From positions 4,804,001-4,868,000 of the forward strand of contig NZ_JAMCOS010000001.1 in the NCBI RefSeq assembly GCF_028069655.1: a stretch of DNA of 64,000 bases, in the 5' to 3' direction. Shown piece after piece: positions 1 to 64,000 of this stretch. How positions within the stretch are numbered: position 1 is the first letter of the stretch; every line of letters starts with the position of its first letter. A model generated the notes under the pieces. That model searched no databases. It was not told where the DNA came from and saw only the letters and a program-made list of their open reading frames with translations. This stretch comes from Acidovorax sp. NCPPB 4044. GTDB taxonomy: Bacteria > Pseudomonadota > Gammaproteobacteria > Burkholderiales > Burkholderiaceae_C. The position numbers and the translations under genes are program-made.

Positions 1-1463
1 AGCACCGGGCTGGCATGCGCCTTGACCACGATGAAGTCGCCGTCCACGGCCAGCGTGAACCACTTGGCCGCGGGCACGGCGCCCTCGGGCGTGTCCTGCA
101 GCAGGAGCTGCGCCGTGTCGTGCACGCCCTCGAGCCGCGGCGCGAGCGCGCCGATCTGCGCGTAGAGCGTGGACAGGCGCCGTGCCTCGTCGGGCTTGTC
201 GCGGATCTCCGCGCGCAGCGCCTTGGCGATGGCGCGCAGCGCGTCGAGAAAGCCCGCCGCGTGGTGCGCGACCTGGCCGAAGGGCTCCACCAGCGCGTCC
301 GGCAGCGCGCCGCCGGCCACGCGTGCGCGCGTGGGCATGCCGGCCGCGGGCGTGCGGGCCGCGGTGCCGCCGGCCGCCGCGCCGCTGCGCGCGCCGCCCC
401 AGGCGGGCCGGGGCGAGCGGAGTTCGTCGCCGTACACGTCCATCACGGTGCGCGCGGCATCCTGCAGCGCGGCGCGCAGGCGGGCGGAGTGGTTGGGCAC
501 GTCGGCCACCTCCTCCACTTCCACCAGCGTGCCGATGCGCAGCGCCCGGCTCGCGAGCTTGTCGATCCAGGTGAGGCGGCTCAGGTCGGCCTCGCAGGAG
601 AACTGGTCGAGCGCGGTGGCGGGCAGGTGGTGGGCCTCGTCGATCACGAGCAGGCAGTTGTCCAGCTCGGGCAGCAGGCGCGCGCCGAGCGAGGACAGCA
701 GCAGGTCGTGGTTGGCCACGATCACCTGCGCGGCCACCAGCGCCTTGCGCCGGTCGTAGTAGGTGCACTGGCTGAAGGCCGGGCAGTGCTTGCCGGTGCA
801 CGAGCTGGCCTCGGCCGCCACGGGGCTCCAGACCTCGGGCTCGGGCGGCGATTCGAGCGTGTCGCGGTCGCCGTCCCAGGCGCCGCGCGCGAGCACGTCG
901 GCCATGGTGGCGTAGAACTTCATGCGCGCCTCGGTCTCGTGGCGCGGGCGGGCCGCGCGGGCGGCGGCTTCCTCTTCGGCGAACAGGTCGTCCTCCAGGC
1001 CGCCGTCGCCGGCCTCGCCCGTGCCGGCCAGGCGCTCGAGCTTGAGCTTGCACACATAGCGCCCGCGCCCCTTGGCCAGCGCGAACTGGAAGGGCTGCGG
1101 CATGCGCGCGGCGAGCGCCGGCAGGTCCTTGTGGACGAGCTGCTCCTGCAGCGCCACCGTGGCGGTGGAGATCAGCACGCGGGTGCCGCGCGAGAGCGCC
1201 ATGGCGATCGCCGGCACGCTGTACGCGAGCGACTTGCCCACCCCCGTGCCGGCCTGCACCACGGCGATGGCGCGCTCGGGGGCGGGGGGCGCGCCGTCAT
1301 CGCCGTCCGGCGCCTCCACCTTGCCGAGCTGCGCGTGCGCGAAGGTGTGCGCCACCTGCTCGGCCATGCGCCGCTGCCCGCCGCGGCTGCGAAAACCATC
1401 GGTGGCCTGCACCACCGCATCGAAAGACTGCAGGGCCTGGGCGGCCCAATCCTGTTGAGACAT
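1..1463 (-). CDS. dinG: ATP-dependent DNA helicase DinG family (3' end outside the window)
   Basis: This minus-strand reading frame starts at an ATG at 1463 (MSQQDWAAQ) and stays open to the window edge, so the C-terminal part is missing. It is an XPD/DinG-type superfamily 2 helicase that unwinds DNA 5'-3' during repair and at R-loops. Seen directly: a Walker A region (VVQAGTGVGKSLAYS), motif Ia (LISTATVALQEQL), a DEAH box (LLVIDEAHHLP), and four cysteines placed as in the DinG iron-sulphur domain (one in GRGRYVCKLK, then SSCTGKHC and SQC). It diverges from the diguanylate cyclase to its right, with only about 100 bases between the start codons. Family assignment is firm. Orthology to E. coli dinG rather than a sister paralogue is likely but not proven. 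Confidence 0.9.
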   Translation of the reverse strand, partial: MSQQDWAAQALQSFDAVVQATDGFRSRGGQRRMAEQVAHTFAHAQLGKVEAPDGDDGAPPAPERAIAVVQAGTGVGKSLAYSVPAIAMALSRGTRVLISTATVALQEQLVHKDLPALAARMPQPFQFALAKGRGRYVCKLKLERLAGTGEAGDGGLEDDLFAEEEAAARAARPRHETEARMKFYATMADVLARGAWDGDRDTLESPPEPEVWSPVAAEASSCTGKHCPAFSQCTYYDRRKALVAAQVIVANHDLLLSSLGARLLPELDNCLLVIDEAHHLPATALDQFSCEADLSRLTWIDKLASRALRIGTLVEVEEVADVPNHSARLRAALQDAARTVMDVYGDELRSPRPAWGGARSGAAAGGTAARTPAAGMPTRARVAGGALPDALVEPFGQVAHHAAGFLDALRAIAKALRAEIRDKPDEARRLSTLYAQIGALAPRLEGVHDTAQLLLQDTPEGAVPAAKWFTLAVDGDFIVVKAHASPV

Positions 1464-1566
1464 ACAGTGGTAGTGTGGCACGGTTGACCCCATTGCGAAC
1501 CCGGCCATGGGCTCGGGCAGAATGAATCGGGCTTTCTTCCCTCCACGTTTTTTGCGGGTCCACCCC

Positions 1567-2796
1567 ATGGCGTCTGATCCGGCTCCCGACACCACGGCAT
1601 CCTTGCGGGAGCCGGCTGCGCAGATCCGCGCCCAACTGGAGTCCCGCTTCTGGCACCTGCGGTTTCCGCCGCCGCTGGAGCAGGAATTCATCGCATTCCT
1701 GCGTGAATCGCAGCGCAACATCCAGCTGGTGCTCGGCGGTGTGGCGCTGCTGATGATCGTTGGCTTCAGCCTGACGGACTTCGCCCTGTACGGCCCCGTG
1801 AGGGATACGCCGGCCGCCCCGGCGTTCCTGTGGGGCGTGTTCCTGCCGCGCTGGCTCTGCATCGCATCGCTGGTGGCCGGGCTGGTGTGGGGCGGCCCCA
1901 GCGACAACCTGCGGCTGCGCACCTTCACGGTGGCGGGCCTCTTTGCGATCGTGGGGGTGACGACCTTCATCACCACGGCGGTGTACGGCAACCTGGGCCT
2001 GCCCAACGTCACCACCAGCTACGCACTCATCATCGTGGCGGCGTTCATGCCGTGCGGCCTGCTGTTCCGCGAGAGCCTGGCACTCGGCCTGCTGCTCTGG
2101 GCCGCGGGCCTGGCCGTCGTGCAACTGGTGCTGGAGCCGGGCCATGCGGAGCCGGGGTGGCTCCTGGTGTCCATGATGCTGGTGGCGCTCGTCCTGGCGA
2201 TGTCCAGCGCGTACATGCGGGAACACGCGCTGCGCGAGCAGTTCCTGCTGCGCAGCCTCGTGGACTGGGAGGCGGGGCACGACCCCCTGACCGGCCTGGC
2301 GAACCGCCGCGCGCTGGCCCTGGCCGTACCCACCGTGCTGCGCCAGGCCGCGCGCGAGAAGGTGCCCGTGGCGCTGGCGGTCATCGACGTGGACCATTTC
2401 AAGGCCTACAACGACCACTACGGCCACCAGGGCGGCGACGAGGTGCTGCGCCAGCTGGCCCAGCATCTGGCCGGGTACGCGCGGCGCCCGCTTGATCTGG
2501 CCGTGCGGATGGGCGGGGAGGAATTCGCGCTGCTGTGCTACGGCGAAGGGGCCGAATCGCTGGCCGGGCGCATGCGGCAGATGCAGGCGGGCCTGCGCGC
2601 GCAGGCGCTGCCGCACGCCGAGTCGCCGGTCGCTGCGCACGTCACCGTGAGCGCCGGGGTGGCGGGGCTGCCGGTCGTCGGGGCGGGCAAGATATCGAAC
2701 GACGATGCCGCCGCCGTGCTGGACGCGCTCTACCGCGATGCCGACGCGCTGCTCTACCGGGCCAAGAACGAAGGCCGCGACCGCGTGGTCTGTTGA
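1567..2796 (+). CDS. Membrane-anchored GGDEF diguanylate cyclase
   Basis: Predicted to make cyclic di-GMP from two GTP at the inner membrane. The 409-residue protein has five or six hydrophobic segments over roughly residues 50-230 and a GGDEF domain after that. The domain shows DPLTGLANRR, the metal-binding IDVDHF, and an active-site GGEEF at 316-320. An RPLD five residues before GGEEF matches the RxxD inhibitory site, so product inhibition is expected. I chose the ATG at 1567 (MASDPAP). An upstream in-frame ATG at 1507 would add 20 residues and would lie close to the divergent dinG start. No named sensory domain is recognised in the membrane part. It is one of three I-site diguanylate cyclases in the window. 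Confidence 0.88.
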   Translation: MASDPAPDTTASLREPAAQIRAQLESRFWHLRFPPPLEQEFIAFLRESQRNIQLVLGGVALLMIVGFSLTDFALYGPVRDTPAAPAFLWGVFLPRWLCIASLVAGLVWGGPSDNLRLRTFTVAGLFAIVGVTTFITTAVYGNLGLPNVTTSYALIIVAAFMPCGLLFRESLALGLLLWAAGLAVVQLVLEPGHAEPGWLLVSMMLVALVLAMSSAYMREHALREQFLLRSLVDWEAGHDPLTGLANRRALALAVPTVLRQAAREKVPVALAVIDVDHFKAYNDHYGHQGGDEVLRQLAQHLAGYARRPLDLAVRMGGEEFALLCYGEGAESLAGRMRQMQAGLRAQALPHAESPVAAHVTVSAGVAGLPVVGAGKISNDDAAAVLDALYRDADALLYRAKNEGRDRVVC

Positions 2797-2850
2797 CGGC
2801 GGAGCGCCCCGAATGCCCGGTTCCCACCGATTTTTTTCTCCGGAGGATCC

Positions 2851-3327
2851 ATGGCTTCCCACACCGCCACCGTCGCCTGGCAACGCGGCACCGACGACTT
2901 CCTGGACCGGCGCTACCGCCGCGCGCACGCCTGGCACTTCGACGGCGGCGCCACCGTGGCGGCGTCGTCGTCGCCGCACGTGGTGCCGCTGTCGTACTCC
3001 GACCCGGCCGGCGTGGACCCCGAAGAGGCCTTCGTGGCCGCCCTTTCGAGCTGCCACATGCTGTGGTTCCTCGACATCGCCTGCCGCGACGGCTGGCGCG
3101 TGGACGACTACCGCGACACGGCCGAGGGCACCCTGGCGCCCGATGCGCAGGGCCGCCTCGTCGTGGACCGCGTGGTGCTGCGCCCGGCCACCCGCTTCGA
3201 TCCGGCGCACGCGCCGACCCCGGAGCAGCTGCAGGAATTGCACCACCGCGCGCATGCGGCCTGCTTCCTCGCCCACTCCGTGAAGACGCGCATCGATTGC
3301 GAGCCCGTGCTGCTGCCCCACGTCTGA
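2851..3327 (+). CDS. OsmC family protein
   Basis: A 158-residue OsmC/Ohr-superfamily protein; members reduce organic hydroperoxides with a cysteine pair or act in related stress roles. The first conserved cysteine lies in ALSSCHMLWFL. A second lies in HAACFLAHSV near the C-terminus, as in the family. The closest subgroup looks like the YhfA/OsmC-like proteins rather than classical OsmC or Ohr, so the exact substrate is not known. The start ATG follows a good Shine-Dalgarno (CGGAGGATCC). The diguanylate cyclase gene ends 54 bases upstream, so co-transcription is possible. A copy of the dispersed repeat follows the stop codon directly. Confidence 0.82.
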   Translation: MASHTATVAWQRGTDDFLDRRYRRAHAWHFDGGATVAASSSPHVVPLSYSDPAGVDPEEAFVAALSSCHMLWFLDIACRDGWRVDDYRDTAEGTLAPDAQGRLVVDRVVLRPATRFDPAHAPTPEQLQELHHRAHAACFLAHSVKTRIDCEPVLLPHV

Positions 3328-3373
3328 TGCTATGTTTTTAATAGCAAACTATTGAATGGATCCGGCGGCATGG
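3328..3373 (+). repeat. Dispersed intergenic repeat, copy A
   Basis: A GCTAT-N7-ATAGC hairpin (3329-3345) is followed by AAACTATTGAATGGATCC and GGCGGCAT. The same module occurs at 27430-27473, 54555-54598 and, diverged or rearranged, at 35196-35286 and 62985-63029. It lies just after the stop codon of the OsmC-like gene. A role in transcript ends is possible but not shown. Confidence 0.8.
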
Positions 3374-3510
3374 AGCTGAAAACGCTCCGGTCGCCCGGCG
3401 CCGACCCACCCAGGGCGCGGCGGCCTACAGACGGGCCCGGGGGTGCTGCCTAGCATGGACCGCACGGCCCTCCGCCCCGTGGCGGCCGGGCGCATCGCCA
3501 AGGAATCCCC

Positions 3511-3816
3511 ATGCCCACGTCCCCGCCCTCTTCCTCTCCTGCCCGCCCCCCTGCCGACCCCACGGCCTCCGCGCCCGTGCCCGAGCGCGTCGAGCGCCGC
3601 GTGGACACCACGCAGAAACACCCGGCGCCCAACGCGGAACAGAAAGACCTGAACAGCCCCGAGGCGCGCCTGCCCCATGAACGCGACCAATCGGTGGACA
3701 TGACCGACGGCGAGCCCCGCCCGGAGATCCAGCAGGCCCACGACGACCTGGAGCGCGGCCTGAAGGACACGGACCGCGGCACCCCGGCGCACGAGGCCTA
3801 CCAGAAGCAGAAATAA
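3511..3816 (+). CDS. Small hydrophilic hypothetical protein
   Basis: A 101-residue protein rich in Pro, Glu, Asp and Arg, with no hydrophobic segment, signal peptide or recognised domain. The first 30 residues are Pro/Ser/Ala rich; the remainder is strongly charged and probably disordered. It sits alone between the repeat copy at 3328 and the convergent homoserine dehydrogenase. The start ATG is preceded by AAGGAA at good spacing, and codon use fits a GC-rich genome, which supports a real gene. I do not recognise a function. Confidence 0.6.
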   Translation: MPTSPPSSSPARPPADPTASAPVPERVERRVDTTQKHPAPNAEQKDLNSPEARLPHERDQSVDMTDGEPRPEIQQAHDDLERGLKDTDRGTPAHEAYQKQK

Positions 3817-3916
3817 AAGCAGGCATCCCGCCTGGGCCGCCTCTTCGGCGGCCGCGGGCATGGCCGGCCGGTTCCCGGGGCGGCCGTCTCGGCAGACCGC
3901 TCTTGGCCAACCCTGG

Positions 3917-5344
3917 TCAATCCAGCGTTTCCACGCGCAGATGGGTCGCCGGCCCGGCGGCCCCGTCGATGCGGGAGGCCGCCACTGCCCGCACGGCGCC
4001 ATCGCGCGCAGCGCGGGTCAGGGCCAGCAATTGCGGCGCCGGCACCTCCTGGCCTGCCGCAGTGGGCGGTTGCCAGACCTCCATGCGCTCCACCCCGATG
4101 CCGGCGTGGGCGAATGCCGCTGCCAGTGCCGCCAGCGCGGCGCCGCCCGCGCCCTGCGGCACCGGCACGCGCAGGGGGATGCGCAAAAAGTGCCGCGTGA
4201 CCACGTCGTCCATCGGCACCACGGGCCGATCCACCAGGGCGGCCGTGGGGCAGCCCAGCGGCGGAACGGCGCAGCGCGCGGGCCCGCCCGCCTGCGCCAC
4301 GGTCTGCCGGGCCACGTCCACCAGGTCGGCCACCACGGCCGAGGCCGTGGGTTCGGCGCCCGCGCCGGCACCGCAGTGCATCGTGATGCCCTGCGCATCG
4401 CCGCGCACCAGCACCGCGTTCATCCCGCCGTCCACCTGGGCGAGCAGGTGCGTGGCGGGCACCAGCGCGGGGTGCACGCGCAACTGCACCGCCTCGCCCT
4501 GCCGCCGCGCGATGCCGAGCAGCTTCACGGCATGGCCCCAGGCGCGCGCGGCCGCCACGTCGAGCGCGTCCAGGTGGCGGATGCCTTCGACGTGCGCCCG
4601 GTCGAAGCCCACCGGCGTGCCGAAGGCGTTGGCCGCCAGCAGCGCGGTCTTGTGCGCGGCGTCGATGCCGTCCACGTCGAAGGCCGGGTCGGCCTCGGCG
4701 TAGCCCAGCGCCTGCGCTTCCGCCAGCGCGTCGCCGAAAGGCAGGCCGCCGTGGTGCATGCGGCCCAGGATGTAGTTGCTCGTGCCGTTCACGATGCCGG
4801 CCACCCATTCCACGCGGTTGGCGGTGGCGCCTTCCCGCAGCGCCTTGATGACGGGCACACCGCCGGCCACCGCCGCCTCGTAGGCCAGCGGCACGCCGCG
4901 CGCCTCGGCCTGCGCGAAGAGCACGTTGCCGTGCACCGCCAGCAGCGCCTTGTTGGCGGTCACCACGGGCTTGCCGTGGGCGATGGCGGCGGCCACCCAG
5001 TCGCGCGCGGCGCCGGTGCCGCCGGCCACCTCCACCAGCACGTCCACGCCGGGGTGCGTGGCGACGTGCATCGGGTCATCGGTCAGCTGCACGCCGGCGG
5101 CTTCCGGGCCCAGCACGCGCGCCGCGCGCTGCAGGTCGCGCGCGGCCACGGCCACGATCTCGATGCCCCGCCCCGCGCGTGCCGCGATCGCGGCCTGGTT
5201 GCGCGCCAGCACGCGCCAGGTGCCGAGGCCCACGGTGCCGATGCCGATCATGCCCACGCGCAGCGGGCGGGGGATGGCCGCGCCGCCGGCCAGGGCCGGG
5301 GCAGCGGTGGAGGGCAGGGGGCGCCATTGGGGATCGTTGAACAT
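3917..5344 (-). CDS. hom: Homoserine dehydrogenase
   Basis: Converts aspartate semialdehyde to homoserine, the branch point to threonine and methionine. The 475-residue protein has an N-terminal Rossmann motif (GMIGIGTVGLGTWR), the substrate-binding block with TANKALLA, and the catalytic region NGTSNYIL followed by EADPAFDVDG, all typical of the family. A degenerate ACT-like tail is visible near the C-terminus (AAFAHAGIGVERMEV), where threonine feedback acts in relatives. The start ATG at 5344 was chosen because it follows AAAGAGAGAG at good spacing and begins the family alignment; longer in-frame extensions run through the regulatory leader. An attenuator and a Thr/Ile leader peptide lie upstream, so Thr/Ile-responsive transcription is likely. 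metX at 49.9 kb uses its product. Confidence 0.92.
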   Translation of the reverse strand: MFNDPQWRPLPSTAAPALAGGAAIPRPLRVGMIGIGTVGLGTWRVLARNQAAIAARAGRGIEIVAVAARDLQRAARVLGPEAAGVQLTDDPMHVATHPGVDVLVEVAGGTGAARDWVAAAIAHGKPVVTANKALLAVHGNVLFAQAEARGVPLAYEAAVAGGVPVIKALREGATANRVEWVAGIVNGTSNYILGRMHHGGLPFGDALAEAQALGYAEADPAFDVDGIDAAHKTALLAANAFGTPVGFDRAHVEGIRHLDALDVAAARAWGHAVKLLGIARRQGEAVQLRVHPALVPATHLLAQVDGGMNAVLVRGDAQGITMHCGAGAGAEPTASAVVADLVDVARQTVAQAGGPARCAVPPLGCPTAALVDRPVVPMDDVVTRHFLRIPLRVPVPQGAGGAALAALAAAFAHAGIGVERMEVWQPPTAAGQEVPAPQLLALTRAARDGAVRAVAASRIDGAAGPATHLRVETLD

Positions 5345-5396
5345 CGCGTCACTCTCTCTTTCCAAACGAACGAACAAGGGCCGGTGGGGCCCGGAA

Positions 5397-5425
5397 ACAA
5401 AAAAACCCAGCGGTCGGGCTGGGTT
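5397..5425 (-). terminator. Attenuator terminator upstream of hom
   Basis: Read on the minus strand, AACCCAGC and GCTGGGTT form an 8-bp stem (5418-5425 with 5404-5411) around a 6-base loop. A T-run follows directly, about 50 bases before the hom start. A GCTGGGT segment further upstream (5467-5473) can pair instead with the 5' arm of this stem and would form an antiterminator. This is the geometry of translation-controlled attenuation. Confidence 0.82.
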
Positions 5426-5481
5426 CGTTCGGGGAGGGAATGACACCAGGCGACCGTTGGTACGGCCACCCAGCGCGCGCG

Positions 5482-5517
5482 CTAGGGAGCCGCGGTGGTA
5501 ATGGTGATCATCGTCAT
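5482..5517 (-). CDS. Thr/Ile-rich attenuation leader peptide
   Basis: An 11-codon open frame, MTMITITTAAP then TAG, lies between a possible promoter and the terminator before hom. Four of its eleven residues are threonine and two are isoleucine, the end products of the pathway that hom feeds. The stop codon overlaps a self-complementary AGCGCGCGCGCT (5472-5483), which could act as the pause hairpin and lies next to the GCTGGGT antiterminator arm. This mirrors thrL of enterobacteria, though it is shorter. The Shine-Dalgarno is weak. Expression is not shown by sequence alone, but the combination of codons, spacing and competing hairpins is hard to explain by chance. Confidence 0.78.
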   Translation of the reverse strand: MTMITITTAAP

Positions 5518-5667
5518 TCGTGCGCAGGGTGCTTGCACCGGCACGCACGGCGCGCAGGCGGCGTGGCGGACCAGGTGGAAGGACGTGCGTTCGAACGGCA
5601 TGGGGCGCAGTGTAGCGGAAGGCGGCGGCCCACCCGCAGGCGGGAGGGGCCGGCCGCCGCGGGGCCG

Positions 5668-6105
5668 TCAGCCGATGCGTTGCGCGTCGAGCGTGATCTC
5701 GGGCACGGAGGCGAGCGCCTTCGACAGCGGGCAATTGGCCTTGGCGTCGGCCGCGATCTGCTGGAACTTCGCGTCGTCGATGCCCAGCACCTTGGCCTTG
5801 AGCGTGAGCGCGATGCGGTCGATCTTGAAGCCCTCGCCCTCCTTGGCCAGGCGCACTTTGGCCGTGGTGTCGAGCGTCTCGGTCGAGATACCGGCCTTCT
5901 CGCAGGCGAAGGCGAAGGCCATCGTGAAGCAGGCGGCGTGCGCGGCGCCCACGATCTCCTCGGGATTGGTGCCCTTGCGGTCATCGCCGAAGCGGCTGCC
6001 GAAGCCGTAGGGGTGGTCTTTCAGCGCGCCGGTTTCGGTGCTGATGAGGCCCTGGCCGGTCTTGCCGGCGCCTTCCCAGTGGACGGATGCGGTTTTCTCG
6101 GACAT
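5668..6105 (-). CDS. osmC: Organic hydroperoxide reductase OsmC
   Basis: A 145-residue protein that aligns along its length with E. coli OsmC, a thiol peroxidase that detoxifies organic hydroperoxides in the cytoplasm. It keeps the N-terminal HWEGAGKTGQG block, NPEEIVGAAHAACFTMAF with the peroxidatic cysteine, and the resolving cysteine in ANCPLSKAL near the C-terminus. The start at 6105 (MSEKTAS) follows AAGGAGAT. It is transcribed in the same direction as hom but lies upstream of the hom leader, so it is probably a separate unit. Confidence 0.9.
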   Translation of the reverse strand: MSEKTASVHWEGAGKTGQGLISTETGALKDHPYGFGSRFGDDRKGTNPEEIVGAAHAACFTMAFAFACEKAGISTETLDTTAKVRLAKEGEGFKIDRIALTLKAKVLGIDDAKFQQIAADAKANCPLSKALASVPEITLDAQRIG

Positions 6106-6222
6106 GCGATCTCCTTGTGTGCAGGTGGACAAACCACCATCACAGCACGGCCGTGGCGGGGCAGGGCGTGGGCGCAGGGCGCGGCTGCGGTGCGGGCCGC
6201 GTCCTACATCGGCCGCCGGCCT

Positions 6223-7194
6223 TCAGTCCATGCGCTCCACGATCATCGTCGCGCCCGCGCCGCCGTCGAGAGTGACGCTGCCGACGATGCCGAAGAGCTG
6301 CAACTGCAGCACGCTGCCCGTCAACAGCGTGACGATGGTCTCGCTGCCGTAGCGGTTCGTGGACATGGTGGGCATCTCCAGGAGCGCCGGAAAGGCGCTG
6401 CCATTGATCAGCACGCGTGCACCCGCCAGCGTGGCGGCCGTCGTCCGGATCTGGTACTTCACGCGGAATCGGCCCGTGGCGGGTATGGTGAAGACATCGT
6501 TCGAGCCGTTCACGGAAAAGCCTCCGCCCAGGTTCTGCCCCTGCGGCAGCGCGAGGTTGGTGCCACCGAGCACCACGGCGTAGTTGGAGCCCACGGTGTT
6601 GTGCGCCGACATCGATACCGCGCTGACGGCACTTGCCGCTCCTGCGGGCCCTGTCACGCCCGTGGCACCCGTGGCGCCGGTACTGCCCGTGGCACCGGCC
6701 AGGCCCGTTGCCCCGGTGGGGCCCGCCAGGCCGGTGGCTCCGGACGGGCCCGGCACGCCGATGTTGCCCTGCGCACCCGTGGGGCCTGCGGGACCCGTGG
6801 CACCCGTGGCTCCGGATGGGCCCGTGGCGCCGGTGGATCCGGTCGCGCCCACGGCGCCCGTGGCACCTGCTGCGCCGGTCGCTCCCGTCGGCCCCGCCAG
6901 GGCCGACGTGGCCGCGGGCGAGCAACTGCCGAGACGGCCCGAGGCCCCGTCGAAGCAGGCCAACTGGCCCTGCTGTGGCGCGGCGGGCAGCGCGGGCAGC
7001 AGCACCGCGCCGTCGCCCTGCACCCGCAAGCGCTCGTCCGCGCCGCTGCTGCGCACCGTGAAACCGCCACCCGGCGGCAGCGTGATGCTGACGTCCGCAG
7101 CATGCACGGTGGTGGCTGCGAACACGGCCGTGGAGGCGGCCAGCATGGCCGAGGGGAGGCGGCGTTGCCGCGAGGCAGAAGGAATCGAAGGCAT
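6223..7194 (-). CDS. Secreted collagen-like protein with BclA-type C-terminal domain
   Basis: The 323-residue protein begins with a basic, hydrophobic signal peptide ending near TVHAAD. Residues from about 110 to 205 are an uninterrupted run of Gly-X-Y triplets, mostly GATGATG, GPTGATG and GPSGATG, as in bacterial collagens. The C-terminal 125 residues look like a beta jelly-roll of the BclA/C1q/TNF type (for example [15 protein letters not shown]), which trimerises such proteins. It is probably exported and surface-associated or secreted, forming a triple helix. The ATG at 7194 gives the best signal peptide; an open frame continues upstream but is not protein-like. No sortase motif or membrane anchor is seen. 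The exact partner or surface role is unknown. Confidence 0.82.
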
Positions 7195-7314
7195 GGAAGC
7201 GGCCCGTTCTGATTTCGGAAAGTTCGAAATCTCTGCCAAGCCCGGCCCGACAGTGGGGCCATCCCCACATGGGCCAAGCCTTACGGCAGAGCAGGAAGGG
7301 CGGGCGAATTCAGA

Positions 7315-7330
7315 AAAACACGCGTGTTTT
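7315..7330. promoter_or_regulatory. 16-bp perfect palindrome upstream of the collagen-like gene
   Basis: AAAACACGCGTGTTTT is perfectly symmetric and lies about 120 bases upstream of the collagen-like gene start and 150 bases past the end of the next gene. It could be an operator. It could also be a terminator for the minus-strand gene to its right, although no long T-run follows. The rest of this 288-base gap holds nothing else I can name. Confidence 0.35.
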
Positions 7331-7482
7331 CCTGTTTCTGTCGTTGCCGGCGTGTGTTTGCCGCATTTCCCACCCCTTTCCGACAATCTAGCGGGCCGGC
7401 TGCCCCTCGGCAATCGGGACACCGTGCGTGCGAAAGGGCCAGGCCCCGTTTCGGGCACGGCCGCGGCCGGCGAATGCGCGGC

Positions 7483-8622
7483 TCACCAGCCCTGGATACG
7501 CGGCCACGCCTGCGCCTGGCCGCCGGGCTGGATCGCCAGGTAGTGCGGGTGCTGCGCCCCCGTGGCGCACGCATGGTTGGGCAGCACGCGCAGCCGCGTG
7601 CCCACGGGAAAGCGCTGCGCAATGTCGGGGCACGGCGCACCGCCTTCCAGCGAAACGATGCCGTGCTCCTGGTTGGCGCCGCTCAGCAGAAAGCCCGGCA
7701 GCGGCCGGCCCGACACGTCGCACACCTGCCCGAAGCCGAAATCGCGCCGCTGCTTCTGCGTGCCGCGGTCGCGGCTCATCGCCATCCAGCCCGCGTCCAC
7801 GATCGCCCAGCCCTTGTCTTCCTGGTGGCCGATCACCGTGGTGAGCACGCTGAGCGCGATGTCGTCGGTGCCGCACACACCCACGTTGTGCATCACCAGA
7901 TCGAAGAACACGTACACGCCTGCCCGCACCTCGGTCACGCTGCCCAGCGCCTCGGCGGCCAGTGCCGTGGGTGTGGAGCCCACGCTCACCACCGCGCACG
8001 GCAGGCCCGCGGCACGCAGCCGCTCGGCCGCGCGCACGGTGCCGGCCCGCTCCTGCTCGGCAATGCGGCGCAGTGCCCCGGGCGTGTCGTGCTCGTAGCT
8101 GGAGCCGGCATGCGCCATCACGCCGCCCAGGTGCATGCCGCCTTCCACCAGCGCACGCCCCACGTCCAGCAGCGCCGCGCCCTCGGGCGGAATGCCCGAG
8201 CGGTGGCCGTCCACGTCGATCTCGATCCACACCTCGAACACCTCGCCGTGCGCGCGGCCGAACTCCGCGATGGCCTGCGCGCCGGCCACGCTGTCGGTGA
8301 TGAGCTTCAGGCCGCAGCCCTGCCGCCGCAGCGCCAGGGCCTGCGGCAGCCGGGCCGGCGCCATGCCCACCGCGTAGAGGATGTCCTGCACGCCCTCGGC
8401 GAAGAAGCGCTCGGCCTCCTTCAGCGTGGACACCGTGATGCCCTGCGCGCCCGCGGCGATCTGCGCCTGCGCTACCGGCAGGCACTTGGTGGTCTTCACG
8501 TGCGGCCGAAAGCGCACGCCCAGCGCGTCCATGCGCGCCTGCATGCGGGCGATGTTGCGCTGCATGCGCACGGTATCGACCAGCGCAGCCGGGGTGTCGA
8601 GGTCGTGGAGGGAAGAGGCCAT
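7483..8622 (-). CDS. Fold-type III PLP enzyme, D-threo-3-hydroxyaspartate dehydratase or beta-hydroxyaspartate aldolase like
   Basis: A 379-residue member of the D-threonine aldolase/D-serine dehydratase family: a TIM-barrel PLP enzyme with a C-terminal metal-binding domain. Seen: the PLP lysine K43 in RFRPHVKTTK and the metal ligands H350 and C352 in LPNHACAT. From memory, length and residue positions nearly match D-threo-3-hydroxyaspartate dehydratase of Delftia sp. HT23; BhcC of the beta-hydroxyaspartate cycle belongs to the same family. It would dehydrate or cleave a beta-hydroxy-D-amino acid. It is divergent from a LysR gene at 8744, and a cluster of matching enzymes follows. D-threonine aldolase and D-serine dehydratase remain possible activities. 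Start chosen at MASSLHD. Confidence 0.82.
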   Translation of the reverse strand: MASSLHDLDTPAALVDTVRMQRNIARMQARMDALGVRFRPHVKTTKCLPVAQAQIAAGAQGITVSTLKEAERFFAEGVQDILYAVGMAPARLPQALALRRQGCGLKLITDSVAGAQAIAEFGRAHGEVFEVWIEIDVDGHRSGIPPEGAALLDVGRALVEGGMHLGGVMAHAGSSYEHDTPGALRRIAEQERAGTVRAAERLRAAGLPCAVVSVGSTPTALAAEALGSVTEVRAGVYVFFDLVMHNVGVCGTDDIALSVLTTVIGHQEDKGWAIVDAGWMAMSRDRGTQKQRRDFGFGQVCDVSGRPLPGFLLSGANQEHGIVSLEGGAPCPDIAQRFPVGTRLRVLPNHACATGAQHPHYLAIQPGGQAQAWPRIQGW

Positions 8623-8743
8623 GGCGAAATCGTCCTTCAGGAGTGGCTGGGCCGGGCGCAGCGCCGCGGTACCGTGCCCACTGTAGGCACCCGCCGGGCC
8701 ATTGTGTTTAACGCCCGGCAACTGGAGCATTTACCATGGATGA

Positions 8744-9682
8744 ATGCCCGACCTCTACGATCTGCGCATGGTGCGCGCCCTCGGCCATGCCGGCTCCCTG
8801 GCCGGCGCGGCGCGCCTCATGGACGTCACGCCGCCTGCGCTCACGGTGCGCCTGCGCAAGCTGGAGGAATCGCTCGGCGTGCGCCTGGCCGTGCGCACCG
8901 CGCGCGGCATCGCGTTCACCGACGAAGGCCGCCGCCTGCTCGATGAATCCGCCGAACTGCTCGAGCGCTTCGACGCGCTGCGCGAACGCGTGGCCGGCGA
9001 ATCGCAGGCGCTGGACGGGCACCTGCGTGTGGTGGCACCGTTCGGCTTCGGGCGGCGGCACGTGGCGCGCATCGTGCGCGAACTGCACCAGCAGCATCCG
9101 CAGCTGGGCATGGCGCTCACCCTCTCCGACAACCCGCTGCGCGAAGCCGCCGCGCACGACGTGGTGGTGCACATCGGCACCGTGAAGGATTCGTCGTGGG
9201 TGGGCCACCTGCTGGCACCCAACGACCGGCTGCTGTGCGCCAGCCCGGGCGTGGCGCGGCGGCTGGGGGGCACGCTCACGCACCCCGCCCAGCTCGAACG
9301 CCACGCGTGCCTGTGCCTGAAGGAGAACGACGACGGCCTCGTGCGCTGGCGCTTCCTGTCCGCGCCGGCCGCGGACGGCACGCCGCGCAAGTCCGCCACC
9401 GTGCGGGTGGACGGCGCACTCACCACCAACGACGGCGAGACCATGACCCAGTGGGCGCTGTCGGGGCTGGGCATCATGGCGCGCTCGGAATGGGAGGTGG
9501 GCCCGCTCATCGCCGCCGGGCGGCTCGTGCGGCTGCTGCCGCAATGGGAGATGGAGCCCGCGCCGGTCATGGTGCTCGTGCCCTCGCGCAAGGGCCTGCC
9601 CGCGCGCCAGCGCGTCTTCATCGAAGCGGCCAAGGCGGCACTGCAGCCCGTGCCCTGGCGCACCCCGCGGCAGCGCGGCTGA
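8744..9682 (+). CDS. LysR family transcriptional regulator
   Basis: A 312-residue regulator with an N-terminal winged helix-turn-helix (LAGAARLMDVTPPALTVRL, about residues 18-37) and a C-terminal periplasmic-binding-like effector domain. It is divergent from the PLP enzyme at 7483-8622, and the shared 121-base gap is where it would bind. It therefore probably controls that gene and perhaps the whole hydroxyaspartate-type cluster, with a substrate-like inducer. No clear T-N11-A operator can be picked with confidence. Confidence 0.9.
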   Translation: MPDLYDLRMVRALGHAGSLAGAARLMDVTPPALTVRLRKLEESLGVRLAVRTARGIAFTDEGRRLLDESAELLERFDALRERVAGESQALDGHLRVVAPFGFGRRHVARIVRELHQQHPQLGMALTLSDNPLREAAAHDVVVHIGTVKDSSWVGHLLAPNDRLLCASPGVARRLGGTLTHPAQLERHACLCLKENDDGLVRWRFLSAPAADGTPRKSATVRVDGALTTNDGETMTQWALSGLGIMARSEWEVGPLIAAGRLVRLLPQWEMEPAPVMVLVPSRKGLPARQRVFIEAAKAALQPVPWRTPRQRG

Positions 9683-9738
9683 ACGGTCCGGGCGCGAGCG
9701 ACCTCCCGGCGGCCTCGATCGCCCGGCATGCGATGGAT

Positions 9739-9767
9739 TTGACAAAAAATCCATAAAAATACAAACT
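9739..9767 (+). promoter_or_regulatory. Candidate promoter of the YheO/DauR-type regulator operon
   Basis: TTGACA at 9739-9744 is an exact -35 hexamer in an otherwise AT-rich patch. AT-rich hexamers around 9760-9767 (TACAAA, CAAACT) are acceptable but weak -10 candidates. The start codon follows at 9775, so the leader would be very short or absent. Confidence 0.45.
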
Positions 9768-9774
9768 GTCCAAT

Positions 9775-10404
9775 ATGAAACGACGCACTCCGGAGCAGCG
9801 CCTGCTGCTCGAACAGCTCCAGCACATCGCCGCGGGCCTGGGCCAGACCTTCGGCCCGTTCTGCGAGGTCGTCGTGCACGACCTGCTCGACCCGCGCCAC
9901 GCCATCCTCGCCATCCACAACAACCTGTCGGGCCGCGCCGTGGGCGACCCCGCCACCGAGCTGGGCCTGGCGCGCATCCACGATCCGGCGGTGGATCCGG
10001 TGATCGCCAACTACCCCAACCGCTTCGCCGACGGGCGGCAGGCCAAGAGCACCTCCATCGGCATCAAGGACTCCACGGGCCGCTACATCGCGGCCCTGTG
10101 CATGAACGTGGACCTGACGCTGTTCCAGGGCTTCCAGGCCATGCTGGGCCAGTTCACCGCCCTGCCCGGCGCGGTGCCCGCCGCGGAAACGCTCGACCCG
10201 GCCGGTGCCGAGGCGCTGCGCGCGCGCATCGACCAGTTCGCCGCGCGGCTGGCCACCACGCCGCGCCAGCTCAAGGCCGCCGACCGGCGCGCGCTGCTGC
10301 AGGAACTGCGCAAGGCCGGCCTGCTCGACATGCGCCGTGCCATGGAAACCATCGCGGCGCACCTCGGCGTGTCGCGCGCATCGGTGTACGGCTATGCCAA
10401 GTGA
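9775..10404 (+). CDS. YheO/DauR-type PAS-HTH transcriptional regulator
   Basis: A 209-residue regulator with the YheO-like PAS domain over about residues 8-125 (GQTFGPFCEVVVHDL, KSTSIGIKDSTGRYIAALC) and a C-terminal helix-turn-helix (METIAAHLGVSRASVYGYAK). DauR, the best-known member, controls D-arginine catabolism, so a role in sensing an amino acid or imino acid is reasonable. It overlaps the following ornithine cyclodeaminase-like gene by 11 bases, so the two are translationally linked and this regulator probably controls the enzyme pair downstream. Confidence 0.85.
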   Translation: MKRRTPEQRLLLEQLQHIAAGLGQTFGPFCEVVVHDLLDPRHAILAIHNNLSGRAVGDPATELGLARIHDPAVDPVIANYPNRFADGRQAKSTSIGIKDSTGRYIAALCMNVDLTLFQGFQAMLGQFTALPGAVPAAETLDPAGAEALRARIDQFAARLATTPRQLKAADRRALLQELRKAGLLDMRRAMETIAAHLGVSRASVYGYAK

Positions 10405-11368
10405 CGCCCGCCTGCTCCTCGTCGGCAAGGACGCCGTCGAACGCCTGCTCGTGCCCGGCGACGTGGCCTACGCCGTGCGCGAAGCCTTCGTGCTGCACAG
10501 CCGGCGCGAAGGCCGCGTGTTCCCCGTGGTGCGCGAGGCGCTGCCCACCGGTGGCATCTTCGGCATCAAGTCGGGCGACGTGCCTGCACAGGGCCTGCTC
10601 GGCTTCAAGGCCGCGGGCTTCTGGCCTGGCAACCGCGCCGTGGGCGGCGAGCCGCACCAGGCCACCATCCTGCTTTTCGACCCGGCCACGGGCCGGCCGC
10701 TCTGCGTGATCGACGGCAACGCCATCACCACCGCGCGCACCGCCGCGGCCGGCACCATCGGCCTGCAGGCCCTGGCCCGGCCGGACAGCACCCGCGCCAC
10801 GGTCTTCGGCACCGGCGTACAGGCCGCCGCGCAGCTCGACGGCGCGCTGCGCACATTGCCCGCGCTGCGCCAGGTGCACTACGCCACCGCCCACGGGGCC
10901 GCGGACGCCGCCTTCGAGGCACGCTTCGCGGGCCGCTGCGATCTGCGCCACACCGCCGATGCCGACGCGGCCGTGGCCGGGAGCGACGTGGTCATCACCG
11001 CCACGCCCGGCAGCGGCCCGCTCTTTCGCGCCGAGGCCGTGCGCCCCGGCACGCACCTGCTCTGCGTGGGCGCCGACACGCGCGGCAAGCGCGAGCTGCC
11101 CGAAGGCCTGCCCGCGCGCGCCCGCATCGCCGCCGTAGACGACGCGGCCCAGGCCCGCCAGATCGGCGAAATGCAATGGGCGCCCGGTTTGCCCTGCGAA
11201 GAGATCGGCGACCTGCTCACGGGCCGGGTCGGCTTCACGCGGCAGCCCGAAGACATCACGCTGTTCGACATGACGGGCCTCGCCTTGCAGGACCTCACCG
11301 TCGCGCGCCTGGTCCACCGGCAGGCGCTGGCCCAGGGGCTGGGCACCACTGTCGATTGGCCCTGGTGA
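10394..11368 (+). CDS. Ornithine cyclodeaminase/mu-crystallin family reductase (BhcD or iminosuccinate reductase like)
   Basis: A 324-residue NAD(P)-dependent member of the ornithine cyclodeaminase/mu-crystallin family. Seen: a conserved N-terminal block (FGIKSGDVPAQGLLGFKAAG), the GNAITTARTAAA motif, the Rossmann signature VFGTGVQAAAQ, and a C-terminal DMTGLALQDL. The family includes ornithine cyclodeaminase, pyrroline-2-carboxylate reductase and the iminosuccinate reductase BhcD. The neighbours, both hydroxyaspartate-type PLP enzymes that release imino or keto acids, favour an imino acid reductase. The start at 10394 (MPSDARL) overlaps the regulator gene by 11 bases; longer in-frame starts would fall inside the regulator. 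Confidence 0.8.
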   Translation: MPSDARLLLVGKDAVERLLVPGDVAYAVREAFVLHSRREGRVFPVVREALPTGGIFGIKSGDVPAQGLLGFKAAGFWPGNRAVGGEPHQATILLFDPATGRPLCVIDGNAITTARTAAAGTIGLQALARPDSTRATVFGTGVQAAAQLDGALRTLPALRQVHYATAHGAADAAFEARFAGRCDLRHTADADAAVAGSDVVITATPGSGPLFRAEAVRPGTHLLCVGADTRGKRELPEGLPARARIAAVDDAAQARQIGEMQWAPGLPCEEIGDLLTGRVGFTRQPEDITLFDMTGLALQDLTVARLVHRQALAQGLGTTVDWPW

Positions 11369-11434
11369 GCCGCCGGGCCCATCGACCACCCCTTGCCGCT
11401 GTTCCCTTTTTTCTCTTTGGATGAAAGCCGTTCC

Positions 11435-12418
11435 ATGACCTCTGTGCCTTCCCTCCCGACCTATGACGACGTGGCCGCCGCCGCACAGCGCATCGCAGGC
11501 CATGCGCGCAAGACCCCCGTCATGACCTCGCGCACCGTGAACGAGGCCTTCGGCGCCGAGGTGTTCTTCAAATGCGAGCACCTGCAGCGCATCGGCGCCT
11601 TCAAGTTCCGCGGCGCGTTCAACGCGCTCTCGCGCTTCACGCCCGAACAGCGCAAGGCCGGCGTGGTCGCGTTCTCATCGGGCAACCACGCGCAGGCCGT
11701 GGCCCTGTCGGCGCGCATGCTCGGCATTCCCGCCACCATCGTCATGCCCCACGACGCGCCCGCCGCCAAGGTCGCCGCCACCGAAGGCTACGGCGGCAAG
11801 CTGGTGCGCTACGACCGCTTCACCGAAGACCGCGAGCAGATCGGCCGCGACCTCGCCGAGCGCCACGGCCTCACCCTCGTGCCGCCCTACGACCACCCCG
11901 ACGTCATCGTCGGCCAGGGCACGGCCGCCAAGGAACTGTTCGAGGAAACGGGCCCGCTGGATGCCTTCTTCGTCTGCCTGGGCGGCGGCGGCCTGCTGGC
12001 CGGCTCCGCCCTGGCCACGCGCGCGCTGTCGCCCGACTGCCGGCTCTACGGCGTGGAACCCGAGGCCGGCAACGACGGGCAGCAGTCCTTCCGCGCGGGC
12101 GAGATCGTGCACATCGACACGCCCCAGACCATCGCAGACGGCGCGCAGACCCAGCACCTGGGCCAGCTCACCTTCCCCATCATCCGCCGCGACGTGAACG
12201 ACATCCTGACCGCCAGCGATGCGGAGCTGGTGGACTGCATGGGCTTCCTGGCCACGCGCATGAAACAGGTCGTGGAGCCCACCGGCTGCCTGGGCTTCGC
12301 CGCGGCGCGGCAGAAACAGGCCGAACTGAAGGGCCAGCGCATCGGCATCCTGCTGAGCGGCGGCAACGTGGACATGGCGCGCTTCTGCAGCCTGCTGGGG
12401 GCCGGCGCCGCGCACTGA
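11435..12418 (+). CDS. Threonine dehydratase-like PLP lyase (threo-3-hydroxyaspartate ammonia-lyase or BhcB like)
   Basis: A 327-residue fold-type II PLP enzyme of the serine racemase/threonine dehydratase group, without a regulatory ACT domain. Seen: the PLP lysine K57 in FKFRGAFNA, the SSGNHAQAVA phosphate and substrate loop, the Gly-rich loop CLGGGGLLAG (about 181-190), and a C-terminal LLSGGNVDM. L-threo-3-hydroxyaspartate ammonia-lyase and BhcB of the beta-hydroxyaspartate cycle are the best functional precedents, because the gene sits with a BhcC-like and a BhcD-like gene. Serine racemase or catabolic threonine dehydratase activity cannot be excluded. It follows the reductase by 66 bases on the same strand. 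Confidence 0.82.
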   Translation: MTSVPSLPTYDDVAAAAQRIAGHARKTPVMTSRTVNEAFGAEVFFKCEHLQRIGAFKFRGAFNALSRFTPEQRKAGVVAFSSGNHAQAVALSARMLGIPATIVMPHDAPAAKVAATEGYGGKLVRYDRFTEDREQIGRDLAERHGLTLVPPYDHPDVIVGQGTAAKELFEETGPLDAFFVCLGGGGLLAGSALATRALSPDCRLYGVEPEAGNDGQQSFRAGEIVHIDTPQTIADGAQTQHLGQLTFPIIRRDVNDILTASDAELVDCMGFLATRMKQVVEPTGCLGFAAARQKQAELKGQRIGILLSGGNVDMARFCSLLGAGAAH

Positions 12419-12471
12419 CGGAGGGACGAACAGGCAGGATGCTCGGCGCGCGGCCGCCCGGCCCGCGTGCT

Positions 12472-12927
12472 TCAGCGCCGTCCGCTGCGGCCGTTGTGGT
12501 GGTCGTGGCCGTTGTTCTGTGCCCGCCCCTGCACGGCAGCCCCGTACGCACACCAGCCCGGCCGCGGGCTCTTCTTCTGCGGGTGCAGCCGGCAGGTCTC
12601 GGGCCGCACGTCGTACACCGTGCAGCGCCGCGTGGCGGCATCCAGGAAGTGGCAGTCCCCGCTCGCCCGCCGCGCCATCGTGAACACCACGTTCTTGTGG
12701 TTGAAATGGTCGATCAGCCGCGCCTTCTGCAGGCGCCTGGCGATGTGTCGCGGCTCCTCATGCTCGGCCTCGAACGCATCCACCAGCCCGAGGCGCACCA
12801 GATCGGAGAGCTGGACTTCCAGCGGCATCGTGCAGCAGTTGGCCGCACAGGTCTCGCACAGGCCGGCGCGGTAGCGGGTCCAGGTGGCGGGGTTGTCGAT
12901 GTCGACGATGGAGATGGGGGAGCGCAT
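12472..12927 (-). CDS. YkgJ family cysteine-cluster protein
   Basis: A 151-residue protein of the YkgJ/UPF0153 family, thought to bind zinc or an iron-sulphur centre. Seen: the N-terminal CETCAANCC cluster and further cysteines at GDCHFLD, RRCTVYDVRPETCR and the tail GWCAYG, the classic arrangement. The biological role is not established. The start at 12927 (MRSPISI) was chosen over an upstream ATG at 12981. The gene is convergent with the PLP lyase and is the last chromosomal gene before the insertion sequences. Confidence 0.8.
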   Translation of the reverse strand: MRSPISIVDIDNPATWTRYRAGLCETCAANCCTMPLEVQLSDLVRLGLVDAFEAEHEEPRHIARRLQKARLIDHFNHKNVVFTMARRASGDCHFLDAATRRCTVYDVRPETCRLHPQKKSPRPGWCAYGAAVQGRAQNNGHDHHNGRSGRR

Positions 12928-13125
12928 GGCGGGGTGGAACCAAAGAGGCGCCGATTGTCGGTCACCCGGGTTTGGCGGCACGCTGGAGTTGCCGGGTCAG
13001 CCATTCACGGGGCGACTCTGCTCATCGCCTTTAAGGCAACAATCGTCGCTCAATGAGCAACTGAATCGACCCGGCCCCTGTAGACACCTCTGAGCCTCAA
13101 ACCCTGAGGCCTAATAGGAGGTGCC

Positions 13126-13410
13126 ATGAGTCAGAAGAAATATCCGGAAGAATTCAAGATCGAAGCGGTCCGGCAGGTGGTGGAGAAGGGCCACCCAGTC
13201 GCCGAGGTATCAGCCCGTTTGGGCGTGAGCCAACACAGCCTGTACAAGTGGATCAAACTCCAACAGGTGCCCGCTGGCCAGCGCCAGGAGAGGCTGTCGC
13301 AGACCGAGGAAGTACGTCGGCTGAAGGCCGAACTCAAACGGGTGACAGAGGAGCGTGACATCCTAAAAAAGGCCGCCGTGCATTCAACCGGTCAAGGCAA
13401 CATCGCCTAA
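13126..13410 (+). pseudogene. IS3-family OrfA, split by the IS30 insertion
   Basis: The first 83 codons encode a normal OrfA with a helix-turn-helix (HPVAEVSARLGVSQHSLYKW) and a leucine-zipper tail ending in RDILKKAA. The frame then runs into the IS30 end and stops after a foreign tail. The true last codons, YFAKQSG and stop, lie beyond the IS30 element at 14604-14628. Joining the two parts at the duplicated GCCGC restores the frame KKAAYFAKQSG exactly. The frameshift signal needed to make OrfAB is now separated from orfB, so this copy of the IS3 element should be immobile on its own. Confidence 0.88.
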
Positions 13411-14598
13411 AAACGTTGTTGGAAGTTCGGTATGGAAGTGCGCAAGCGAGGATTGACGGCACAAGAGCGCCAGGAGTTGTGGGCTCGCTGGAAGGCTGGG
13501 CAGACGCTGACTGCCATCGGCGCCGCCCTGGGGAAGGCGCCGGGCTCAATCTACGGATTCCTTGCGACGGATGGTGGCATCAGTCCCAGACAACGTCGTC
13601 GGTCTGCGCATCAGCTACGCATCGATGAGCGCGAGGAGATCTCCCGTGGTTTGATGGCCGGGGTTTCGTTACGGCAGATCGCTACCGGCTTGGGCCGCTC
13701 CCCGTCGACGGTCAGCAAGGAGATCGCGCGCAACGGCGGAGCAGAGAGCTATCGTGCAATCGATGCAGATCGGAGAGCGTGGCAGCAGTCCACGCGTCCC
13801 AAGCCCTGCCGCCTGGCGAACAACCTTCGGTTGCGCGATCAGGTCGCTGCGAAGCTACAGGAGAACTGGTCTCCGCAGCAGATCGCCGGCTGGCTTCGCA
13901 AGCACTCCAATGGAGATTCCAACATGGAGCTGTCGCATGAAACCATCTACCGCAGCCTCTTCATCCAGGCACGCGGCGTCCTGAAGAAGGAGCTCATGGC
14001 GCACCTGCGCAGTCGCAGGCTGATGCGGCGCGCCAAGGTCTCGACCACCAAAGGCCAGCCGCGCGGTCAGATCATCGATGCGGTGTCGATCCGCGAGCGT
14101 CCGGCTCAAGCGCAGGACAGGTCCCTTCCCGGGCATTGGGAGGGGGACCTGATCTCGGGCGCCAAGAACAGCCACATCGCCACGTTGGTCGAGCGGCAGT
14201 CGCGCTACGTTGTGCTGGTACAAGTGAAGGGCAAGGACACCACCAGCGTGGTCGACGCACTCATGCGTGAAGTCCAGAAGCTGCCTGCCGGCCTCATGAA
14301 TACCCTGACCTGGGACCGCGGCTCGGAACTGGCGCAGCACAAGCGGTTCACGCTCGCTACCGACGTGCAGGTGTACTTCTGCGATCCAAGGAGCCCATGG
14401 CAGCGAGGCACCAACGAGAACACCAACGGCCTGCTGCGCCAATACTTCCCGAAGGGTACGGACCTCTCGGTCTTCGACCAACGTCAGCTCGATGCGGTGG
14501 CCGCTCAGCTCAACGCCAGACCACGGCTGACGCTCGGCTTTGAAACGCCCGCCGATACACTGGCAGCTCATGTGTTGACCTGACCGGTTGAACGCACG
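13377..14598 (+). mobile_element. IS30-family insertion sequence (1222 bp) nested in the IS3 element
   Basis: The ends are imperfect inverted repeats of about 26 bases with three mismatches (CGTGCATTCAACCGGTCA on the left; CGTGCGTTCAACCGGTCA read inward on the right). A 5-base direct repeat GCCGC lies at 13372-13376 and 14599-14603. Excising the element with one repeat copy exactly restores the IS3 orfA frame, which fixes the boundaries and shows the order of insertion: IS3 first, IS30 later. The single transposase gene is intact. Confidence 0.88.
13432..14583 (+). CDS. IS30 family transposase
   Basis: A 383-residue transposase, full length for the family. The N-terminal half has two helix-turn-helix regions (for example VSLRQIATGLGRSPSTVSKEI). 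The C-terminal half is a DDE catalytic core: first acid in GHWEGDLI, second in TWDRGSEL, and the glutamate in the RGTNENTNGLLRQYFPKG block. All catalytic acids are present, so the element should be able to move. It lies entirely inside the IS30 ends. Confidence 0.93.
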   Translation: MEVRKRGLTAQERQELWARWKAGQTLTAIGAALGKAPGSIYGFLATDGGISPRQRRRSAHQLRIDEREEISRGLMAGVSLRQIATGLGRSPSTVSKEIARNGGAESYRAIDADRRAWQQSTRPKPCRLANNLRLRDQVAAKLQENWSPQQIAGWLRKHSNGDSNMELSHETIYRSLFIQARGVLKKELMAHLRSRRLMRRAKVSTTKGQPRGQIIDAVSIRERPAQAQDRSLPGHWEGDLISGAKNSHIATLVERQSRYVVLVQVKGKDTTSVVDALMREVQKLPAGLMNTLTWDRGSELAQHKRFTLATDVQVYFCDPRSPWQRGTNENTNGLLRQYFPKGTDLSVFDQRQLDAVAAQLNARPRLTLGFETPADTLAAHVLT

Positions 14599-14624
14599 GC
14601 CGCGTACTTTGCCAAGCAGTCCGG

Positions 14625-15500
14625 GTGAGGTACGCGTTCATTGAACGGGACGAAGGCGACTACGGTGTTCGCAGGCTGTGTGCGGTGATGCAGGTTCATC
14701 CCAGCGGTTATTACACGTGGAAGCAGCAGCCCACCAGCGAGAAGGTGCGCGATGACCAGCGCCTGCTGGGTTTGCTCAAGCAGGCCTGGTTGGAAAGCGG
14801 CTGCGTGTACGGATACCGTAAGCTCACCCAGGACATGCGGGATCTGGGCGAGCGCTGCGGCAAGCATCGAGTCGCCCGACTGCTACGCCAGGCCGGCATC
14901 CGCTCTCAAAGCGGTTATCGCCGGCGCGCGGGTGGCTGCGGGGGTATGCCTGCGGTGGTCGCGCCCAATCATTTGAATCGGCAGTTCATGCCCGAAAAGC
15001 CCAACCGGTCCTGGGCCACCGACATCACTTACATCCGCACCCATGAGGGCTGGCTGTATCTGGCGGTGGTGCTGGACCTGTTCTCGAGGCAGGTGATCGG
15101 CTGGTCTATGGGCAGCCGCATCGATACCGCACTGGTCCTCAATGCTTTGCTGATGGCCCTGTGGCGCCGGCAGCCCAAGGAGACGGTACTTGTGCATTCC
15201 GACCAGGGCTGTCAGTTCACAGGCCATGAATGGCAAGGCTTTCTGCGCGATCACAACCTGGCCAGCAGCATGAGCCGGCGGGGCAACTGCCACGACAACG
15301 CTGTGGTCGAAAGCTTCTTCCAACTGCTCAAGCGCGAGAGGATTCGCCGCCAGATCTACCCCACCCGGCAAGACGCCCGGGCCGATGTCTTCAACTACAT
15401 CGAGATGTTCTACAACCCCAGGCGCCGCCATTCAACAGCCGGCAACCTGTCTCCGATAGAGTTCGAGAAACGCCATTCCCAACGGCTTGGAAGTGTCTAG
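14625..15500 (+). CDS. IS3-family OrfB (DDE integrase core)
   Basis: A 291-residue OrfB of an IS3-family transposase, starting at a GTG that overlaps the remnant orfA stop. It has the HTH_21 block (YGYRKLTQDMRDLG) and an rve integrase core with D in WATDITYI, D in HSDQGCQF and E in NAVVESFFQLLKRE. The reading frame is undamaged. However, OrfB is normally made as a fusion with OrfA by frameshifting, and that link is broken by the IS30 insertion. Confidence 0.9.
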   Translation: MRYAFIERDEGDYGVRRLCAVMQVHPSGYYTWKQQPTSEKVRDDQRLLGLLKQAWLESGCVYGYRKLTQDMRDLGERCGKHRVARLLRQAGIRSQSGYRRRAGGCGGMPAVVAPNHLNRQFMPEKPNRSWATDITYIRTHEGWLYLAVVLDLFSRQVIGWSMGSRIDTALVLNALLMALWRRQPKETVLVHSDQGCQFTGHEWQGFLRDHNLASSMSRRGNCHDNAVVESFFQLLKRERIRRQIYPTRQDARADVFNYIEMFYNPRRRHSTAGNLSPIEFEKRHSQRLGSV

Positions 15501-15700
15501 TGGATCCGGGTCGATTCAACATGGCCGTAGCCGAGGGAAGCTAAACGAGATGGTCTACCTGCTTTCTACCCGCCATCAACGGCAGCTTTCACTGGTTTTT
15601 GAGGCGCTATGGAAAAGCTAGGCTGTTTAGCGACTACGGATACTGGCAATAGGTCTAAAGGCTTTATAGATTTTCTGTATCGCCAAGGAGCGGCATAAAA

Positions 15701-18499
15701 GTGGCGAAATCAGAATCTGAGACAAGGTCAGAACTTATCGACCAGCAACTTGCCTCGGCAGGCTGGAACGTGAAAGACCCGACGCAGGTCGTTGAGGAAT
15801 TCGACATCCTTACTGCACTGCGTGAAGGGGTAGGGGAACCACGCACACCCTACGAAGGTCACCAGTTCAGTGATTACGTCCTGCTCGGAAAAGACCGCAA
15901 GCCGCTGGCGGTGATCGAAGCCAAAAAGACCAGCCGCGATGCCGCCCTTGGCCGCGAGCAAGCCAAGCAGTATTGCTACAACATCCAGAAGCAGCTGGGC
16001 GGCGAACTGCCGTTCTGCTTCTACACCAACGGCCACGAGCTCTATTTCTGGGATCTGGAAAACGCGCCACCGCGCAAGGTCATCGGTTTCCCCACGCGCG
16101 ACGATCTGGAGCGCTTCGCCTATATCCGCCGCAACCGCAAGCCACTCACGCATGAGTTCATCAACACCTCAATTGCCGGCCGTGATTACCAGATCCGCGC
16201 TATTCGCTCAGTGCTCGAAGGCATAGAGCAGAAAAGGCGTGATTTCCTGCTCGTGATGGCAACCGGCACCGGCAAGACGCGCACCTGCATTGCCATGGTC
16301 GATGCGCTGATGCGTGCTGGCCACGCTGAGAAGGTGCTGTTTCTGGTCGACCGCATCGCGTTGCGTGAACAGGCATTGGCCGCCTTCAAGGAGCACATGC
16401 CCAACGAGCCGCGCTGGCCCAATGTGGGTGAAAAGCTGATCGCGACGGATCGTCGTGTGTATGTTGCCACCTACCCGACGATGCTCAACATTATCCGGGA
16501 CGAGGCACAGCACCTGTCGCCGCACTTCTTCGATTTCATCGTCGTCGATGAAAGCCATCGCTCCATCTACAACACCTTTGGCGAAGTGCTGGGCTACTTC
16601 AAGACCATCACGCTGGGCCTCACGGCCACGCCGACCGACATCATCGACCACAACACCTTCCAGCTTTTTCATTGCGAAGATGGCATTCCCACGTTTGCCT
16701 ACACCTATGAAGAAGCCGTGAACAACGTGCCGCCCTACCTCTGCAACTTCCAGGTCATGAAGATTCAGACCAAGTTCCAGATGGAGGGCATCAGCAAGCG
16801 CACCATTTCGCTGGAAGACCAGAAGAAGCTGATCCTCCAGGGCAAGGAAGTTGAAGACATCAACTTCGAGGGCACTCAGCTTGAAAAGCAGGTGATCAAC
16901 AAGGGCACCAACACCCTGATCGTCCGCGAGTTCATGGAAGAAGCCATCAAGGACGCCAACGGCGTGCTGCCAGGCAAGACCATCTTCTTTTGCGCCACCA
17001 AGGCCCATGCCCGGCGCGTGGAAGAAATCTTCGACAAGCTTTACCCGCAGTACCACGGTGAGCTCGCAAAGGTGCTTGTGTCGGATGACCCGCGCGTCTA
17101 CGGCAAAGGTGGCCTGCTCGATCAGTTCACCAACAACGACATGCCTCGCATTGCCATCAGCGTGGACATGCTCGATACCGGCATCGACGTGCGTGAGATC
17201 GTCAACCTCGTGTTCGCCAAGCCGGTCTACTCCTACACCAAGTTCTGGCAGATGGTCGGGCGCGGCACACGCCTTCTGGAAACCAGCAAGCCCAAGCCCT
17301 GGTGCCTTGAGAAGGATGTGTTCCTGATCCTCGACTGCTGGGACAACTTTGAATACTTCAAGCTCAACCCCAAGGGCAAGGAGCTTAAACCGCAGTTGCC
17401 GCTCCCGGTGCGGCTGGTGGGCCTGCGCCTCGACAAGATCGAAAAGGCCAATGACAGCGGCCATGCCGACATCGCCACGAGTGAAGTCGCCAAGCTCCGC
17501 CTGCAGATTGCCGCGCTACCCAAAGAGTCGGTGGTGATCAAGGAAGCCGCCGCCGCGCTGGCGCGGCTGGATGATGACAACTTCTGGATAAGCCTCAGCC
17601 ACGACCTGCTGGAGTTCCTCCGTGCTGACATCAAGCCGCTGTTCCGCACCGTGTCCGAGGCCGACTTCAAAGCCATGCGCTTCGAGCGCGACCTGCTGGA
17701 GTACTCGCTGGCCGTTTTGAGCGACGAAAAGGAACAGGCCGACACCCTCAAGGAAGGCATCGTCGAGCAGATCAGCGAACTGCCGCTCTCCGTCAGCTTC
17801 GTCAAGCAGGAAGAGGACCTGATCCGCGCCGCGCAAACCAGCCACTACTGGGCCAAGGCGGATGAAGACGCCTTCGACGAACTGATCGCCAAGCTCGGCC
17901 CGCTGATGAAATTCCGCGAGCAATCCACCGGCCAGGAGCAAACCCACCTCGATCTGGCCGATGAGCTGCACAAGAAGGAATGGGTGGAGTTCGGCCCGCA
18001 ACACGAGGCGGTCAGCATCACCCGCTACCGCGAAATGGTGGAAAACCTGATCGCCGAACTTACCGCGCACAACCCCGTGCTGCAGAAGATCAAGAACGGC
18101 GAAACAGTGAGCAGCGAAGAGGCCAATGCACTGGCCGAACTGCTGCACGAGGAACACCCGCACATCACTGAAGACCTGCTGCGCCAGGTTTACAAAAACC
18201 GCAAGGCGCGCTTCATCCAGTTCATCCGCCACATCTTGGGCATTGAAGTGCTCAAAAGCTTCCCTGAGGAAGTCAGCGCCGCCTTTGACCAATTCATCCG
18301 CGCCCACACCACGCTCAGCAGCCGGCAGATGGAATTCCTCAATCTGCTGAAGGGCTTCATCATCGAGCGCGAAAAGGTGGAGAAGAAAGACCTGATCAAC
18401 GCCCCCTTCACGGTCATCCATCCGCAGGGCATCCGTGGCGTGTTCAGCCCGAACGAAATCAACGAGATCCTGCAGCTGACCGAACGGTTGGCTGCCTAA
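15701..18499 (+). CDS. hsdR: Type I restriction endonuclease subunit R
   Basis: The 932-residue motor and nuclease subunit of a type I restriction-modification enzyme; it translocates unmethylated DNA and cuts it. Seen: a PD-(D/E)XK nuclease near the N-terminus (D58, E73 and K75 in FSDYVLL and AVIEAKK), Walker A MATGTGKT at 186-193, a DESH box at 283-286, LTATPTD, and motif VI VGRGTRL around residue 520. It is complete. Translation starts at a GTG with AAGGAG ten bases upstream; no ATG fits better. It heads a five-gene operon; hsdM follows after 15 bases. The 182 bases between the IS3 end and this gene should hold the operon promoter, but I cannot place it confidently. Confidence 0.95.
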   Translation: MAKSESETRSELIDQQLASAGWNVKDPTQVVEEFDILTALREGVGEPRTPYEGHQFSDYVLLGKDRKPLAVIEAKKTSRDAALGREQAKQYCYNIQKQLGGELPFCFYTNGHELYFWDLENAPPRKVIGFPTRDDLERFAYIRRNRKPLTHEFINTSIAGRDYQIRAIRSVLEGIEQKRRDFLLVMATGTGKTRTCIAMVDALMRAGHAEKVLFLVDRIALREQALAAFKEHMPNEPRWPNVGEKLIATDRRVYVATYPTMLNIIRDEAQHLSPHFFDFIVVDESHRSIYNTFGEVLGYFKTITLGLTATPTDIIDHNTFQLFHCEDGIPTFAYTYEEAVNNVPPYLCNFQVMKIQTKFQMEGISKRTISLEDQKKLILQGKEVEDINFEGTQLEKQVINKGTNTLIVREFMEEAIKDANGVLPGKTIFFCATKAHARRVEEIFDKLYPQYHGELAKVLVSDDPRVYGKGGLLDQFTNNDMPRIAISVDMLDTGIDVREIVNLVFAKPVYSYTKFWQMVGRGTRLLETSKPKPWCLEKDVFLILDCWDNFEYFKLNPKGKELKPQLPLPVRLVGLRLDKIEKANDSGHADIATSEVAKLRLQIAALPKESVVIKEAAAALARLDDDNFWISLSHDLLEFLRADIKPLFRTVSEADFKAMRFERDLLEYSLAVLSDEKEQADTLKEGIVEQISELPLSVSFVKQEEDLIRAAQTSHYWAKADEDAFDELIAKLGPLMKFREQSTGQEQTHLDLADELHKKEWVEFGPQHEAVSITRYREMVENLIAELTAHNPVLQKIKNGETVSSEEANALAELLHEEHPHITEDLLRQVYKNRKARFIQFIRHILGIEVLKSFPEEVSAAFDQFIRAHTTLSSRQMEFLNLLKGFIIEREKVEKKDLINAPFTVIHPQGIRGVFSPNEINEILQLTERLAA

Positions 18500-18514
18500 A
18501 TAACAGGGCACACC

Positions 18515-20179
18515 ATGCTGCAAAACAACCCCGAACTCAAAAGCAAGATCGACCAGCTCTGGAACAAGTTCTGGAGCGGCGGCATCAGCAACCCGCTCAC
18601 CGCCATCGAGCAGATCACCTACCTGCTGTTCATGAAGCGGCTCGATGAACTGGACCAGAAGCGCCAGGCCGATGCCGAGTGGACTGGCGAGAACTACATC
18701 TCCAAATTCACTGGCACGTGGATTCCGCCCAATGAACGCAACTGGCCAGCAGCGGAGCAGCGCCCCATCGAAAAGCGCAGTCTACGCTGGAGCGAATTCA
18801 AGCGCATGCAGGCTGAAGACATGCTGCAGCACGTGCAGGGCAAGGTGTTCCCCTTTCTCAAGGACCTGAACGGCGCCGAGTCCAACTTCACCCACCACAT
18901 GAAGAATGCGGTCTTTATCATCCCTAAGCCCGCTCTGCTGGTGGAAGCGGTGAAGACCATCGACGACATCTTTGAGGTGATGGAGAAGGACTCGAAGGAA
19001 AAGGGCCAAGCCTTCCAGGACATCCAGGGCGATGTCTACGAGTTCCTGTTGTCCGAGATCGCCACCGCAGGCAAGAATGGCCAATTCCGCACTCCGCGCC
19101 ACATCATCAAACTGATGGCCGACCTGGTGCAGCCACAACTGGGCCACAAGATTGCCGACCCGGCCTGCGGTTCCGGCGGCTTTTTGCTTGGCGCGTATCA
19201 GTACATCGTCACCGAACTCGCAAAAAAAGCGGGCGCCAGAGACATCAGGCCCGATGAAGACGGCTTCACCCGCACCTCGGTGGCCGCCGCGCTCACCGAA
19301 AAAGCGCAAGCCATTCTGGTCGGCTCACTGTGGGGCTATGACATCGACCAGACCATGGTGCGCCTGGGTCTGATGAACCTGATGATGCACGGCATCGACG
19401 AGCCGCGCATCGACTACAAGGACACCCTTAGCAAGAGCTACACCGAGGAAGCCGAATACGACATCGTGATGGCCAACCCGCCCTTCACCGGCAGCATCGA
19501 CAAGGGCGACATCAACGAGCACCTACAACTGGCCACCACCAAGACCGAGCTGCTGTTTGTCGAGAACATCTACCGCCTGCTCAAGAAGGGCGGCACCGCC
19601 TGCGTGATCGTGCCGCAGGGCGTGCTGTTCGGCTCCGGCGGGGCCTTCAAGACGCTGCGCCAGATGCTGATGGAGCGTTGCGACCTCAAGGCCGTGATCA
19701 CCCTGCCCAGTGGCGTGTTCAAACCCTATGCCGGGGTCAGCACAGCCATTCTGCTGTTCACCAAAGTCTGGGGGCCGAAAGACAAGGTGAGCAAAGCCGC
19801 CACCGAACACGTCTGGTTTTACGAAATGGCCGCCGATGGCTATTCGCTGGACGACAAGCGCAGCAAGCAGGAAGGCTTTGGTGACCTGCAGGACATCATT
19901 GCCAGGTACCGCGCTCGCGATGCGGCGACCGATACCGACCGCACCGCCAAATGCTTCATGGTGCCGCGCGCCGAGATTGCCGATGAGAAGAACAACTTCG
20001 ACCTCTCGCTCTCGCGCTACAAGCAAAACGTGTTCGAGGAAGTGCCCTACGACGCGCCGGGCGTGATTCTCGATCGGTTGATTCAGGCTGAGGTCGGCAA
20101 AGTAAAAGAGGCGGACCTGACCAACGTGCAAAGTGGCATCGTGCGCGAGTTGCTGGAGTTGAAGGGGATGGTGGGATGA
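18515..20179 (+). CDS. hsdM: Type I DNA methyltransferase subunit M
   Basis: A 554-residue N6-adenine methyltransferase that pairs with HsdS to protect host DNA and is required for cleavage with HsdR. Seen: the N-terminal helical HsdM_N domain, the SAM-binding motif DPACGSGGF at 215-223, the catalytic NPPF at 321-324, and a target-recognition helper region after it. It is complete and overlaps hsdS by four bases (ATGA), so their levels should be matched. No key residue is missing. Confidence 0.95.
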   Translation: MLQNNPELKSKIDQLWNKFWSGGISNPLTAIEQITYLLFMKRLDELDQKRQADAEWTGENYISKFTGTWIPPNERNWPAAEQRPIEKRSLRWSEFKRMQAEDMLQHVQGKVFPFLKDLNGAESNFTHHMKNAVFIIPKPALLVEAVKTIDDIFEVMEKDSKEKGQAFQDIQGDVYEFLLSEIATAGKNGQFRTPRHIIKLMADLVQPQLGHKIADPACGSGGFLLGAYQYIVTELAKKAGARDIRPDEDGFTRTSVAAALTEKAQAILVGSLWGYDIDQTMVRLGLMNLMMHGIDEPRIDYKDTLSKSYTEEAEYDIVMANPPFTGSIDKGDINEHLQLATTKTELLFVENIYRLLKKGGTACVIVPQGVLFGSGGAFKTLRQMLMERCDLKAVITLPSGVFKPYAGVSTAILLFTKVWGPKDKVSKAATEHVWFYEMAADGYSLDDKRSKQEGFGDLQDIIARYRARDAATDTDRTAKCFMVPRAEIADEKNNFDLSLSRYKQNVFEEVPYDAPGVILDRLIQAEVGKVKEADLTNVQSGIVRELLELKGMVG

Positions 20180-21720
20180 AGTCGCACCGCTTTTCCGAGG
20201 TCGTTACTGACGTCACCGCCAAATTTACGAAAATCAAAGCATCCGACTATCAAGGACAAGGTCAATACAAAATCATTGACCAAGGCAAAGGGTCAGTTGC
20301 TGGATACACAGACGATGCCAGTCTCGTTAATAGACAGTTGCTCCCGGTAGTGGTTTTTGGTGACCACACGCGCACCTTGAAATATGTAGATGAACCAATT
20401 GCACTTGGCGCTGATGGTGCTAAAGCGCTATGGGTAAATCCGGACCTGGCAAGTGCTCGTTATGTTTACTACTACCTACGTTCCATTCAGATCAAGGAGG
20501 CGGGTTATAGCAGGCATTTTAAGTTTCTCAAAGAAGTTGAGATACCAATCCCTTTCAAAGATGACGCCCCAGACTTCGACAACCAAATCCGCATCGCCCA
20601 TTTGCTCGGAAAAGTGGAAGGGCTGATCGCCCAGCGCAAACAGCACTTACAGCAACTCGACGACCTGCTCAAGAGCGTATTTCTGGAGATGTTTGGTGAC
20701 CCTGTGCGGAATGAGAAGAGGTGGGATAAACCTGAGTTGAAAGCCTTCGGCAAGATTTCGACCGGCAACACGCCACCCAGAAATGAGCCTGCAAATTACG
20801 ATGGCGATTTCATCGAGTGGATTAAAACGGACAACATCACCGGTGATGCTGTTTTCGTCACGCCGGCCACCGAGCACCTTTCTGAGGTTGGAGCGAAAAA
20901 GGCGAGAACGGTCACGAACGGTGCCTTGCTTGTGGCCTGCATCGCGGGCAGCGTCGAGTCAATCGGGCGTGCCTCGTTAACAGATAGGACGGTGTCTTTC
21001 AATCAGCAAATCAATGCCATCCAGCCCGACAAGGATGTAAACGCCCTCTATCTGTATGGTTTGTTTAAGTTGTCTGGGGCTTACATACAGAGCCACGCTA
21101 CGAAGGGGATGAAGAAGATTATTACAAAAGGCGATTTTGAGAAGATCTCGATGATCAAGCCGCCCGTTGAGATCCAGAATCAATTCGCTGTCATCGTCGA
21201 AAAAGTCGAAAACATCAAATCCCGCTACCAACAGAGCCTCACCGACCTCGAAGCGCTCTACGGTGCCCTGAGCCAGCAGGCCTTTAAGGGCGAGTTGGAT
21301 TTGTCGCGGGTAGCCGCCCCCATCGAAGGAGAAAACCCCGTGGCCGCTGCCGTTCCTGCGCCCATCACAACACAGGTGATCGAGCTGCCCGAAACCGATT
21401 TACTGTTACCCGCACTACAAGACCGCACACAGCTCGTGCCGCTGCTACGTTTCTGGCTGGAGGCCTATCGCACGCAGCTGGGCAGTGCGGCTTTCTCCCT
21501 CGAGCGCTTCATTGCCGCCGCGCAAACCCGGCTGGCCGAACTGCACCCGGACCATGATTTCACACTTAGTGCGAGCGACTACGAAGCCATCAAGGCGTGG
21601 GTGTTTGATGAGATTAAAAATAGAAAGCTTAAACAAACCCGAGACATTATTTGTATCAACGGCAGGCGGCAGTTCGGCAATCAGATTTTGTTGCGTGCCA
21701 GGAGGTACGCTCAGCAATGA
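20176..21720 (+). CDS. hsdS: Type I specificity subunit S with C-terminal extension
   Basis: A 514-residue specificity subunit. Two target-recognition domains (about 1-165 and 220-330) are each followed by a conserved helical spacer: IAHLLGKVEGLIAQRKQHL with FLEMFGDP, and QFAVIVEKVENIKSRYQQSL with LSQQAFKGELDLSR. These would read a bipartite DNA site. HsdS proteins usually stop soon after the second spacer; here about 136 residues follow, from 379, with a Pro/Ala linker and a helical region (LVPLLRFWLEAYRTQLG, SASDYEAIKAWVFDEIKN). The target-recognition DNA is more AT-rich than hsdM, as expected for exchanged domains. It overlaps the next gene by four bases. Confidence 0.93.
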   Translation: MKSHRFSEVVTDVTAKFTKIKASDYQGQGQYKIIDQGKGSVAGYTDDASLVNRQLLPVVVFGDHTRTLKYVDEPIALGADGAKALWVNPDLASARYVYYYLRSIQIKEAGYSRHFKFLKEVEIPIPFKDDAPDFDNQIRIAHLLGKVEGLIAQRKQHLQQLDDLLKSVFLEMFGDPVRNEKRWDKPELKAFGKISTGNTPPRNEPANYDGDFIEWIKTDNITGDAVFVTPATEHLSEVGAKKARTVTNGALLVACIAGSVESIGRASLTDRTVSFNQQINAIQPDKDVNALYLYGLFKLSGAYIQSHATKGMKKIITKGDFEKISMIKPPVEIQNQFAVIVEKVENIKSRYQQSLTDLEALYGALSQQAFKGELDLSRVAAPIEGENPVAAAVPAPITTQVIELPETDLLLPALQDRTQLVPLLRFWLEAYRTQLGSAAFSLERFIAAAQTRLAELHPDHDFTLSASDYEAIKAWVFDEIKNRKLKQTRDIICINGRRQFGNQILLRARRYAQQ

Positions 21721-23489
21721 AATTACTCCGCTTGAAGATCACCGACCCAGGCGGCTTTCGCAGCCTGCCCTGTGGGTTCGAGCACAACTTCCGCACCGAG
21801 TGGAACTTGCAGGACGAACTGGCGCAAGCGAATGACTTTGCGCCTTTCGTTTGCGCCGGGCCCAATGGCAGCGGAAAATCCAACCTGCTTGAAGCGCTGG
21901 CGGCGATCTTCTTTCAGCTGGAGCTCCTGCGGGTGCGCCGTAGCTTTCTGCCTGAGGTGCTGCAGGACGAGAACTTGCATACTTCACCAACCGGATTTGA
22001 GCTGGAGTACTTAATCAAGGTTCCGGTGATGTATACCGCCGTTGGATCTTCCCAATGGTTCAAGGTGGTGGTAAGTAAAAGACCAGACGCTAAGGAAGTC
22101 AAATGGTGGGTTTTTGACTCAAAAGATCAACCCTATGACGCGCTCAATACGATAGTCATCGACCATCTAATTCCACAGGTATTAGGTTACTCGTCAGGCG
22201 AAAATGAAATCCTGAGTCTGCCCTTTTTCAAGATGCGTTTCGTGCAGTTCGACGAGTACTGGAACGCTCTCGTCAAACAGTCCCGTTATTCAGGCCAACC
22301 TGAAACACGGCTGGTCTATCTCGACAGCGGCTTCAGCCAGGCCATCTTGCTGTGCAATCTGTTGTTCCAGGATGAAGCCACCTTGCTGCCATTCCGTGAG
22401 GACATGGGCATCGGAGAGCTGAAGGAATTTCGCATCATCTTGCGGAGGAGTATCCCTGTCACGCGTCATCAGGTGGACGCGTTCACATCGGGTGATTACA
22501 TCTTGCCCACCGAAGCAGAGGATGGACGCTTTGTGGATACTGGTGCGATCTATCTGGAGCCAGACACCGGAGACTATCGGCTCAAGCTTCTGCAAGGTTT
22601 GGAAGGTGATGAGCGTACTTCGATCATCGAGAAGCTCAAGCGTTGCGCCACGCTGCACTTCCACAATGAGGCATCGGACACTCTAACCTTAGATTACCTT
22701 GTCAATGAGCAGACCAAGCAAGCCTTTCGCGCCAACTTTGATGACAAGCCTATTGGCTTATTCCAAGCGCTGCAAGTCCTTCTGACACTGAATCTGTATT
22801 CGGTCAGTGAGGTGCAGAAGTCGGGGCTTTACACCTCGACCAGTCACTACGTCAGCGAAACAGTGCCGACCCTGGCGTCCGATCAGCGCGCCACGCGCAT
22901 CAAAAACTTCTACTTCACGAAGCAGGGCGTTGAAAAACCGATGCTTCTCAAAGAGTTGTCGGATGGCGAGCACCAGTTGCTGCACAGTCTCGGCCTGTGC
23001 CTGCTATTCCGCGAGACCAACAGCCTTTTCCTGCTTGACGAGCCCGAGACGCACTTTAACCCCGACTGGCGCGCCAACTTCATCAGCCGCTTGCGCCAGT
23101 GCCTGCCCGGCAGTGGTGAGTTCGCGCAGGAGATGCTGATCACCACCCACACGCCATTCCTGATTTCCGATAGCAAGCCGGAGAAGGTGCTGGTGTTTGC
23201 CAAGGACAAGGCGAGCGGTGAGGTGAACATCAGCCACCCGCCGTACAACACGCTGGGCGCTTCGATCAACAAGATCACCATGAACACTTTCAGCAAACGC
23301 GAAACCATCGGGGGCCATGCGCATTCCTTGCTGGAAGCGATGCGAGAGCGTTATGAACAGGGTGTCGACGACAAGAATGCCCTGATCACGGAGATTGATC
23401 AGCAGCTCGGTGATTCGGTGGAAAAAGTGCTGCTGATCAAGGCTATTCTTGAAGGCGATCAGTTAGGCAATGGGGAGGCGCAGGACTGA
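21717..23489 (+). CDS. Restriction-system-associated AAA ATPase (OLD/RecF/PtuA-like)
   Basis: A 590-residue ABC-type ATPase of the OLD/RecF/SMC group. Seen: Walker A GPNGSGKS at 48-55, ABC signature LSDGEHQ at 414-420, Walker B LFLLDEPETH at 437-446, and the H-loop THTP at 477-480. About 350 residues of family-specific insert lie between Walker A and the signature. No TOPRIM domain is seen, so it is not a complete OLD nuclease. The family is known to me mainly next to type I restriction genes. With the following HNH gene it matches the Septu design (PtuA ATPase plus PtuB HNH). Start and stop both overlap neighbours by ATGA, so it belongs to the hsd operon. Confidence 0.88.
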   Translation: MKLLRLKITDPGGFRSLPCGFEHNFRTEWNLQDELAQANDFAPFVCAGPNGSGKSNLLEALAAIFFQLELLRVRRSFLPEVLQDENLHTSPTGFELEYLIKVPVMYTAVGSSQWFKVVVSKRPDAKEVKWWVFDSKDQPYDALNTIVIDHLIPQVLGYSSGENEILSLPFFKMRFVQFDEYWNALVKQSRYSGQPETRLVYLDSGFSQAILLCNLLFQDEATLLPFREDMGIGELKEFRIILRRSIPVTRHQVDAFTSGDYILPTEAEDGRFVDTGAIYLEPDTGDYRLKLLQGLEGDERTSIIEKLKRCATLHFHNEASDTLTLDYLVNEQTKQAFRANFDDKPIGLFQALQVLLTLNLYSVSEVQKSGLYTSTSHYVSETVPTLASDQRATRIKNFYFTKQGVEKPMLLKELSDGEHQLLHSLGLCLLFRETNSLFLLDEPETHFNPDWRANFISRLRQCLPGSGEFAQEMLITTHTPFLISDSKPEKVLVFAKDKASGEVNISHPPYNTLGASINKITMNTFSKRETIGGHAHSLLEAMRERYEQGVDDKNALITEIDQQLGDSVEKVLLIKAILEGDQLGNGEAQD

Positions 23490-24558
23490 TGCTTTTTCCG
23501 TACACCTATGTGCCGCATCGGATGGAAAAGATGAGACGTTTATCGACTTCATCTTCTACGCGGTGTGGTGCCAGGCACCGTCAAAAGGTCTCTATCGTCT
23601 GGAGCTGTTCGCCTGGAATCCTGAGTTGCTTGAAGTGATGACGGCGTTTCACTACGACGACAGCAAAGGGGCCGAGTTTTTTGCAGGACATGTAGAACGC
23701 ATCTATGCACTCTTCGCGCCCTTGAGCGCTTGTCAGGTCGAGCAGCTTCGTCTCTGGTACAGGGCGAACAACGATGTGGAGCGCGTGTGTGCAAACGACC
23801 CCGCCATGTCGCTGAAGCGATACGCTGACTTCCCTGCGGAGCTGACGAATCTACATGATCAGCTGGCATCGTTCTTTAAAGGTCTGTATTCGCATGTGGA
23901 GATTGCCGCGCTGAAAAAGTGGACCGGTGGCATTGATGATCACTACCAAACCTTTGTGCAGACCAACAAGGCAGGGAAGTGCCCGTTTTGCGGGATGAAC
24001 GATTTGCTGGGCGAATACCATAGCAAGCGCGAGGCCTACGATCACTATTTGCCCAAGGCACTGTACCCGTTCAATTCCATCAACTTTCACAACCTAGTCC
24101 CAGCTTGTCACCACTGCAACAGCAGCTACAAGACCAGTAAAGATCCAGCTTACACACCAAAAGATCCCGCCAAAGCAGCTCATCGTCGTGCGGTTTTCTA
24201 TCCTTACAAAAAAGAAACGCACTCCATTGAGTTGCAAATCAATCTGCAGCACTCCAATATTTCCATATTAGCCCCGGAAGATATTTCCTTGCAATTTGGC
24301 CCCGTCGGCATTGCAGAGGAGATTGAAACTTGGAAAGACGTGTACGGCATTGAAGAACGCTACAAAGCTAAAATTTGCGGAGAAAATGAGGGAAAGTACT
24401 GGCTCACACAAGTGCTCGACGAATGGAAAGAAGATGGTCGAAATCCAGCTGATTTTTTGGCAACCTTGGCACGGCAAACCAAGAATTCTCCATATGCCGA
24501 GTGCAATTTTCTGAAAAAACCGTTCCTCGACGCTTGCCACAAGATTGGTGTCTTTTAG
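23489..24558 (+). CDS. HNH endonuclease-like protein (PtuB-like), apparent frameshift near its start
   Basis: The protein has a zinc-bound HNH fold at nucleotides 23980-24120: CPFC, then DHYLPK, then PACHHCN. An ATG at 23489 overlaps the ATPase stop (ATGA) and encodes MLFPYTYVPHRMEKM, the kind of start expected here, but that frame ends after 49 codons. The long HNH frame becomes protein-like only from about 23537 (TFIDFIFYAVW). One missing base near 23530-23537 would join them. So the gene may be truncated, use recoding, or contain a sequence error. An alternative start at 23470 gives an out-of-family N-terminus. With the ATPase it would form a Septu-like nuclease pair. Confidence 0.75.
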
Positions 24559-24594
24559 CCGCTCATAGTGCTGATGTCTTGCGACGTGGAGATT

Positions 24595-24647
24595 GATGAC
24601 CCAAATGAAAACGCCCGGCATGTCCGGGCGTTTTCATTTGGGTCATC
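24595..24647. terminator. Bidirectional 24-bp perfect hairpin between the defence operon and gyrB
   Basis: A 24-base arm (24595-24618) and its exact complement (24624-24647) enclose a 5-base loop. The core AAAACGCCCGG / CCGGGCGTTTT places a T-run at the base of the stem on both strands, as in an intrinsic terminator. It lies about 80 bases beyond the gyrB stop on the minus strand and 36 bases beyond the HNH stop on the plus strand, so it can end both converging transcripts. Confidence 0.85.
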
Positions 24648-24728
24648 TGCTGGATATTTTCAATATCTGCGTCAGGCCATTTTCACTAACTTATCGAGAT
24701 TTTCACTTTCTCTGTCATCCGACAGCCG

Positions 24729-27407
<2,679 letters not shown>

Positions 27408-27429
27408 TCAAAAGAAGTCTTTGGGGCCT

Positions 27430-27473
27430 CATGCCGCCGGATTCATTGAATAGTTTGCTATGAAAATAATAGC
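27430..27473 (-). repeat. Dispersed intergenic repeat, copy B
   Basis: On the minus strand: GCTAT-N7-ATAGC, then AAACTATTCAATGAATCC and GGCGGCAT. It differs from copies A and D by one or two bases outside the hairpin loop. It sits between dnaN and gyrB, so any terminator effect would lower gyrB readthrough from dnaN. Confidence 0.8.
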
Positions 27474-27502
27474 GATCCGATCCGGCGGAGGCCGCGCATG
27501 CG

Positions 27503-28621
27503 TCAGATGCGCATGGGCATCACGACGTACTTGAAGCGGTCGTTCTCAGGAATGGACATCAGCGCCGAGCTGTTGCCGTCGGAGAGTTCGATCTGGACCA
27601 TGTCCTGGTCCATGTTCGCGAGCGCGTCGATGAGGTAGGTCACGTTGAAGCCGATCTCGATCGCGTCGCCGCCGTAGTCGATGTCGAGCTCGTCCACGGC
27701 CTCTTCCTGCTCGGCGTTGTTCGACGCCACGCGCAGCAGGCCGGGCTCGAGGTTCAGGCGCACGCCCTTGAACTTGTCGCTGGTCATGATGGCCGTGCGC
27801 TGCAGGCTGGCCAGCAGGGGCGCGCGGCCCAGCGTGATGCTGTTCTTGTGGTTCTTGGGGATCACGCGGTTGTAGTCGGGGAACTTGCCCTCCACCAGCT
27901 TGGTGACGAACTCCATGCCGCCGAAGGTGAACTTCGCCTGGTTGTTGGCGAACTGCATCTCGATGTGGGGCTGGTTCTCGCCGCCGGCGTCCGACAGCAG
28001 GCGCTGCAGCTCCAGCACCGTCTTGCGGGGCAGGATCACCTCCTGCTTGGGCACCTCGACGTCGAGCGTGGCGCTCGCGAAGGCGAGGCGGTGGCCGTCG
28101 GTGGCCACCAGCGAGAGCGTGTTGCCCTCGGCCACGAAGAGGATGCCGTTCAGGTAGTAGCGGATGTCCTGCACCGCCATCGCGAAGGAGACCTGGCCGA
28201 GCAGCTCCTTGAGCACCTTCTGCGGCACGCTGAACGCAGGCCCGAACGCGGCCGATTCCTGCACCAGCGGGAAGTCCTCGGCCGGCAGCGACTGCAGCGT
28301 GAAGCGGCTCTTGCCGCCCTTGAGCACCAGCTTGGACTGCTGCGATTCCAGGCCCACCGTCTGGTCGGCGGGCATGGTCTTCAGGATGTCGATGAGCTTG
28401 CGCGCGCCCACCGTGGTGGTGAAGTCGCCCGTGTCGCCGCCCAGTTCCGCGGTGGTGCGGATCTGGATTTCAAGGTCGCTCGTGGTGAGCTGCAGTGCGT
28501 TGCCGGTCTTGCGGATCAGCACGTTGGCCAGGATGGGCAGCGTATGGCGTCGCTCGACGATGCCCGAGACCGATTGCAGTACCGCGAGAACCTTGTCTTG
28601 TGTTGCCTTCAGGACGATCAT
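27503..28621 (-). CDS. dnaN: DNA polymerase III beta sliding clamp
   Basis: The 372-residue processivity clamp of replication. It starts with the family-typical MIVLKATQDKVLAVLQSVSGIV and ends with NDRFKYVVMPMRI, which includes the conserved C-terminal MPMRI partner-binding tip. Length and order fit a complete three-domain clamp. It follows dnaA after 154 bases. Confidence 0.97.
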   Translation of the reverse strand: MIVLKATQDKVLAVLQSVSGIVERRHTLPILANVLIRKTGNALQLTTSDLEIQIRTTAELGGDTGDFTTTVGARKLIDILKTMPADQTVGLESQQSKLVLKGGKSRFTLQSLPAEDFPLVQESAAFGPAFSVPQKVLKELLGQVSFAMAVQDIRYYLNGILFVAEGNTLSLVATDGHRLAFASATLDVEVPKQEVILPRKTVLELQRLLSDAGGENQPHIEMQFANNQAKFTFGGMEFVTKLVEGKFPDYNRVIPKNHKNSITLGRAPLLASLQRTAIMTSDKFKGVRLNLEPGLLRVASNNAEQEEAVDELDIDYGGDAIEIGFNVTYLIDALANMDQDMVQIELSDGNSSALMSIPENDRFKYVVMPMRI

Positions 28622-28775
28622 GTCTTCAACCCCTAATGATTTTTGCGACGGTGCCAGGGCGGCTGGCGGCCGCGCGGGCCCGGCCCTCGCCGGCCGCCCA
28701 CGGCCAACCTGGCATTTTGCCTGCGAACCGGGTCATTTCCTGGGTGCGCGGGGGCATCGCCGGCACGGTACGCGC

Positions 28776-30197
28776 TCAGCCCTTGAGGGTCTGTTCCAGC
28801 ACGTGCAGCTGCTGGTTCAGTTCGGTGAGCTGCTGGCGCTCGCCGGCGATCTTGCGCACCGCGTGCAGCACCGTCGTGTGGTCGCGCCCGCCGAACAGCT
28901 CGCCGATCTCGGGCAGGCTCTTCTGCGTGAGTTCCTTGGCGAGGTACATGGCGATCTGGCGGGGCCGCGCGATCGAGGCCGGGCGCTTCTTGCTGTACAT
29001 GTCGGCCACCTTGATCTTGTAGTAGTCGGCCACGGTCTTCTGGATGTTCTCCACACTGATCTGCCGGTTCTGGATCGACAGAAGGTCGCGCAGCGCCTCG
29101 CGCGCGAGCTGGATGGAGACTTCCTTCTGGTTGAAGCGGGAATAAGCCAGGATCTTGCGCAGCGCGCCTTCGAGTTCGCGCACGTTGGAGCGCACGTTCT
29201 TGGCGACGAAGAACGCCACTTCCTCGGGCATCTCGGCGCTTTCGGCGCGGGCCTTGTTGATCAGGATCGCCACGCGCATCTCCAGCTCGGGCGGCTCGAT
29301 GGTCACCGTGAGGCCCGAATCGAAGCGCGACACCAGCCGCTCGTGGATGTTCGCGAGGCCCTTCGGATAGGTGTCCGAGGTCATCACGATGTGGCTCTTC
29401 TTGGCGAGGAGCGCCTCGAAGGCGTTGAAGAATTCTTCCTGGGTGCGGTCCTTGTTGGCGAAGAACTGCACGTCGTCGATCAGCAGCAGATCGAGCGAAT
29501 GGTAGTGGGCCTTGAATTCGTCGAAAGTGCGGCGCTGGTAGGCCTTAACCACATCCGACACGAACTGCTCGGCATGGATGTAGAGAACTTTCGCGTCGGG
29601 CTTGTCCTGCAGCAGCCGGTTGCCCACGGCATGCACCAGGTGGGTCTTGCCCAGGCCCACGCCGCCGTAGATGAAGAGCGGGTTGTACAGATGGCCCGGC
29701 GAGCCGGCGACGTGCATGGCGGCCGAGCGCGCCATGCGGTTGGCTGTGCCTTCCACGAGGGTCTCGAACGTGAGCGCGGGGTTGAGTCTCGAGCGGAACG
29801 GCACCGCCGCGGGCTCTTCCGGGGCGGCCCCACCAGACGAGGGTTCCGCGGCCATGGTCGTTTGCTGGCTGAAGGGGCGAACCACCGTACGGGTAACGCT
29901 TTCCCGCTGAGCAAGCGCTAACTCCAGGGTGACGGGCTGGCCGTAAAGGCCTTCCAGCAGGGCCGTGATGCGGCCGGAATACTGGGCGCGGATCCAGTCG
30001 AGCTTGAAGCGGTTGGCCACCAGCAGGGTGACCTTGGAGAAGTCGGGGGCGACCTGGGCGGCGAGGGGCTTGATCCAGGTGTTGAACTGCTGTTCGGGCA
30101 GGTCCTGCGCGAGCTGTTCCACGCAGGCTTGCCACAGCCCTTGGCCGGGATCGGCACCGGCATCGAGGTCGGGGCTGTGGGAGGGTTCCTCGGTCAT
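28776..30197 (-). CDS. dnaA: Chromosomal replication initiator DnaA
   Basis: The 473-residue initiator that melts the origin. Domain I spans about 1-90. A short Ala/Pro/Glu linker follows. The AAA+ domain III has Walker [11 protein letters not shown], Walker [10 protein letters not shown] and the arginine-finger region SRFDSGL. Domain IV has the DnaA signature [14 protein letters not shown] and the upstream basic loop RPRQIAMYL. It is complete. The promoter lies at 30245-30273 and overlaps a DnaA box, which suggests autoregulation. Confidence 0.98.
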
Positions 30198-30244
30198 GAA
30201 GTCGGTTTGTTGTTGTGGATAGGAGGAACGGATCAGGGCCGGGG

Positions 30245-30273
30245 ATTGTAGCTTTTCAAGGGGTTATCCACAA
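30245..30273 (-). promoter_or_regulatory. dnaA promoter overlapping a DnaA box
   Basis: On the minus strand, TTGTGG (30268-30273), a 17-base spacer and TACAAT (30245-30250) form a good sigma-70 promoter. Its -35 is part of the perfect DnaA box at 30264-30272, so bound DnaA would block RNA polymerase. The start codon follows about 50 bases on, and the second box lies inside the leader. Confidence 0.72.
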
Positions 30274-30326
30274 GCTGGGCGGGGCGTTGGAAGGCCTGAT
30301 ATAAACGCGCGTCCGTTCCCTGAGCA

Positions 30327-30355
30327 TTGCCACCCGGGGCCAAGCCTGTGATAAT
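30327..30355 (+). promoter_or_regulatory. rpmH promoter with extended -10
   Basis: TTGCCA at 30327-30332, a 17-base spacer, and GATAAT at 30350-30355 preceded by TGT make a strong extended -10 promoter pointing at rpmH. It leaves a leader of about 180 bases before the rpmH start; I see no named RNA element in that leader. Confidence 0.75.
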
Positions 30356-30540
30356 CGCCGGTTTCCCTGAATGTGTTCAGGGCGATAAAGCCCGGGCGGC
30401 TCCTGTCTTGCAAGGCCTTCAGAGCCCTGCGATGGGGAGCGCGTGCGGCTCGCACGGCCCGAGTGGTGGGCCATGCGACACGCGACGGGCCGGCCGATCG
30501 AAGCCGGGCCTGCAACCTAAGAACCTTCCAGGAATCGATC

Positions 30541-30675
30541 ATGAAACGTACTTACCAGCCTTCCAAGACGCGCCGTGCGCGCACCCACGGTTTCCTCGTG
30601 CGCATGAAGACGCGCGGCGGCCGTGCCGTCATCAACGCACGCCGCGCCAAGGGCCGCAAGCGTCTGGCCGTCTGA
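30541..30675 (+). CDS. rpmH: 50S ribosomal protein L34
   Basis: A 44-residue, very basic protein beginning [19 protein letters not shown], the invariant L34 sequence; it is a component of the large ribosomal subunit. It is the first gene right of the origin and heads the rpmH-rnpA-yidD-yidC string. The ATG follows CCAGGAAT. A longer frame upstream is not protein-like and was not used. Confidence 0.98.
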
Positions 30676-30826
30676 TACGGCTTTGCCATCGGAAGAGGCG
30701 CCCGCGTTGCTTCGCCTGGCCGTGCTGCTGCACTGCCCGGAGCCCCGCGCCTTGCCTTCTTCCTGATTGCCGACCCGTATGAGGCCGCCACGGCGTCCGG
30801 CCCGCTCCGCGGGCGATGGGGGTTCC

Positions 30827-31399
30827 ATGCAACGGCTCAAGACCCGTCCGCAGTTCCAGGCCGCCATGGCCGGGGGAACCATTTCCCGGACGCCGCACTT
30901 CGCACTGCACCGCCTGCGCCTGGATGCAGCCCCGGCCGATCCGGCCTCGGGCACCGCTCTCCCGGCCCCGGCTCCATCGAACGCTTCCCCCGCTCCAGGG
31001 CCCGGCGCCTTGCCTTCGTGGCAAGGCCCGCAGGCCCTGTTTGCCATGGGCAGCGGCATTGCAGGCGATCCCTGGCTGGGGGCGATGGTGCCCAAGCGCT
31101 GGGCGCGCCGCGCGGTGACGCGCAATGCGATCAAACGGCAGATCTACGCCATGGCTCCCGCTTTCGGGCCGCAGCTGGGAGCTGCCGCGCATGTGGTGCG
31201 GCTGCGCGCGGGGTTCGACCGCAAGCAGTTCCCGAGTGCCGTGTCGGAGGCGCTCAAGCAGGCGGTGCGTGCAGAGTTGCTGCAGCTTTTCGCCCAGGCC
31301 GTGCGCAAGCCCGGCAAGGCGCAGGCACCGGCCAGGCCCTTGGCGGCGCCAGCGGCGGATGTGCCGGTGCAGCCGCTTTCGGGAACTGCCCGGCCGTGA
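30827..31399 (+). CDS. rnpA: Ribonuclease P protein component, with insertion and tail
   Basis: The protein cofactor of RNase P, which matures tRNA 5' ends. The conserved start (MQRLKTRPQFQAAM) and the RNR motif region (KRWARRAVTRNAIKRQIY) are clear. The protein is 190 residues, well above the usual 115-130. An Ala/Pro-rich segment of about 40 residues is inserted after HFALHRLRLD, between the first strands of the fold, and about 25 extra residues extend the C-terminus. The start at 30827 was chosen because the family begins there. It overlaps yidD by one base. Confidence 0.93.
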   Translation: MQRLKTRPQFQAAMAGGTISRTPHFALHRLRLDAAPADPASGTALPAPAPSNASPAPGPGALPSWQGPQALFAMGSGIAGDPWLGAMVPKRWARRAVTRNAIKRQIYAMAPAFGPQLGAAAHVVRLRAGFDRKQFPSAVSEALKQAVRAELLQLFAQAVRKPGKAQAPARPLAAPAADVPVQPLSGTARP

Positions 31400-31692
31400 T
31401 GCGCACGCTGCTCATGGCGCTGGTGCGCGGCTACCGCTTCTTCCTGAGCCCCTGGCTCGGGTCCGCGTGCCGTTTCGAGCCCACGTGTTCCGTCTATTCG
31501 CTGCAGGCTCTGGAGCGCCATGGCGCTGCGGCCGGCAGCTATCTCACTTTGCGGCGCCTCGCGCGCTGCCATCCCTGGTGCGATGGCGGCCACGATCCGG
31601 TGCCGGACCAGCCGCCGCGCCTTTTCTCGCGGCTGACGGGCACCCCCGCGACCGAGACCCCCACTCCTTCCTCTCCAAAGAAGTCTTCATGA
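31399..31692 (+). CDS. yidD: Membrane protein insertion efficiency factor YidD
   Basis: A 97-residue protein with the YidD core: an amphipathic N-terminus (LVRGYRFFLSPWLG), then CRFEPTCSVYSLQALERHG and RLARCHPWCDGGHDPVP. It sits at the inner face of the membrane and helps YidC insert proteins. Its start overlaps the rnpA stop and its stop overlaps the yidC start (ATGA), so the three are translated together. Confidence 0.95.
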   Translation: MRTLLMALVRGYRFFLSPWLGSACRFEPTCSVYSLQALERHGAAAGSYLTLRRLARCHPWCDGGHDPVPDQPPRLFSRLTGTPATETPTPSSPKKSS

Positions 31693-33422
31693 ACGACATT
31701 CGCCGCACCATCCTGTGGGTGATATTTGGCTTTTCCATGGTTCTGCTGTGGGACAAGTGGCAAGTGCACAACGGCCACAAGGCCACTTTCTTCCCTGCTG
31801 CGGCGCCTGCCGCCGTCGCTTCGGCGCCCGCGTCCGCGTCCGCGTCCACCGGCAGCGCCAGCGTGCCGGGTGGCGGAGTGCCCGCGCCGAGCCCCACCGC
31901 CAATGCCGCGCCTGCGGCCGGGGCCCAGCAGGTACCTGCCGGCACCACGCCTGCGCCTTCCGTGAATGCACCGCGCGAGCGGGTCACCGTCACCACCGAC
32001 GTGTTGCGGCTCACGTTCGACAGCGAAGGCGGCTCGCTCACGCATGGCGAACTGCTGGGCTATCCCGACATGGCGGACAAGTCCAAGCCTTTCACGCTGC
32101 TCGACGAGAGCGCGCAGCGCGTCTATGTGGCACAGACGGGCCTGGTCGGCAACGGCAATGCCTATCCCACCCACAAGACGCCGATGTCCGTGGCGCCGGG
32201 CAACCGCACGCTGCAGGACGGGCAGAACGAGGTCAGCGTCCGCTTCGAATCGCCCGACCTGGGCGGCGTGAAGCTGGTCAAGACCTGGACCGTGAAGCGC
32301 GGCGCCTACGACGTGGCCGTGAAGCACGAGGTGGTGAACACCGGCACGGCGCCCGTCTCGCCGCAGCTCTACCTGCAACTCGTGCGCGACGGCAACAAGC
32401 CGCCGGGCGAGTCGTCGTTCTATTCCACCTTCACCGGCCCCGCCGTCTACACGGAGGCCAAGAAGTACCACAAGGTGGATTTCAAGGACATCGAGAACGG
32501 CAAGGCCGAGATCGACAAGTCGTCCTCCAACGGCTACGTGGCCATGGTGCAGCACTATTTCGCGTCGGCCTGGCTGCTGGCCGACGGCGTGCAGCGCGAC
32601 CTGTTCGTGCGCAAGGTGGACACCAACCTGTATTCCGTCGGCATGCTCGCCTCCGTCGGCGAGATCGCCCCGGGGCAGACCAAGACGGTCGATGCGCGCT
32701 TCTTCGCGGGCCCGCAGATCGAGACGATGCTCGAGAAGCTCACGCCCGGCCTGGAACTGGTCAAGGACTACGGCTGGCTCACGATCCTGGCCAAGCCGCT
32801 CTACTGGCTGCTGGACCAGCTGCACAAGGTGCTGAACAACTGGGGCTGGTCGATCGTCGCGCTGGTGTTCCTGCTCAAGATCGCGTTCTACTGGCTCAAC
32901 GCCAAGGCGTACGCCTCCATGGCCAAGATGAAGGCCATCAACCCGAAGATCATGGAAATGCGCGAGCGGCTGAAGGACAAGCCGCAGCAGATGCAGCAGG
33001 AGATGATGCGCATCTACCGCGAGGAGAAGGTCAACCCGATGGGCGGCTGCTTCCCCATCATGATCCAGATCCCCGTGTTCATCGCGCTCTACTGGGTGCT
33101 GCTGTCGAGCGTGGAAATGCGCAACGCGCCCTGGATCGGCTGGATCAAGGACCTGTCCTCGCCCGATCCGTTCTTCATCCTGCCCCTGCTCATGACCGCC
33201 AGCTCGCTGCTGCAGACGGCGCTCAACCCCGCGCCGCCGGATCCGATGCAGGCCAAAATGATGTGGTTCATGCCGCTGATCTTCAGCGTGATGTTCTTCT
33301 TCTTCCCGGCCGGCCTGGTGCTGTACTGGCTGACGAACAACATCCTGTCGATCGCTCAGCAGTGGATCATCAACACCCGCATGGGCGTGCCGCCGCAGTT
33401 CAACCTGCCCAAGTTCCGCTGA
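31689..33422 (+). CDS. yidC: Membrane protein insertase YidC
   Basis: A 577-residue insertase of the Gram-negative type. The first transmembrane segment (ILWVIFGFSMVLLWDKW) is followed by an Ala/Ser/Pro-rich linker to about residue 95, a large periplasmic domain, and the conserved five-segment core with YWLNAKAYASMAKMK, FPIMIQIPVFIALYWVLL and the C-terminal LVLYWLTNNILSIAQQW. It is complete. A terminator follows at 33479. Confidence 0.97.
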   Translation: MNDIRRTILWVIFGFSMVLLWDKWQVHNGHKATFFPAAAPAAVASAPASASASTGSASVPGGGVPAPSPTANAAPAAGAQQVPAGTTPAPSVNAPRERVTVTTDVLRLTFDSEGGSLTHGELLGYPDMADKSKPFTLLDESAQRVYVAQTGLVGNGNAYPTHKTPMSVAPGNRTLQDGQNEVSVRFESPDLGGVKLVKTWTVKRGAYDVAVKHEVVNTGTAPVSPQLYLQLVRDGNKPPGESSFYSTFTGPAVYTEAKKYHKVDFKDIENGKAEIDKSSSNGYVAMVQHYFASAWLLADGVQRDLFVRKVDTNLYSVGMLASVGEIAPGQTKTVDARFFAGPQIETMLEKLTPGLELVKDYGWLTILAKPLYWLLDQLHKVLNNWGWSIVALVFLLKIAFYWLNAKAYASMAKMKAINPKIMEMRERLKDKPQQMQQEMMRIYREEKVNPMGGCFPIMIQIPVFIALYWVLLSSVEMRNAPWIGWIKDLSSPDPFFILPLLMTASSLLQTALNPAPPDPMQAKMMWFMPLIFSVMFFFFPAGLVLYWLTNNILSIAQQWIINTRMGVPPQFNLPKFR

Positions 33423-33478
33423 TTCTCCCGCTGCGGGAAGGAGCACCGCTTTCGCGGTGCGCCATCCGGGCAATCCCC

Positions 33479-33509
33479 AACGGCCACCTGCGTGTGGCCG
33501 TTGTCTTTT
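33479..33509 (+). terminator. Terminator after yidC
   Basis: AACGGCCAC and GTGGCCGTT (33479-33487 and 33494-33502) form a 9-bp stem with a 6-base loop, followed by GTCTTTT. A second hairpin, GCACCGC-TTTC-GCGGTGC, lies just upstream. Together they should end the rpmH-yidC transcript. Confidence 0.78.
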
Positions 33510-33570
33510 GGGTACGAGGATTGCTAGTCTTGCTGTTCTTCTATCGACTCCCCTTTTTGGAGGCTTGCTG

Positions 33571-35157
33571 ATGACGCAGCGTTTGAATTTATCCCTCGGA
33601 ACGATCGCCCTGGCGGCCTTGCTCAGTGCCGGCGCGGCGAACGCCGCCACGATGCGCTGGGCGGGTGCGAACGACATCCTGACCGTGGATCCGCACGCCC
33701 AGAACCACCAGACCACGCACGCCTTCCTGCAGCAGGTGTACGAGAGCCTGGTGCGCTACGACCAGAAGTACCAGATCCAGCCCGCCCTGGCCACCAAGTG
33801 GACGCAGGTCTCGCCCACGCAGGTGCGCTTCGAATTGCGCAAGGGCGTCAAATTCCACGACGGCGCACCGTTCACGGCCGACGACGTGGTGTTCTCGCTC
33901 ACCCGCGCGATGACGCCGCCTTCCAACATGCAGTCGTCCGTGCAGAGCGTGAAGGAAGTGAAGAAGGTCGACGACTTCACCGTGGACCTCATCCTCAAGG
34001 GCCCCAACCCGGTGCTGCTGCGCGAGCTGACCGAGGCGCGCATCATGAACAAGGCCTGGGCCGAGAAGAACAACTCGACCAAGGCGCAGGACTACGCCGG
34101 CAAGGAAGAGAACTTCGCCTCGCGCAACGCCAACGGCACCGGCCCATTCATCCTGGTGGGCTGGCAGCCGGACGTGAAGGTCACGCTCAAGAAGAACCCC
34201 GAGTGGTGGGACAAGCCCTCGGGCAACATCGACGAGGTGGTCTTCACGCCCATCAAGTCCGCCGCCACGCGCTCGGCCGCGCTGATTTCGGGCCAGGTGG
34301 ATTTCGTCGTCGATCCGCCGCCGCAGGATCTGGCCCGCATGAAGGCCAGCCCCGACATCAAGCTGATCGAAGGCGCCGAGAACCGCACCATCTACCTGGG
34401 CCTGGACCAGTTCCGCGACGAGCTGCCGGGCGCCGGCACGCCGGGCAAGAACCCGCTCAAGGACAAGCGCGTGCGGCAGGCGCTCTACCAGGCCGTCGAT
34501 TCGGCCGGCATCCACAGCCGCACCATGCGCAACCTGTCGGTGCCCGCCGGCACCATGGTCGCGCCGATGGTGAACGGCTGGAGCAAGAGCCTGGACGAGC
34601 GTGCCGCCAAGTACGACGTGGAGGCCGCCAAGAAGCTGCTGGCCGATGCCGGCTATCCCAACGGCTTCTCGCTCAAGCTCGATTGTCCCAATGACCGCTA
34701 CGTGAACGACGAGGCGATCTGCCAGGCCGTCACCGCCATGTGGACCCGCATCGGCGTCAAGACCACGCTGCAGGCCGCGCCGATGGCCCAGTTCGTCAGC
34801 CGCGTGATGAACAACGACGTGAACGCCTACCTGTTCGGCTGGGGCGTGGCCACGTTCGATGCGCTCTACTCGCTGGATTCGCTGATGTCCACCAAGGACG
34901 GCAAGACCGCCGCGGGCGTGTACAACGGCGGCCGCTTCAGCGACGCCAAGCTCGACGGCATGATCGGCCAGATCAAGGTCGAGATGGACACCGCCAAGCG
35001 CGACGCGCTCATCGCCGATGCGCTGAAGCTGGTCAAGGACGAGTACTACTACATCCCGCTGCACCACCAGATCCGCCCCTGGGCGATGCGCAAGGGCGTG
35101 GAGACGCTGCACCGCGCGGACGACCGCCCGATGCCCAACTGGACGACCATCAAGTAA
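33571..35157 (+). CDS. ABC transporter substrate-binding protein, family 5
   Basis: A 528-residue periplasmic solute-binding protein of the peptide/nickel/opine family (SBP_bac_5). A signal peptide ends at about ANAAT. Typical blocks follow: LTVDPHAQN, VYESLVRYD, RFELRKGVKFHDGAPFTADDVVFSL, and NGTGPFILVGWQPD. The substrate is probably a short peptide or a similar ligand. No permease or ATPase genes lie beside it, so it is an orphan that must work with a transporter encoded elsewhere. Confidence 0.9.
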   Translation: MTQRLNLSLGTIALAALLSAGAANAATMRWAGANDILTVDPHAQNHQTTHAFLQQVYESLVRYDQKYQIQPALATKWTQVSPTQVRFELRKGVKFHDGAPFTADDVVFSLTRAMTPPSNMQSSVQSVKEVKKVDDFTVDLILKGPNPVLLRELTEARIMNKAWAEKNNSTKAQDYAGKEENFASRNANGTGPFILVGWQPDVKVTLKKNPEWWDKPSGNIDEVVFTPIKSAATRSAALISGQVDFVVDPPPQDLARMKASPDIKLIEGAENRTIYLGLDQFRDELPGAGTPGKNPLKDKRVRQALYQAVDSAGIHSRTMRNLSVPAGTMVAPMVNGWSKSLDERAAKYDVEAAKKLLADAGYPNGFSLKLDCPNDRYVNDEAICQAVTAMWTRIGVKTTLQAAPMAQFVSRVMNNDVNAYLFGWGVATFDALYSLDSLMSTKDGKTAAGVYNGGRFSDAKLDGMIGQIKVEMDTAKRDALIADALKLVKDEYYYIPLHHQIRPWAMRKGVETLHRADDRPMPNWTTIK

Positions 35158-35195
35158 GCAGCGGCGGCGGCCGCGGGCTGCCCGCTATCGGAACC

Positions 35196-35286
35196 ATAGC
35201 GGCATGCCGCCGGATCCATTGCGTTTCAAGGCGAAAAGGCCAAAAACGCAATGGATCCGGCGACATGCCGCTATTTATTTGATAGC
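35196..35286. repeat. Long hairpin built from the dispersed repeat (copy C)
   Basis: Two 31-base arms, 35196-35226 and 35244-35274, are reverse complements with a single mismatch and enclose a 17-base loop. Each arm carries the GGATCC and GGCGGCAT type tail of the dispersed repeat. A GCTAT-N7-ATAGC hairpin of the same family directly follows (35270-35286). It lies between the substrate-binding protein gene and mnmE and could act as a terminator. The rest of this 230-base gap shows nothing else. Confidence 0.85.
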
Positions 35287-35387
35287 GAATCTGCCGGCAT
35301 GACCTGGGGGAGGGCGGCTGGCGGCTATCATGCGCGGCGTTCCTGGCGGCCGACCGGCCCGCGCCTTTCTCGCCACTTTCCGCCTCC

Positions 35388-36821
35388 ATGCTGTCCCGCC
35401 ATTCCGACCCCATCGCCGCCATCGCCACCGCTCCGGGGCGCGGGGCCGTGGGCATCGTGCGCGTCTCCGGCAAAGGGCTGGATGCGCTGGTGCAGGCACT
35501 GTGCGGCCGCGCGCTGCGGCCGCGCGAGGCCACCTACCTTCCGTTCCGCGACACCGCCGGACAGGCCATCGACCAGGGCCTGGCGCTGTACTTTCCCGCG
35601 CCCCACAGCTACACCGGCGAGGACGTGCTGGAGCTGCAGGCGCACGGCGGGCCCGTGGTGCTGCAACTGCTGCTGGCGCGCTGCCTGGCCGCCGCCGCCA
35701 CGGCCGACGCCGCCACCGGCCGGCCCGTGCTGGCCGGCCTGCGGCTCGCGCAGCCGGGCGAATTCACCGAGCGTGCCTTCCTCAACGACAAGATCGATCT
35801 GGCGCAGGCCGAGGCCATCGCCGATCTGATCGACGCCAGCACCGAGGCCGCCGCGCGCAGCGCCAGCCGTTCGCTCGCGGGCGCGTTCTCCGATGAGATC
35901 CACCGCCTGCGCGACGCCCTGGTGCACCTGCGCATGCTGGTGGAGGCCACGCTCGACTTCCCCGAGGAAGAAATCGACTTCCTGCGCAAGTCCGATGCCC
36001 ATGGCCAGCTGGCGGCACTGCAGGCCACGCTCGCGGAGGTGATGCGCCGCACGCGCCAGGGCGCCCTGCTGCGCGAGGGCATCAAGGTGGTGATCGCAGG
36101 GCAGCCCAATGCGGGCAAGAGTTCGCTGCTGAATGCGCTGGCCGGCGCCGAGCTGGCCATCGTCACGCCGATCGCCGGCACCACGCGCGACAAGGTGCAG
36201 CAGACCATCCAGATCGAGGGCGTGCCCCTGCACGTGATCGACACGGCCGGCCTGCGCGAGAGCGAGGACGAGGTCGAGAGGATCGGCATCGAGCGGGCCT
36301 GGCAGGAGATCGCCGCGGCCGACGCCGTGCTGTTCCTGCACGACCTCACGCGCGCGGATGCTCCTGAATACATAGCAGCGGATTCAATGATTGCGGCGGC
36401 ACTGGAGCAAAAACTGCCCGATCACGTGCCGGTGGTCGACGTCTGGAACAAGAGCGACCGTGCCGGAGGGGGGCCCACCGCACCACAGGAACCGGCGGCA
36501 GGCGGCCACGCCTCGGTACGCCTGTCCGCGCGCACCGGCGATGGGCTGGACACCCTGCGCCGCGTGCTGCTGGACATCGCCGGCTGGCAGTCGGCGCCCG
36601 AGGGCATCTACACCGCCCGGGCGCGCCATGTGGAGGCGCTGCAGGCGGTGGATGCGCACCTGATGGAAGCGGCCGCCCAGCTGCAGGCGCAGGGTCCGGC
36701 ACTGGACCTGCTGGCCGAGGAACTGCGGCTGGCCCAGCAGGCGCTGAACGCGATCACCGGCGAATTCACCTCCGACGACCTGCTGGGCGTGATCTTTTCC
36801 AGCTTCTGCATCGGCAAATGA
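35388..36821 (+). CDS. mnmE: tRNA uridine-5-carboxymethylaminomethyl GTPase MnmE
   Basis: A 477-residue GTPase that, with MnmG, modifies U34 of certain tRNAs. Seen: the N-terminal folate-binding domain ([21 protein letters not shown]), G1 [13 protein letters not shown]2/G3 GTTRDK and DTAGLRES, and G4 NKSD. The C-terminus is FSSFCIGK, the catalytic cysteine tail. All key motifs are present. Between G3 and G4 a stretch (36370-36402) resembles the dispersed repeat and encodes [13 protein letters not shown]. Confidence 0.96.
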
Positions 36822-36913
36822 GCCCGACGGCGTCCGCATGATGGCCGCTGGTTTGTAAAAAGAGGTAAGGGCTGCTTGTGTGTGCGGGGTTGCGGGGATA
36901 CCGTCCCGCCACT

Positions 36914-37414
36914 ATGAATGCCGTGCTGTCCCCATCCTCTTCCACCACCAAGGCCGACCTGAGCGGCCTCGTATACGCGATCGCCCAGTCCGTGGCGGAA
37001 GACGGGCTCTCCAATCCCTTCACGACCGAGCAGTGGGACTTGCTGGCCGGCTACCTTTTGCCGATGCAGGTCGATGCGGGCCACACGCTGTTCACCCAGG
37101 GCGTGAAGGACCGCACGCTCTACCTCATCGAAAGCGGCAGCTGCAGCGTGCACTACGAAGACGAGAAGGGCCGGCTGCGGCTGGCCATCGTGGGGCCGGG
37201 CTCCCTGGTGGGCGAAGGCGCCTTCTTCTCGCACCGCCCCCGCAGCGCGACCGTCCAGACAGGCGCGCCCAGCAAGCTATGGACCCTGACGGCGCTGCGG
37301 TTCACCGAATTGTCCAACCGGCAACCGGCCGTGGCGCTGGGGCTGGCCATGGCCGCGGGCTCGGTGCTGTCGCGGCGGCTGGGCAACCGCCGCCGCCGTG
37401 TTGCGGCAACCTGA
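36914..37414 (+). CDS. Cyclic nucleotide-binding domain protein without HTH
   Basis: A 166-residue protein made almost entirely of one cNMP-binding beta-roll (about residues 45-145: GHTLFTQGVKDRTLYLIESGSC, GPGSLVGEGAFF, RSATVQT). No DNA-binding helix-turn-helix follows, unlike CRP/FNR; the tail ends in a short Arg-rich segment. It may bind a cyclic nucleotide and act on a partner protein. Start at 36914, the ATG nearest the domain. No partner gene is obvious nearby. Confidence 0.78.
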   Translation: MNAVLSPSSSTTKADLSGLVYAIAQSVAEDGLSNPFTTEQWDLLAGYLLPMQVDAGHTLFTQGVKDRTLYLIESGSCSVHYEDEKGRLRLAIVGPGSLVGEGAFFSHRPRSATVQTGAPSKLWTLTALRFTELSNRQPAVALGLAMAAGSVLSRRLGNRRRRVAAT

Positions 37415-37531
37415 CAGAACGCGGCGGCGCAGCGATCGGACGGGGCGGTTCCGGATCCGCAGCCCGGGAGGGCCGGATGCCACGATTACACTTGTTGCAG
37501 TCGTCCGCCCCGTTGAAAGAAGGCCCGTCGC

Positions 37532-38425
37532 ATGTCCCTGTTCAGCTGGTTTTCCCGCAAAACGCCCTCGCCCCGGCCCCGCCCGGTCGCGGAGCCCACC
37601 GGCCTGCTGAATGCGGACGCCACCGTCCCCCTCATCCCCGGGCGCAGCGGCAGGCCCGCCGGGCCCCCGGCACCCGCCGACCACGCCGCCAACCGCAAGA
37701 ACGAACGCATGGAGCGGCGCGAGCTGCTCTACACGGTGGTGCGCGATGCGATGGTCCGTGCCAGCGTGCTGTCGGCCGGCTACAAGTTCAAGGTCCTGTC
37801 GCTGGACCAGCGGGGGCGCCAGTTCCTCGTGATGATCGACCTCGCACGCGAATACGGCGGCGAGACCGTGCGCCTGAGCGAGATCGAAGCACTTATCGCC
37901 CAGACGGCGAAGTCGCGCTTCGACATCCTCGTGACGGCCGTGTACTGGCGCATCAACGACCATGTGGCCGTGGGCGTGCCGGGCAAAAGCACTTCCGCAC
38001 CGGCGGGCCATTCCAGCCCTGCCCACCCCCCCGCGCACAGCCCGGTGTCGGCACCGGCACCGCTGCTTCCCGCTGCCGCCGTCCGTCCCCCAGCCCCGCA
38101 GGAGCCGGTGTCGTTGCTGGCGCCGCGCAATCCGTCGCCCCTGGTGCCGCCCGCACCGGCCGAAGCCGCTTCCAAGGGCGCGGCGCCCGGCAAGGCCTAT
38201 GAGCCGATCGAGGCGGACGAGGTGGCGGCCTTCAAGCGCGCGCTGGGCACTGCGGCCGCTGCCGCGCGTGCGCCGGCCGCCGCCGCCTCGCCGGGAACCA
38301 CCGTGCGCAGCGGGCCGCTGCTGCCGCCGGCCCCTCCAGGATTCGAAGACACCGAGATGCCCGGCCACGGCGCCGAAGGATCCGCACCCGACCTGAGCAC
38401 CACGCAGTACGGCGAACTGCGCTGA
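37532..38425 (+). CDS. Hypothetical protein with Pro/Ala-rich C-terminal half
   Basis: A 297-residue protein of unknown function. Residues 60-150 look folded and alternate helices and strands (RRELLYTVVRDAMVRASVL, SRFDILVTAVYWRIND). Residues 150-297 are rich in Pro, Ala and Ser and probably disordered. No signal peptide or membrane segment is seen. The start follows AAAGAAGG. Codon use is like its neighbours. I do not recognise the family. Confidence 0.65.
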   Translation: MSLFSWFSRKTPSPRPRPVAEPTGLLNADATVPLIPGRSGRPAGPPAPADHAANRKNERMERRELLYTVVRDAMVRASVLSAGYKFKVLSLDQRGRQFLVMIDLAREYGGETVRLSEIEALIAQTAKSRFDILVTAVYWRINDHVAVGVPGKSTSAPAGHSSPAHPPAHSPVSAPAPLLPAAAVRPPAPQEPVSLLAPRNPSPLVPPAPAEAASKGAAPGKAYEPIEADEVAAFKRALGTAAAAARAPAAAASPGTTVRSGPLLPPAPPGFEDTEMPGHGAEGSAPDLSTTQYGELR

Positions 38426-38507
38426 CGTTCCCGTGGCCCGGCCCGGCCGCCCAACCATGCGGGCCGGCATCATCTGCGGCTGCGGCCCGCCATTGCCCGT
38501 GGCGGGC

Positions 38508-41228
38508 TCAGTACACATCCCGCCGATAGCGGCCTTCCGCGATCAGTTTTTCCGTTCCTTCGTCGCCCAGCATGTCCAGGAGCACCCGGTCCACGCCGGC
38601 CGCCATGCCTTCCGCGCTGCCGCACACGAACAGCACCGCGCCTTCGTTCAGCCACTCTTGCAGTTCCGGCAGGGCCGCCCGCAAGGCCTCCTGCACGTAG
38701 CGGTGCGGGCTGTCCGCGTCGCGGGAGAACACGCGCTGCAGCCGCGGCAGATAGCCCTGCGACTGCCAGGAGGCGATTTCCTCGGCGCAAAGGCTGTCGA
38801 CCGCCTGCTGCCTTTCCCCGAAGAGCAGCCAGTTGCGCCGTTGCCCGGACCGCACCCGCGCACGCAGATGGGACCGCAGCCCGGCGAGCCCGGATCCGTT
38901 GCCGATGAAGAGACAAGGCCGTCCCCCGGTTCCCTCCGCGCTGAAGCGGGGGTTCTCGACGAACCGCAGCGATTGCACGCTGCCCAGGGGCGCGTGGGCC
39001 GTCAGCCAGCCCGATGCGATGCCCAGGCCCCGCGCGTGCCGTTCCTGGCGCACGAGTAGTTGCAGCGCACCGTCCTCCGGCAGCGACGCGACGGAATAGG
39101 TGCGCGGCGCCAGGGGCACCAGTCCATCCACGCAGACCTGCGGGCTGGACTCCACGGGCAAGGAGGGCAGCACGCTGCTCGCCAGCGCTTCGGCCAGGGT
39201 TTCCCGGGCCGCGCCGCGGCGGACCGGGGTCCGCCCGTCGAGCCCGGCGGCCTCCAGCCACGCCGCCACCGTGTCGGTGGAATGGCGGGGAAGGATGTCC
39301 ACGAGGGCGCCGGGCTGCCAATGGGGGCCCTCCCCGGCATCCGCCGGGCGCAGGGTGATTTCCAGCAGCGGGCCGCCCAGGCTTCCGGGGTTCAACAGTT
39401 CCCGGTGTTCGAGGCGCCACGGTTGCAGCGCCGCGGCGGGAGCCTCCGTGCCCGGCGGGGCCGCCGGGACCGTTGCCAGCTTTTCCAGGCCCTCCAGAGC
39501 GGCCAGCGCTTCGTGCCAACGCCCCAGCGCGCCCGGATCTCCGTCGTCCACTTCGATCAGGGGGAACAGCGGCTGTGCCCCCCAACGCCGCAGCTCTGCG
39601 TCCAGGGCATGCCCGAAGCCGCAGAAGTGCGTGTAGTGGCGATCGCCCAGCGCCAGCAGGGCATAGCGCATGCGGGCCAGCGGAGCCCCTCCTTGCCCGC
39701 CCGGGCCCTGCTGCAGGCTCCGCATGAAGCGGCGCGCGCCGTCGGGCGGTTCGCCCTCGCCGAAGCTGCTGGCGACGATCAGCAGGCGGGCATGGCTCCC
39801 CAGGTCTTCCGGCGCCAGATCCTGCAATGCGCGGGCTTGCGACGGCAGCCCCGCCTGTTGCAGAGCGCTGGCGGTCTGCAGCGCGATGCGCTCCGCCGTT
39901 CCGGCCTGGCTGGCATAGGCGACGAGCAGGGTGCCGGTTCCGGCAGGCGTTCCCTGGTGGGCGGCGGCCTGGCCGCTCTCCGCTGTGTGCCGGGCGGCGT
40001 CCGCGGCCCGGCGCTGGCGCCGCCGGCCCAGATAGAGCATCCAGCCCGTGATGGCGAAAAGCGGCAGCGCCAGGCTGGCCGCGGTGACCGCCATGCGTCC
40101 GGGCAGACCGAAATAGGTGCCCATGTGCAGCGGATAGATGGTGGAAAGCGCGCGCGCTCCGAGGCTGCGCTGGCCGTAGCGGTCGTCGGTGGTGATGTTG
40201 CCGGTGCGCAGGTCGATCAGCATGCGGTGGCGGGCCCGCTCGTGCGGGGCATCCTGGCCCAGCCACTGGATCTGCAGGGGTTGGTCCGCGCGCTGCGGGA
40301 AGCGCAGCACGGCCAGCCTCCAGCCCGGCGCCTGTTGTGAAAAGCTGCGCCACGCCGGAGCGAGGTCCGGCGCCGGCCCCGAGGGTGCCCGGGCTCCGCC
40401 TTCTGAGGACCGGGCGGGCGTGGCCATGGCTTGCCGCGGCGGGCGCTGCTGTCCGGCCCAGCCGTCCACGGTGTCGCGGATGGCGTCGAAGGACCAGTAC
40501 AGGCCCGTGGCCGTCAGCGCCACGTAGACGACCAGGGCCCAGGTCCCGGCCACCGCGTGCAGGTTCCAGAGGAAAGGCCGGCCCTTGAGCTGCGTGTCGA
40601 ATGCCAGCCAGGTGCGCCAGCGCAGAGGATGGCGGGGCCAGCGCAGGTACAGGCCGGACAGTGCCAGGCCCAGCAGGCACAGTGCGAGCACGCCCGTGGC
40701 GACGCGCCCGGGCTCGCGCGGCAGCAGCAGCCAGCGGTGCAGGGATTCGATCCACTCGAAGGCATCGTGCCCTTTCAAGGCGGGCTGCTCGGCGCCGGTG
40801 TAGGGGTGCAGGTAGGCCGCGTCCCCCCGGCGTTCCCCGTTGCGCGCCGCGAAGCCGATGCGCGCTGCCGTGCCGGGCTCCGACTCCACGGTGAGCACAT
40901 TGACGCGGCGGTCGTTGCCGCGCCGCGCGAGCGCTTCCAGCAATTGCGGCGGGGTCAGCGCGGGCGTGGTCTGCGGCGCGACGTGCCGAACACCCGGGTT
41001 GACCAGGTCCAGCAGTTCCTCCCGGAAGGCCAGCAGGGCGCCCGTCATCCCGATCACGATGAGCACCGTGCCGGCCGTGATCCCGACGAACCAATGCAGC
41101 TGGAAAAAGACCTGGCGCCATGCAGGCAGCGCGAGCCACCGGCTGCCGCGGGCGGGAGCGGATACCGAGGGCAGCGATGTCTCCGGATTCGGCACGGGCT
41201 GGAGCGCTTCGCGCGCCGGGGCGGTCAC
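38508..41228 (-). CDS. PepSY-type membrane protein fused to a flavodoxin/FAD/NADPH reductase
   Basis: A 906-residue fusion. The N-terminal half is a PepSY-associated membrane module with about four transmembrane segments, including HWFVGITAGTVLIVIGMTGALLAF. A flavodoxin-like domain follows (LLVAYASQAGTAERIALQTAS), then an FAD/NADPH reductase module like the CysJ or P450-reductase C-terminus (RTYSVASLP, IGNGSGLAGLRSHLRARV, and a C-terminal Y ending ...RYRRDVY). It probably passes electrons from NADPH across the inner membrane, for example to ferric siderophores. A Fur-like box lies upstream. I chose the GTG at 41228, after GAAGGGC; a GTG at 41288 would add 20 residues. Confidence 0.85.
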   Translation of the reverse strand: MTAPAREALQPVPNPETSLPSVSAPARGSRWLALPAWRQVFFQLHWFVGITAGTVLIVIGMTGALLAFREELLDLVNPGVRHVAPQTTPALTPPQLLEALARRGNDRRVNVLTVESEPGTAARIGFAARNGERRGDAAYLHPYTGAEQPALKGHDAFEWIESLHRWLLLPREPGRVATGVLALCLLGLALSGLYLRWPRHPLRWRTWLAFDTQLKGRPFLWNLHAVAGTWALVVYVALTATGLYWSFDAIRDTVDGWAGQQRPPRQAMATPARSSEGGARAPSGPAPDLAPAWRSFSQQAPGWRLAVLRFPQRADQPLQIQWLGQDAPHERARHRMLIDLRTGNITTDDRYGQRSLGARALSTIYPLHMGTYFGLPGRMAVTAASLALPLFAITGWMLYLGRRRQRRAADAARHTAESGQAAAHQGTPAGTGTLLVAYASQAGTAERIALQTASALQQAGLPSQARALQDLAPEDLGSHARLLIVASSFGEGEPPDGARRFMRSLQQGPGGQGGAPLARMRYALLALGDRHYTHFCGFGHALDAELRRWGAQPLFPLIEVDDGDPGALGRWHEALAALEGLEKLATVPAAPPGTEAPAAALQPWRLEHRELLNPGSLGGPLLEITLRPADAGEGPHWQPGALVDILPRHSTDTVAAWLEAAGLDGRTPVRRGAARETLAEALASSVLPSLPVESSPQVCVDGLVPLAPRTYSVASLPEDGALQLLVRQERHARGLGIASGWLTAHAPLGSVQSLRFVENPRFSAEGTGGRPCLFIGNGSGLAGLRSHLRARVRSGQRRNWLLFGERQQAVDSLCAEEIASWQSQGYLPRLQRVFSRDADSPHRYVQEALRAALPELQEWLNEGAVLFVCGSAEGMAAGVDRVLLDMLGDEGTEKLIAEGRYRRDVY

Positions 41229-41398
41229 AGCGCGCCCTTCATGGTGCCCCTGGCCCTGCGCGGCACCTCCGGGGCAGGCGACGGGCACGGACAGTGGAGG
41301 CAGAGCGGGAGCTGGGCAGGCATGGAAGAAAGGCGGAGAGGGGCCTAGGAGGCGCGCACGCGCAAGACGGGCCCGGGCTTTCGGCCGGGACCTGCGAT

Positions 41399-41417
41399 GA
41401 GAATGATTGTTATTTTA
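41399..41417. promoter_or_regulatory. Fur-like box
   Basis: GAGAATGATTGTTATTTTA matches the 19-base Fur consensus at about 13 positions and stands out as AT-rich in a GC-rich context. It lies about 170 bases upstream of the PepSY/flavoreductase gene and fits iron-repressed expression of that gene. Confidence 0.6.
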
Positions 41418-41502
41418 CCGCCGTGCCTTCGGCAGCTCTGCCGCGCGCTGCGCCGGAAGGCCGGCGCGCAGGTGGCCCGGCGCGGGCCTGGGCTCAGACG
41501 GT

Positions 41503-42057
41503 TCAGTGGCCGGCGAAATCGACCAGCGTGAAAAGCGGCAGGCCGGATTCGCGCAGCCGGCGGGAGCCGCCGAGTTCCGGCAGGTCCACGATGGCCGCGC
41601 CTTCGGTCACCGTCGCGCCCAGCCGCTCCAGCAGCTTGCGGCCCGCCATCATCGTGCCGCCAGTCGCGATGAGATCGTCGATGAGCAACACCCGGTCGCC
41701 GGCCTTGACGGCATCGGCATGCAATTCCACCGTGGCACTGCCGTACTCCAGTTCGTAGGTTTCCTCGACCGTGGTGAACGGCAGCTTGCCCTTCTTGCGG
41801 ATCGGCACGAAGCCGATGTTGAGCTCGTAGGCCACCACGGCGCCGAGGATGAAGCCGCGCGCATCGAGCCCGGCCACCACGTCGGGGCGCAGCGCCTTGT
41901 CCATGTACCGGTGGACGAAGGCATCGATGAGCACGCGGAAGACCTTCGGGTTCTGCAGCAGCGGCGTGATGTCCCGGAACTGCACACCCGGCGCAGGCCA
42001 GTCGGGCACGGTGCGGATGTATTGGCGGAGGTATTCGTTGACGCTGAGGTCTTGCAT
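41503..42057 (-). CDS. apt: Adenine phosphoribosyltransferase
   Basis: A 184-residue purine salvage enzyme that makes AMP from adenine and PRPP. The conserved [18 protein letters not shown] opening, the [10 protein letters not shown] block and the PRPP-binding motif [14 protein letters not shown] are all present. It is complete. The gene lies 99 bases downstream of the Kef-type antiporter gene on the same strand and may be co-transcribed with it. Confidence 0.96.
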
Positions 42058-42156
42058 GGCGTGAATTCGTCCGGGAGGTGGCCGCGTGGCCGTTCGGGCG
42101 AGGCAAAACCGGCAGTGTAGGGCGGGAGCGGATGCCGTCCCATCCGCATTGGCGCA

Positions 42157-44142
42157 TCAGCCGCGCAGCAGTGCGTCTTCCGCCAGCGCCAGCGCGGCGG
42201 GATGGCCCGAGATCACGAGCGTGTCGCCTTCGGAGAGCACGCTTTCTCCCGAGGGCGTGGAACTGCGGCCGTCCTTGTGGCGCAGGTTGACCACCCGTAC
42301 GCCGATGGCGTGCATGGGCAGGTCGGCCAGTGCCTGGCCCAGCGTGCCGGCGCCGGGGGGCAGGGTGACCGTGGCGAGGCGCTCCTGCTCGCGCTCCGAG
42401 CCGGTGTCGTCGTCGGCACCGTGGAAGTAGCCGCGCAGCAGGTTGTAGCGCGCATCGCGCTGTTCCTGCACGAGCCGCAGCACCCGCCGCATCGGAACGC
42501 CCACGAGCGCCAACGCATGGCTGGCCAGCATGAGCGAGCCCTCGATGGCCTCCGGCACCACTTCGGTCGCGCCGGCCGCCTGCAGCTTGTCGAGGTGCAG
42601 GTCGTCCTGCGTGCGCACCACCACCGGCACCTGCGGCGCGTGGGCCCGGGTGTTCGCAAGCACCTTCATGGTGGCAGGGATGTCGAGATAGGTCACCGCC
42701 ACGGCGCTGGCACGCACCAGGCCTGCCGCCATCAGCGCCTGCAGGCGCGTGGCGTCGCCGTACACCACCGAATCGCCCGCGGCAGCCGCCTGCCGCACGC
42801 GGTCGGGATCGAGGTCGAGCGCCATGTAGGGAATGTGCTCGCGCTCCAGCATGCGCGCCAGGTTCTGCCCGCAGCGGCCGTAGCCGCAGATCAGAACGTG
42901 GCCGCTGGTATTGATCGCCTTGCGCGCGATGGTGGTCATCTGCAGCGACTGCTGCAGCCAATCGCTGGCGACCAGTTTCATCACGATGGGGTTGCTGTAC
43001 TGGATCAGGAACGGCGTGGCCAGCATCGACAGCACCATGGCCGCCAGCACGGGGTTCATGAGCGCGGGCTCGATCAGCGCATGCTCCTGCGTGAGGGAAA
43101 GCAGCACGAAACCGAACTCGCCGGCCTGCGCCAGGTAGAGCCCCGTGCGCAGCGACACGCCCGTGGTGGCGCCCATGCCACGCGCGAGCACCAGGATCAC
43201 GCCGGCCTTGAGGAGCAGGGGCACGACCAGCAGCACGAGCACCAGCGCCCAGCGCTCCAGCAGGATGTGCCAGTCGAGCATCATGCCGACGGTGATGAAG
43301 AAAAGCCCCAGCAGCACATCGTGGAACGGGCGGATGTCGGTACCCACCTGGTGGCGGTACTCGGTTTCGGACACCAGCACGCCCGCGATGAACGCGCCCA
43401 GCGCGAGCGACAGGCCCGCCTCTTCCGTGAGCCACGCCAGGCCGAGCGTGATGAGCAGCAGGTTCAGCATGAACAGCTCGTCGCTCTTGCGGCGCGCCAC
43501 GAGGGTGAGCCACCAGCGCATCACGCGCTGCCCGCCCACCAGCAGCACGGCCACCAGCACGGTGGCCTTCAGCAGCGCGAGCCCCAGCGCCACCAGCAGC
43601 CGCTCCGGCGAGGAGCCGAGCGCGGGGATCAGCACCAGCAGCGGCACCACGGCCAGGTCCTGGAACAGCAGCACCCCCAGCACGCGCCGGCCGTGTTCCG
43701 TTTCCAGTTCCGCGCGCTCGCTCATGAGCTTGACCACAATGGCCGTGCTGCTCATCACGAGCGTGCCGCCCAGGGCCAGAGCGGTCTGCCAGCCCATCTG
43801 CCACAAGCCTCCTGCAAAGTGGGAAAGCAGCAGCATGCCGGCCATGCCGGCCGTCAGCGTCAGGGCCACCTGGAGCAGGCCCAATCCGAAAACGAACTGG
43901 CGCATGGCGCGCAGCTTGGAGAGGCTGAATTCCAGGCCGATCGAGAACATCAGAAAAACGACCCCGAATTCCCCGAGGTGGCGAACGCCTTCGGAGTTCT
44001 GGGTGAGCGCGAGCGCATGGGGTCCGATCAGGATGCCTGCGGCCAGGTAGCCCAGCATCGGCGGCAGCTTGAGGCTGCGGCATGCCACCACGCCGAGCAC
44101 GGCGGCCAGCAGGTAGAGCAACGTCAGGGCAAGCGAGGACAT
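42157..44142 (-). CDS. Kef-type monovalent cation:proton antiporter with TrkA domains
   Basis: A 661-residue CPA2 antiporter. About 12-13 hydrophobic segments over residues 1-390 include the Na/H exchanger core (FGVVFLMFSIGLEFSLSKL, LFQDLAVVPLLVL). A cytosolic RCK/TrkA-N domain follows (HVLICGYGRCGQNLARML, with a Rossmann Gly pattern), then a TrkA-C domain. This layout is that of KefB/KefC or YbaL, potassium efflux systems. Ligand control by glutathione adducts cannot be judged here. Start at 44142 (MSSLALT); longer frames upstream run antisense through kdsD. Confidence 0.92.
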   Translation of the reverse strand: MSSLALTLLYLLAAVLGVVACRSLKLPPMLGYLAAGILIGPHALALTQNSEGVRHLGEFGVVFLMFSIGLEFSLSKLRAMRQFVFGLGLLQVALTLTAGMAGMLLLSHFAGGLWQMGWQTALALGGTLVMSSTAIVVKLMSERAELETEHGRRVLGVLLFQDLAVVPLLVLIPALGSSPERLLVALGLALLKATVLVAVLLVGGQRVMRWWLTLVARRKSDELFMLNLLLITLGLAWLTEEAGLSLALGAFIAGVLVSETEYRHQVGTDIRPFHDVLLGLFFITVGMMLDWHILLERWALVLVLLVVPLLLKAGVILVLARGMGATTGVSLRTGLYLAQAGEFGFVLLSLTQEHALIEPALMNPVLAAMVLSMLATPFLIQYSNPIVMKLVASDWLQQSLQMTTIARKAINTSGHVLICGYGRCGQNLARMLEREHIPYMALDLDPDRVRQAAAAGDSVVYGDATRLQALMAAGLVRASAVAVTYLDIPATMKVLANTRAHAPQVPVVVRTQDDLHLDKLQAAGATEVVPEAIEGSLMLASHALALVGVPMRRVLRLVQEQRDARYNLLRGYFHGADDDTGSEREQERLATVTLPPGAGTLGQALADLPMHAIGVRVVNLRHKDGRSSTPSGESVLSEGDTLVISGHPAALALAEDALLRG

Positions 44143-44292
44143 GCCCGATGCTAGCCGAGCGTCGCGGTGTTGCTGCGCTCCCGGGGTGCCTGCGATGGCG
44201 CCCGGGACGGCCCCGGGCCAGCCGTTCGGCGCGCCCGGCAGGGCATTGGCGGTTGCGGCGGGCGGGGAAGGGGCGACGAATAGAATCCGGGG

Positions 44293-45315
44293 ATGCCTTC
44301 CGCTCCCCCTGCACCGGTGCCGACCGCCTTGCCGCCGGCGCCTTTTTCCGCCGAACGCGCCCTCCGACTGGCCCGCGAGACCTTTGACATCGAGGCCGCC
44401 GCACTGGCCGGCCTGGCTGCCCGTGTGGGCGATGCGTTCGCCGAAGCGGTGCGCCGCATTCTGGACACCTCGGGACGCGTGGTGGTCATGGGCATGGGCA
44501 AGAGCGGGCACGTAGGCCGCAAGATCGCGGCCACGCTGGCATCCACGGGCACCCCCGCGTTTTTCGTCCATCCGGCCGAGGCCGCCCATGGCGACCTCGG
44601 CATGGTGACACCCGGCGATCTGGTGCTGGCCATCTCCAACAGCGGCGAGAGCGGCGAACTCACCGTGCTGCTGCCCGTGCTCAAGCGCCTGGGCATTCCG
44701 CTGGTGGCCATGACGGGCGGCCTGCACTCCACGCTGGCCCGCCATGCTGATCTGGTGCTCGACTGCAGCGTCGATCGCGAAGCCTGCCCGCTCAACCTCG
44801 CGCCGACGGCCAGCACCACCGCCCAGCTGGCCATGGGCGATGCCCTGGCCGTGGCCCTGCTGGATGCGCGGGGCTTCCGGTCCGAAGACTTCGCGCGGTC
44901 CCATCCCGGTGGGGCGCTGGGCCGCAAATTGCTCACCCATGTGAGCGACGTGATGCGCTCGGGCGATGAAGTCCCCCGCGTATCGCCTGAGGCTTCCTTC
45001 AGCGAACTGATGCGGGAGATGAGCGCGAAGCGGCTGGGAACATCGGCGATTGCGGATGCGTACGGCAAGGTGCTCGGCATCTTCACCGATGGGGATCTTC
45101 GACGCCGCATCGAAGCGGGCGCCGACCTGCGCAGCGTCACGGCCCGCGACGTCATGCAGCCGGGGCCGAGGACCATCGCGCCCGATGCGTTGGCGGTGGA
45201 TGCCGCCGAGATGATGGAGCGTCATGCCATCACCAGCGTACTTGTCACCGCGGCAGACGGCGCGCTGGTGGGTGTCGTCCACATTGGCGACCTTATGCGG
45301 GCTAAGGTCATCTGA
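44293..45315 (+). CDS. kdsD: Arabinose-5-phosphate isomerase
   Basis: A 340-residue isomerase that makes arabinose 5-phosphate, the first step to KDO in lipopolysaccharide. A SIS domain (VVVMGMGKSGHVGRKIAATLAS, AISNSGESGEL, SHPGGALGRKLL) is followed by two CBS domains (about 210-340). It is complete. It overlaps kdsC by one base (TGATG) and begins a kdsD-kdsC-lptC operon. In some bacteria lptA/lptB follow, but here an SDR gene follows. Confidence 0.95.
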   Translation: MPSAPPAPVPTALPPAPFSAERALRLARETFDIEAAALAGLAARVGDAFAEAVRRILDTSGRVVVMGMGKSGHVGRKIAATLASTGTPAFFVHPAEAAHGDLGMVTPGDLVLAISNSGESGELTVLLPVLKRLGIPLVAMTGGLHSTLARHADLVLDCSVDREACPLNLAPTASTTAQLAMGDALAVALLDARGFRSEDFARSHPGGALGRKLLTHVSDVMRSGDEVPRVSPEASFSELMREMSAKRLGTSAIADAYGKVLGIFTDGDLRRRIEAGADLRSVTARDVMQPGPRTIAPDALAVDAAEMMERHAITSVLVTAADGALVGVVHIGDLMRAKVI

Positions 45316-45923
45316 TGCCACATCGGAACATCGCCATGCCTGCATCGACTTCCACGGTTACCGGCGCGCTGCCTGCCCTGCGGCCGGCATTGCAGTTCGA
45401 TCCTGCCCTGCTGCTGCGTGCGCAGGATGTCCGGGTCGCTTTCTTCGACGTCGATGGCGTGCTGACCGACGGCGGGCTCTACATCGGCGAGGCCGGTGAA
45501 ACCCTCAAGCGGTTCCATACGCTCGACGGGCACGGCATCAAGCTGCTGCAGAGAGCGGGCATCGTGCCAGCCGTCGTGACCGGGCGCGACGCGCCTGCAC
45601 TTCGGCTGCGCCTGCAGGCCCTGGGCGTGGTCCACGCACGGTTCGGCACCGAGGACAAACGCCCTGCGGCCGAAGCCATCCTGGCGGAGCTGGGGCTCGG
45701 CTGGCACCAGGCGGCCGCGATCGGCGACGACTGGCCCGACCTGCCGGTCATGCGGCGCTGTGCCTTCGCTTGCGCGCCTTTGCAGGCCCATGCGGAAGCG
45801 CGGTCCGTGGCCCACTACACCACCTCGGCCCCGGGCGGTGGCGGTGCGGCACGCGAGTTCTGCGACCTGTTGCTGGTGGCCAGTGGTCACTACGCAGCGT
45901 TGCTGGAGGCCCACGCCGCATGA
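45315..45923 (+). CDS. kdsC: KDO-8-phosphate phosphatase
   Basis: A 202-residue HAD-family phosphatase that removes phosphate from KDO 8-phosphate. The first HAD motif FFDVDGVLTDGGLY, a second region with VVTGRD, and the C-terminal IGDDWPDLPVM are clear. I used the ATG overlapping the kdsD stop; an internal start at 45336 is also possible and would not touch the domain. It overlaps lptC by four bases. Confidence 0.94.
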   Translation: MPHRNIAMPASTSTVTGALPALRPALQFDPALLLRAQDVRVAFFDVDGVLTDGGLYIGEAGETLKRFHTLDGHGIKLLQRAGIVPAVVTGRDAPALRLRLQALGVVHARFGTEDKRPAAEAILAELGLGWHQAAAIGDDWPDLPVMRRCAFACAPLQAHAEARSVAHYTTSAPGGGGAAREFCDLLLVASGHYAALLEAHAA

Positions 45924-46534
45924 TCGGCCGCGCTCGCAGGGTATGGGACCGGCTTTCCCTGTATCTGCCGGTAGTGCTCATGGGCGTCATGGCCCTGGGC
46001 ACCTGGTGGCTGGTGCGCAACGCGCCCAAGCCGGTGCGGCCCGCCCAGGTGGCGGCTCCCACGCATGAGCCCGACTATTTCATGCGCGATTTCTCGGTCA
46101 AGAGTTTCGATGCCACGGGGCGCCTTCAGAGCGAAGTGCGCGGCAAGGTCGCTCGGCACTACCCCGATAACGACACACTGGAAATCGACAACGCGCACAT
46201 GCGTTCCGTGGGGCCGGACGGCCGCATCACCGTGGCCACCGGCAACCGGGCGCTCACCAATGCCGACGGCTCGGAAGTCCAGCTGTTCGGCAATGCCGTC
46301 GTCACTCGGGAGCCGCTGAACCGGCCCGGCCATGAGCCCATGCCCCAGTTGCAGTTCCGGGGCGAATTCCTCCACGCCTGGCTCAACAGCGAGCGTGTGC
46401 GGTCGAACCAGCCGGTCACGCTGACACGGGGCTCGGACCAGTTCACCGCCGACAGCATGGAGTACGACAACCTGGAGCAGATCATGCAATTGCGCGGCCG
46501 GGTGCGCGGCATGCTCATGCCGCCGTCCCGCTGA
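45920..46534 (+). CDS. lptC: LPS export system protein LptC
   Basis: A 204-residue bitopic inner-membrane protein that passes LPS from LptFG to LptA. One N-terminal transmembrane segment (LPVVLMGVMALGTWWLV) anchors a periplasmic beta-jellyroll (PDYFMRDFSVKSFDATGRL). Size and place after kdsC fit LptC. Start ATG overlaps the kdsC stop. Confidence 0.92.
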   Translation: MIGRARRVWDRLSLYLPVVLMGVMALGTWWLVRNAPKPVRPAQVAAPTHEPDYFMRDFSVKSFDATGRLQSEVRGKVARHYPDNDTLEIDNAHMRSVGPDGRITVATGNRALTNADGSEVQLFGNAVVTREPLNRPGHEPMPQLQFRGEFLHAWLNSERVRSNQPVTLTRGSDQFTADSMEYDNLEQIMQLRGRVRGMLMPPSR

Positions 46535-46587
46535 CCTCGGCCTGTATCTGCCGCCCCCAACCGCTCCATCGTCATGGGAGACCTGCA

Positions 46588-47412
46588 ATGAGCCCTCGCC
46601 CCCTGGTTTTCATCACCGGTGCATCCAGCGGCATCGGGCAGGCGTTGGCGCTGCGCTACCGCCAGGCAGGCTACCGGTTGGCCCTGGTGGCACGGCGCAC
46701 GGCGGAAATCCAGGCCTGGGCGGATGCCAGCGGCCTGGGCGCCGACGATTTCCGGATCTATCGCGCCGACGTGGCGCAGCCCGACAGCATCATTGCGGCG
46801 GGCACGGAGTGCATGGCCGAGCAAGGACTGCCTGACGTGGTGATCGCGAATGCCGGCATCAGCGTCGGCATGGACACGTCGGAGCGGGAAGACCTCGATG
46901 TCATGGCCCGGACCTTCGCCACCAACAACCTGGGCATGGCAGCCACGTTCCATCCCTTCGTGCCGGGCATGGTCCAGCGTGGAAGCGGCACGCTGGTGGG
47001 GATCGGCAGCGTGGCCGGCATCCGCGGCTTGCCGGGTCACGGTGCCTATTGCTCCAGCAAGGCGGCGGTCATCAGCTACTGCGAGAGCCTGCGGGGAGAA
47101 TTGCGGCCCAGTGGTGTGCGGGTGGTCACGCTCTGCCCGGGTTATATCGACACGCCGCTCACGCGCCAGAACCGCTATGCCATGCCGTTTCTCATGCAGC
47201 CCGCCGATTTCGCCGACAAGGCGTATGCGGCCATCGGCGCAGGAATTCGTTATCGCGTGATTCCCTGGCAGATGGGCGTGGTCGGCAAGTTGTTGCGTCT
47301 GCTGCCCGGCGGCTTGTTCGACCGGTTGCTGGCGGGCCGGCCCCGCAAGCATCGTACAGGCCATGCGCATGGCGGCGCCGGGGACGGGGCGGGCAAGGAA
47401 CGGCAGAACTGA
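46588..47412 (+). CDS. SDR family oxidoreductase
   Basis: A 274-residue short-chain dehydrogenase. The cofactor motif is FITGASSGIGQALAL, the structural ANAG is IANAGISVG, and the catalytic Ser-Tyr-Lys is seen as GIGSVAG and YCSSKAAVISY. The substrate is not predictable. It follows lptC by 53 bases on the same strand and may be part of the same transcript. Confidence 0.9.
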   Translation: MSPRPLVFITGASSGIGQALALRYRQAGYRLALVARRTAEIQAWADASGLGADDFRIYRADVAQPDSIIAAGTECMAEQGLPDVVIANAGISVGMDTSEREDLDVMARTFATNNLGMAATFHPFVPGMVQRGSGTLVGIGSVAGIRGLPGHGAYCSSKAAVISYCESLRGELRPSGVRVVTLCPGYIDTPLTRQNRYAMPFLMQPADFADKAYAAIGAGIRYRVIPWQMGVVGKLLRLLPGGLFDRLLAGRPRKHRTGHAHGGAGDGAGKERQN

Positions 47413-47517
47413 AGAGCCTGCTGCGGCAGAGCGGTACAGCCGCGTTCAAAAGGGCCTTGCCCGGCTTGGTCCCTGAAGGCGGGGCTAACAGAACAACATG
47501 TGGCGGCACCATCAAAG

Positions 47518-47540
47518 CAAAAGGCCCCGAAGGGCCTTTG
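47518..47540 (-). terminator. Terminator after the first RRM gene
   Basis: On the minus strand, CAAAGGCCC and GGGCCTTTTGC form a stem with a TTCG tetraloop about 57 bases after the stop codon, followed by a short T-run. It may also end the plus-strand kds-lptC-SDR transcript from the other side. Confidence 0.75.
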
Positions 47541-47597
47541 GACACAAAGAATGCTGGGCCTCGCCGAAGCAACCCAGTTGACGCACTCTGCAGGTGC

Positions 47598-48128
47598 TCA
47601 GTAGCCGCCGCCGTTGTTGCCGCCGCCACCGCCGTAACCGCCGCGGCCACCACCACCGCCACCATTGCGCGCACCGGAGCCATAGGGGCTGCGAAAGCCG
47701 CCATCACCACGGCCACCATAGCCACCACCGCCGCCTTCGCGACCGCCGCCACCATAGCCGCCACCGCCACCGCCATCACCACGGCCACCGCCGTATCCAC
47801 CACCGCCGCCGCCACTGCGGCCACCGCCGTAGCCGCCACCACCACCGCCAAAGCCGCCACCGCTACGGGGAGGGCGAGCCTCCATCGGACGGGCCTCGTT
47901 GACCACGATGCTGCGGCCGCCCAGGGATTGGCCGTTCATGCCGTTGATGGCTGCCTGGGCCTCGGCGTCGCTGCCCATTTCGACGAAGCCGAAACCTTTG
48001 GAGCGGCCCGTGTCGCGTTCCATCATGACTTTCGCGCTGGTCACGGCGCCGAATTCGCCGAAGGCCTGCTCGAGATCGCTGTCGCGCACGGAGTACGGCA
48101 GGTTGCCTACGTACAGTTTGTTGCCCAT
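47598..48128 (-). CDS. RRM RNA-binding protein with Gly-rich tail (first paralogue)
   Basis: A 176-residue protein. Residues 1-82 are an RRM with RNP2 KLYVGNLPYS and RNP1 KGFGFVEM; the rest is a low-complexity Gly/Tyr/Arg tail (GGGGGYGGGR type). Such proteins bind single-stranded RNA and are often cold- or stress-induced chaperones, as in cyanobacterial Rbp proteins. A paralogue lies next to it at 48391. The Shine-Dalgarno GGAG is inside a 9-bp hairpin in the leader, so translation may be temperature- or protein-controlled. A leader of roughly 125 bases is suggested by a possible -10 (CATAAT at 48262-48267). Confidence 0.9.
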   Translation of the reverse strand: MGNKLYVGNLPYSVRDSDLEQAFGEFGAVTSAKVMMERDTGRSKGFGFVEMGSDAEAQAAINGMNGQSLGGRSIVVNEARPMEARPPRSGGGFGGGGGGYGGGRSGGGGGGYGGGRGDGGGGGGYGGGGREGGGGGYGGRGDGGFRSPYGSGARNGGGGGGRGGYGGGGGNNGGGY

Positions 48129-48130
48129 CA

Positions 48131-48172
48131 CGGGACTCCTCAAAAACACATGGAAAAAGCGATGGAGTCCCG
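48131..48172 (-). promoter_or_regulatory. Shine-Dalgarno-sequestering hairpin, first RRM gene
   Basis: CGGGACTCC and GGAGTCCCG (minus strand; 48164-48172 and 48131-48139) form a perfect 9-bp stem with a 24-base loop. The GGAG of the 3' arm is the ribosome binding site of the gene starting at 48128. A 12-base block, GTCAGTTTCGCG (48208-48219), lies 36 bases upstream and is shared with the paralogue. Confidence 0.68.
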
Positions 48173-48327
48173 AAAACGCAGCCAGTCGGTCATTTAGAGC
48201 CCCTATGCGCGAAACTGACGGATCCCCGCAATGCAACGCGAAAAAAGATTTTCGCCGAAGCATTATGGGCCATAAAGAGTTGAAAAGATCAAGCCGTCCC
48301 AAGCCTCTGATTCACTTGGGCATGAAT

Positions 48328-48357
48328 AAAAAAAGGACCCGTGAGGGTCCTTTTTTG
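48328..48357. terminator. Bidirectional terminator between the two RRM genes
   Basis: AAAAAAAGGACCC-GTGA-GGGTCCTTTTTT is a near-perfect hairpin with A and T tracts on both sides, so it can end transcripts from either strand. It lies 34 bases after the stop of the second RRM gene. Confidence 0.85.
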
Positions 48358-48390
48358 TATCTGTTGGCAACCGCGCTGAGCGGTAACCCA

Positions 48391-48765
48391 TCAGTAGTTG
48401 CGGCCGCCGCCGTAGCCGCCGCCATTGCCGCCGCCGAAGCCGCCGCTGCGGCCACCGCCGCCGTAGCCACCGCCACCATTGCCGCCGCCGAAGCCGCCGC
48501 TACGGGGAGGGCGGGCTTCCATGGGACGTGCCTCGTTCACGACGAGATCACGGCCACCGAAGTTCTGGCCATGGGCGCCTTGGATGGCGGCTTGTGCTTC
48601 GGCATCGCTGCCCATTTCGACGAAGCCGAAACCCTTGGAGCGGCCGGTGTCACGTTCCATCATGACCTTGGCGCTGGAGACGGAGCCGTATTGGCTGAAC
48701 GTCTGTTGCAGGTCGTCGTCACGGAAGGAATAGGGCAGGTTGCCCACGTAGAGTTTGTTGCCCAT
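48391..48765 (-). CDS. RRM RNA-binding protein with Gly-rich tail (second paralogue)
   Basis: A 124-residue paralogue of the neighbouring RRM protein. The first 90 residues are nearly the same (KLYVGNLPYSFRDDDLQQT, KGFGFVEM) and the Gly-rich tail is shorter. It is probably an RNA chaperone of the cold-shock-like Rbp type. It has its own leader with the same architecture as the first copy, so the pair looks like a tandem duplication that kept its regulatory RNA. Confidence 0.9.
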   Translation of the reverse strand: MGNKLYVGNLPYSFRDDDLQQTFSQYGSVSSAKVMMERDTGRSKGFGFVEMGSDAEAQAAIQGAHGQNFGGRDLVVNEARPMEARPPRSGGFGGGNGGGGYGGGGRSGGFGGGNGGGYGGGRNY

Positions 48766-48768
48766 GAA

Positions 48769-48805
48769 GGACTCCTAAAAAAAACAAGAAAACGCGATGG
48801 AGCCC
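48769..48805 (-). promoter_or_regulatory. Shine-Dalgarno-sequestering hairpin, second RRM gene
   Basis: GGGCTCC (48799-48805, minus strand) can pair with GGAGTCC (48769-48775), which contains the ribosome binding site, as a 7-bp stem with one G-U pair. In the first copy the same position is an A-U pair. The conserved block GTCGGTTTCGCG lies at 48840-48851, 35 bases upstream. The rest of the gap to 49020 holds only a possible -10 on the minus strand (GATAAT at 48895-48900). Confidence 0.6.
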
Positions 48806-49034
48806 GACGCAACCAGCAAACCTGTGACGATTTCAGAGACGCGAAACCGACCAATCACCGCAATTTGCATCCCTGCGAGCAGAAACGCCGAACCATTATC
48901 AACCAACTATTCCGGAGTGCAGGATGAAAATTGGCGCGGTTGCAACGTTCGAGGGGAGTATTTACCCGGGTTTTGCGTGGCGTGGGTGGTTTTGGCCGAC
49001 CGATGAGCGGCTCGAGGCACGCACTACAATCGCG

Positions 49035-49194
49035 GCAGTCTTTGGGGAGTAGCCCGCCCGGCGCCATGTGCTGCACGGGGGCATGCGTCAACAAACTTGG
49101 GCCGTTCCGGCCTATGGCGCATGCGGTTCCACCGAACTGGGCGAGACCATTGACTGCGTACCGATCCAATGGCCGGAGTCGGGGCGCAGTCAAT
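49035..49194 (+). promoter_or_regulatory. yybP-ykoY (manganese) riboswitch
   Basis: The hallmark TTTGGGGAGTAGCC follows GCAGTC, and GGGCGAGACCATTGACTGC closes the aptamer: GCAGTC (49035-49040) pairs with GACTGC (49152-49157) as P1, and the two loops carry the conserved sequences of this riboswitch class. The closing strand ATTGACTGCG (49149-49158) is also perfectly complementary to CGCAGTCAAT (49185-49194), which gives an alternative hairpin and a simple switch. A -10 TACAAT lies at 49025-49030. The controlled gene encodes a probable manganese exporter. Confidence 0.88.
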
Positions 49195-49207
49195 GCTGTC
49201 TGCTCAT

Positions 49208-49223
49208 ATATCCGGCCGGATAT
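49208..49223 (+). promoter_or_regulatory. Palindrome at the translation start of the GDT1-family gene
   Basis: ATATCCGGCCGGATAT is a perfect 16-base palindrome ending nine bases before the ATG. It could fold over the ribosome binding region and act with the riboswitch. No canonical Shine-Dalgarno is visible here. Confidence 0.4.
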
Positions 49224-49232
49224 CCCCACGCC

Positions 49233-49811
49233 ATGGAAGCCTTTCTCGTTTCTACGTCCATCGTCGCGCTCGCCGAGATGGGCGACAAGACCCAACTCCT
49301 CTCCCTCGTCCTGGCGGCCCGTTTCCGCAAGCCCTGGCCCATCGTGCTCGGCATTCTCATGGCGACCACGGCCAACCATGCCCTGGCGGGTGCGGTGGGC
49401 GCCTGGGTGACCACCGTCATCGGCCCGCAGGTGCTGCGGTGGATCCTGGGCTTGTCGTTCATCGCCATGGCCGCGTGGATGCTCATTCCCGACAAGCTGG
49501 ATGAAGACGAGGCCGCCGGGCCGCCGCGCTTCGGCGTGTTCGGCACCACGCTGGTGGCGTTCTTCCTGGCCGAGATGGGCGACAAGACCCAGGTGGCGAC
49601 GGTGATGCTGGCTGCGCAGTACAGCGCCTATGCCTGGGTGGTGGCGGGCACCACGCTCGGGATGATGCTGGCCAATGCGCCGGTCGTCTGGCTGGGCGAG
49701 CGCATCACGCGGCGCGTGCCGATCCGCGCGGTGCACGTGGTGTCGGCGATCATTTTTGTGGTGCTGGGGCTGATCGCGCTGTTCGCTCCTGCGGCCGGTC
49801 CTTTGGCATAA
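49233..49811 (+). CDS. TMEM165/GDT1 family transporter, probable manganese exporter
   Basis: A 192-residue inner-membrane protein of the UPF0016 family. Two repeats each carry the E-x-G-D-K-T motif (LAEMGDKTQLLSL near residue 13 and LAEMGDKTQVATV near 112), with six hydrophobic segments. Members such as MneA export Mn2+. The manganese riboswitch directly upstream supports that role here. The SAM-II riboswitch of metX begins eight bases after its stop codon, and the possible metX promoter overlaps its 3' end. Confidence 0.9.
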   Translation: MEAFLVSTSIVALAEMGDKTQLLSLVLAARFRKPWPIVLGILMATTANHALAGAVGAWVTTVIGPQVLRWILGLSFIAMAAWMLIPDKLDEDEAAGPPRFGVFGTTLVAFFLAEMGDKTQVATVMLAAQYSAYAWVVAGTTLGMMLANAPVVWLGERITRRVPIRAVHVVSAIIFVVLGLIALFAPAAGPLA

Positions 49812-49818
49812 TTGCCGC

Positions 49819-49874
49819 TCACGCGCCGATTTGCCATAGCTTGCGGGCGCTTTATAAATCCAGCTAAAGACCCG
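49819..49874 (+). promoter_or_regulatory. SAM-II riboswitch upstream of metX
   Basis: The sequence CGCGCCGATTTGCCATAGC, then GGGCGCTTTATAAATCCAGC and TAAA, aligns closely with the SAM-II consensus. Its pairings are intact: P1 GCGCC (49823-49827) with GGCGC (49846-49850), the pseudoknot GATTT (49828-49832) with AAATC (49856-49860), and TAGCT (49837-49841) with AGCTA (49862-49866). It should bind S-adenosylmethionine and lower metX expression. Confidence 0.9.
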
Positions 49875-49894
49875 ACCGATGGTGCATAGCGACG

Positions 49895-49928
49895 ACCCGG
49901 CCTCGTTTTTAGCGATGCCGGGTTTTTT
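49895..49928 (+). terminator. Riboswitch-controlled terminator before metX
   Basis: ACCCGGC (49895-49901) pairs with GCCGGGT (49917-49923), followed by a run of T. It ends only six bases before the metX start codon, so transcription of metX must read through it. It fits as the expression platform of the SAM-II riboswitch. Confidence 0.8.
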
Positions 49929-49934
49929 CTTTCC

Positions 49935-51065
49935 ATGTCGTTCATCGCCACACCGCAATCCATGCATTTCGCGGAGCCGCTACCCCTGCTGGGGGGCGCA
50001 TCGATCCGCGACTACACGCTGGCCTACGAGACCTACGGAACCCTGAACGCCGACCGCTCCAATGCGGTGCTGGTGTGCCATGCGCTCAATGCATCGCACC
50101 ACGTGGCGGGCGTCTACGAAGGGCAGCCGCGCAGCGAAGGCTGGTGGGACAACATGATCGGCCCGGGCAAGCCGGTGGACACGGACCGGTTCTTCGTGAT
50201 CGGCATCAACAACCTGGGCTCCTGCTTCGGATCGACGGGGCCGATGCATCCGCACCCCGATACCGGCGAAATCTACGGCGCCGATTTCCCCGTGGTGACC
50301 GTGGAAGACTGGGTGACCGCCCAGGCGCGCCTGCTGGACCGGCTGGGCGTGCAGCAGCTCGCCGCCGTGCTGGGCGGCAGCCTCGGCGGCATGCAGGCGC
50401 TGTCGTGGTCGCTGCAGTACCCGGAGCGCATGCGCCATGCGGTGGTGGTGGCGAGCGCCCCCAACCTCACGGCCGAGAACATCGCGTTCAACGAGGTGGC
50501 GCGCCGCGCGATCGTGACCGACCCGGATTTCCATGGCGGCCATTTCTACCGCTATGGCACGGTGCCCAAGCGGGGCCTGCGCATCGCCCGGATGATCGGC
50601 CACATCACGTACCTGTCCGATGACGTGATGAACGAGAAATTCGGCCGCCAGCTGCGCGAGGGGCTCGCGCCCAAGTACAGCACGCAGGACATCGAGTTCC
50701 AGATCGAGAGCTACCTGCGCTACCAGGGCGACAAGTTCAGCGACTACTTCGATGCCAACACCTACCTGCACATCACCCGCGCGCTCGACTATTTCGATCC
50801 GGCGCTGGCCTACGGCGGCAACCTCACGCTGGCGCTGGCGCGCGCCAGCGCGAAATTCCTGCTCGTGAGCTTCACGACCGACTGGCGCTTCTCCCCGGCG
50901 CGCAGCCGGGAGATCGTCAAGGCGCTGCTCGACAACCGGCGCAGCGTGAGCTACGCGGAGATCGACGCGCCGCACGGCCACGATGCCTTCCTGCTGGACG
51001 ACGCGCGCTACCTGGGCGTGATGCGCTCTTATTTCGAAGGCATTGCCAAGGAGTCCGCCGCATGA
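49935..51065 (+). CDS. metX: Homoserine O-acyltransferase MetX
   Basis: A 376-residue alpha/beta hydrolase-fold enzyme that acylates homoserine on the way to methionine. The nucleophile elbow [12 protein letters not shown] carries the catalytic serine, and a C-terminal histidine lies in [11 protein letters not shown]. In many betaproteobacteria this group uses succinyl-CoA (MetXS), so O-succinyltransferase activity is plausible. It follows a SAM-II riboswitch and overlaps metW by four bases. Confidence 0.95.
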
Positions 51066-51646
51066 GCGATCCATCCACCATGCATGCGATCGCACGCCTC
51101 GTGCCCCACGGCGCCCGCGTGCTCGACCTTGGCTGCGGCGACGGCGCGCTGCTCGCGATGCTGCAGCGCGAGCGCGGCTGCACCGGCTACGGCGTGGAGA
51201 TCGCCGACGAGAACGTGCTGGCCTGCGTGCGCCGCGGCGTGAACGTGGTGCAGCTCAACCTCGACGAGGGGCTGGCCATGTTCAACGACAACGCGTTCGA
51301 CGTGGTGCTGCAGATCGACACGCTGCAGCACCTGCGCAATGCCGAGGTGATGCTGCGGGAGACGGCACGCGTCGGCCGCGCGGGCATCGTCGCGTTCCCG
51401 AATTTCGCGCATTGGCCCAACCGCCTGTCCGTGCTGCGCGGGCGCATGCCGGTCACGCGGCGCCTGCCCTACCAGTGGTACGACACGCCCAACATCCGCG
51501 TGGGCACGTTCAAGGATTTCGAGGTGCTCGCGCACAAGAACAACCTGCGGGTGCTCGATGCCTTCGGGCTGCAGGGCGGGCGCGAGGTGCGCCTGCTGCC
51601 CAATGCGATGGCGGGAACGGCCGTGTTCCATTTCGAACACGACTGA
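51062..51646 (+). CDS. metW: Methionine biosynthesis protein MetW
   Basis: A 194-residue methyltransferase-fold protein found with metX in proteobacteria. The motif [15 protein letters not shown] is present near the N-terminus, followed by [15 protein letters not shown]. It overlaps the metX stop (ATGA), and the pair is needed together for methionine synthesis in related species. No downstream gene overlaps. Confidence 0.95.
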
Positions 51647-51753
51647 CGGCCAGGCACCCCGGAGACGGCAGAGGCTGGCCGTTCCGGGACTCTTCGTTTA
51701 TTCTCCGGCGCCCCGCGTGCCCCTCGATTTCCCTGCCCGATCCGCTTTCCGCC

Positions 51754-52977
51754 ATGTCCCAGTTCACGCTGCATTTGCCGACCATGCTGGTGATGACCGT
51801 CGTGGGCTCCCTGGTGATGGCGGCCGGGCTGCTGCTGGTGGGCGTGCAGCGGCGGCGCGAGGGCCTGGGCCTGTGGGCGGCGGCGCTGCTGATGCAGTCG
51901 TTGGCGTATGTGCTGCTCGCGCTGCGCGGGCGGTTGCCCGACGCGATTTCCATCGTGGCGGCGAACGGCCTGCTGGCCGGCGTGTTCGCCAGCCTGCTCG
52001 CGGCCCTCTACCAATACCTCCGCCGTCCGCTGCCGTGGCTGCAGATCGTGCTGCCGGTGCTGCTCACGCTGGCCCTGTTCATCGCGTTCCGGGAGGACTA
52101 CACGGCGCGGCTGGTGCTGGCGGGCGTCATCTATCCGCTGCAGCTCGGCCTGGTGCTGTGGACGCTGGGCCGGCATCCGTCGGAGGGGTACGGCGCCCGG
52201 CTGGTGGCCGCGGGCATCTGGATGCAGGTGGCGATGCTGGTGGCCCGCGCGCTGGCCGCCGCCACCGGGCACCTGCCCACGGGAGGGCTGCTGGAGGCGA
52301 GCTTCTGGCAGCACGCGACCTTCCTCACCACGTTCGTCACGGTGCAGGCATCGTCCTTCGGGTTCATCTTCATGGCGCGCGACCGGGCCGATGCCATCAA
52401 CCGCCGCATGGCCGCGCGCGATCCGCTCACCGGCGTGCCCAACCGCCGCGCGACCATCGCCGCGCTGGACCGCGACGTGGGCCGCGCCATCCGGTCGCGC
52501 GAGCCGCTGTCGCTCATGATGGTGGACATCGACCATTTCAAGCGCGTCAACGACGGGCTGGGCCACCTCGTGGGCGACCAGGTGCTGCGCGGCGTGGTGG
52601 ACGTGATGGGCACGCGCATCCGCGCACAGGACATGATCGGGCGCTACGGCGGCGAGGAGTTCCTCGTGCTGTTGCCCGACACCCCGCTGGCGGGGGCGCA
52701 GCGGCTGGCGGCCGACCTTTGCCGCAGTGTGGAAAAAGCCCGCTTCGACACGTCCGCGGGGCCCGTGCAGGTTACGCTGAGCATCGGCGTGTTCGGCGGC
52801 CGCCTGGAGCCCGGCGATGGCTGGGACATGCTGATCGCCGCGGCCGACCGGGCGATGTACGACGCCAAGCACGGTGGCCGCAACCGTGTCGTCGTGGCGG
52901 ATGCCCCGCTGCGGCTGCCGCCCCACGGCATGGGCCCCCGGGACGGCCCCGAGACACTCGCTCCCGGCGGCCCCTGA
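51754..52977 (+). CDS. Membrane GGDEF diguanylate cyclase
   Basis: A 407-residue protein. Six or seven hydrophobic segments span about residues 8-210, then a complete GGDEF domain follows with DPLTGVPNRR, MVDIDHFKRVND and GRYGGEEFLVLLP. RAQD five residues before GGEEF gives an inhibitory I-site. It should make c-di-GMP at the membrane in response to an unknown signal. Start at 51754 (MSQFTLH); longer frames overlap metW and are not protein-like. Confidence 0.9.
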   Translation: MSQFTLHLPTMLVMTVVGSLVMAAGLLLVGVQRRREGLGLWAAALLMQSLAYVLLALRGRLPDAISIVAANGLLAGVFASLLAALYQYLRRPLPWLQIVLPVLLTLALFIAFREDYTARLVLAGVIYPLQLGLVLWTLGRHPSEGYGARLVAAGIWMQVAMLVARALAAATGHLPTGGLLEASFWQHATFLTTFVTVQASSFGFIFMARDRADAINRRMAARDPLTGVPNRRATIAALDRDVGRAIRSREPLSLMMVDIDHFKRVNDGLGHLVGDQVLRGVVDVMGTRIRAQDMIGRYGGEEFLVLLPDTPLAGAQRLAADLCRSVEKARFDTSAGPVQVTLSIGVFGGRLEPGDGWDMLIAAADRAMYDAKHGGRNRVVVADAPLRLPPHGMGPRDGPETLAPGGP

Positions 52978-53048
52978 AGTCGCCGGCCCGCTGCGCGGGG
53001 ACCCGCGCCGTGCGGCTGCGGCACCGCTCCCATCTTTTGAGGAACACC

Positions 53049-54527
53049 ATGAACGCACCCATCGCCCCGCACCTCCTGCAACCGGCCGAAGCGCTGGACC
53101 ACGTCAGCCGCCAGTGGGACGGCGACATCGTGCGCCAGCTCACCGACTACATCGCGATCCCCGCCAAATCGCCCGGCTTCGCACCCGACTGGGAGCAGCT
53201 CGGCCTGCTCGACACGGTGCTGCGCAATGCGGCGGCGTGGGTGGAGGCGCAGCGCGTGGAAGGCCTGCGGCTGGAGGTCATCCGCCAGCCGGGCCGCACG
53301 CCGGTGCTGTTCTTCGAGGTGGAGGCCACGCGGCCGCGTTCGGACCAGACCGTGCTCATGTACGGCCACCTCGACAAGCAGCCCGAGTTCGACGGCTGGC
53401 GCAAGGATCTGGGTCCGTGGACGCCCAAGTACGAGGACGGCAAGCTCTACGGCCGCGGCGGCGCGGACGATGGCTATGCGGTCTACGCCAGCATCGCCGC
53501 CGTGCAGGAGATCAAGCGGCAGGGCGTGCCGCACCCGCGCATCGTGGGCCTGATCGAGACCTGCGAGGAAAGCGGCTCGCGCGATCTGCTGCCCTACATC
53601 GATCTGCTGCGCCCGCGCCTGGGCAACGTGGAGCTGGTGATCTGCCTGGATTCCGGCGCCGGCAACTACGACCAGCTCTGGCTCACCACCAGCCTGCGCG
53701 GCATGGTGAGCGGCACGCTCAAGGTGCAGATCCTCACCGAGGGCGTGCATTCGGGCGATGCCTCGGGCCTCGTGCCCTCGTCGTTCCGCATCATGCGGCA
53801 GGTGCTCGACCGGCTGGAGGATTCCGCCAGCGGCCGCCTGCTGCCGGCGAGCTTCCACTGCGAAGTACCGCCCGACCGCCTCGCGCAGGCGCGCGCCACG
53901 GCCGCGATTCTGGGCGACGAGGTGATGCGGCGCTTTCCCTGGGCGCACTACGACTGCGGCGGCTCCACCGCCTTCGCGCTGCCCACCACCGACGACCCGG
54001 TGCAGGCGCTCATCAACCGCACCTGGACGCCCACGCTCAGCGTGACGGGCGCCGAAGGGCTGCCGGCCCTGCAGGACGCGGGCAACGTGCTGCGTCCCTA
54101 CACCGCCTTCAAGCTCAGCCTGCGCCTGCCCCCGGTGGTGGACGCCGCCGAGAGCGTGCAGACGCTCAAGGCGCTGCTGGAGGACAACGCGCCCTACCAG
54201 GCCCGCGTGACCTTCGAGCCCGGCAGCGCGGCCAGCGGCTGGAACGCGCCGGCGATCACGCCGTGGTTCGAGACCGCGCTCAACGCCGCGAGCCAGGCGC
54301 ATTTCGGCGCGCCCTGCGGCTACATCGGGCAGGGCGGCACCATTCCGCTCATGAACATGCTGAGCCAGGGCTTCCCCACGGCGCAGATGATGGTCTGCGG
54401 CGTGCTCGGCCCCAAGAGCAACGCCCACGGCCCGAACGAGTTCCTGCACGTGCCCTACGCCAAGAAGCTGACCGCCGCCGTGGCCCAGGTGGTCACGAGC
54501 CTGCCCGAGCCCGCTGCCGGAAGGTAG
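53049..54527 (+). CDS. M20 family metallopeptidase
   Basis: A 492-residue zinc peptidase of the M20 dipeptidase/CNDP group. Metal and catalytic sites: MYGHLDKQPEF (His and Asp), GRGGADDGYA (bridging Asp), ETCEESGSRDL (catalytic Glu pair), CLDSGAGNY and the C-terminal NAHGPNEFLH. It probably cleaves dipeptides or N-acyl amino acids in the cytoplasm. It lies 71 bases after the cyclase gene on the same strand and is convergent with the MFS gene across a repeat. Confidence 0.92.
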   Translation: MNAPIAPHLLQPAEALDHVSRQWDGDIVRQLTDYIAIPAKSPGFAPDWEQLGLLDTVLRNAAAWVEAQRVEGLRLEVIRQPGRTPVLFFEVEATRPRSDQTVLMYGHLDKQPEFDGWRKDLGPWTPKYEDGKLYGRGGADDGYAVYASIAAVQEIKRQGVPHPRIVGLIETCEESGSRDLLPYIDLLRPRLGNVELVICLDSGAGNYDQLWLTTSLRGMVSGTLKVQILTEGVHSGDASGLVPSSFRIMRQVLDRLEDSASGRLLPASFHCEVPPDRLAQARATAAILGDEVMRRFPWAHYDCGGSTAFALPTTDDPVQALINRTWTPTLSVTGAEGLPALQDAGNVLRPYTAFKLSLRLPPVVDAAESVQTLKALLEDNAPYQARVTFEPGSAASGWNAPAITPWFETALNAASQAHFGAPCGYIGQGGTIPLMNMLSQGFPTAQMMVCGVLGPKSNAHGPNEFLHVPYAKKLTAAVAQVVTSLPEPAAGR

Positions 54528-54554
54528 AACGCCAGGTTGGAGTCAAAGGGGCTC

Positions 54555-54598
54555 CATGCCGCCGGATCCATTGAATAGTTTGCTATTTATTTGATAGC
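54555..54598 (-). repeat. Dispersed intergenic repeat, copy D
   Basis: On the minus strand, GCTAT-CAAATAA-ATAGC followed by AAACTATTCAATGGATCC and GGCGGCAT. It lies between the convergent M20 peptidase and MFS genes, 16 bases before the MFS stop, and could serve as their shared transcript end. Confidence 0.82.
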
Positions 54599-54614
54599 AA
54601 AATAGATGCACGGC

Positions 54615-55802
54615 TCAGGCGGCCTGCGTGCGCCGCTGCCGCAGCGCCAGCCACAGCAGCCCCGCGCCCGTGAGGGCGATGGGTGCGATGGAGCCGTAGT
54701 TCAGCAGCGTCCAGCCCTGGGTGGTCACCAGCGCCCCGGACGCGAACGACGTGAGCGCCATGGTGGCGAACACGCCGAAGTTGATCGCCGCCTGGGCGCG
54801 GTCCTTTTCCTCGGGCCGGTAGGCGCGCATCGCCAGCGCGGTGCTGCCCGTGAAGAGGAAATTCCAGCCCACGCCCAGCAGGAACAGTGCTCCCACGAAG
54901 TGCTGCAGCTCCACCCCGGTGAGCGCGATCGCCACGCAGGCGGCATTCAGCGCCACCCCGGCGCCCATCACGCGCAGCACGCCGAAGCGCCGGATCAGGT
55001 GGCCCGTGAAGAAGCCCGGCGCGAACATGCCGATCACGTGCCACTCCAGCACGAAGGCGGCGTCGCTGAACGTGTGGCCGCAGACCTGCATGGCGAGCGG
55101 CGTGGCGGCCATGAGCAGGTTCATGACCCCGTAGCCCAGCGCCGCGCCCAGCATCGCGACGGCGAACACCGGATCGCGCACCAGCTCCGCCACCGACCGG
55201 CCCGCCGCGGCGCCGGCCGCGGTTGTGTGGGGCGGCACCGGCGGGAACCGCACGAAGGCCATGCAGCCCATCGACACCAGCGCCACGCCGACCAGCGCCA
55301 GGTATGCCCCCGAGAAGGGCACGCCCAGCAGGTCGCGCGTGTGGTTGGCGAGGTTGGGCCCGGCCACGGCGCCCAGCAGCCCGCCCGCCATCACGAGCGA
55401 CATGGCCGTGTCGCGCTGCGGCGCGGGCGCGATCTCGGCGGCCGCGAAGCGGTAGAGCTGCCCGTTGGCGCTGTAGTAGCCCGCCACCACCGTGGCCGCG
55501 CACAGCAGCCAGAAGGCATGCGACCACACGGCCAGCGCGCACAGCAGCGCCGACACCGCCGCCACGGCCAGCCCGAGCTGGAACGACGCCTGCCGGCCCC
55601 AGCGCCGCTGCGCGCGCGCCACGAGCCCCGTGGACAGCGCCCCGCCCACCACGTAGCCCATCACGGGCAGGGTGGCCATCCAGCCGCGCGGCGCGAGCTG
55701 CAGGCCCACCAGCCCGTTGATGGCGATGAAGACGACGTTGTTGGTGAGGAACAGGCCCTGGCACAGTGCCAGCAGGCCGAGGGGAACGCGGTGGGAGGTC
55801 AT
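54615..55802 (-). CDS. MFS transporter
   Basis: A 395-residue major facilitator with about 12 hydrophobic segments. The loop 2-3 motif is seen as RRWGRQASFQLG, and a second copy in the C-half is LIRRFGVLRVMGAG. Substrate unknown; no substrate-linked neighbours. Start at 55802 (MTSHRVP), the first ATG of the hydrophobic protein. Confidence 0.88.
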   Translation of the reverse strand: MTSHRVPLGLLALCQGLFLTNNVVFIAINGLVGLQLAPRGWMATLPVMGYVVGGALSTGLVARAQRRWGRQASFQLGLAVAAVSALLCALAVWSHAFWLLCAATVVAGYYSANGQLYRFAAAEIAPAPQRDTAMSLVMAGGLLGAVAGPNLANHTRDLLGVPFSGAYLALVGVALVSMGCMAFVRFPPVPPHTTAAGAAAGRSVAELVRDPVFAVAMLGAALGYGVMNLLMAATPLAMQVCGHTFSDAAFVLEWHVIGMFAPGFFTGHLIRRFGVLRVMGAGVALNAACVAIALTGVELQHFVGALFLLGVGWNFLFTGSTALAMRAYRPEEKDRAQAAINFGVFATMALTSFASGALVTTQGWTLLNYGSIAPIALTGAGLLWLALRQRRTQAA

Positions 55803-55852
55803 GCGCCGATCTTGCCCGCTGCCACGGTGTCAAGGTCAAGCGGGGGCGGGTG

Positions 55853-57079
55853 TCATTGCGCGGCGGGCCCGCCCGGGGCCTTCAGCCGGCCTGCGGTCCG
55901 GTTGCGGCCGCCTTCCTTGGCGGCGTAGAGCGCCTGGTCGGCGCGCTCCAGGGTGTCTTCGATCTTCTCGCCGGGAATGTGCAGCGTGAAGCCAATCGAG
56001 ACGGTGATGCGCAGCGGCGCCGGCGGGGCCTCGGCGGAGGCGCTGCGCGGGGCGTCGTGCGCCTGCGCTGCGACCTGCAGCCGCGCCACCGCCTCGCGCA
56101 GGCGCTCCAGCAGCGCGCGCGCCGCCTCGGGCGGGGTGTTGCAGAGCATCAGCACGAACTCTTCGCCGCCCCAGCGCGAGAGCACGTCGGCCTCGCGCAC
56201 GCACTGGCGGGCGGCCTGGGCGAAGGCGCGCAGCACGCGGTCGCCGGCCGCGTGGCCGTGGGTGTCGTTGACGGCCTTGAAATGGTCCAGGTCCAGCAGG
56301 GCGATCGTGAGCTGGTGGCCCGAGCGCGCGACCCGCCGCTGCTCCAGCCGCATCAGCTCCAGCATGTGCCGCCGGTTGAGCAGGCCCGTCAGCTCATCGT
56401 GCGTGGCCAGATCGCGGATGTGGTCCAGCGCGCGCGCCAGCTCGTGCTTCTGCCGTCGCAGCAGCTCGCGCGTGGCCTGCAGCCGCGTGGTGAGGAAGGT
56501 GCTGCCCAGCAGCACCACGGCGGTCATGATCCCGTAGGCCGCCGACAGTGCGGGCGAATGGCCGGGCTCCCCGCGCAACTCCACCGCCATGATGGCGACG
56601 CCGAAGGCGGCCAGGGCGTAGAGCATCACGCCGAGCATCTGGCGCGTGGACAGGCCGAACATCCCGAACATCAGGATCACCGCCAGGATCGGCAGCGCGA
56701 TGCCGCGTGCCTGCCCGCCGATCGAATACGCCACCGCGTTGCAGGCGATGGCGTAGACGATCTGCGCCAGCGTGAGGGACGGGTCGGCCCAGCGCTTCGA
56801 CACGCCGCTGCGGATGAGCCCGTACACCAGCAGCAGGCCACCGGCCGACATCACGGTCCAGATCCGCACGGGGCCCGCCGCGGCCAGCCCCGCCGCCACC
56901 GCGATGTGCATCGCGGCCATGCAGCAGGCCATGAGCAGCGCCGCCAGACCGGCCATGGACAGGCGCGTGCGCTGGCGCCGGTCGGTCGTGAGGATGGCGT
57001 CGAGCAGGCGCGATCCTGCGGTCTTGCCGCCGGGTTTCGCGGACCGTCCTCGCGGCGGGGACGCTGGCGGCTCTGGCAC
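55853..57079 (-). CDS. Membrane GGDEF diguanylate cyclase
   Basis: A 408-residue protein. After a 40-residue basic N-terminus, six hydrophobic segments reach about residue 200. The GGDEF domain has DELTGLLNRR, LLDLDHFKAVND and SRWGGEEFVLML, with READ as the I-site. It resembles MASE-type membrane cyclases. It is the third such enzyme in the window and lies downstream of the mks genes on the same strand, separated by 159 bases in which I see no clear signal. Confidence 0.9.
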   Translation of the reverse strand: MPEPPASPPRGRSAKPGGKTAGSRLLDAILTTDRRQRTRLSMAGLAALLMACCMAAMHIAVAAGLAAAGPVRIWTVMSAGGLLLVYGLIRSGVSKRWADPSLTLAQIVYAIACNAVAYSIGGQARGIALPILAVILMFGMFGLSTRQMLGVMLYALAAFGVAIMAVELRGEPGHSPALSAAYGIMTAVVLLGSTFLTTRLQATRELLRRQKHELARALDHIRDLATHDELTGLLNRRHMLELMRLEQRRVARSGHQLTIALLDLDHFKAVNDTHGHAAGDRVLRAFAQAARQCVREADVLSRWGGEEFVLMLCNTPPEAARALLERLREAVARLQVAAQAHDAPRSASAEAPPAPLRITVSIGFTLHIPGEKIEDTLERADQALYAAKEGGRNRTAGRLKAPGGPAAQ

Positions 57080-57238
57080 CGGGGGTTCCTCCTTCGGGGC
57101 GCGGGGGCGCCGCCACGGTTTTACTCCAGGCTCCCGCGCCGGGACACGGCCCGGACCGCGTGCGAGGCTGGGAGAAACCCTAGGGCCGCGGGCCCTCTCG
57201 CCGTGCCGCGCCGGTGCAGCGGTCGCGCGCGTCCGCCG

Positions 57239-60073
57239 CTACCCCTCCATCGGCGCCAGCTGCGGCACGCCGCGGCGCTTGGCCACGGCGATGGGCGGGG
57301 CCCAGCGCGCGCCCTGGGGTTTCTTGCTGGTCACGAGGGTGATCTCGGCCGGCTCGAACACTTCCAGGTTGTGGGTGATGGGCGTGGTCAGCACGTACTG
57401 CGCCTGGGTGGAGCGCAGGAAGTGCCCCACGAGCTGGATGTTGCGCACGTCGAGGTGGGCGAAGGGCTCATCGATGAAGACGAAGCCGCCCGAGCCGCTT
57501 TCCTCGTCCTTGAGCAGGCCCACGAGCAGGATCAGCGACTTGATGACCTGCTGGCCGCCCGAGGCCTCGCCGTCGTTCATGCCGATGCTGCCCTTGCCGT
57601 CGAAGGCGAAGTGGACCTTGAGGCCCGCCTGCGCGAGCACGGTGTCGTCGTTCTCCAGCAGCGGCAGGTCGGCCGCGACCTCGACGCCCGCGAGCGCGCC
57701 CAGCTCCTGGATGTTCTTGCGGTAGCGGCGCACGGTGCTGCGCAGCACCTCGATGTAGCTCTCGCGCGCGTTGTGCACGGCCGTGCCGGCCTGGGCATTC
57801 TTGACCTGGTGGTCCGAGAGGCTCAGGCCCTGCTCGCGCACGGTGGCCTCCATGCGGCGGAAGCGCTCTTCCACGGTGGCGTCCTGCTCCCAGGTGCCCT
57901 GGTCCAGCTCCTGCTCCACGGCCTGCAGGCGCAGCTTGGCCTGGGTGTCGTTGACGTAGTCGTCTTCCAGGGCGCGCAGCGCGGCCGTGGCCGTCCAGCG
58001 CGGCGGGAACTGCCGGCGCCGGGCCTGGCTGCGCCGCGCGGCATCGAGGTGGCCGCGGCGGCGCCCTGTCCATTCCTGGGCGGCGCGGTCGGTGTCGCCG
58101 CGCGCGCGCTTGAGCTGCTGCTCCAGGCGCTGGTGCTCGTCGGTGAAGGCGCGGTGGCGATCGTGGGCGCGCGTGGCCTCGGTGTCCAGGCGCTGCCAGC
58201 GCTGTGCGGCCGCGATGCGCGCCTGCCTGGCTGCCGGCAGTTCCTCGCGGGCCTGGGCGAACTCGTCGCTGCGGCGCGCGAGTTCTTCGGAGGCGCTGTG
58301 GCCTTCGAGCGCGCGGCGCGTGTCGGTGACCTGGCGCTTCAGGGCCATCAGCCGGTCGAGCACGGGCGCGAGCTGCGCGTCGATCTGCGCCAGGTCGCGC
58401 TCGGCGGCGTTGCGGCGCGCGTGCACGGCCGCGGCGCCGAACTGGTGGTCGCGCGGTTCGACCCACATCGAGCGGGCGCCGCGCCCGTCGTGCATGTAGG
58501 CCTGCGGCGTGATCCAGGTGCCGCCCAGGCGCTTGCCCTCGCGCGGATCGGCCACGCAGCGCAGTTGCTGGAGCTGCTGCACCAGCCAGCGCGGCACCGG
58601 CGCGGTGAAGCGCACGTGGGCCAGCAGCGTGCCGGGTTCGCCGCGCAGGGGTTTTTCGCCGGGGCCGACGAGGTAGTGGCGGTAGCGCTCGCGCTCGCCG
58701 ATGTCGTAGGCCTCGGCGAGGTCGCTGTCCTTGTCGAGCAGCACCACCCAGCGGTGGCCGCGCAGCACGCCTTCGATGGCGGCGCGCCAGGCCTCGTCCG
58801 CCACCTCGATCACCTCGGCCACGAACTGGTGGCCGATGCCCTGGGCCACGAGCCGCTTGCGGAACTGCTGCACTTCGGGCGGCAGCGGGGGCAGGCTCTG
58901 GCCTTCGAGGCCCTTGAGCGCCTCCTGCGCGATGCGGCGGCGCTGCTGCAGCGCCGAGCGCTCGTCCTGCGCCTCGGATTCCTGTGCCTGCAGTTGCCGC
59001 AGGTGCGCCTGCAGTTCGTCGGCATTGCTGCCCTTGTCCACCAGCGCGAGCAGTTCGGCCTCGCGCTTGGCCAGTTGCTCCAGCGGGGCCTCGTGGCGCG
59101 TGGCGCCGTCGAGCGCGGCGCGTGCCTCGTCGCGCTCGGCGCGCAGGCGTTCGGCGTCGGACTGCGCGAGCGTGCTCTCCTGCAGCAGCGTGAGCAGGCG
59201 CTTGTTCTGCGCGGCCTGCTCGGCCAGCGCCGTGCGGTGCTGGGTCTTCTGGCGGCGCAGTTCCCGCGCCTGTTTCGCGAGCCCTTCGCGCTCGCCGTGC
59301 CAAGCCAGCACCGGCAGCACCTCGGTGGCGAGGCGCTCGCGCTCGGCGAGCTTGAGCTGCCAGGCCTTGTAGCTCGCCACGCGGTTCTGCAGTTCGGAGA
59401 GCTGGGTGCGGCTGTGGTCGAGCTCGCGCTCGGCCTGCACCATTTCGCGCGTGAGCTGCTGCTGGTGGTCGCGCGCCTGGTCGTAGGCGTCCAGCACCTG
59501 CTGGTCGCCGAACACGTCGAACACCAGGCGCAGGAGTTCGCGCGGGCTGAATTCGCAGAGCCGGTCGGTCTGGCCCTGCTCCAGCGAGAGCACGCGCGCG
59601 ATGGCGGCCGAGAGCCCCGCCGCGCCGAGCACGCGGCTCCAGGCCTCCACGCCCATGAAGCCGAGGTCTTTTTCGGGCGTGTCGCGCAGCTGCTCGATGG
59701 AGACATCGCCGTCCAGCAGGCAGTAGCGGCGCTGCCAGTCGCCGCCGTTCTTGTCGATGCGGCAGGCGAGGGTGACCTGGTCGGAGTAGAGCAGCCGGCG
59801 TGCGAATGGGCGGCTGGAGGTCTGGCGGCCCTGCGGCCGGTTGTCCACCACGGCGCGCAGCCAGGCGGTCTGCGCGCCTGCGTGGCGGGCGTAGGTGCGG
59901 TAGTCGCGCGGGGCCGAGCAGCGCAGGCCCAGCAGCGTGCGCATGGCGTCCAGCAGTGTGGTCTTGCCCGAGCCGTTGGGACCGGCGATGGTGATGATGG
60001 ACGCGTCCAGCGGCAGCGCGACACGCTGGCAGTAGTCCCAGTGGACGAGTTCGAGGGTTTGCAGGTGGAACAT
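57239..60073 (-). CDS. mksB: MukB-like condensin subunit MksB (SMC ATPase)
   Basis: A 944-residue SMC-type ATPase. Walker A GPNGSGKTTLL is at 31-41. Long coiled coils flank a central hinge region (about 400-530), and the C-terminal head has the signature ASGGQQVIKSL and Walker B GFVFIDEPFAHLD. Size and gene order fit MksB rather than MukB (about 1480) or the longer Wadjet JetC. It compacts or loops DNA with MksF and MksE; the start codon lies three bases after the mksE stop. No JetD/MksG nuclease gene is in the window. Confidence 0.8.
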   Translation of the reverse strand: MFHLQTLELVHWDYCQRVALPLDASIITIAGPNGSGKTTLLDAMRTLLGLRCSAPRDYRTYARHAGAQTAWLRAVVDNRPQGRQTSSRPFARRLLYSDQVTLACRIDKNGGDWQRRYCLLDGDVSIEQLRDTPEKDLGFMGVEAWSRVLGAAGLSAAIARVLSLEQGQTDRLCEFSPRELLRLVFDVFGDQQVLDAYDQARDHQQQLTREMVQAERELDHSRTQLSELQNRVASYKAWQLKLAERERLATEVLPVLAWHGEREGLAKQARELRRQKTQHRTALAEQAAQNKRLLTLLQESTLAQSDAERLRAERDEARAALDGATRHEAPLEQLAKREAELLALVDKGSNADELQAHLRQLQAQESEAQDERSALQQRRRIAQEALKGLEGQSLPPLPPEVQQFRKRLVAQGIGHQFVAEVIEVADEAWRAAIEGVLRGHRWVVLLDKDSDLAEAYDIGERERYRHYLVGPGEKPLRGEPGTLLAHVRFTAPVPRWLVQQLQQLRCVADPREGKRLGGTWITPQAYMHDGRGARSMWVEPRDHQFGAAAVHARRNAAERDLAQIDAQLAPVLDRLMALKRQVTDTRRALEGHSASEELARRSDEFAQAREELPAARQARIAAAQRWQRLDTEATRAHDRHRAFTDEHQRLEQQLKRARGDTDRAAQEWTGRRRGHLDAARRSQARRRQFPPRWTATAALRALEDDYVNDTQAKLRLQAVEQELDQGTWEQDATVEERFRRMEATVREQGLSLSDHQVKNAQAGTAVHNARESYIEVLRSTVRRYRKNIQELGALAGVEVAADLPLLENDDTVLAQAGLKVHFAFDGKGSIGMNDGEASGGQQVIKSLILLVGLLKDEESGSGGFVFIDEPFAHLDVRNIQLVGHFLRSTQAQYVLTTPITHNLEVFEPAEITLVTSKKPQGARWAPPIAVAKRRGVPQLAPMEG

Positions 60074-60076
60074 GGG

Positions 60077-60736
60077 TCAGGCGGGCTCGGGCTCGGAGGA
60101 GGGCGCCGCGGCGCGTTCGCGCGCGAGCACGTCGGCCAGCGCGCCGTCGAGGATGCGCGGGGCCAGCACGTCGTAGTCGAGCAGCACGTCGAGCAGCGGG
60201 CCCTCGGCGATCTCGTCCTGGCGGCGCACGATGAAGCCGTGGCGCTCCAGCAGCTTGAGGTTGGCATCCAGCCGCAGTTTCTTGCCGAGCTGGTTGCCAT
60301 AGTCCTCCAGCAGGGTCTTGTACGACAGCACGGGGCTGGCGAGCCGTGCGGAGGGCAGCGGCTTGGCGCCGGGGAAGAAGTCGTTCTGGCCGTCGCCCTC
60401 GGCCTCGGTGCGGCTCGTCTGGCGCTCGCGCTTCGGTAAAACGATGAGCGCCCACAGCACCACCAGCAGGGCCTGCGCGTCGCGCGGCAGGTCGAGGTTG
60501 TTGTTGGCGTTGAGCGCGCCTTCGCCCATCACGGCGTTCTGCGCGGGTGGCAGCAGGGCCACGCTCACGTGGTCGGCATAGATGCTGTCCACGAAGCGCA
60601 GGCCGGCCTGCGCGAGGCGCTGCTCGACCTGGGCGAACAGTTCGGCATCGACCAGCGCGCGCTTGACGCGCGGGTGGCTGCGCGGCAGCCAGCGGCGCGT
60701 GAGGAGTTCTGCGATCAGCAGGGCGGCGTCGTCCAT
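60077..60736 (-). CDS. mksE: Condensin accessory subunit MksE
   Basis: A 219-residue protein without named motifs but with winged-helix-like stretches (LSYKTLLEDYGNQLGKKLR, ANLKLLERHGFIVRR). By size and position between the MukF-like and MukB-like genes it is the MukE/MksE/JetB-type subunit. Start at 60736 (MDDAALLIAE). A 74-base gap separates it from mksF. Confidence 0.72.
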   Translation of the reverse strand: MDDAALLIAELLTRRWLPRSHPRVKRALVDAELFAQVEQRLAQAGLRFVDSIYADHVSVALLPPAQNAVMGEGALNANNNLDLPRDAQALLVVLWALIVLPKRERQTSRTEAEGDGQNDFFPGAKPLPSARLASPVLSYKTLLEDYGNQLGKKLRLDANLKLLERHGFIVRRQDEIAEGPLLDVLLDYDVLAPRILDGALADVLARERAAAPSSEPEPA

Positions 60737-60810
60737 GGGCAGCGGTCCATCCGGAAAGGGAAACGGGAAGAAAGAAGAAAAGGCACGAAAGAGCAGGGCA
60801 GCGGCGTGTG

Positions 60811-62262
60811 TCAGCGGGCGGGCTCTGCGGGCGCCTGGGCCTGCGCCGCCGCCGGGGCGTCCCCGGGCCAGTCGGCCGGCACCACGTGCCCGCAGCTCAT
60901 GAGTTCCACCTGCGCATGGTCCAGCACCTGCGTGGCCGCCTCCCATTGCACGCGCCACGGCTGCCGCGCAAGCGCGCCCGTGGCGCCCGGCAGCACGCCG
61001 GCCTGCGGGTCGCCGAGCAGCGGCAGCAGCTGGGCCTTGTAAGCCACCTGCGCATAGCGGGCGGACGCGGGCACGGCGCCCAGCAGCGCCTCGGCCACGT
61101 CGCGCGGCGCGGCCTGGCCGCCCTGCGCCCAGGCGGAGAGCAGATCGGCCAGATCGCCCAGCTCGCGGGGCAAGGCCACCGCGGAGAGCGTGCCCACGGG
61201 CGCTTCCTGCGCGCCGGGCAGGTCCTCGGCAGGGCCTTGCGTGGGGCGGTCGCGCTCGAACTCGGCCTCGGTCACGTCCAGCAGCTCGTGCGGCGCGAGC
61301 GCGCACATCCCCACCGGCATGGCGAGCGCGCCTTCCGCCAATGCGCCGGGCTGGCGCAGTGTCTGCAGCCAGCGCTTCACATCGGTGCTGGTGATGCCGG
61401 TGGTGCCGAGCGTCACGCGCTGGCGGTCCACCTGCTGCAGCGCGCGGTTGAACTGGCTCGCCATGGCCAGCAGGCGCGACTGGGCCTGGCCCAGGGCGCG
61501 CGCCGCGCGCTCCATGGCGATGTGGCCGTGCGCGTGGCCGATGATGGCCGTGATGGCATCCGAGGCCCGGTCGATGAGTTGCGCCGCGCGGTCGTAGCGC
61601 TGGCGCGCGGCGCGCAGGCGGAACTCCGAGCCGCTCGCGATGGCATCGGCGAATTCGCCGTGCAGCCGCGTGAGCTGCGCCTGCAGCATCTGCAATTGGC
61701 CGGGGTCGAGCGCGCCGAGCTGGTTGGCGCCCACCACCTGCCCGAGCAGCGCGGCCAGCTCGCCGCCTTCGGTGTCCTGCACGGCCGCATCGCTGTTGGC
61801 CAGCGGCGCGAGCAGCCCCGCCACGCGCTGCGCGAGCGGCGGCAGCGCATAGGCGCGCAGGCTGTCGTCCCAGGCCAGCAGGCCCACGTCGCGGAAGCGC
61901 TTGAGCACCGTCTCCAGCGCTTCGGGGCGCAGCGCGTGGAACAGCTCGTCGATGCGCTCGCGCGCGAGTTGTGCCTCGCCCTGGCGCGCGAGCTGCAGGA
62001 ACGCCCAGAGGCGCAGCTGCACGAGCGCCGCCGGGCCGTGGAAGAGCCCGCTCAGCGCCTGCGACAGCTCCTGCTCGCGCGCGATGCGCCAGAGCAGGGG
62101 GTCGTCGGTGGCGGCATCCGTGTCGCGGAAGAAGTCGAACAGCGCGCCGGCCGATTCGCCCAGGCCGCCGGCCGCGGCCAGATCGGCATCGGGCGCGTCG
62201 CTCCAGGGGGTGTCCGTGCCGGCCGGCAGGGGCCGGGCGAAGGCGTCGGGGGGCGCCGTCAT
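60811..62262 (-). CDS. mksF: Kleisin subunit MksF
   Basis: A 483-residue helical protein with an N-terminal winged-helix region (about 80-150: LARERIDELFHALRPEALE, FRDVGLLAWDDSLRAYAL) and helical middle, as in MukF/MksF/JetA kleisins. Its ATG overlaps the rsmE stop codon on the same strand (ATGA), so it is translationally coupled to rsmE. The assignment is by position, size and partial pattern. Confidence 0.7.
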   Translation of the reverse strand: MTAPPDAFARPLPAGTDTPWSDAPDADLAAAGGLGESAGALFDFFRDTDAATDDPLLWRIAREQELSQALSGLFHGPAALVQLRLWAFLQLARQGEAQLARERIDELFHALRPEALETVLKRFRDVGLLAWDDSLRAYALPPLAQRVAGLLAPLANSDAAVQDTEGGELAALLGQVVGANQLGALDPGQLQMLQAQLTRLHGEFADAIASGSEFRLRAARQRYDRAAQLIDRASDAITAIIGHAHGHIAMERAARALGQAQSRLLAMASQFNRALQQVDRQRVTLGTTGITSTDVKRWLQTLRQPGALAEGALAMPVGMCALAPHELLDVTEAEFERDRPTQGPAEDLPGAQEAPVGTLSAVALPRELGDLADLLSAWAQGGQAAPRDVAEALLGAVPASARYAQVAYKAQLLPLLGDPQAGVLPGATGALARQPWRVQWEAATQVLDHAQVELMSCGHVVPADWPGDAPAAAQAQAPAEPAR

Positions 62263-62981
62263 CCGCAGGCCAGCAGCGAGAGCGCCGCCACGGAGGCCGT
62301 CTCGGCGCGCAGCACGCGCGCGCCCAGGCTGGCGGGCAGGAAGCCCTGCGACAGCGCCAGATCCTCTTCGTGCGGGGCCAGGCCGCCTTCGGGGCCATGC
62401 AGCACCTGCACGGCCGGGGCCGCGCCGGCGGCTTCCATCAGGGGCCGGCTGCCGTCCCGCAGCGACAGCACCAGCCGCGTGGCGCCGGGCGCGGAGCCCA
62501 GGCGCAGCCAGTCGGCCAGGGCGATGGGCGCGCCCACCAGCGGCACGCGGTTGCGCCCGCATTGCTCGCAGGCGGCCGCGGCGATGGCCTGCCAGTGGGC
62601 CTGGCGCTTCGCGGCCCGCTCGCCCGCGAGCTTGAGCACGCTGCGCGCTGCCGCCACGGGCTGGATGCCCGCCACGCCGAGTTCGGTGGCCTTCTCGACC
62701 AGCCAGTCCATGCGCTCGTTGGCGGGCATGCCCACGACGAGGTGCACGGCGCGCGGGGCCTCGCGCTCCACGGGGTCGTGCGCGCCCACCTCCACGTCCA
62801 CGTCCGAGCGGCCCATGCGTGCAACGGTGGCCGCATATTCGCCGCCGCGCCCGTCGAACAGCGTGATCGCATCGCCGGGCTGCAGGCGCAGCACCTGCAC
62901 GTGGCGGGCGGCGGCGGGCGGCAGGGCCAGCGCGGCGCCGCTGGCGAGCGGCGCGGGGCAGTGGAATCGGGGAGTGTTCAC
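62259..62981 (-). CDS. rsmE: 16S rRNA (uracil-1498-N3)-methyltransferase
   Basis: A 240-residue SPOUT methyltransferase. The N-terminal PUA-like part (HVQVLRLQPGDAITLFDGRG) is followed by the SAM-binding knot: EKATELGVAGIQPV, then CEQCGRNRVP, and the C-terminal GPEGGLAPHEEDLA and LGARVLRAETASVAALSLL. It starts with a GTG. It heads an operon with mksF-mksE-mksB. Confidence 0.95.
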   Translation of the reverse strand: MNTPRFHCPAPLASGAALALPPAAARHVQVLRLQPGDAITLFDGRGGEYAATVARMGRSDVDVEVGAHDPVEREAPRAVHLVVGMPANERMDWLVEKATELGVAGIQPVAAARSVLKLAGERAAKRQAHWQAIAAAACEQCGRNRVPLVGAPIALADWLRLGSAPGATRLVLSLRDGSRPLMEAAGAAPAVQVLHGPEGGLAPHEEDLALSQGFLPASLGARVLRAETASVAALSLLACG

Positions 62982-62984
62982 TGT

Positions 62985-63029
62985 TGCTATGTTTTTGATA
63001 GCTGACTATTCAGCAGATACGGCGGCATG
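62985..63029 (+). repeat. Dispersed intergenic repeat, diverged copy E
   Basis: GCTAT-GTTTTTG-ATAGC, then GACTATTCAGCAGATACGG and CGGCAT. The hairpin is intact and the tail has several changes compared with copies A, B and D. It lies between the sugar-kinase-like gene and the rsmE start on the minus strand. Confidence 0.72.
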
Positions 63030-63063
63030 GGCACCAAAACCCTCGCAAAGGTGCCGCCGGCCC

Positions 63064-64000
63064 TCAGACGCGGCCGAAGGCGTAACCCGCCACGGCCTCG
63101 GTGCCCTCGATCGCGTCGATGAGCCGCAGCAGCGGCGTGAGTTCGCGGTAGCGCCCCGCCGTGGCGCGCAGGTAGGCGATGAAGCGCGGCGTGTCGGCGA
63201 GGTAGCGGGGCTTGCCGTCGCGCAGCGTGATCCGCGCGAAGATGCCGGCCACCTTCAGGTGCCGCTGCAGGCCCATCCATTCCACCGCCCGGTAGAACTC
63301 GCCGAAGTCGTTGCCCCAGCCGGAGGCACTGGCGGCGCCGAGAATGCCCGCACGCCGGGCCTTTTCCCAGTAACGCACGGTAATGTCGATGACGAAATCC
63401 TCGTCCCAGCTGATGAAGGCATCGCGCAGCAGGCTGGCGATGTCGTAGGTCACGGGGCCGTACACCGCGTCCTGGAAGTCGAGCACGCCCAGGGGCGCGC
63501 CGGCCGCGCGCGGCACCATGAGGTTGCGCATCATGAAGTCGCGGTGCACGTACACGGAGGGCGCCGAAAGGTTGTTCGCCACGATGGCGTCGAAGGCGCG
63601 CGCGAGCGTCGCCTGCTGCGCATCGGAGAGCTGCACGCCGCGGTGGCGGGCGAGGTACCAGTCGGGGAAGAGGGCCAGCTCGCGGCGCAGCAGGGGTTCG
63701 CCGTAGGCCGGCAGCACACCGGGGCGCGATGCCTGCTGCCATTGCAGCAGCACGTCGGTGGCCTGCAGGTACCACGCGTGGGCGTCGGCGGGCCGCTCGG
63801 GGTCGAGGCGCTCGATCACCGTCTGGGCCCCCAGGTCGGTCAGCAGCATGAAGCCGTGCGCCTCGTCCCAGGCGAGGATCTCCGGCACGCTCAGGCCGGC
63901 CTCGGCCATGAGGCGCTGCACCTGCACGAACGGGCGGCAATCCTCCTTGTCGGGCGGGGCGTCCATGGCGATGCGGCTCGTGCCGTCCGCGGCGTCGATG
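63064..64000 (-). CDS. Phosphotransferase, AmgK-like N-acetylmuramate/N-acetylglucosamine kinase (5' part outside the window)
   Basis: A kinase of the aminoglycoside phosphotransferase fold. The Brenner motif YVHRDFMMRNLMV and the following LGVLDFQDAVYGP are clear. The frame continues past the window edge upstream of an internal ATG (with GTSRIAMD), so the N-terminus is missing. The nearest known family member by pattern is AmgK, which phosphorylates MurNAc and GlcNAc at the anomeric position for cell-wall recycling; the partner gene murU would be expected just upstream, outside the window. Confidence 0.78.
   Translation of the reverse strand, partial: IDAADGTSRIAMDAPPDKEDCRPFVQVQRLMAEAGLSVPEILAWDEAHGFMLLTDLGAQTVIERLDPERPADAHAWYLQATDVLLQWQQASRPGVLPAYGEPLLRRELALFPDWYLARHRGVQLSDAQQATLARAFDAIVANNLSAPSVYVHRDFMMRNLMVPRAAGAPLGVLDFQDAVYGPVTYDIASLLRDAFISWDEDFVIDITVRYWEKARRAGILGAASASGWGNDFGEFYRAVEWMGLQRHLKVAGIFARITLRDGKPRYLADTPRFIAYLRATAGRYRELTPLLRLIDAIEGTEAVAGYAFGRV

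Follow-up and report, generated by a model that had tools for sequence, protein, structure and literature searches.

Acidovorax sp. NCPPB 4044 carries a type I restriction-modification operon in which hsdR, hsdM and hsdS are followed by genes for an OLD/PtuA-type ATPase and an HNH protein. The five ORFs lie head to tail at positions 15701-24558 of the window, the 64,000-nucleotide stretch of DNA that was analyzed (Table 1). Comparison with related loci indicates that this five-gene architecture is well supported. The mechanism that we infer, with a probability of roughly 0.45, is that the last two proteins act as a PtuAB-like nuclease, which the C-terminal tail of HsdS tethers to the type I enzyme and which is fired as a guard, like PrrC of EcoprrI.

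Gene content of the operon

Table 1. Features of the five-gene operon (positions in the window).
Feature	Position	Strand	Basis
hsdR, type I restriction subunit, 932 aa, GTG start	15701..18499	+	Pfam HSDR_N, ResIII, EcoEI_R_C; PADLOC REase_I 525 bits
hsdM, N6-adenine methyltransferase subunit, 554 aa	18515..20179	+	Pfam N6_Mtase, HsdM_N; PADLOC MTase_I 559 bits
hsdS, specificity subunit, 514 aa	20176..21720	+	Pfam Methylase_S; PADLOC Specificity_I 511 bits
HsdS C-terminal tail, around residues 401-514, candidate docking module for the ATPase	21376..21717	+	Conservation, profile matches, co-variation
OLD/PtuA-type ABC ATPase, 590 aa, TIGR04435 restrict_AAA_1	21717..23489	+	Profile score, PtuA fold, motifs
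HNH nuclease gene, probable PtuB-like fold, frame disrupted near codon 17	23489..24558	+	Two-frame alignment to relatives; fold of a relative

An earlier note, made from the sequence alone, had placed five ORFs at these coordinates, and they are present there, with the family domains and motifs expected for hsdR, hsdM and hsdS. HsdR has a PD-ExK nuclease motif (D-x-ExK), an SF2 translocase with DESH and an EcoEI_R_C C-terminus; HsdM contains DPACGSG and NPPF. With nuclease/translocase, methyltransferase and specificity domains in complete hsdR, hsdM and hsdS genes, the first part of the operon is a type I restriction-modification system, from which the locus differs by two extra conserved genes and the HsdS tail. 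HsdR resembles EcoAI/EcoEI-type HsdR, yet its 269 bits fall short of the 550 required by the EcoAI equivalog. HsdS was the sole PF01420 match found in the genome. The two genes upstream of the operon are transposases.

The hsdM/hsdS and hsdS/ATPase junctions are both ATGA overlaps, as had been claimed for all four genes from hsdM onward, but the ATPase and HNH genes meet at TGATG, where the start lies at 23489.

The ATPase and HNH proteins

The search with a restriction-system-associated ATPase profile that the note had proposed was positive: the ATPase is a clear member of TIGR04435, scoring 753 bits over residues 1-580 against a cut-off of 300. That name covers one protein only, with the HNH partner and the HsdS tail outside it, and the accession was not found in the literature searched. 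Pfam matches were restricted to AAA_21, AAA_15, SMC_N and ABC_tran. Walker A (48-56), signature (414-420) and Walker B (436-446) were all found, in line with the OLD/RecF-like assignment made at first, and the H-loop is conserved as well. Across 42 aligned sequences including the window, motif positions are 90-100% identical except P49 (79%) and S436 (76%). Among lower-scoring ATPase matches, genomic regions were examined for three (G058, G019 and G062).

For the HNH protein, the core CxxC...DH...N...CxxCN is invariant or nearly so in 43 relatives. The search gave 1896 matches in total, of which 120 were listed (one being the window's own); 19 were used in a first alignment and 13 in a second.

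The likeness to Septu suggested by the note holds at the level of fold. The predicted fold of the ATPase matches PtuA of Septu and of type I-A retrons, and with its ABC motifs it is a PtuA-type ATPase. The predicted fold of an undisrupted HNH relative matches retron PtuB (VIA-align), less surely than the ATPase matches PtuA; Foldseek gave no match of the HNH model to the PDB at E 0.001. Rad50 fragments (E 0.31-0.4), the only matches to the HNH profile in a PDB sequence search, were taken as chance. Membership of Septu proper was rejected at the sequence level, since the curated cut-offs were missed: the PtuA profile search that had been proposed (NF041760, retron Ec78 PtuA) gave 40 bits against 500, and TIGR02646 gave 22 bits against 52. 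The HNH protein is also longer, at about 356 aa versus 205-250 residues in the matched retron PtuB chains. Furthermore, Septu is a stand-alone two-gene operon, whereas the pair here lies inside a five-gene type I operon.

The HNH gene of this copy appears to be disrupted

The HNH body is not in frame with the coupled start at 23489. Relatives match the window in two frames: residues 1-16 at 23489-23536, and the remainder between about 23537 and 24555. Translated from 23489 alone, the gene yields a product of 49 aa. Nineteen relatives were aligned with the ORF of the window; 18 of them begin at the methionine that matches this start, and the other, P0112, is annotated from a later methionine. 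Because the coupled start is out of frame here, whereas relatives start in frame at the same point, we regard this copy as disrupted near codon 17. The two-frame match also means that the 362-aa ORF from 23470 has a spurious N-terminus. The out-of-frame start had been taken for a normal junction, and five complete genes were implied; it is instead the mark of a disrupted gene, so Acidovorax sp. NCPPB 4044 lacks a unit with all five frames intact. A programmed frameshift was considered and rejected: aligned relatives are in frame, and no obvious slippery run was seen by eye.

It follows from the disrupted frame that this copy probably restricts and modifies DNA and is devoid of the normal HNH effector. 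For this copy only, and compatibly with any view of how intact operons work, we lean toward a real inactivation, in which the ATPase-HNH half is dead weight and hsdRMS works, perhaps with free ATPase; the other reading is that the sequencing or the assembly is wrong at this point. Besides the two-frame match and the 49-aa product, decay elsewhere points to inactivation: the HNH gene is disrupted just after residue 16 in L069 (about 25 residues lost) and near residue 60 in L066, it is reduced to fragments in L098 and L110, and ORFs of hsdM, hsdS or the ATPase are split in further loci. Against it, the catalytic half of the HNH gene is open, and the in-frame ATG at 23470 could give translation with a foreign N-terminus. 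That L069 breaks at the same residue as the window is a coincidence for which we have no explanation.

Conservation of the five-gene set

Counts were made on 81 HNH loci; of 114 confirmed genome loci, 34 were missing from the set retrieved. The ATPase gene lies directly upstream of the HNH gene in 77 of the 81, and the pair follows hsdS in 73. Among the other eight, two start at a contig end, two are HNH fragments and four have the contig start at most 510 bases before the ATPase ORF. All five genes occur in the same order in 59/81 loci if split ORFs are allowed, and contig ends limit most of the others. The proposal that the pair is built into a type I operon thus stands, and its being a regular part of that operon, no chance neighbor, is well supported by these gene orders. 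In some loci there are additional genes inside the operon; the ten accessory ORFs scanned are a sample of the gaps listed.

Relatives of the HNH protein were rare in mobile elements. They occurred in 5 of 72,556 plasmid records, one of which (Kovacikia) had at least 80% coverage, in none of 50,697 phage records, and at one locus (L111) in viral contigs. The phage and plasmid records of the collections searched are not the main home of this HNH subfamily.

The HsdS tail and its link to the ATPase

The C-terminal tail of HsdS is more conserved than most blocks of the recognition domains (70 aligned HsdS). Two tail profiles were built from sequences chosen by hand, the tails of 30 HsdS in one and 23 in the other. 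Whereas HsdS was present in 181 of 349 genomes, the tail gave three strong matches, two of them profile members, and all three adjoin an ATPase-HNH pair. Two further matches from other draws also adjoin such a pair.

Distances were compared for 49 sets (48 loci and the window), with loci having split, cut or missing genes left out. Divergence of the ATPase follows that of HsdM and HsdR, the type I backbone (r 0.84-0.85), and with this shared backbone accounted for it still tracks the HsdS tail (partial r 0.43; 0 of 1000 permutations). Simple linkage may be the cause of the latter signal, but the signal showed no fall-off along the ATPase. The extra tail may connect the pair to the type I enzyme, which lends indirect support to the idea of the earlier note that both modules may share the specificity subunit.

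Possible mechanism

In a guard of the kind proposed above, the ATPase would dock on the HsdS tail, and the methyltransferase or restriction complex would thereby hold the pair inactive. Phage anti-restriction proteins or modified DNA could stall or strip the complex; another trigger might be HsdR translocation that does not finish the invader. The ATPase would then permit cleavage of tRNA or nicked DNA by the HNH subunit, which would abort the infection. Such a system would guard as PrrC does, with a weapon of the Septu type.

The evidence from the tail and from co-variation would also fit recruitment of the pair, through the HsdS tail, to DNA that the type I enzyme has engaged, adding processive or nick-directed cleavage and giving a better restriction enzyme, no abortive guard. 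A remark on a PtuAB in the consulted part of PMC11555353 counts in its favor. However, two other PtuAB pairs are described, in source excerpts, as cutting tRNA, and HsdR keeps its own nuclease motif, which leaves no obvious need for a further DNA nuclease; we consider this integrated cleavage rather unlikely. Quite improbable is an independent Septu-like system that shares only the operon promoter and is kept by defense-island linkage: PtuAB-like pairs do occur apart from type I genes (a PDC-M01-like pair in L122 has no recognized type I neighbor), other genes sit inside the operon at some loci and the consulted part of PMC12255303 has DarTG2 embedded in a type I system, but no near-complete HNH gene of the subfamily lacks the ATPase where upstream sequence is present, unlike the variable inserts, the tail matches outside the profile members all adjoin the pair, and the ATPase follows the backbone in its divergence.

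Returning to the tethered guard, these loci may constitute a distinct class of type I system, for which we put the odds slightly short of even. A dedicated HsdS C-terminal domain would dock a PtuAB-like ATPase/HNH pair, and the restriction enzyme, in place of the reverse transcriptase-msDNA of retrons, would be both the sensor and the antitoxin for an effector that cuts tRNA or DNA. Such a five-subunit machine for restriction plus abortive infection would be spread over many phyla and, to judge from distant relatives, would occur in more than one family of type I systems.

Relation to known systems

The known settings of PtuAB-type effectors are Septu, where they stand alone, and retrons; the type I setting is a third. 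Type I-A retrons (Ec78/Eco7, Ec83) provide the best structural matches for both proteins, and in them, too, an effector of the PtuAB type is governed by a second module. Control here would lie with HsdRMS rather than with a reverse transcriptase and msDNA, and no reverse transcriptase is among the operon genes (hsdRMS, ATPase, HNH).

PrrC combines ATPase and anticodon nuclease in one protein, whereas the nuclease here is a separate HNH protein, so that two proteins of another family stand against one, and guarding is a putative trait here. PrrC of EcoprrI is a tRNA anticodon nuclease embedded in a type IC operon. The likeness lies in a second effector encoded within a type I operon, which in PrrC is a guard of restriction (PMC12707154).

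If the proposed mechanism is true, restriction enzymes would trigger a suicide nuclease attached via their DNA-specificity subunit, and the principle known from PrrC would reach a new effector. The named ATPase family TIGR04435 would also gain a role, with a testable docking site on HsdS. Our literature search found no test of the five-gene mechanism; an earlier description is possible in Krishnan et al. (2020) or Payne et al. (2024), which we judged the likeliest places. Where such loci are annotated simply as type I restriction, two genes are overlooked.

WonAB of Vibrio likewise pairs an OLD-type ATPase with a nuclease, and its activation inhibits translation according to the consulted part of PMC12137116. 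Its nuclease is of another fold, PD-(D/E)xK, and a restriction operon is absent from the description in that part.

Composition of the operon

ORF calling in the window gave five head-to-tail ORFs, and the complete type I set claimed in the earlier note is borne out, since hsdR, hsdM and hsdS all encode family domains and HsdR and HsdM also carry catalytic motifs. The ATPase is a strong member of a family named 'restriction system-associated AAA family ATPase'. In the Pfam search, the HNH ORF matched no family above cut-off. The operon is AT-richer than the remaining window (GC about 53-59% versus about 60-76%) and is flanked by two transposase genes on one side and by gyrB, recognised by eye, on the other. 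The transposase genes, at 13432-15500 upstream of hsdR, belong to the IS30 and IS3 families; the IS3-family protein has 291 aa and covers model positions 90-369.

Features of the five-gene operon in the window
Feature	Place	Coordinates	Strand	Assignment
Whole operon		15701-24558	+	five ORFs
HsdR	first ORF		+	HSDR_N, ResIII, EcoEI_R_C domains; D-x-ExK and DESH motifs
HsdM	second ORF		+	HsdM_N, N6_Mtase domains; DPACGSG and NPPF motifs
HsdS	third ORF, 514 aa		+	Methylase_S domain
ATPase		21717-23489	+	NCBIfam TIGR04435, 753 bits vs cut-off 300
HNH ORF	last gene		+	PADLOC best families PDC-M62B (56 bits), PDC-M01B (53 bits), lower PtuB (34 bits)

Recurrence of the gene set

The main set comprised 81 HNH loci, namely the best 80 of 114 confirmed with an HNH profile in one-per-species genomes and one from viral contigs. 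The ATPase lies directly upstream of HNH in 77 of them, and HsdS stands ahead of this pair in 73. The earlier note had proposed counting the genomes that keep all five genes together: the order R-M-S-ATPase-HNH was found as single ORFs in 52/81 loci and, with split ORFs allowed, in 59/81, and no alternative gene order occurred among the 81. The four loci without ATPase either begin at a contig end (L036, L071) or hold HNH fragments only (L098, L110), and in the four with ATPase-HNH alone the contig starts no more than 510 bases ahead of the ATPase ORF. As a rule the genes of these operons are joined by coupled junctions that stay in frame, at ATPase/HNH in 69 of 77 (67 of the one-base TRATG type, two four-base), at hsdM/hsdS in 60 of 68 and at hsdS/ATPase in 48 of 73. 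By their record titles, the loci come from, among others, Proteobacteria, Desulfobacterota-type bacteria, Chlorobiaceae, the cyanobacterium Halomicronema, Nitrospirales, Lentisphaerae, Verrucomicrobia and Paenibacillus. The five-gene system is rare: among 100 relatives, 4 had a protein above the TIGR04435 cut-off, and among 398 phylum genomes only 2 did, the window's own genome being counted in both. The operon is also present in a second genome of the genus (G014).

Some otherwise complete loci have interrupted or split ORFs, in hsdM (L042, L078, L095), hsdS (L074) or the ATPase gene (L069, L073, L078, L088, L097), and in L097 about 2 kb of other sequence lies within the ATPase gene. Extra variable genes occur between hsdR and hsdM or between hsdM and hsdS (L037, L053, L059, L063, L073, L082, L089, L096, L102, L108); those within the operons encode Bro-N, KilA-N, RhuM (once with Fic), a YhcG-type PDDEXK nuclease with DUF1016, and Schlafen-AlbA_2 with HATPase_c_4. 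L056 has an additional weak HsdS match past HNH. L111 (IMGVR_UViG_2706794637_000004), a contig assigned to the viruses, has all five genes of the operon; it could be either a prophage or an island that was wrongly classified.

Disruption of the HNH gene

The ATPase stop overlaps an HNH ATG (TGATG at 23489), which follows a purine-rich stretch resembling, by eye, a ribosome-binding site, and 18 of 19 aligned relatives start at the matching methionine. The 362-aa ORF that had been taken for the HNH gene begins at 23470, still within the ATPase gene. The first 16 residues of the relatives correspond to 23489-23536 in one frame, and the remainder corresponds to a different frame as far as 24555; reading from 23489 on its own yields only 49 aa. 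The HNH gene of the window thus appears disrupted, true inactivation and assembly error being two readings of the same frame break. Among the 81 loci, disruption was also seen in L066, near residue 60 (near 4020), and in L069 (10020-10067), where the ATPase is split too, about 25 residues are lost and the break directly follows residue 16, as it does in the window. This is an unexplained recurrence or chance. The relatives include undisrupted copies.

The C-terminal tail of HsdS

HsdS proteins of these loci are long (75 ORFs, with fragments counted, have a median of 524 aa), with about 115 extra residues past the second conserved region that are, in most blocks, more conserved than the recognition domains. 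A profile of the last part of this tail (A5, 23 hand-chosen HsdS) gave three strong matches (E <= about 1e-12) in 349 phylum genomes, in the window, G149 and G395, all adjoining the pair; only G395 is an independent find, because the window and G149 (L118) are rows of A5. Four weak matches (E 0.003-0.009) were three FtsZ proteins and one chemotaxis receptor. HsdS itself was present in 181 of 349 genomes in a same-size phylum draw, and therefore the tail is not common to HsdS proteins at large. The longer profile A4 (30 HsdS) added one genome per draw, G806 among 369 of the class and G904 among 399 of the order, both absent from its rows and both with the full five genes; the G904 locus is probably L057 of the main set.

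Eight regions around ATPase matches in other genomes were fetched. Two (L116, L119) contain the same five genes, and four (L117, L118, L120, L121) contain HsdS (by Pfam or PADLOC), an ATPase and an HNH-type gene consecutively. Their type I backbones are only distantly related to that of the window, with HsdR scores of 151, 143 and 663 bits for L117, L120 and L121 versus about 1300-2050 bits for full-length HsdR of the main set; in L118 no HsdR was recognised, the ATPase is split and HNH is followed by a weak match to HsdM. Their HNH profile scores were 113, 96, 95 and 19 bits, respectively, the last making L121 a weak case. Counter-evidence to the link between tail and pair is that A4 did not match HsdS of L118, L120 or L121; L120 and L121 are left with no recognisable tail. 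L121 (G058) is a divergent R-M-S-ATPase-HNH-like locus with an HsdS of 643 aa, whose end is unlike the tail family; its HNH-like gene is followed by an ORF of 639 aa. The other two regions hold a PDC-M01-like pair with no recognised type I genes (L122) and an ATPase match without HNH on a 5.5-kb contig (L123); therefore a PtuAB-like pair can also occur outside type I systems.

The single parts have already been named. Their combination with the HsdS tail did not turn up in a full-text literature search, two key sources being outside its reach.

Co-variation of tail and ATPase

Distances were analyzed for 48 complete loci plus the window. Those of HsdR, HsdM, ATPase and HNH intercorrelate strongly (r 0.72-0.94), as expected from shared history. 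With HsdR and HsdM removed, the ATPase still followed the tail, with a partial r of 0.43 (0/1000 permutations, counts that overstate certainty on related sequences) and 0.28-0.35 in each ATPase quarter. The whole ATPase did not follow the other HsdS parts CR1, TRD2 and CR2 (-0.09 to 0.04); its third and fourth quarters gave 0.20 with CR2 (17/1000 and 22/1000). For HNH, distances did not track those of the tail (0.07, 180/1000; HNH core 0.15, 41/1000), and the last ATPase quarter gave 0.27 with the C-terminal part of HNH (0/1000). The simplest reading of the co-variation is that ATPase and tail would be in contact; the main alternative is that block recombination moved both together.

Possible mechanism

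Three sources offer precedents. Retron-Eco7 PtuAB, which RT and msr-msd neutralise, degrades tRNA-Tyr (PMC11555353); Septu EcB88 cuts tRNA-Tyr upon infection and requires its Walker motifs as well as its HNH residues (PMC13096335); PrrC, whose gene lies within a type I operon, becomes active once the restriction enzyme is inhibited (PMC12707154). With these precedents set beside the anatomy, we infer that the HsdS tail would be the means by which the type I complex restrains a PtuAB-like nuclease and senses for it. A guard version, in which the nuclease would be released when restriction fails, is our first choice, at a probability of roughly 45%. That the pair instead adds destruction of DNA at the site engaged by the complex is our second choice and rather unlikely; that it is an unrelated passenger, the third, is improbable.

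Neighbouring and mobile contexts

On plasmid pB of Kovacikia minuta (L127, 4656-8076), hsdR, a methyltransferase, a restriction system-associated AAA ATPase and an HNH gene are found; at the expected hsdS site, between methyltransferase and ATPase, the incomplete gene table annotates only a 675-base hypothetical gene. The five-gene set was in none of 16 same-genus regions around gyrB (L168-L183), of which L168, L169 and L171 extend <5 kb and L177 about 6 kb beyond that gene. Past gyrB (24729-27359 in the window), five of the 16 (L170, L172, L177, L178, L182) have ORFs matching the window's HsdM or HsdR with 56-163 bits, and the sequence that follows gyrB resembles a hotspot for restriction-modification genes.
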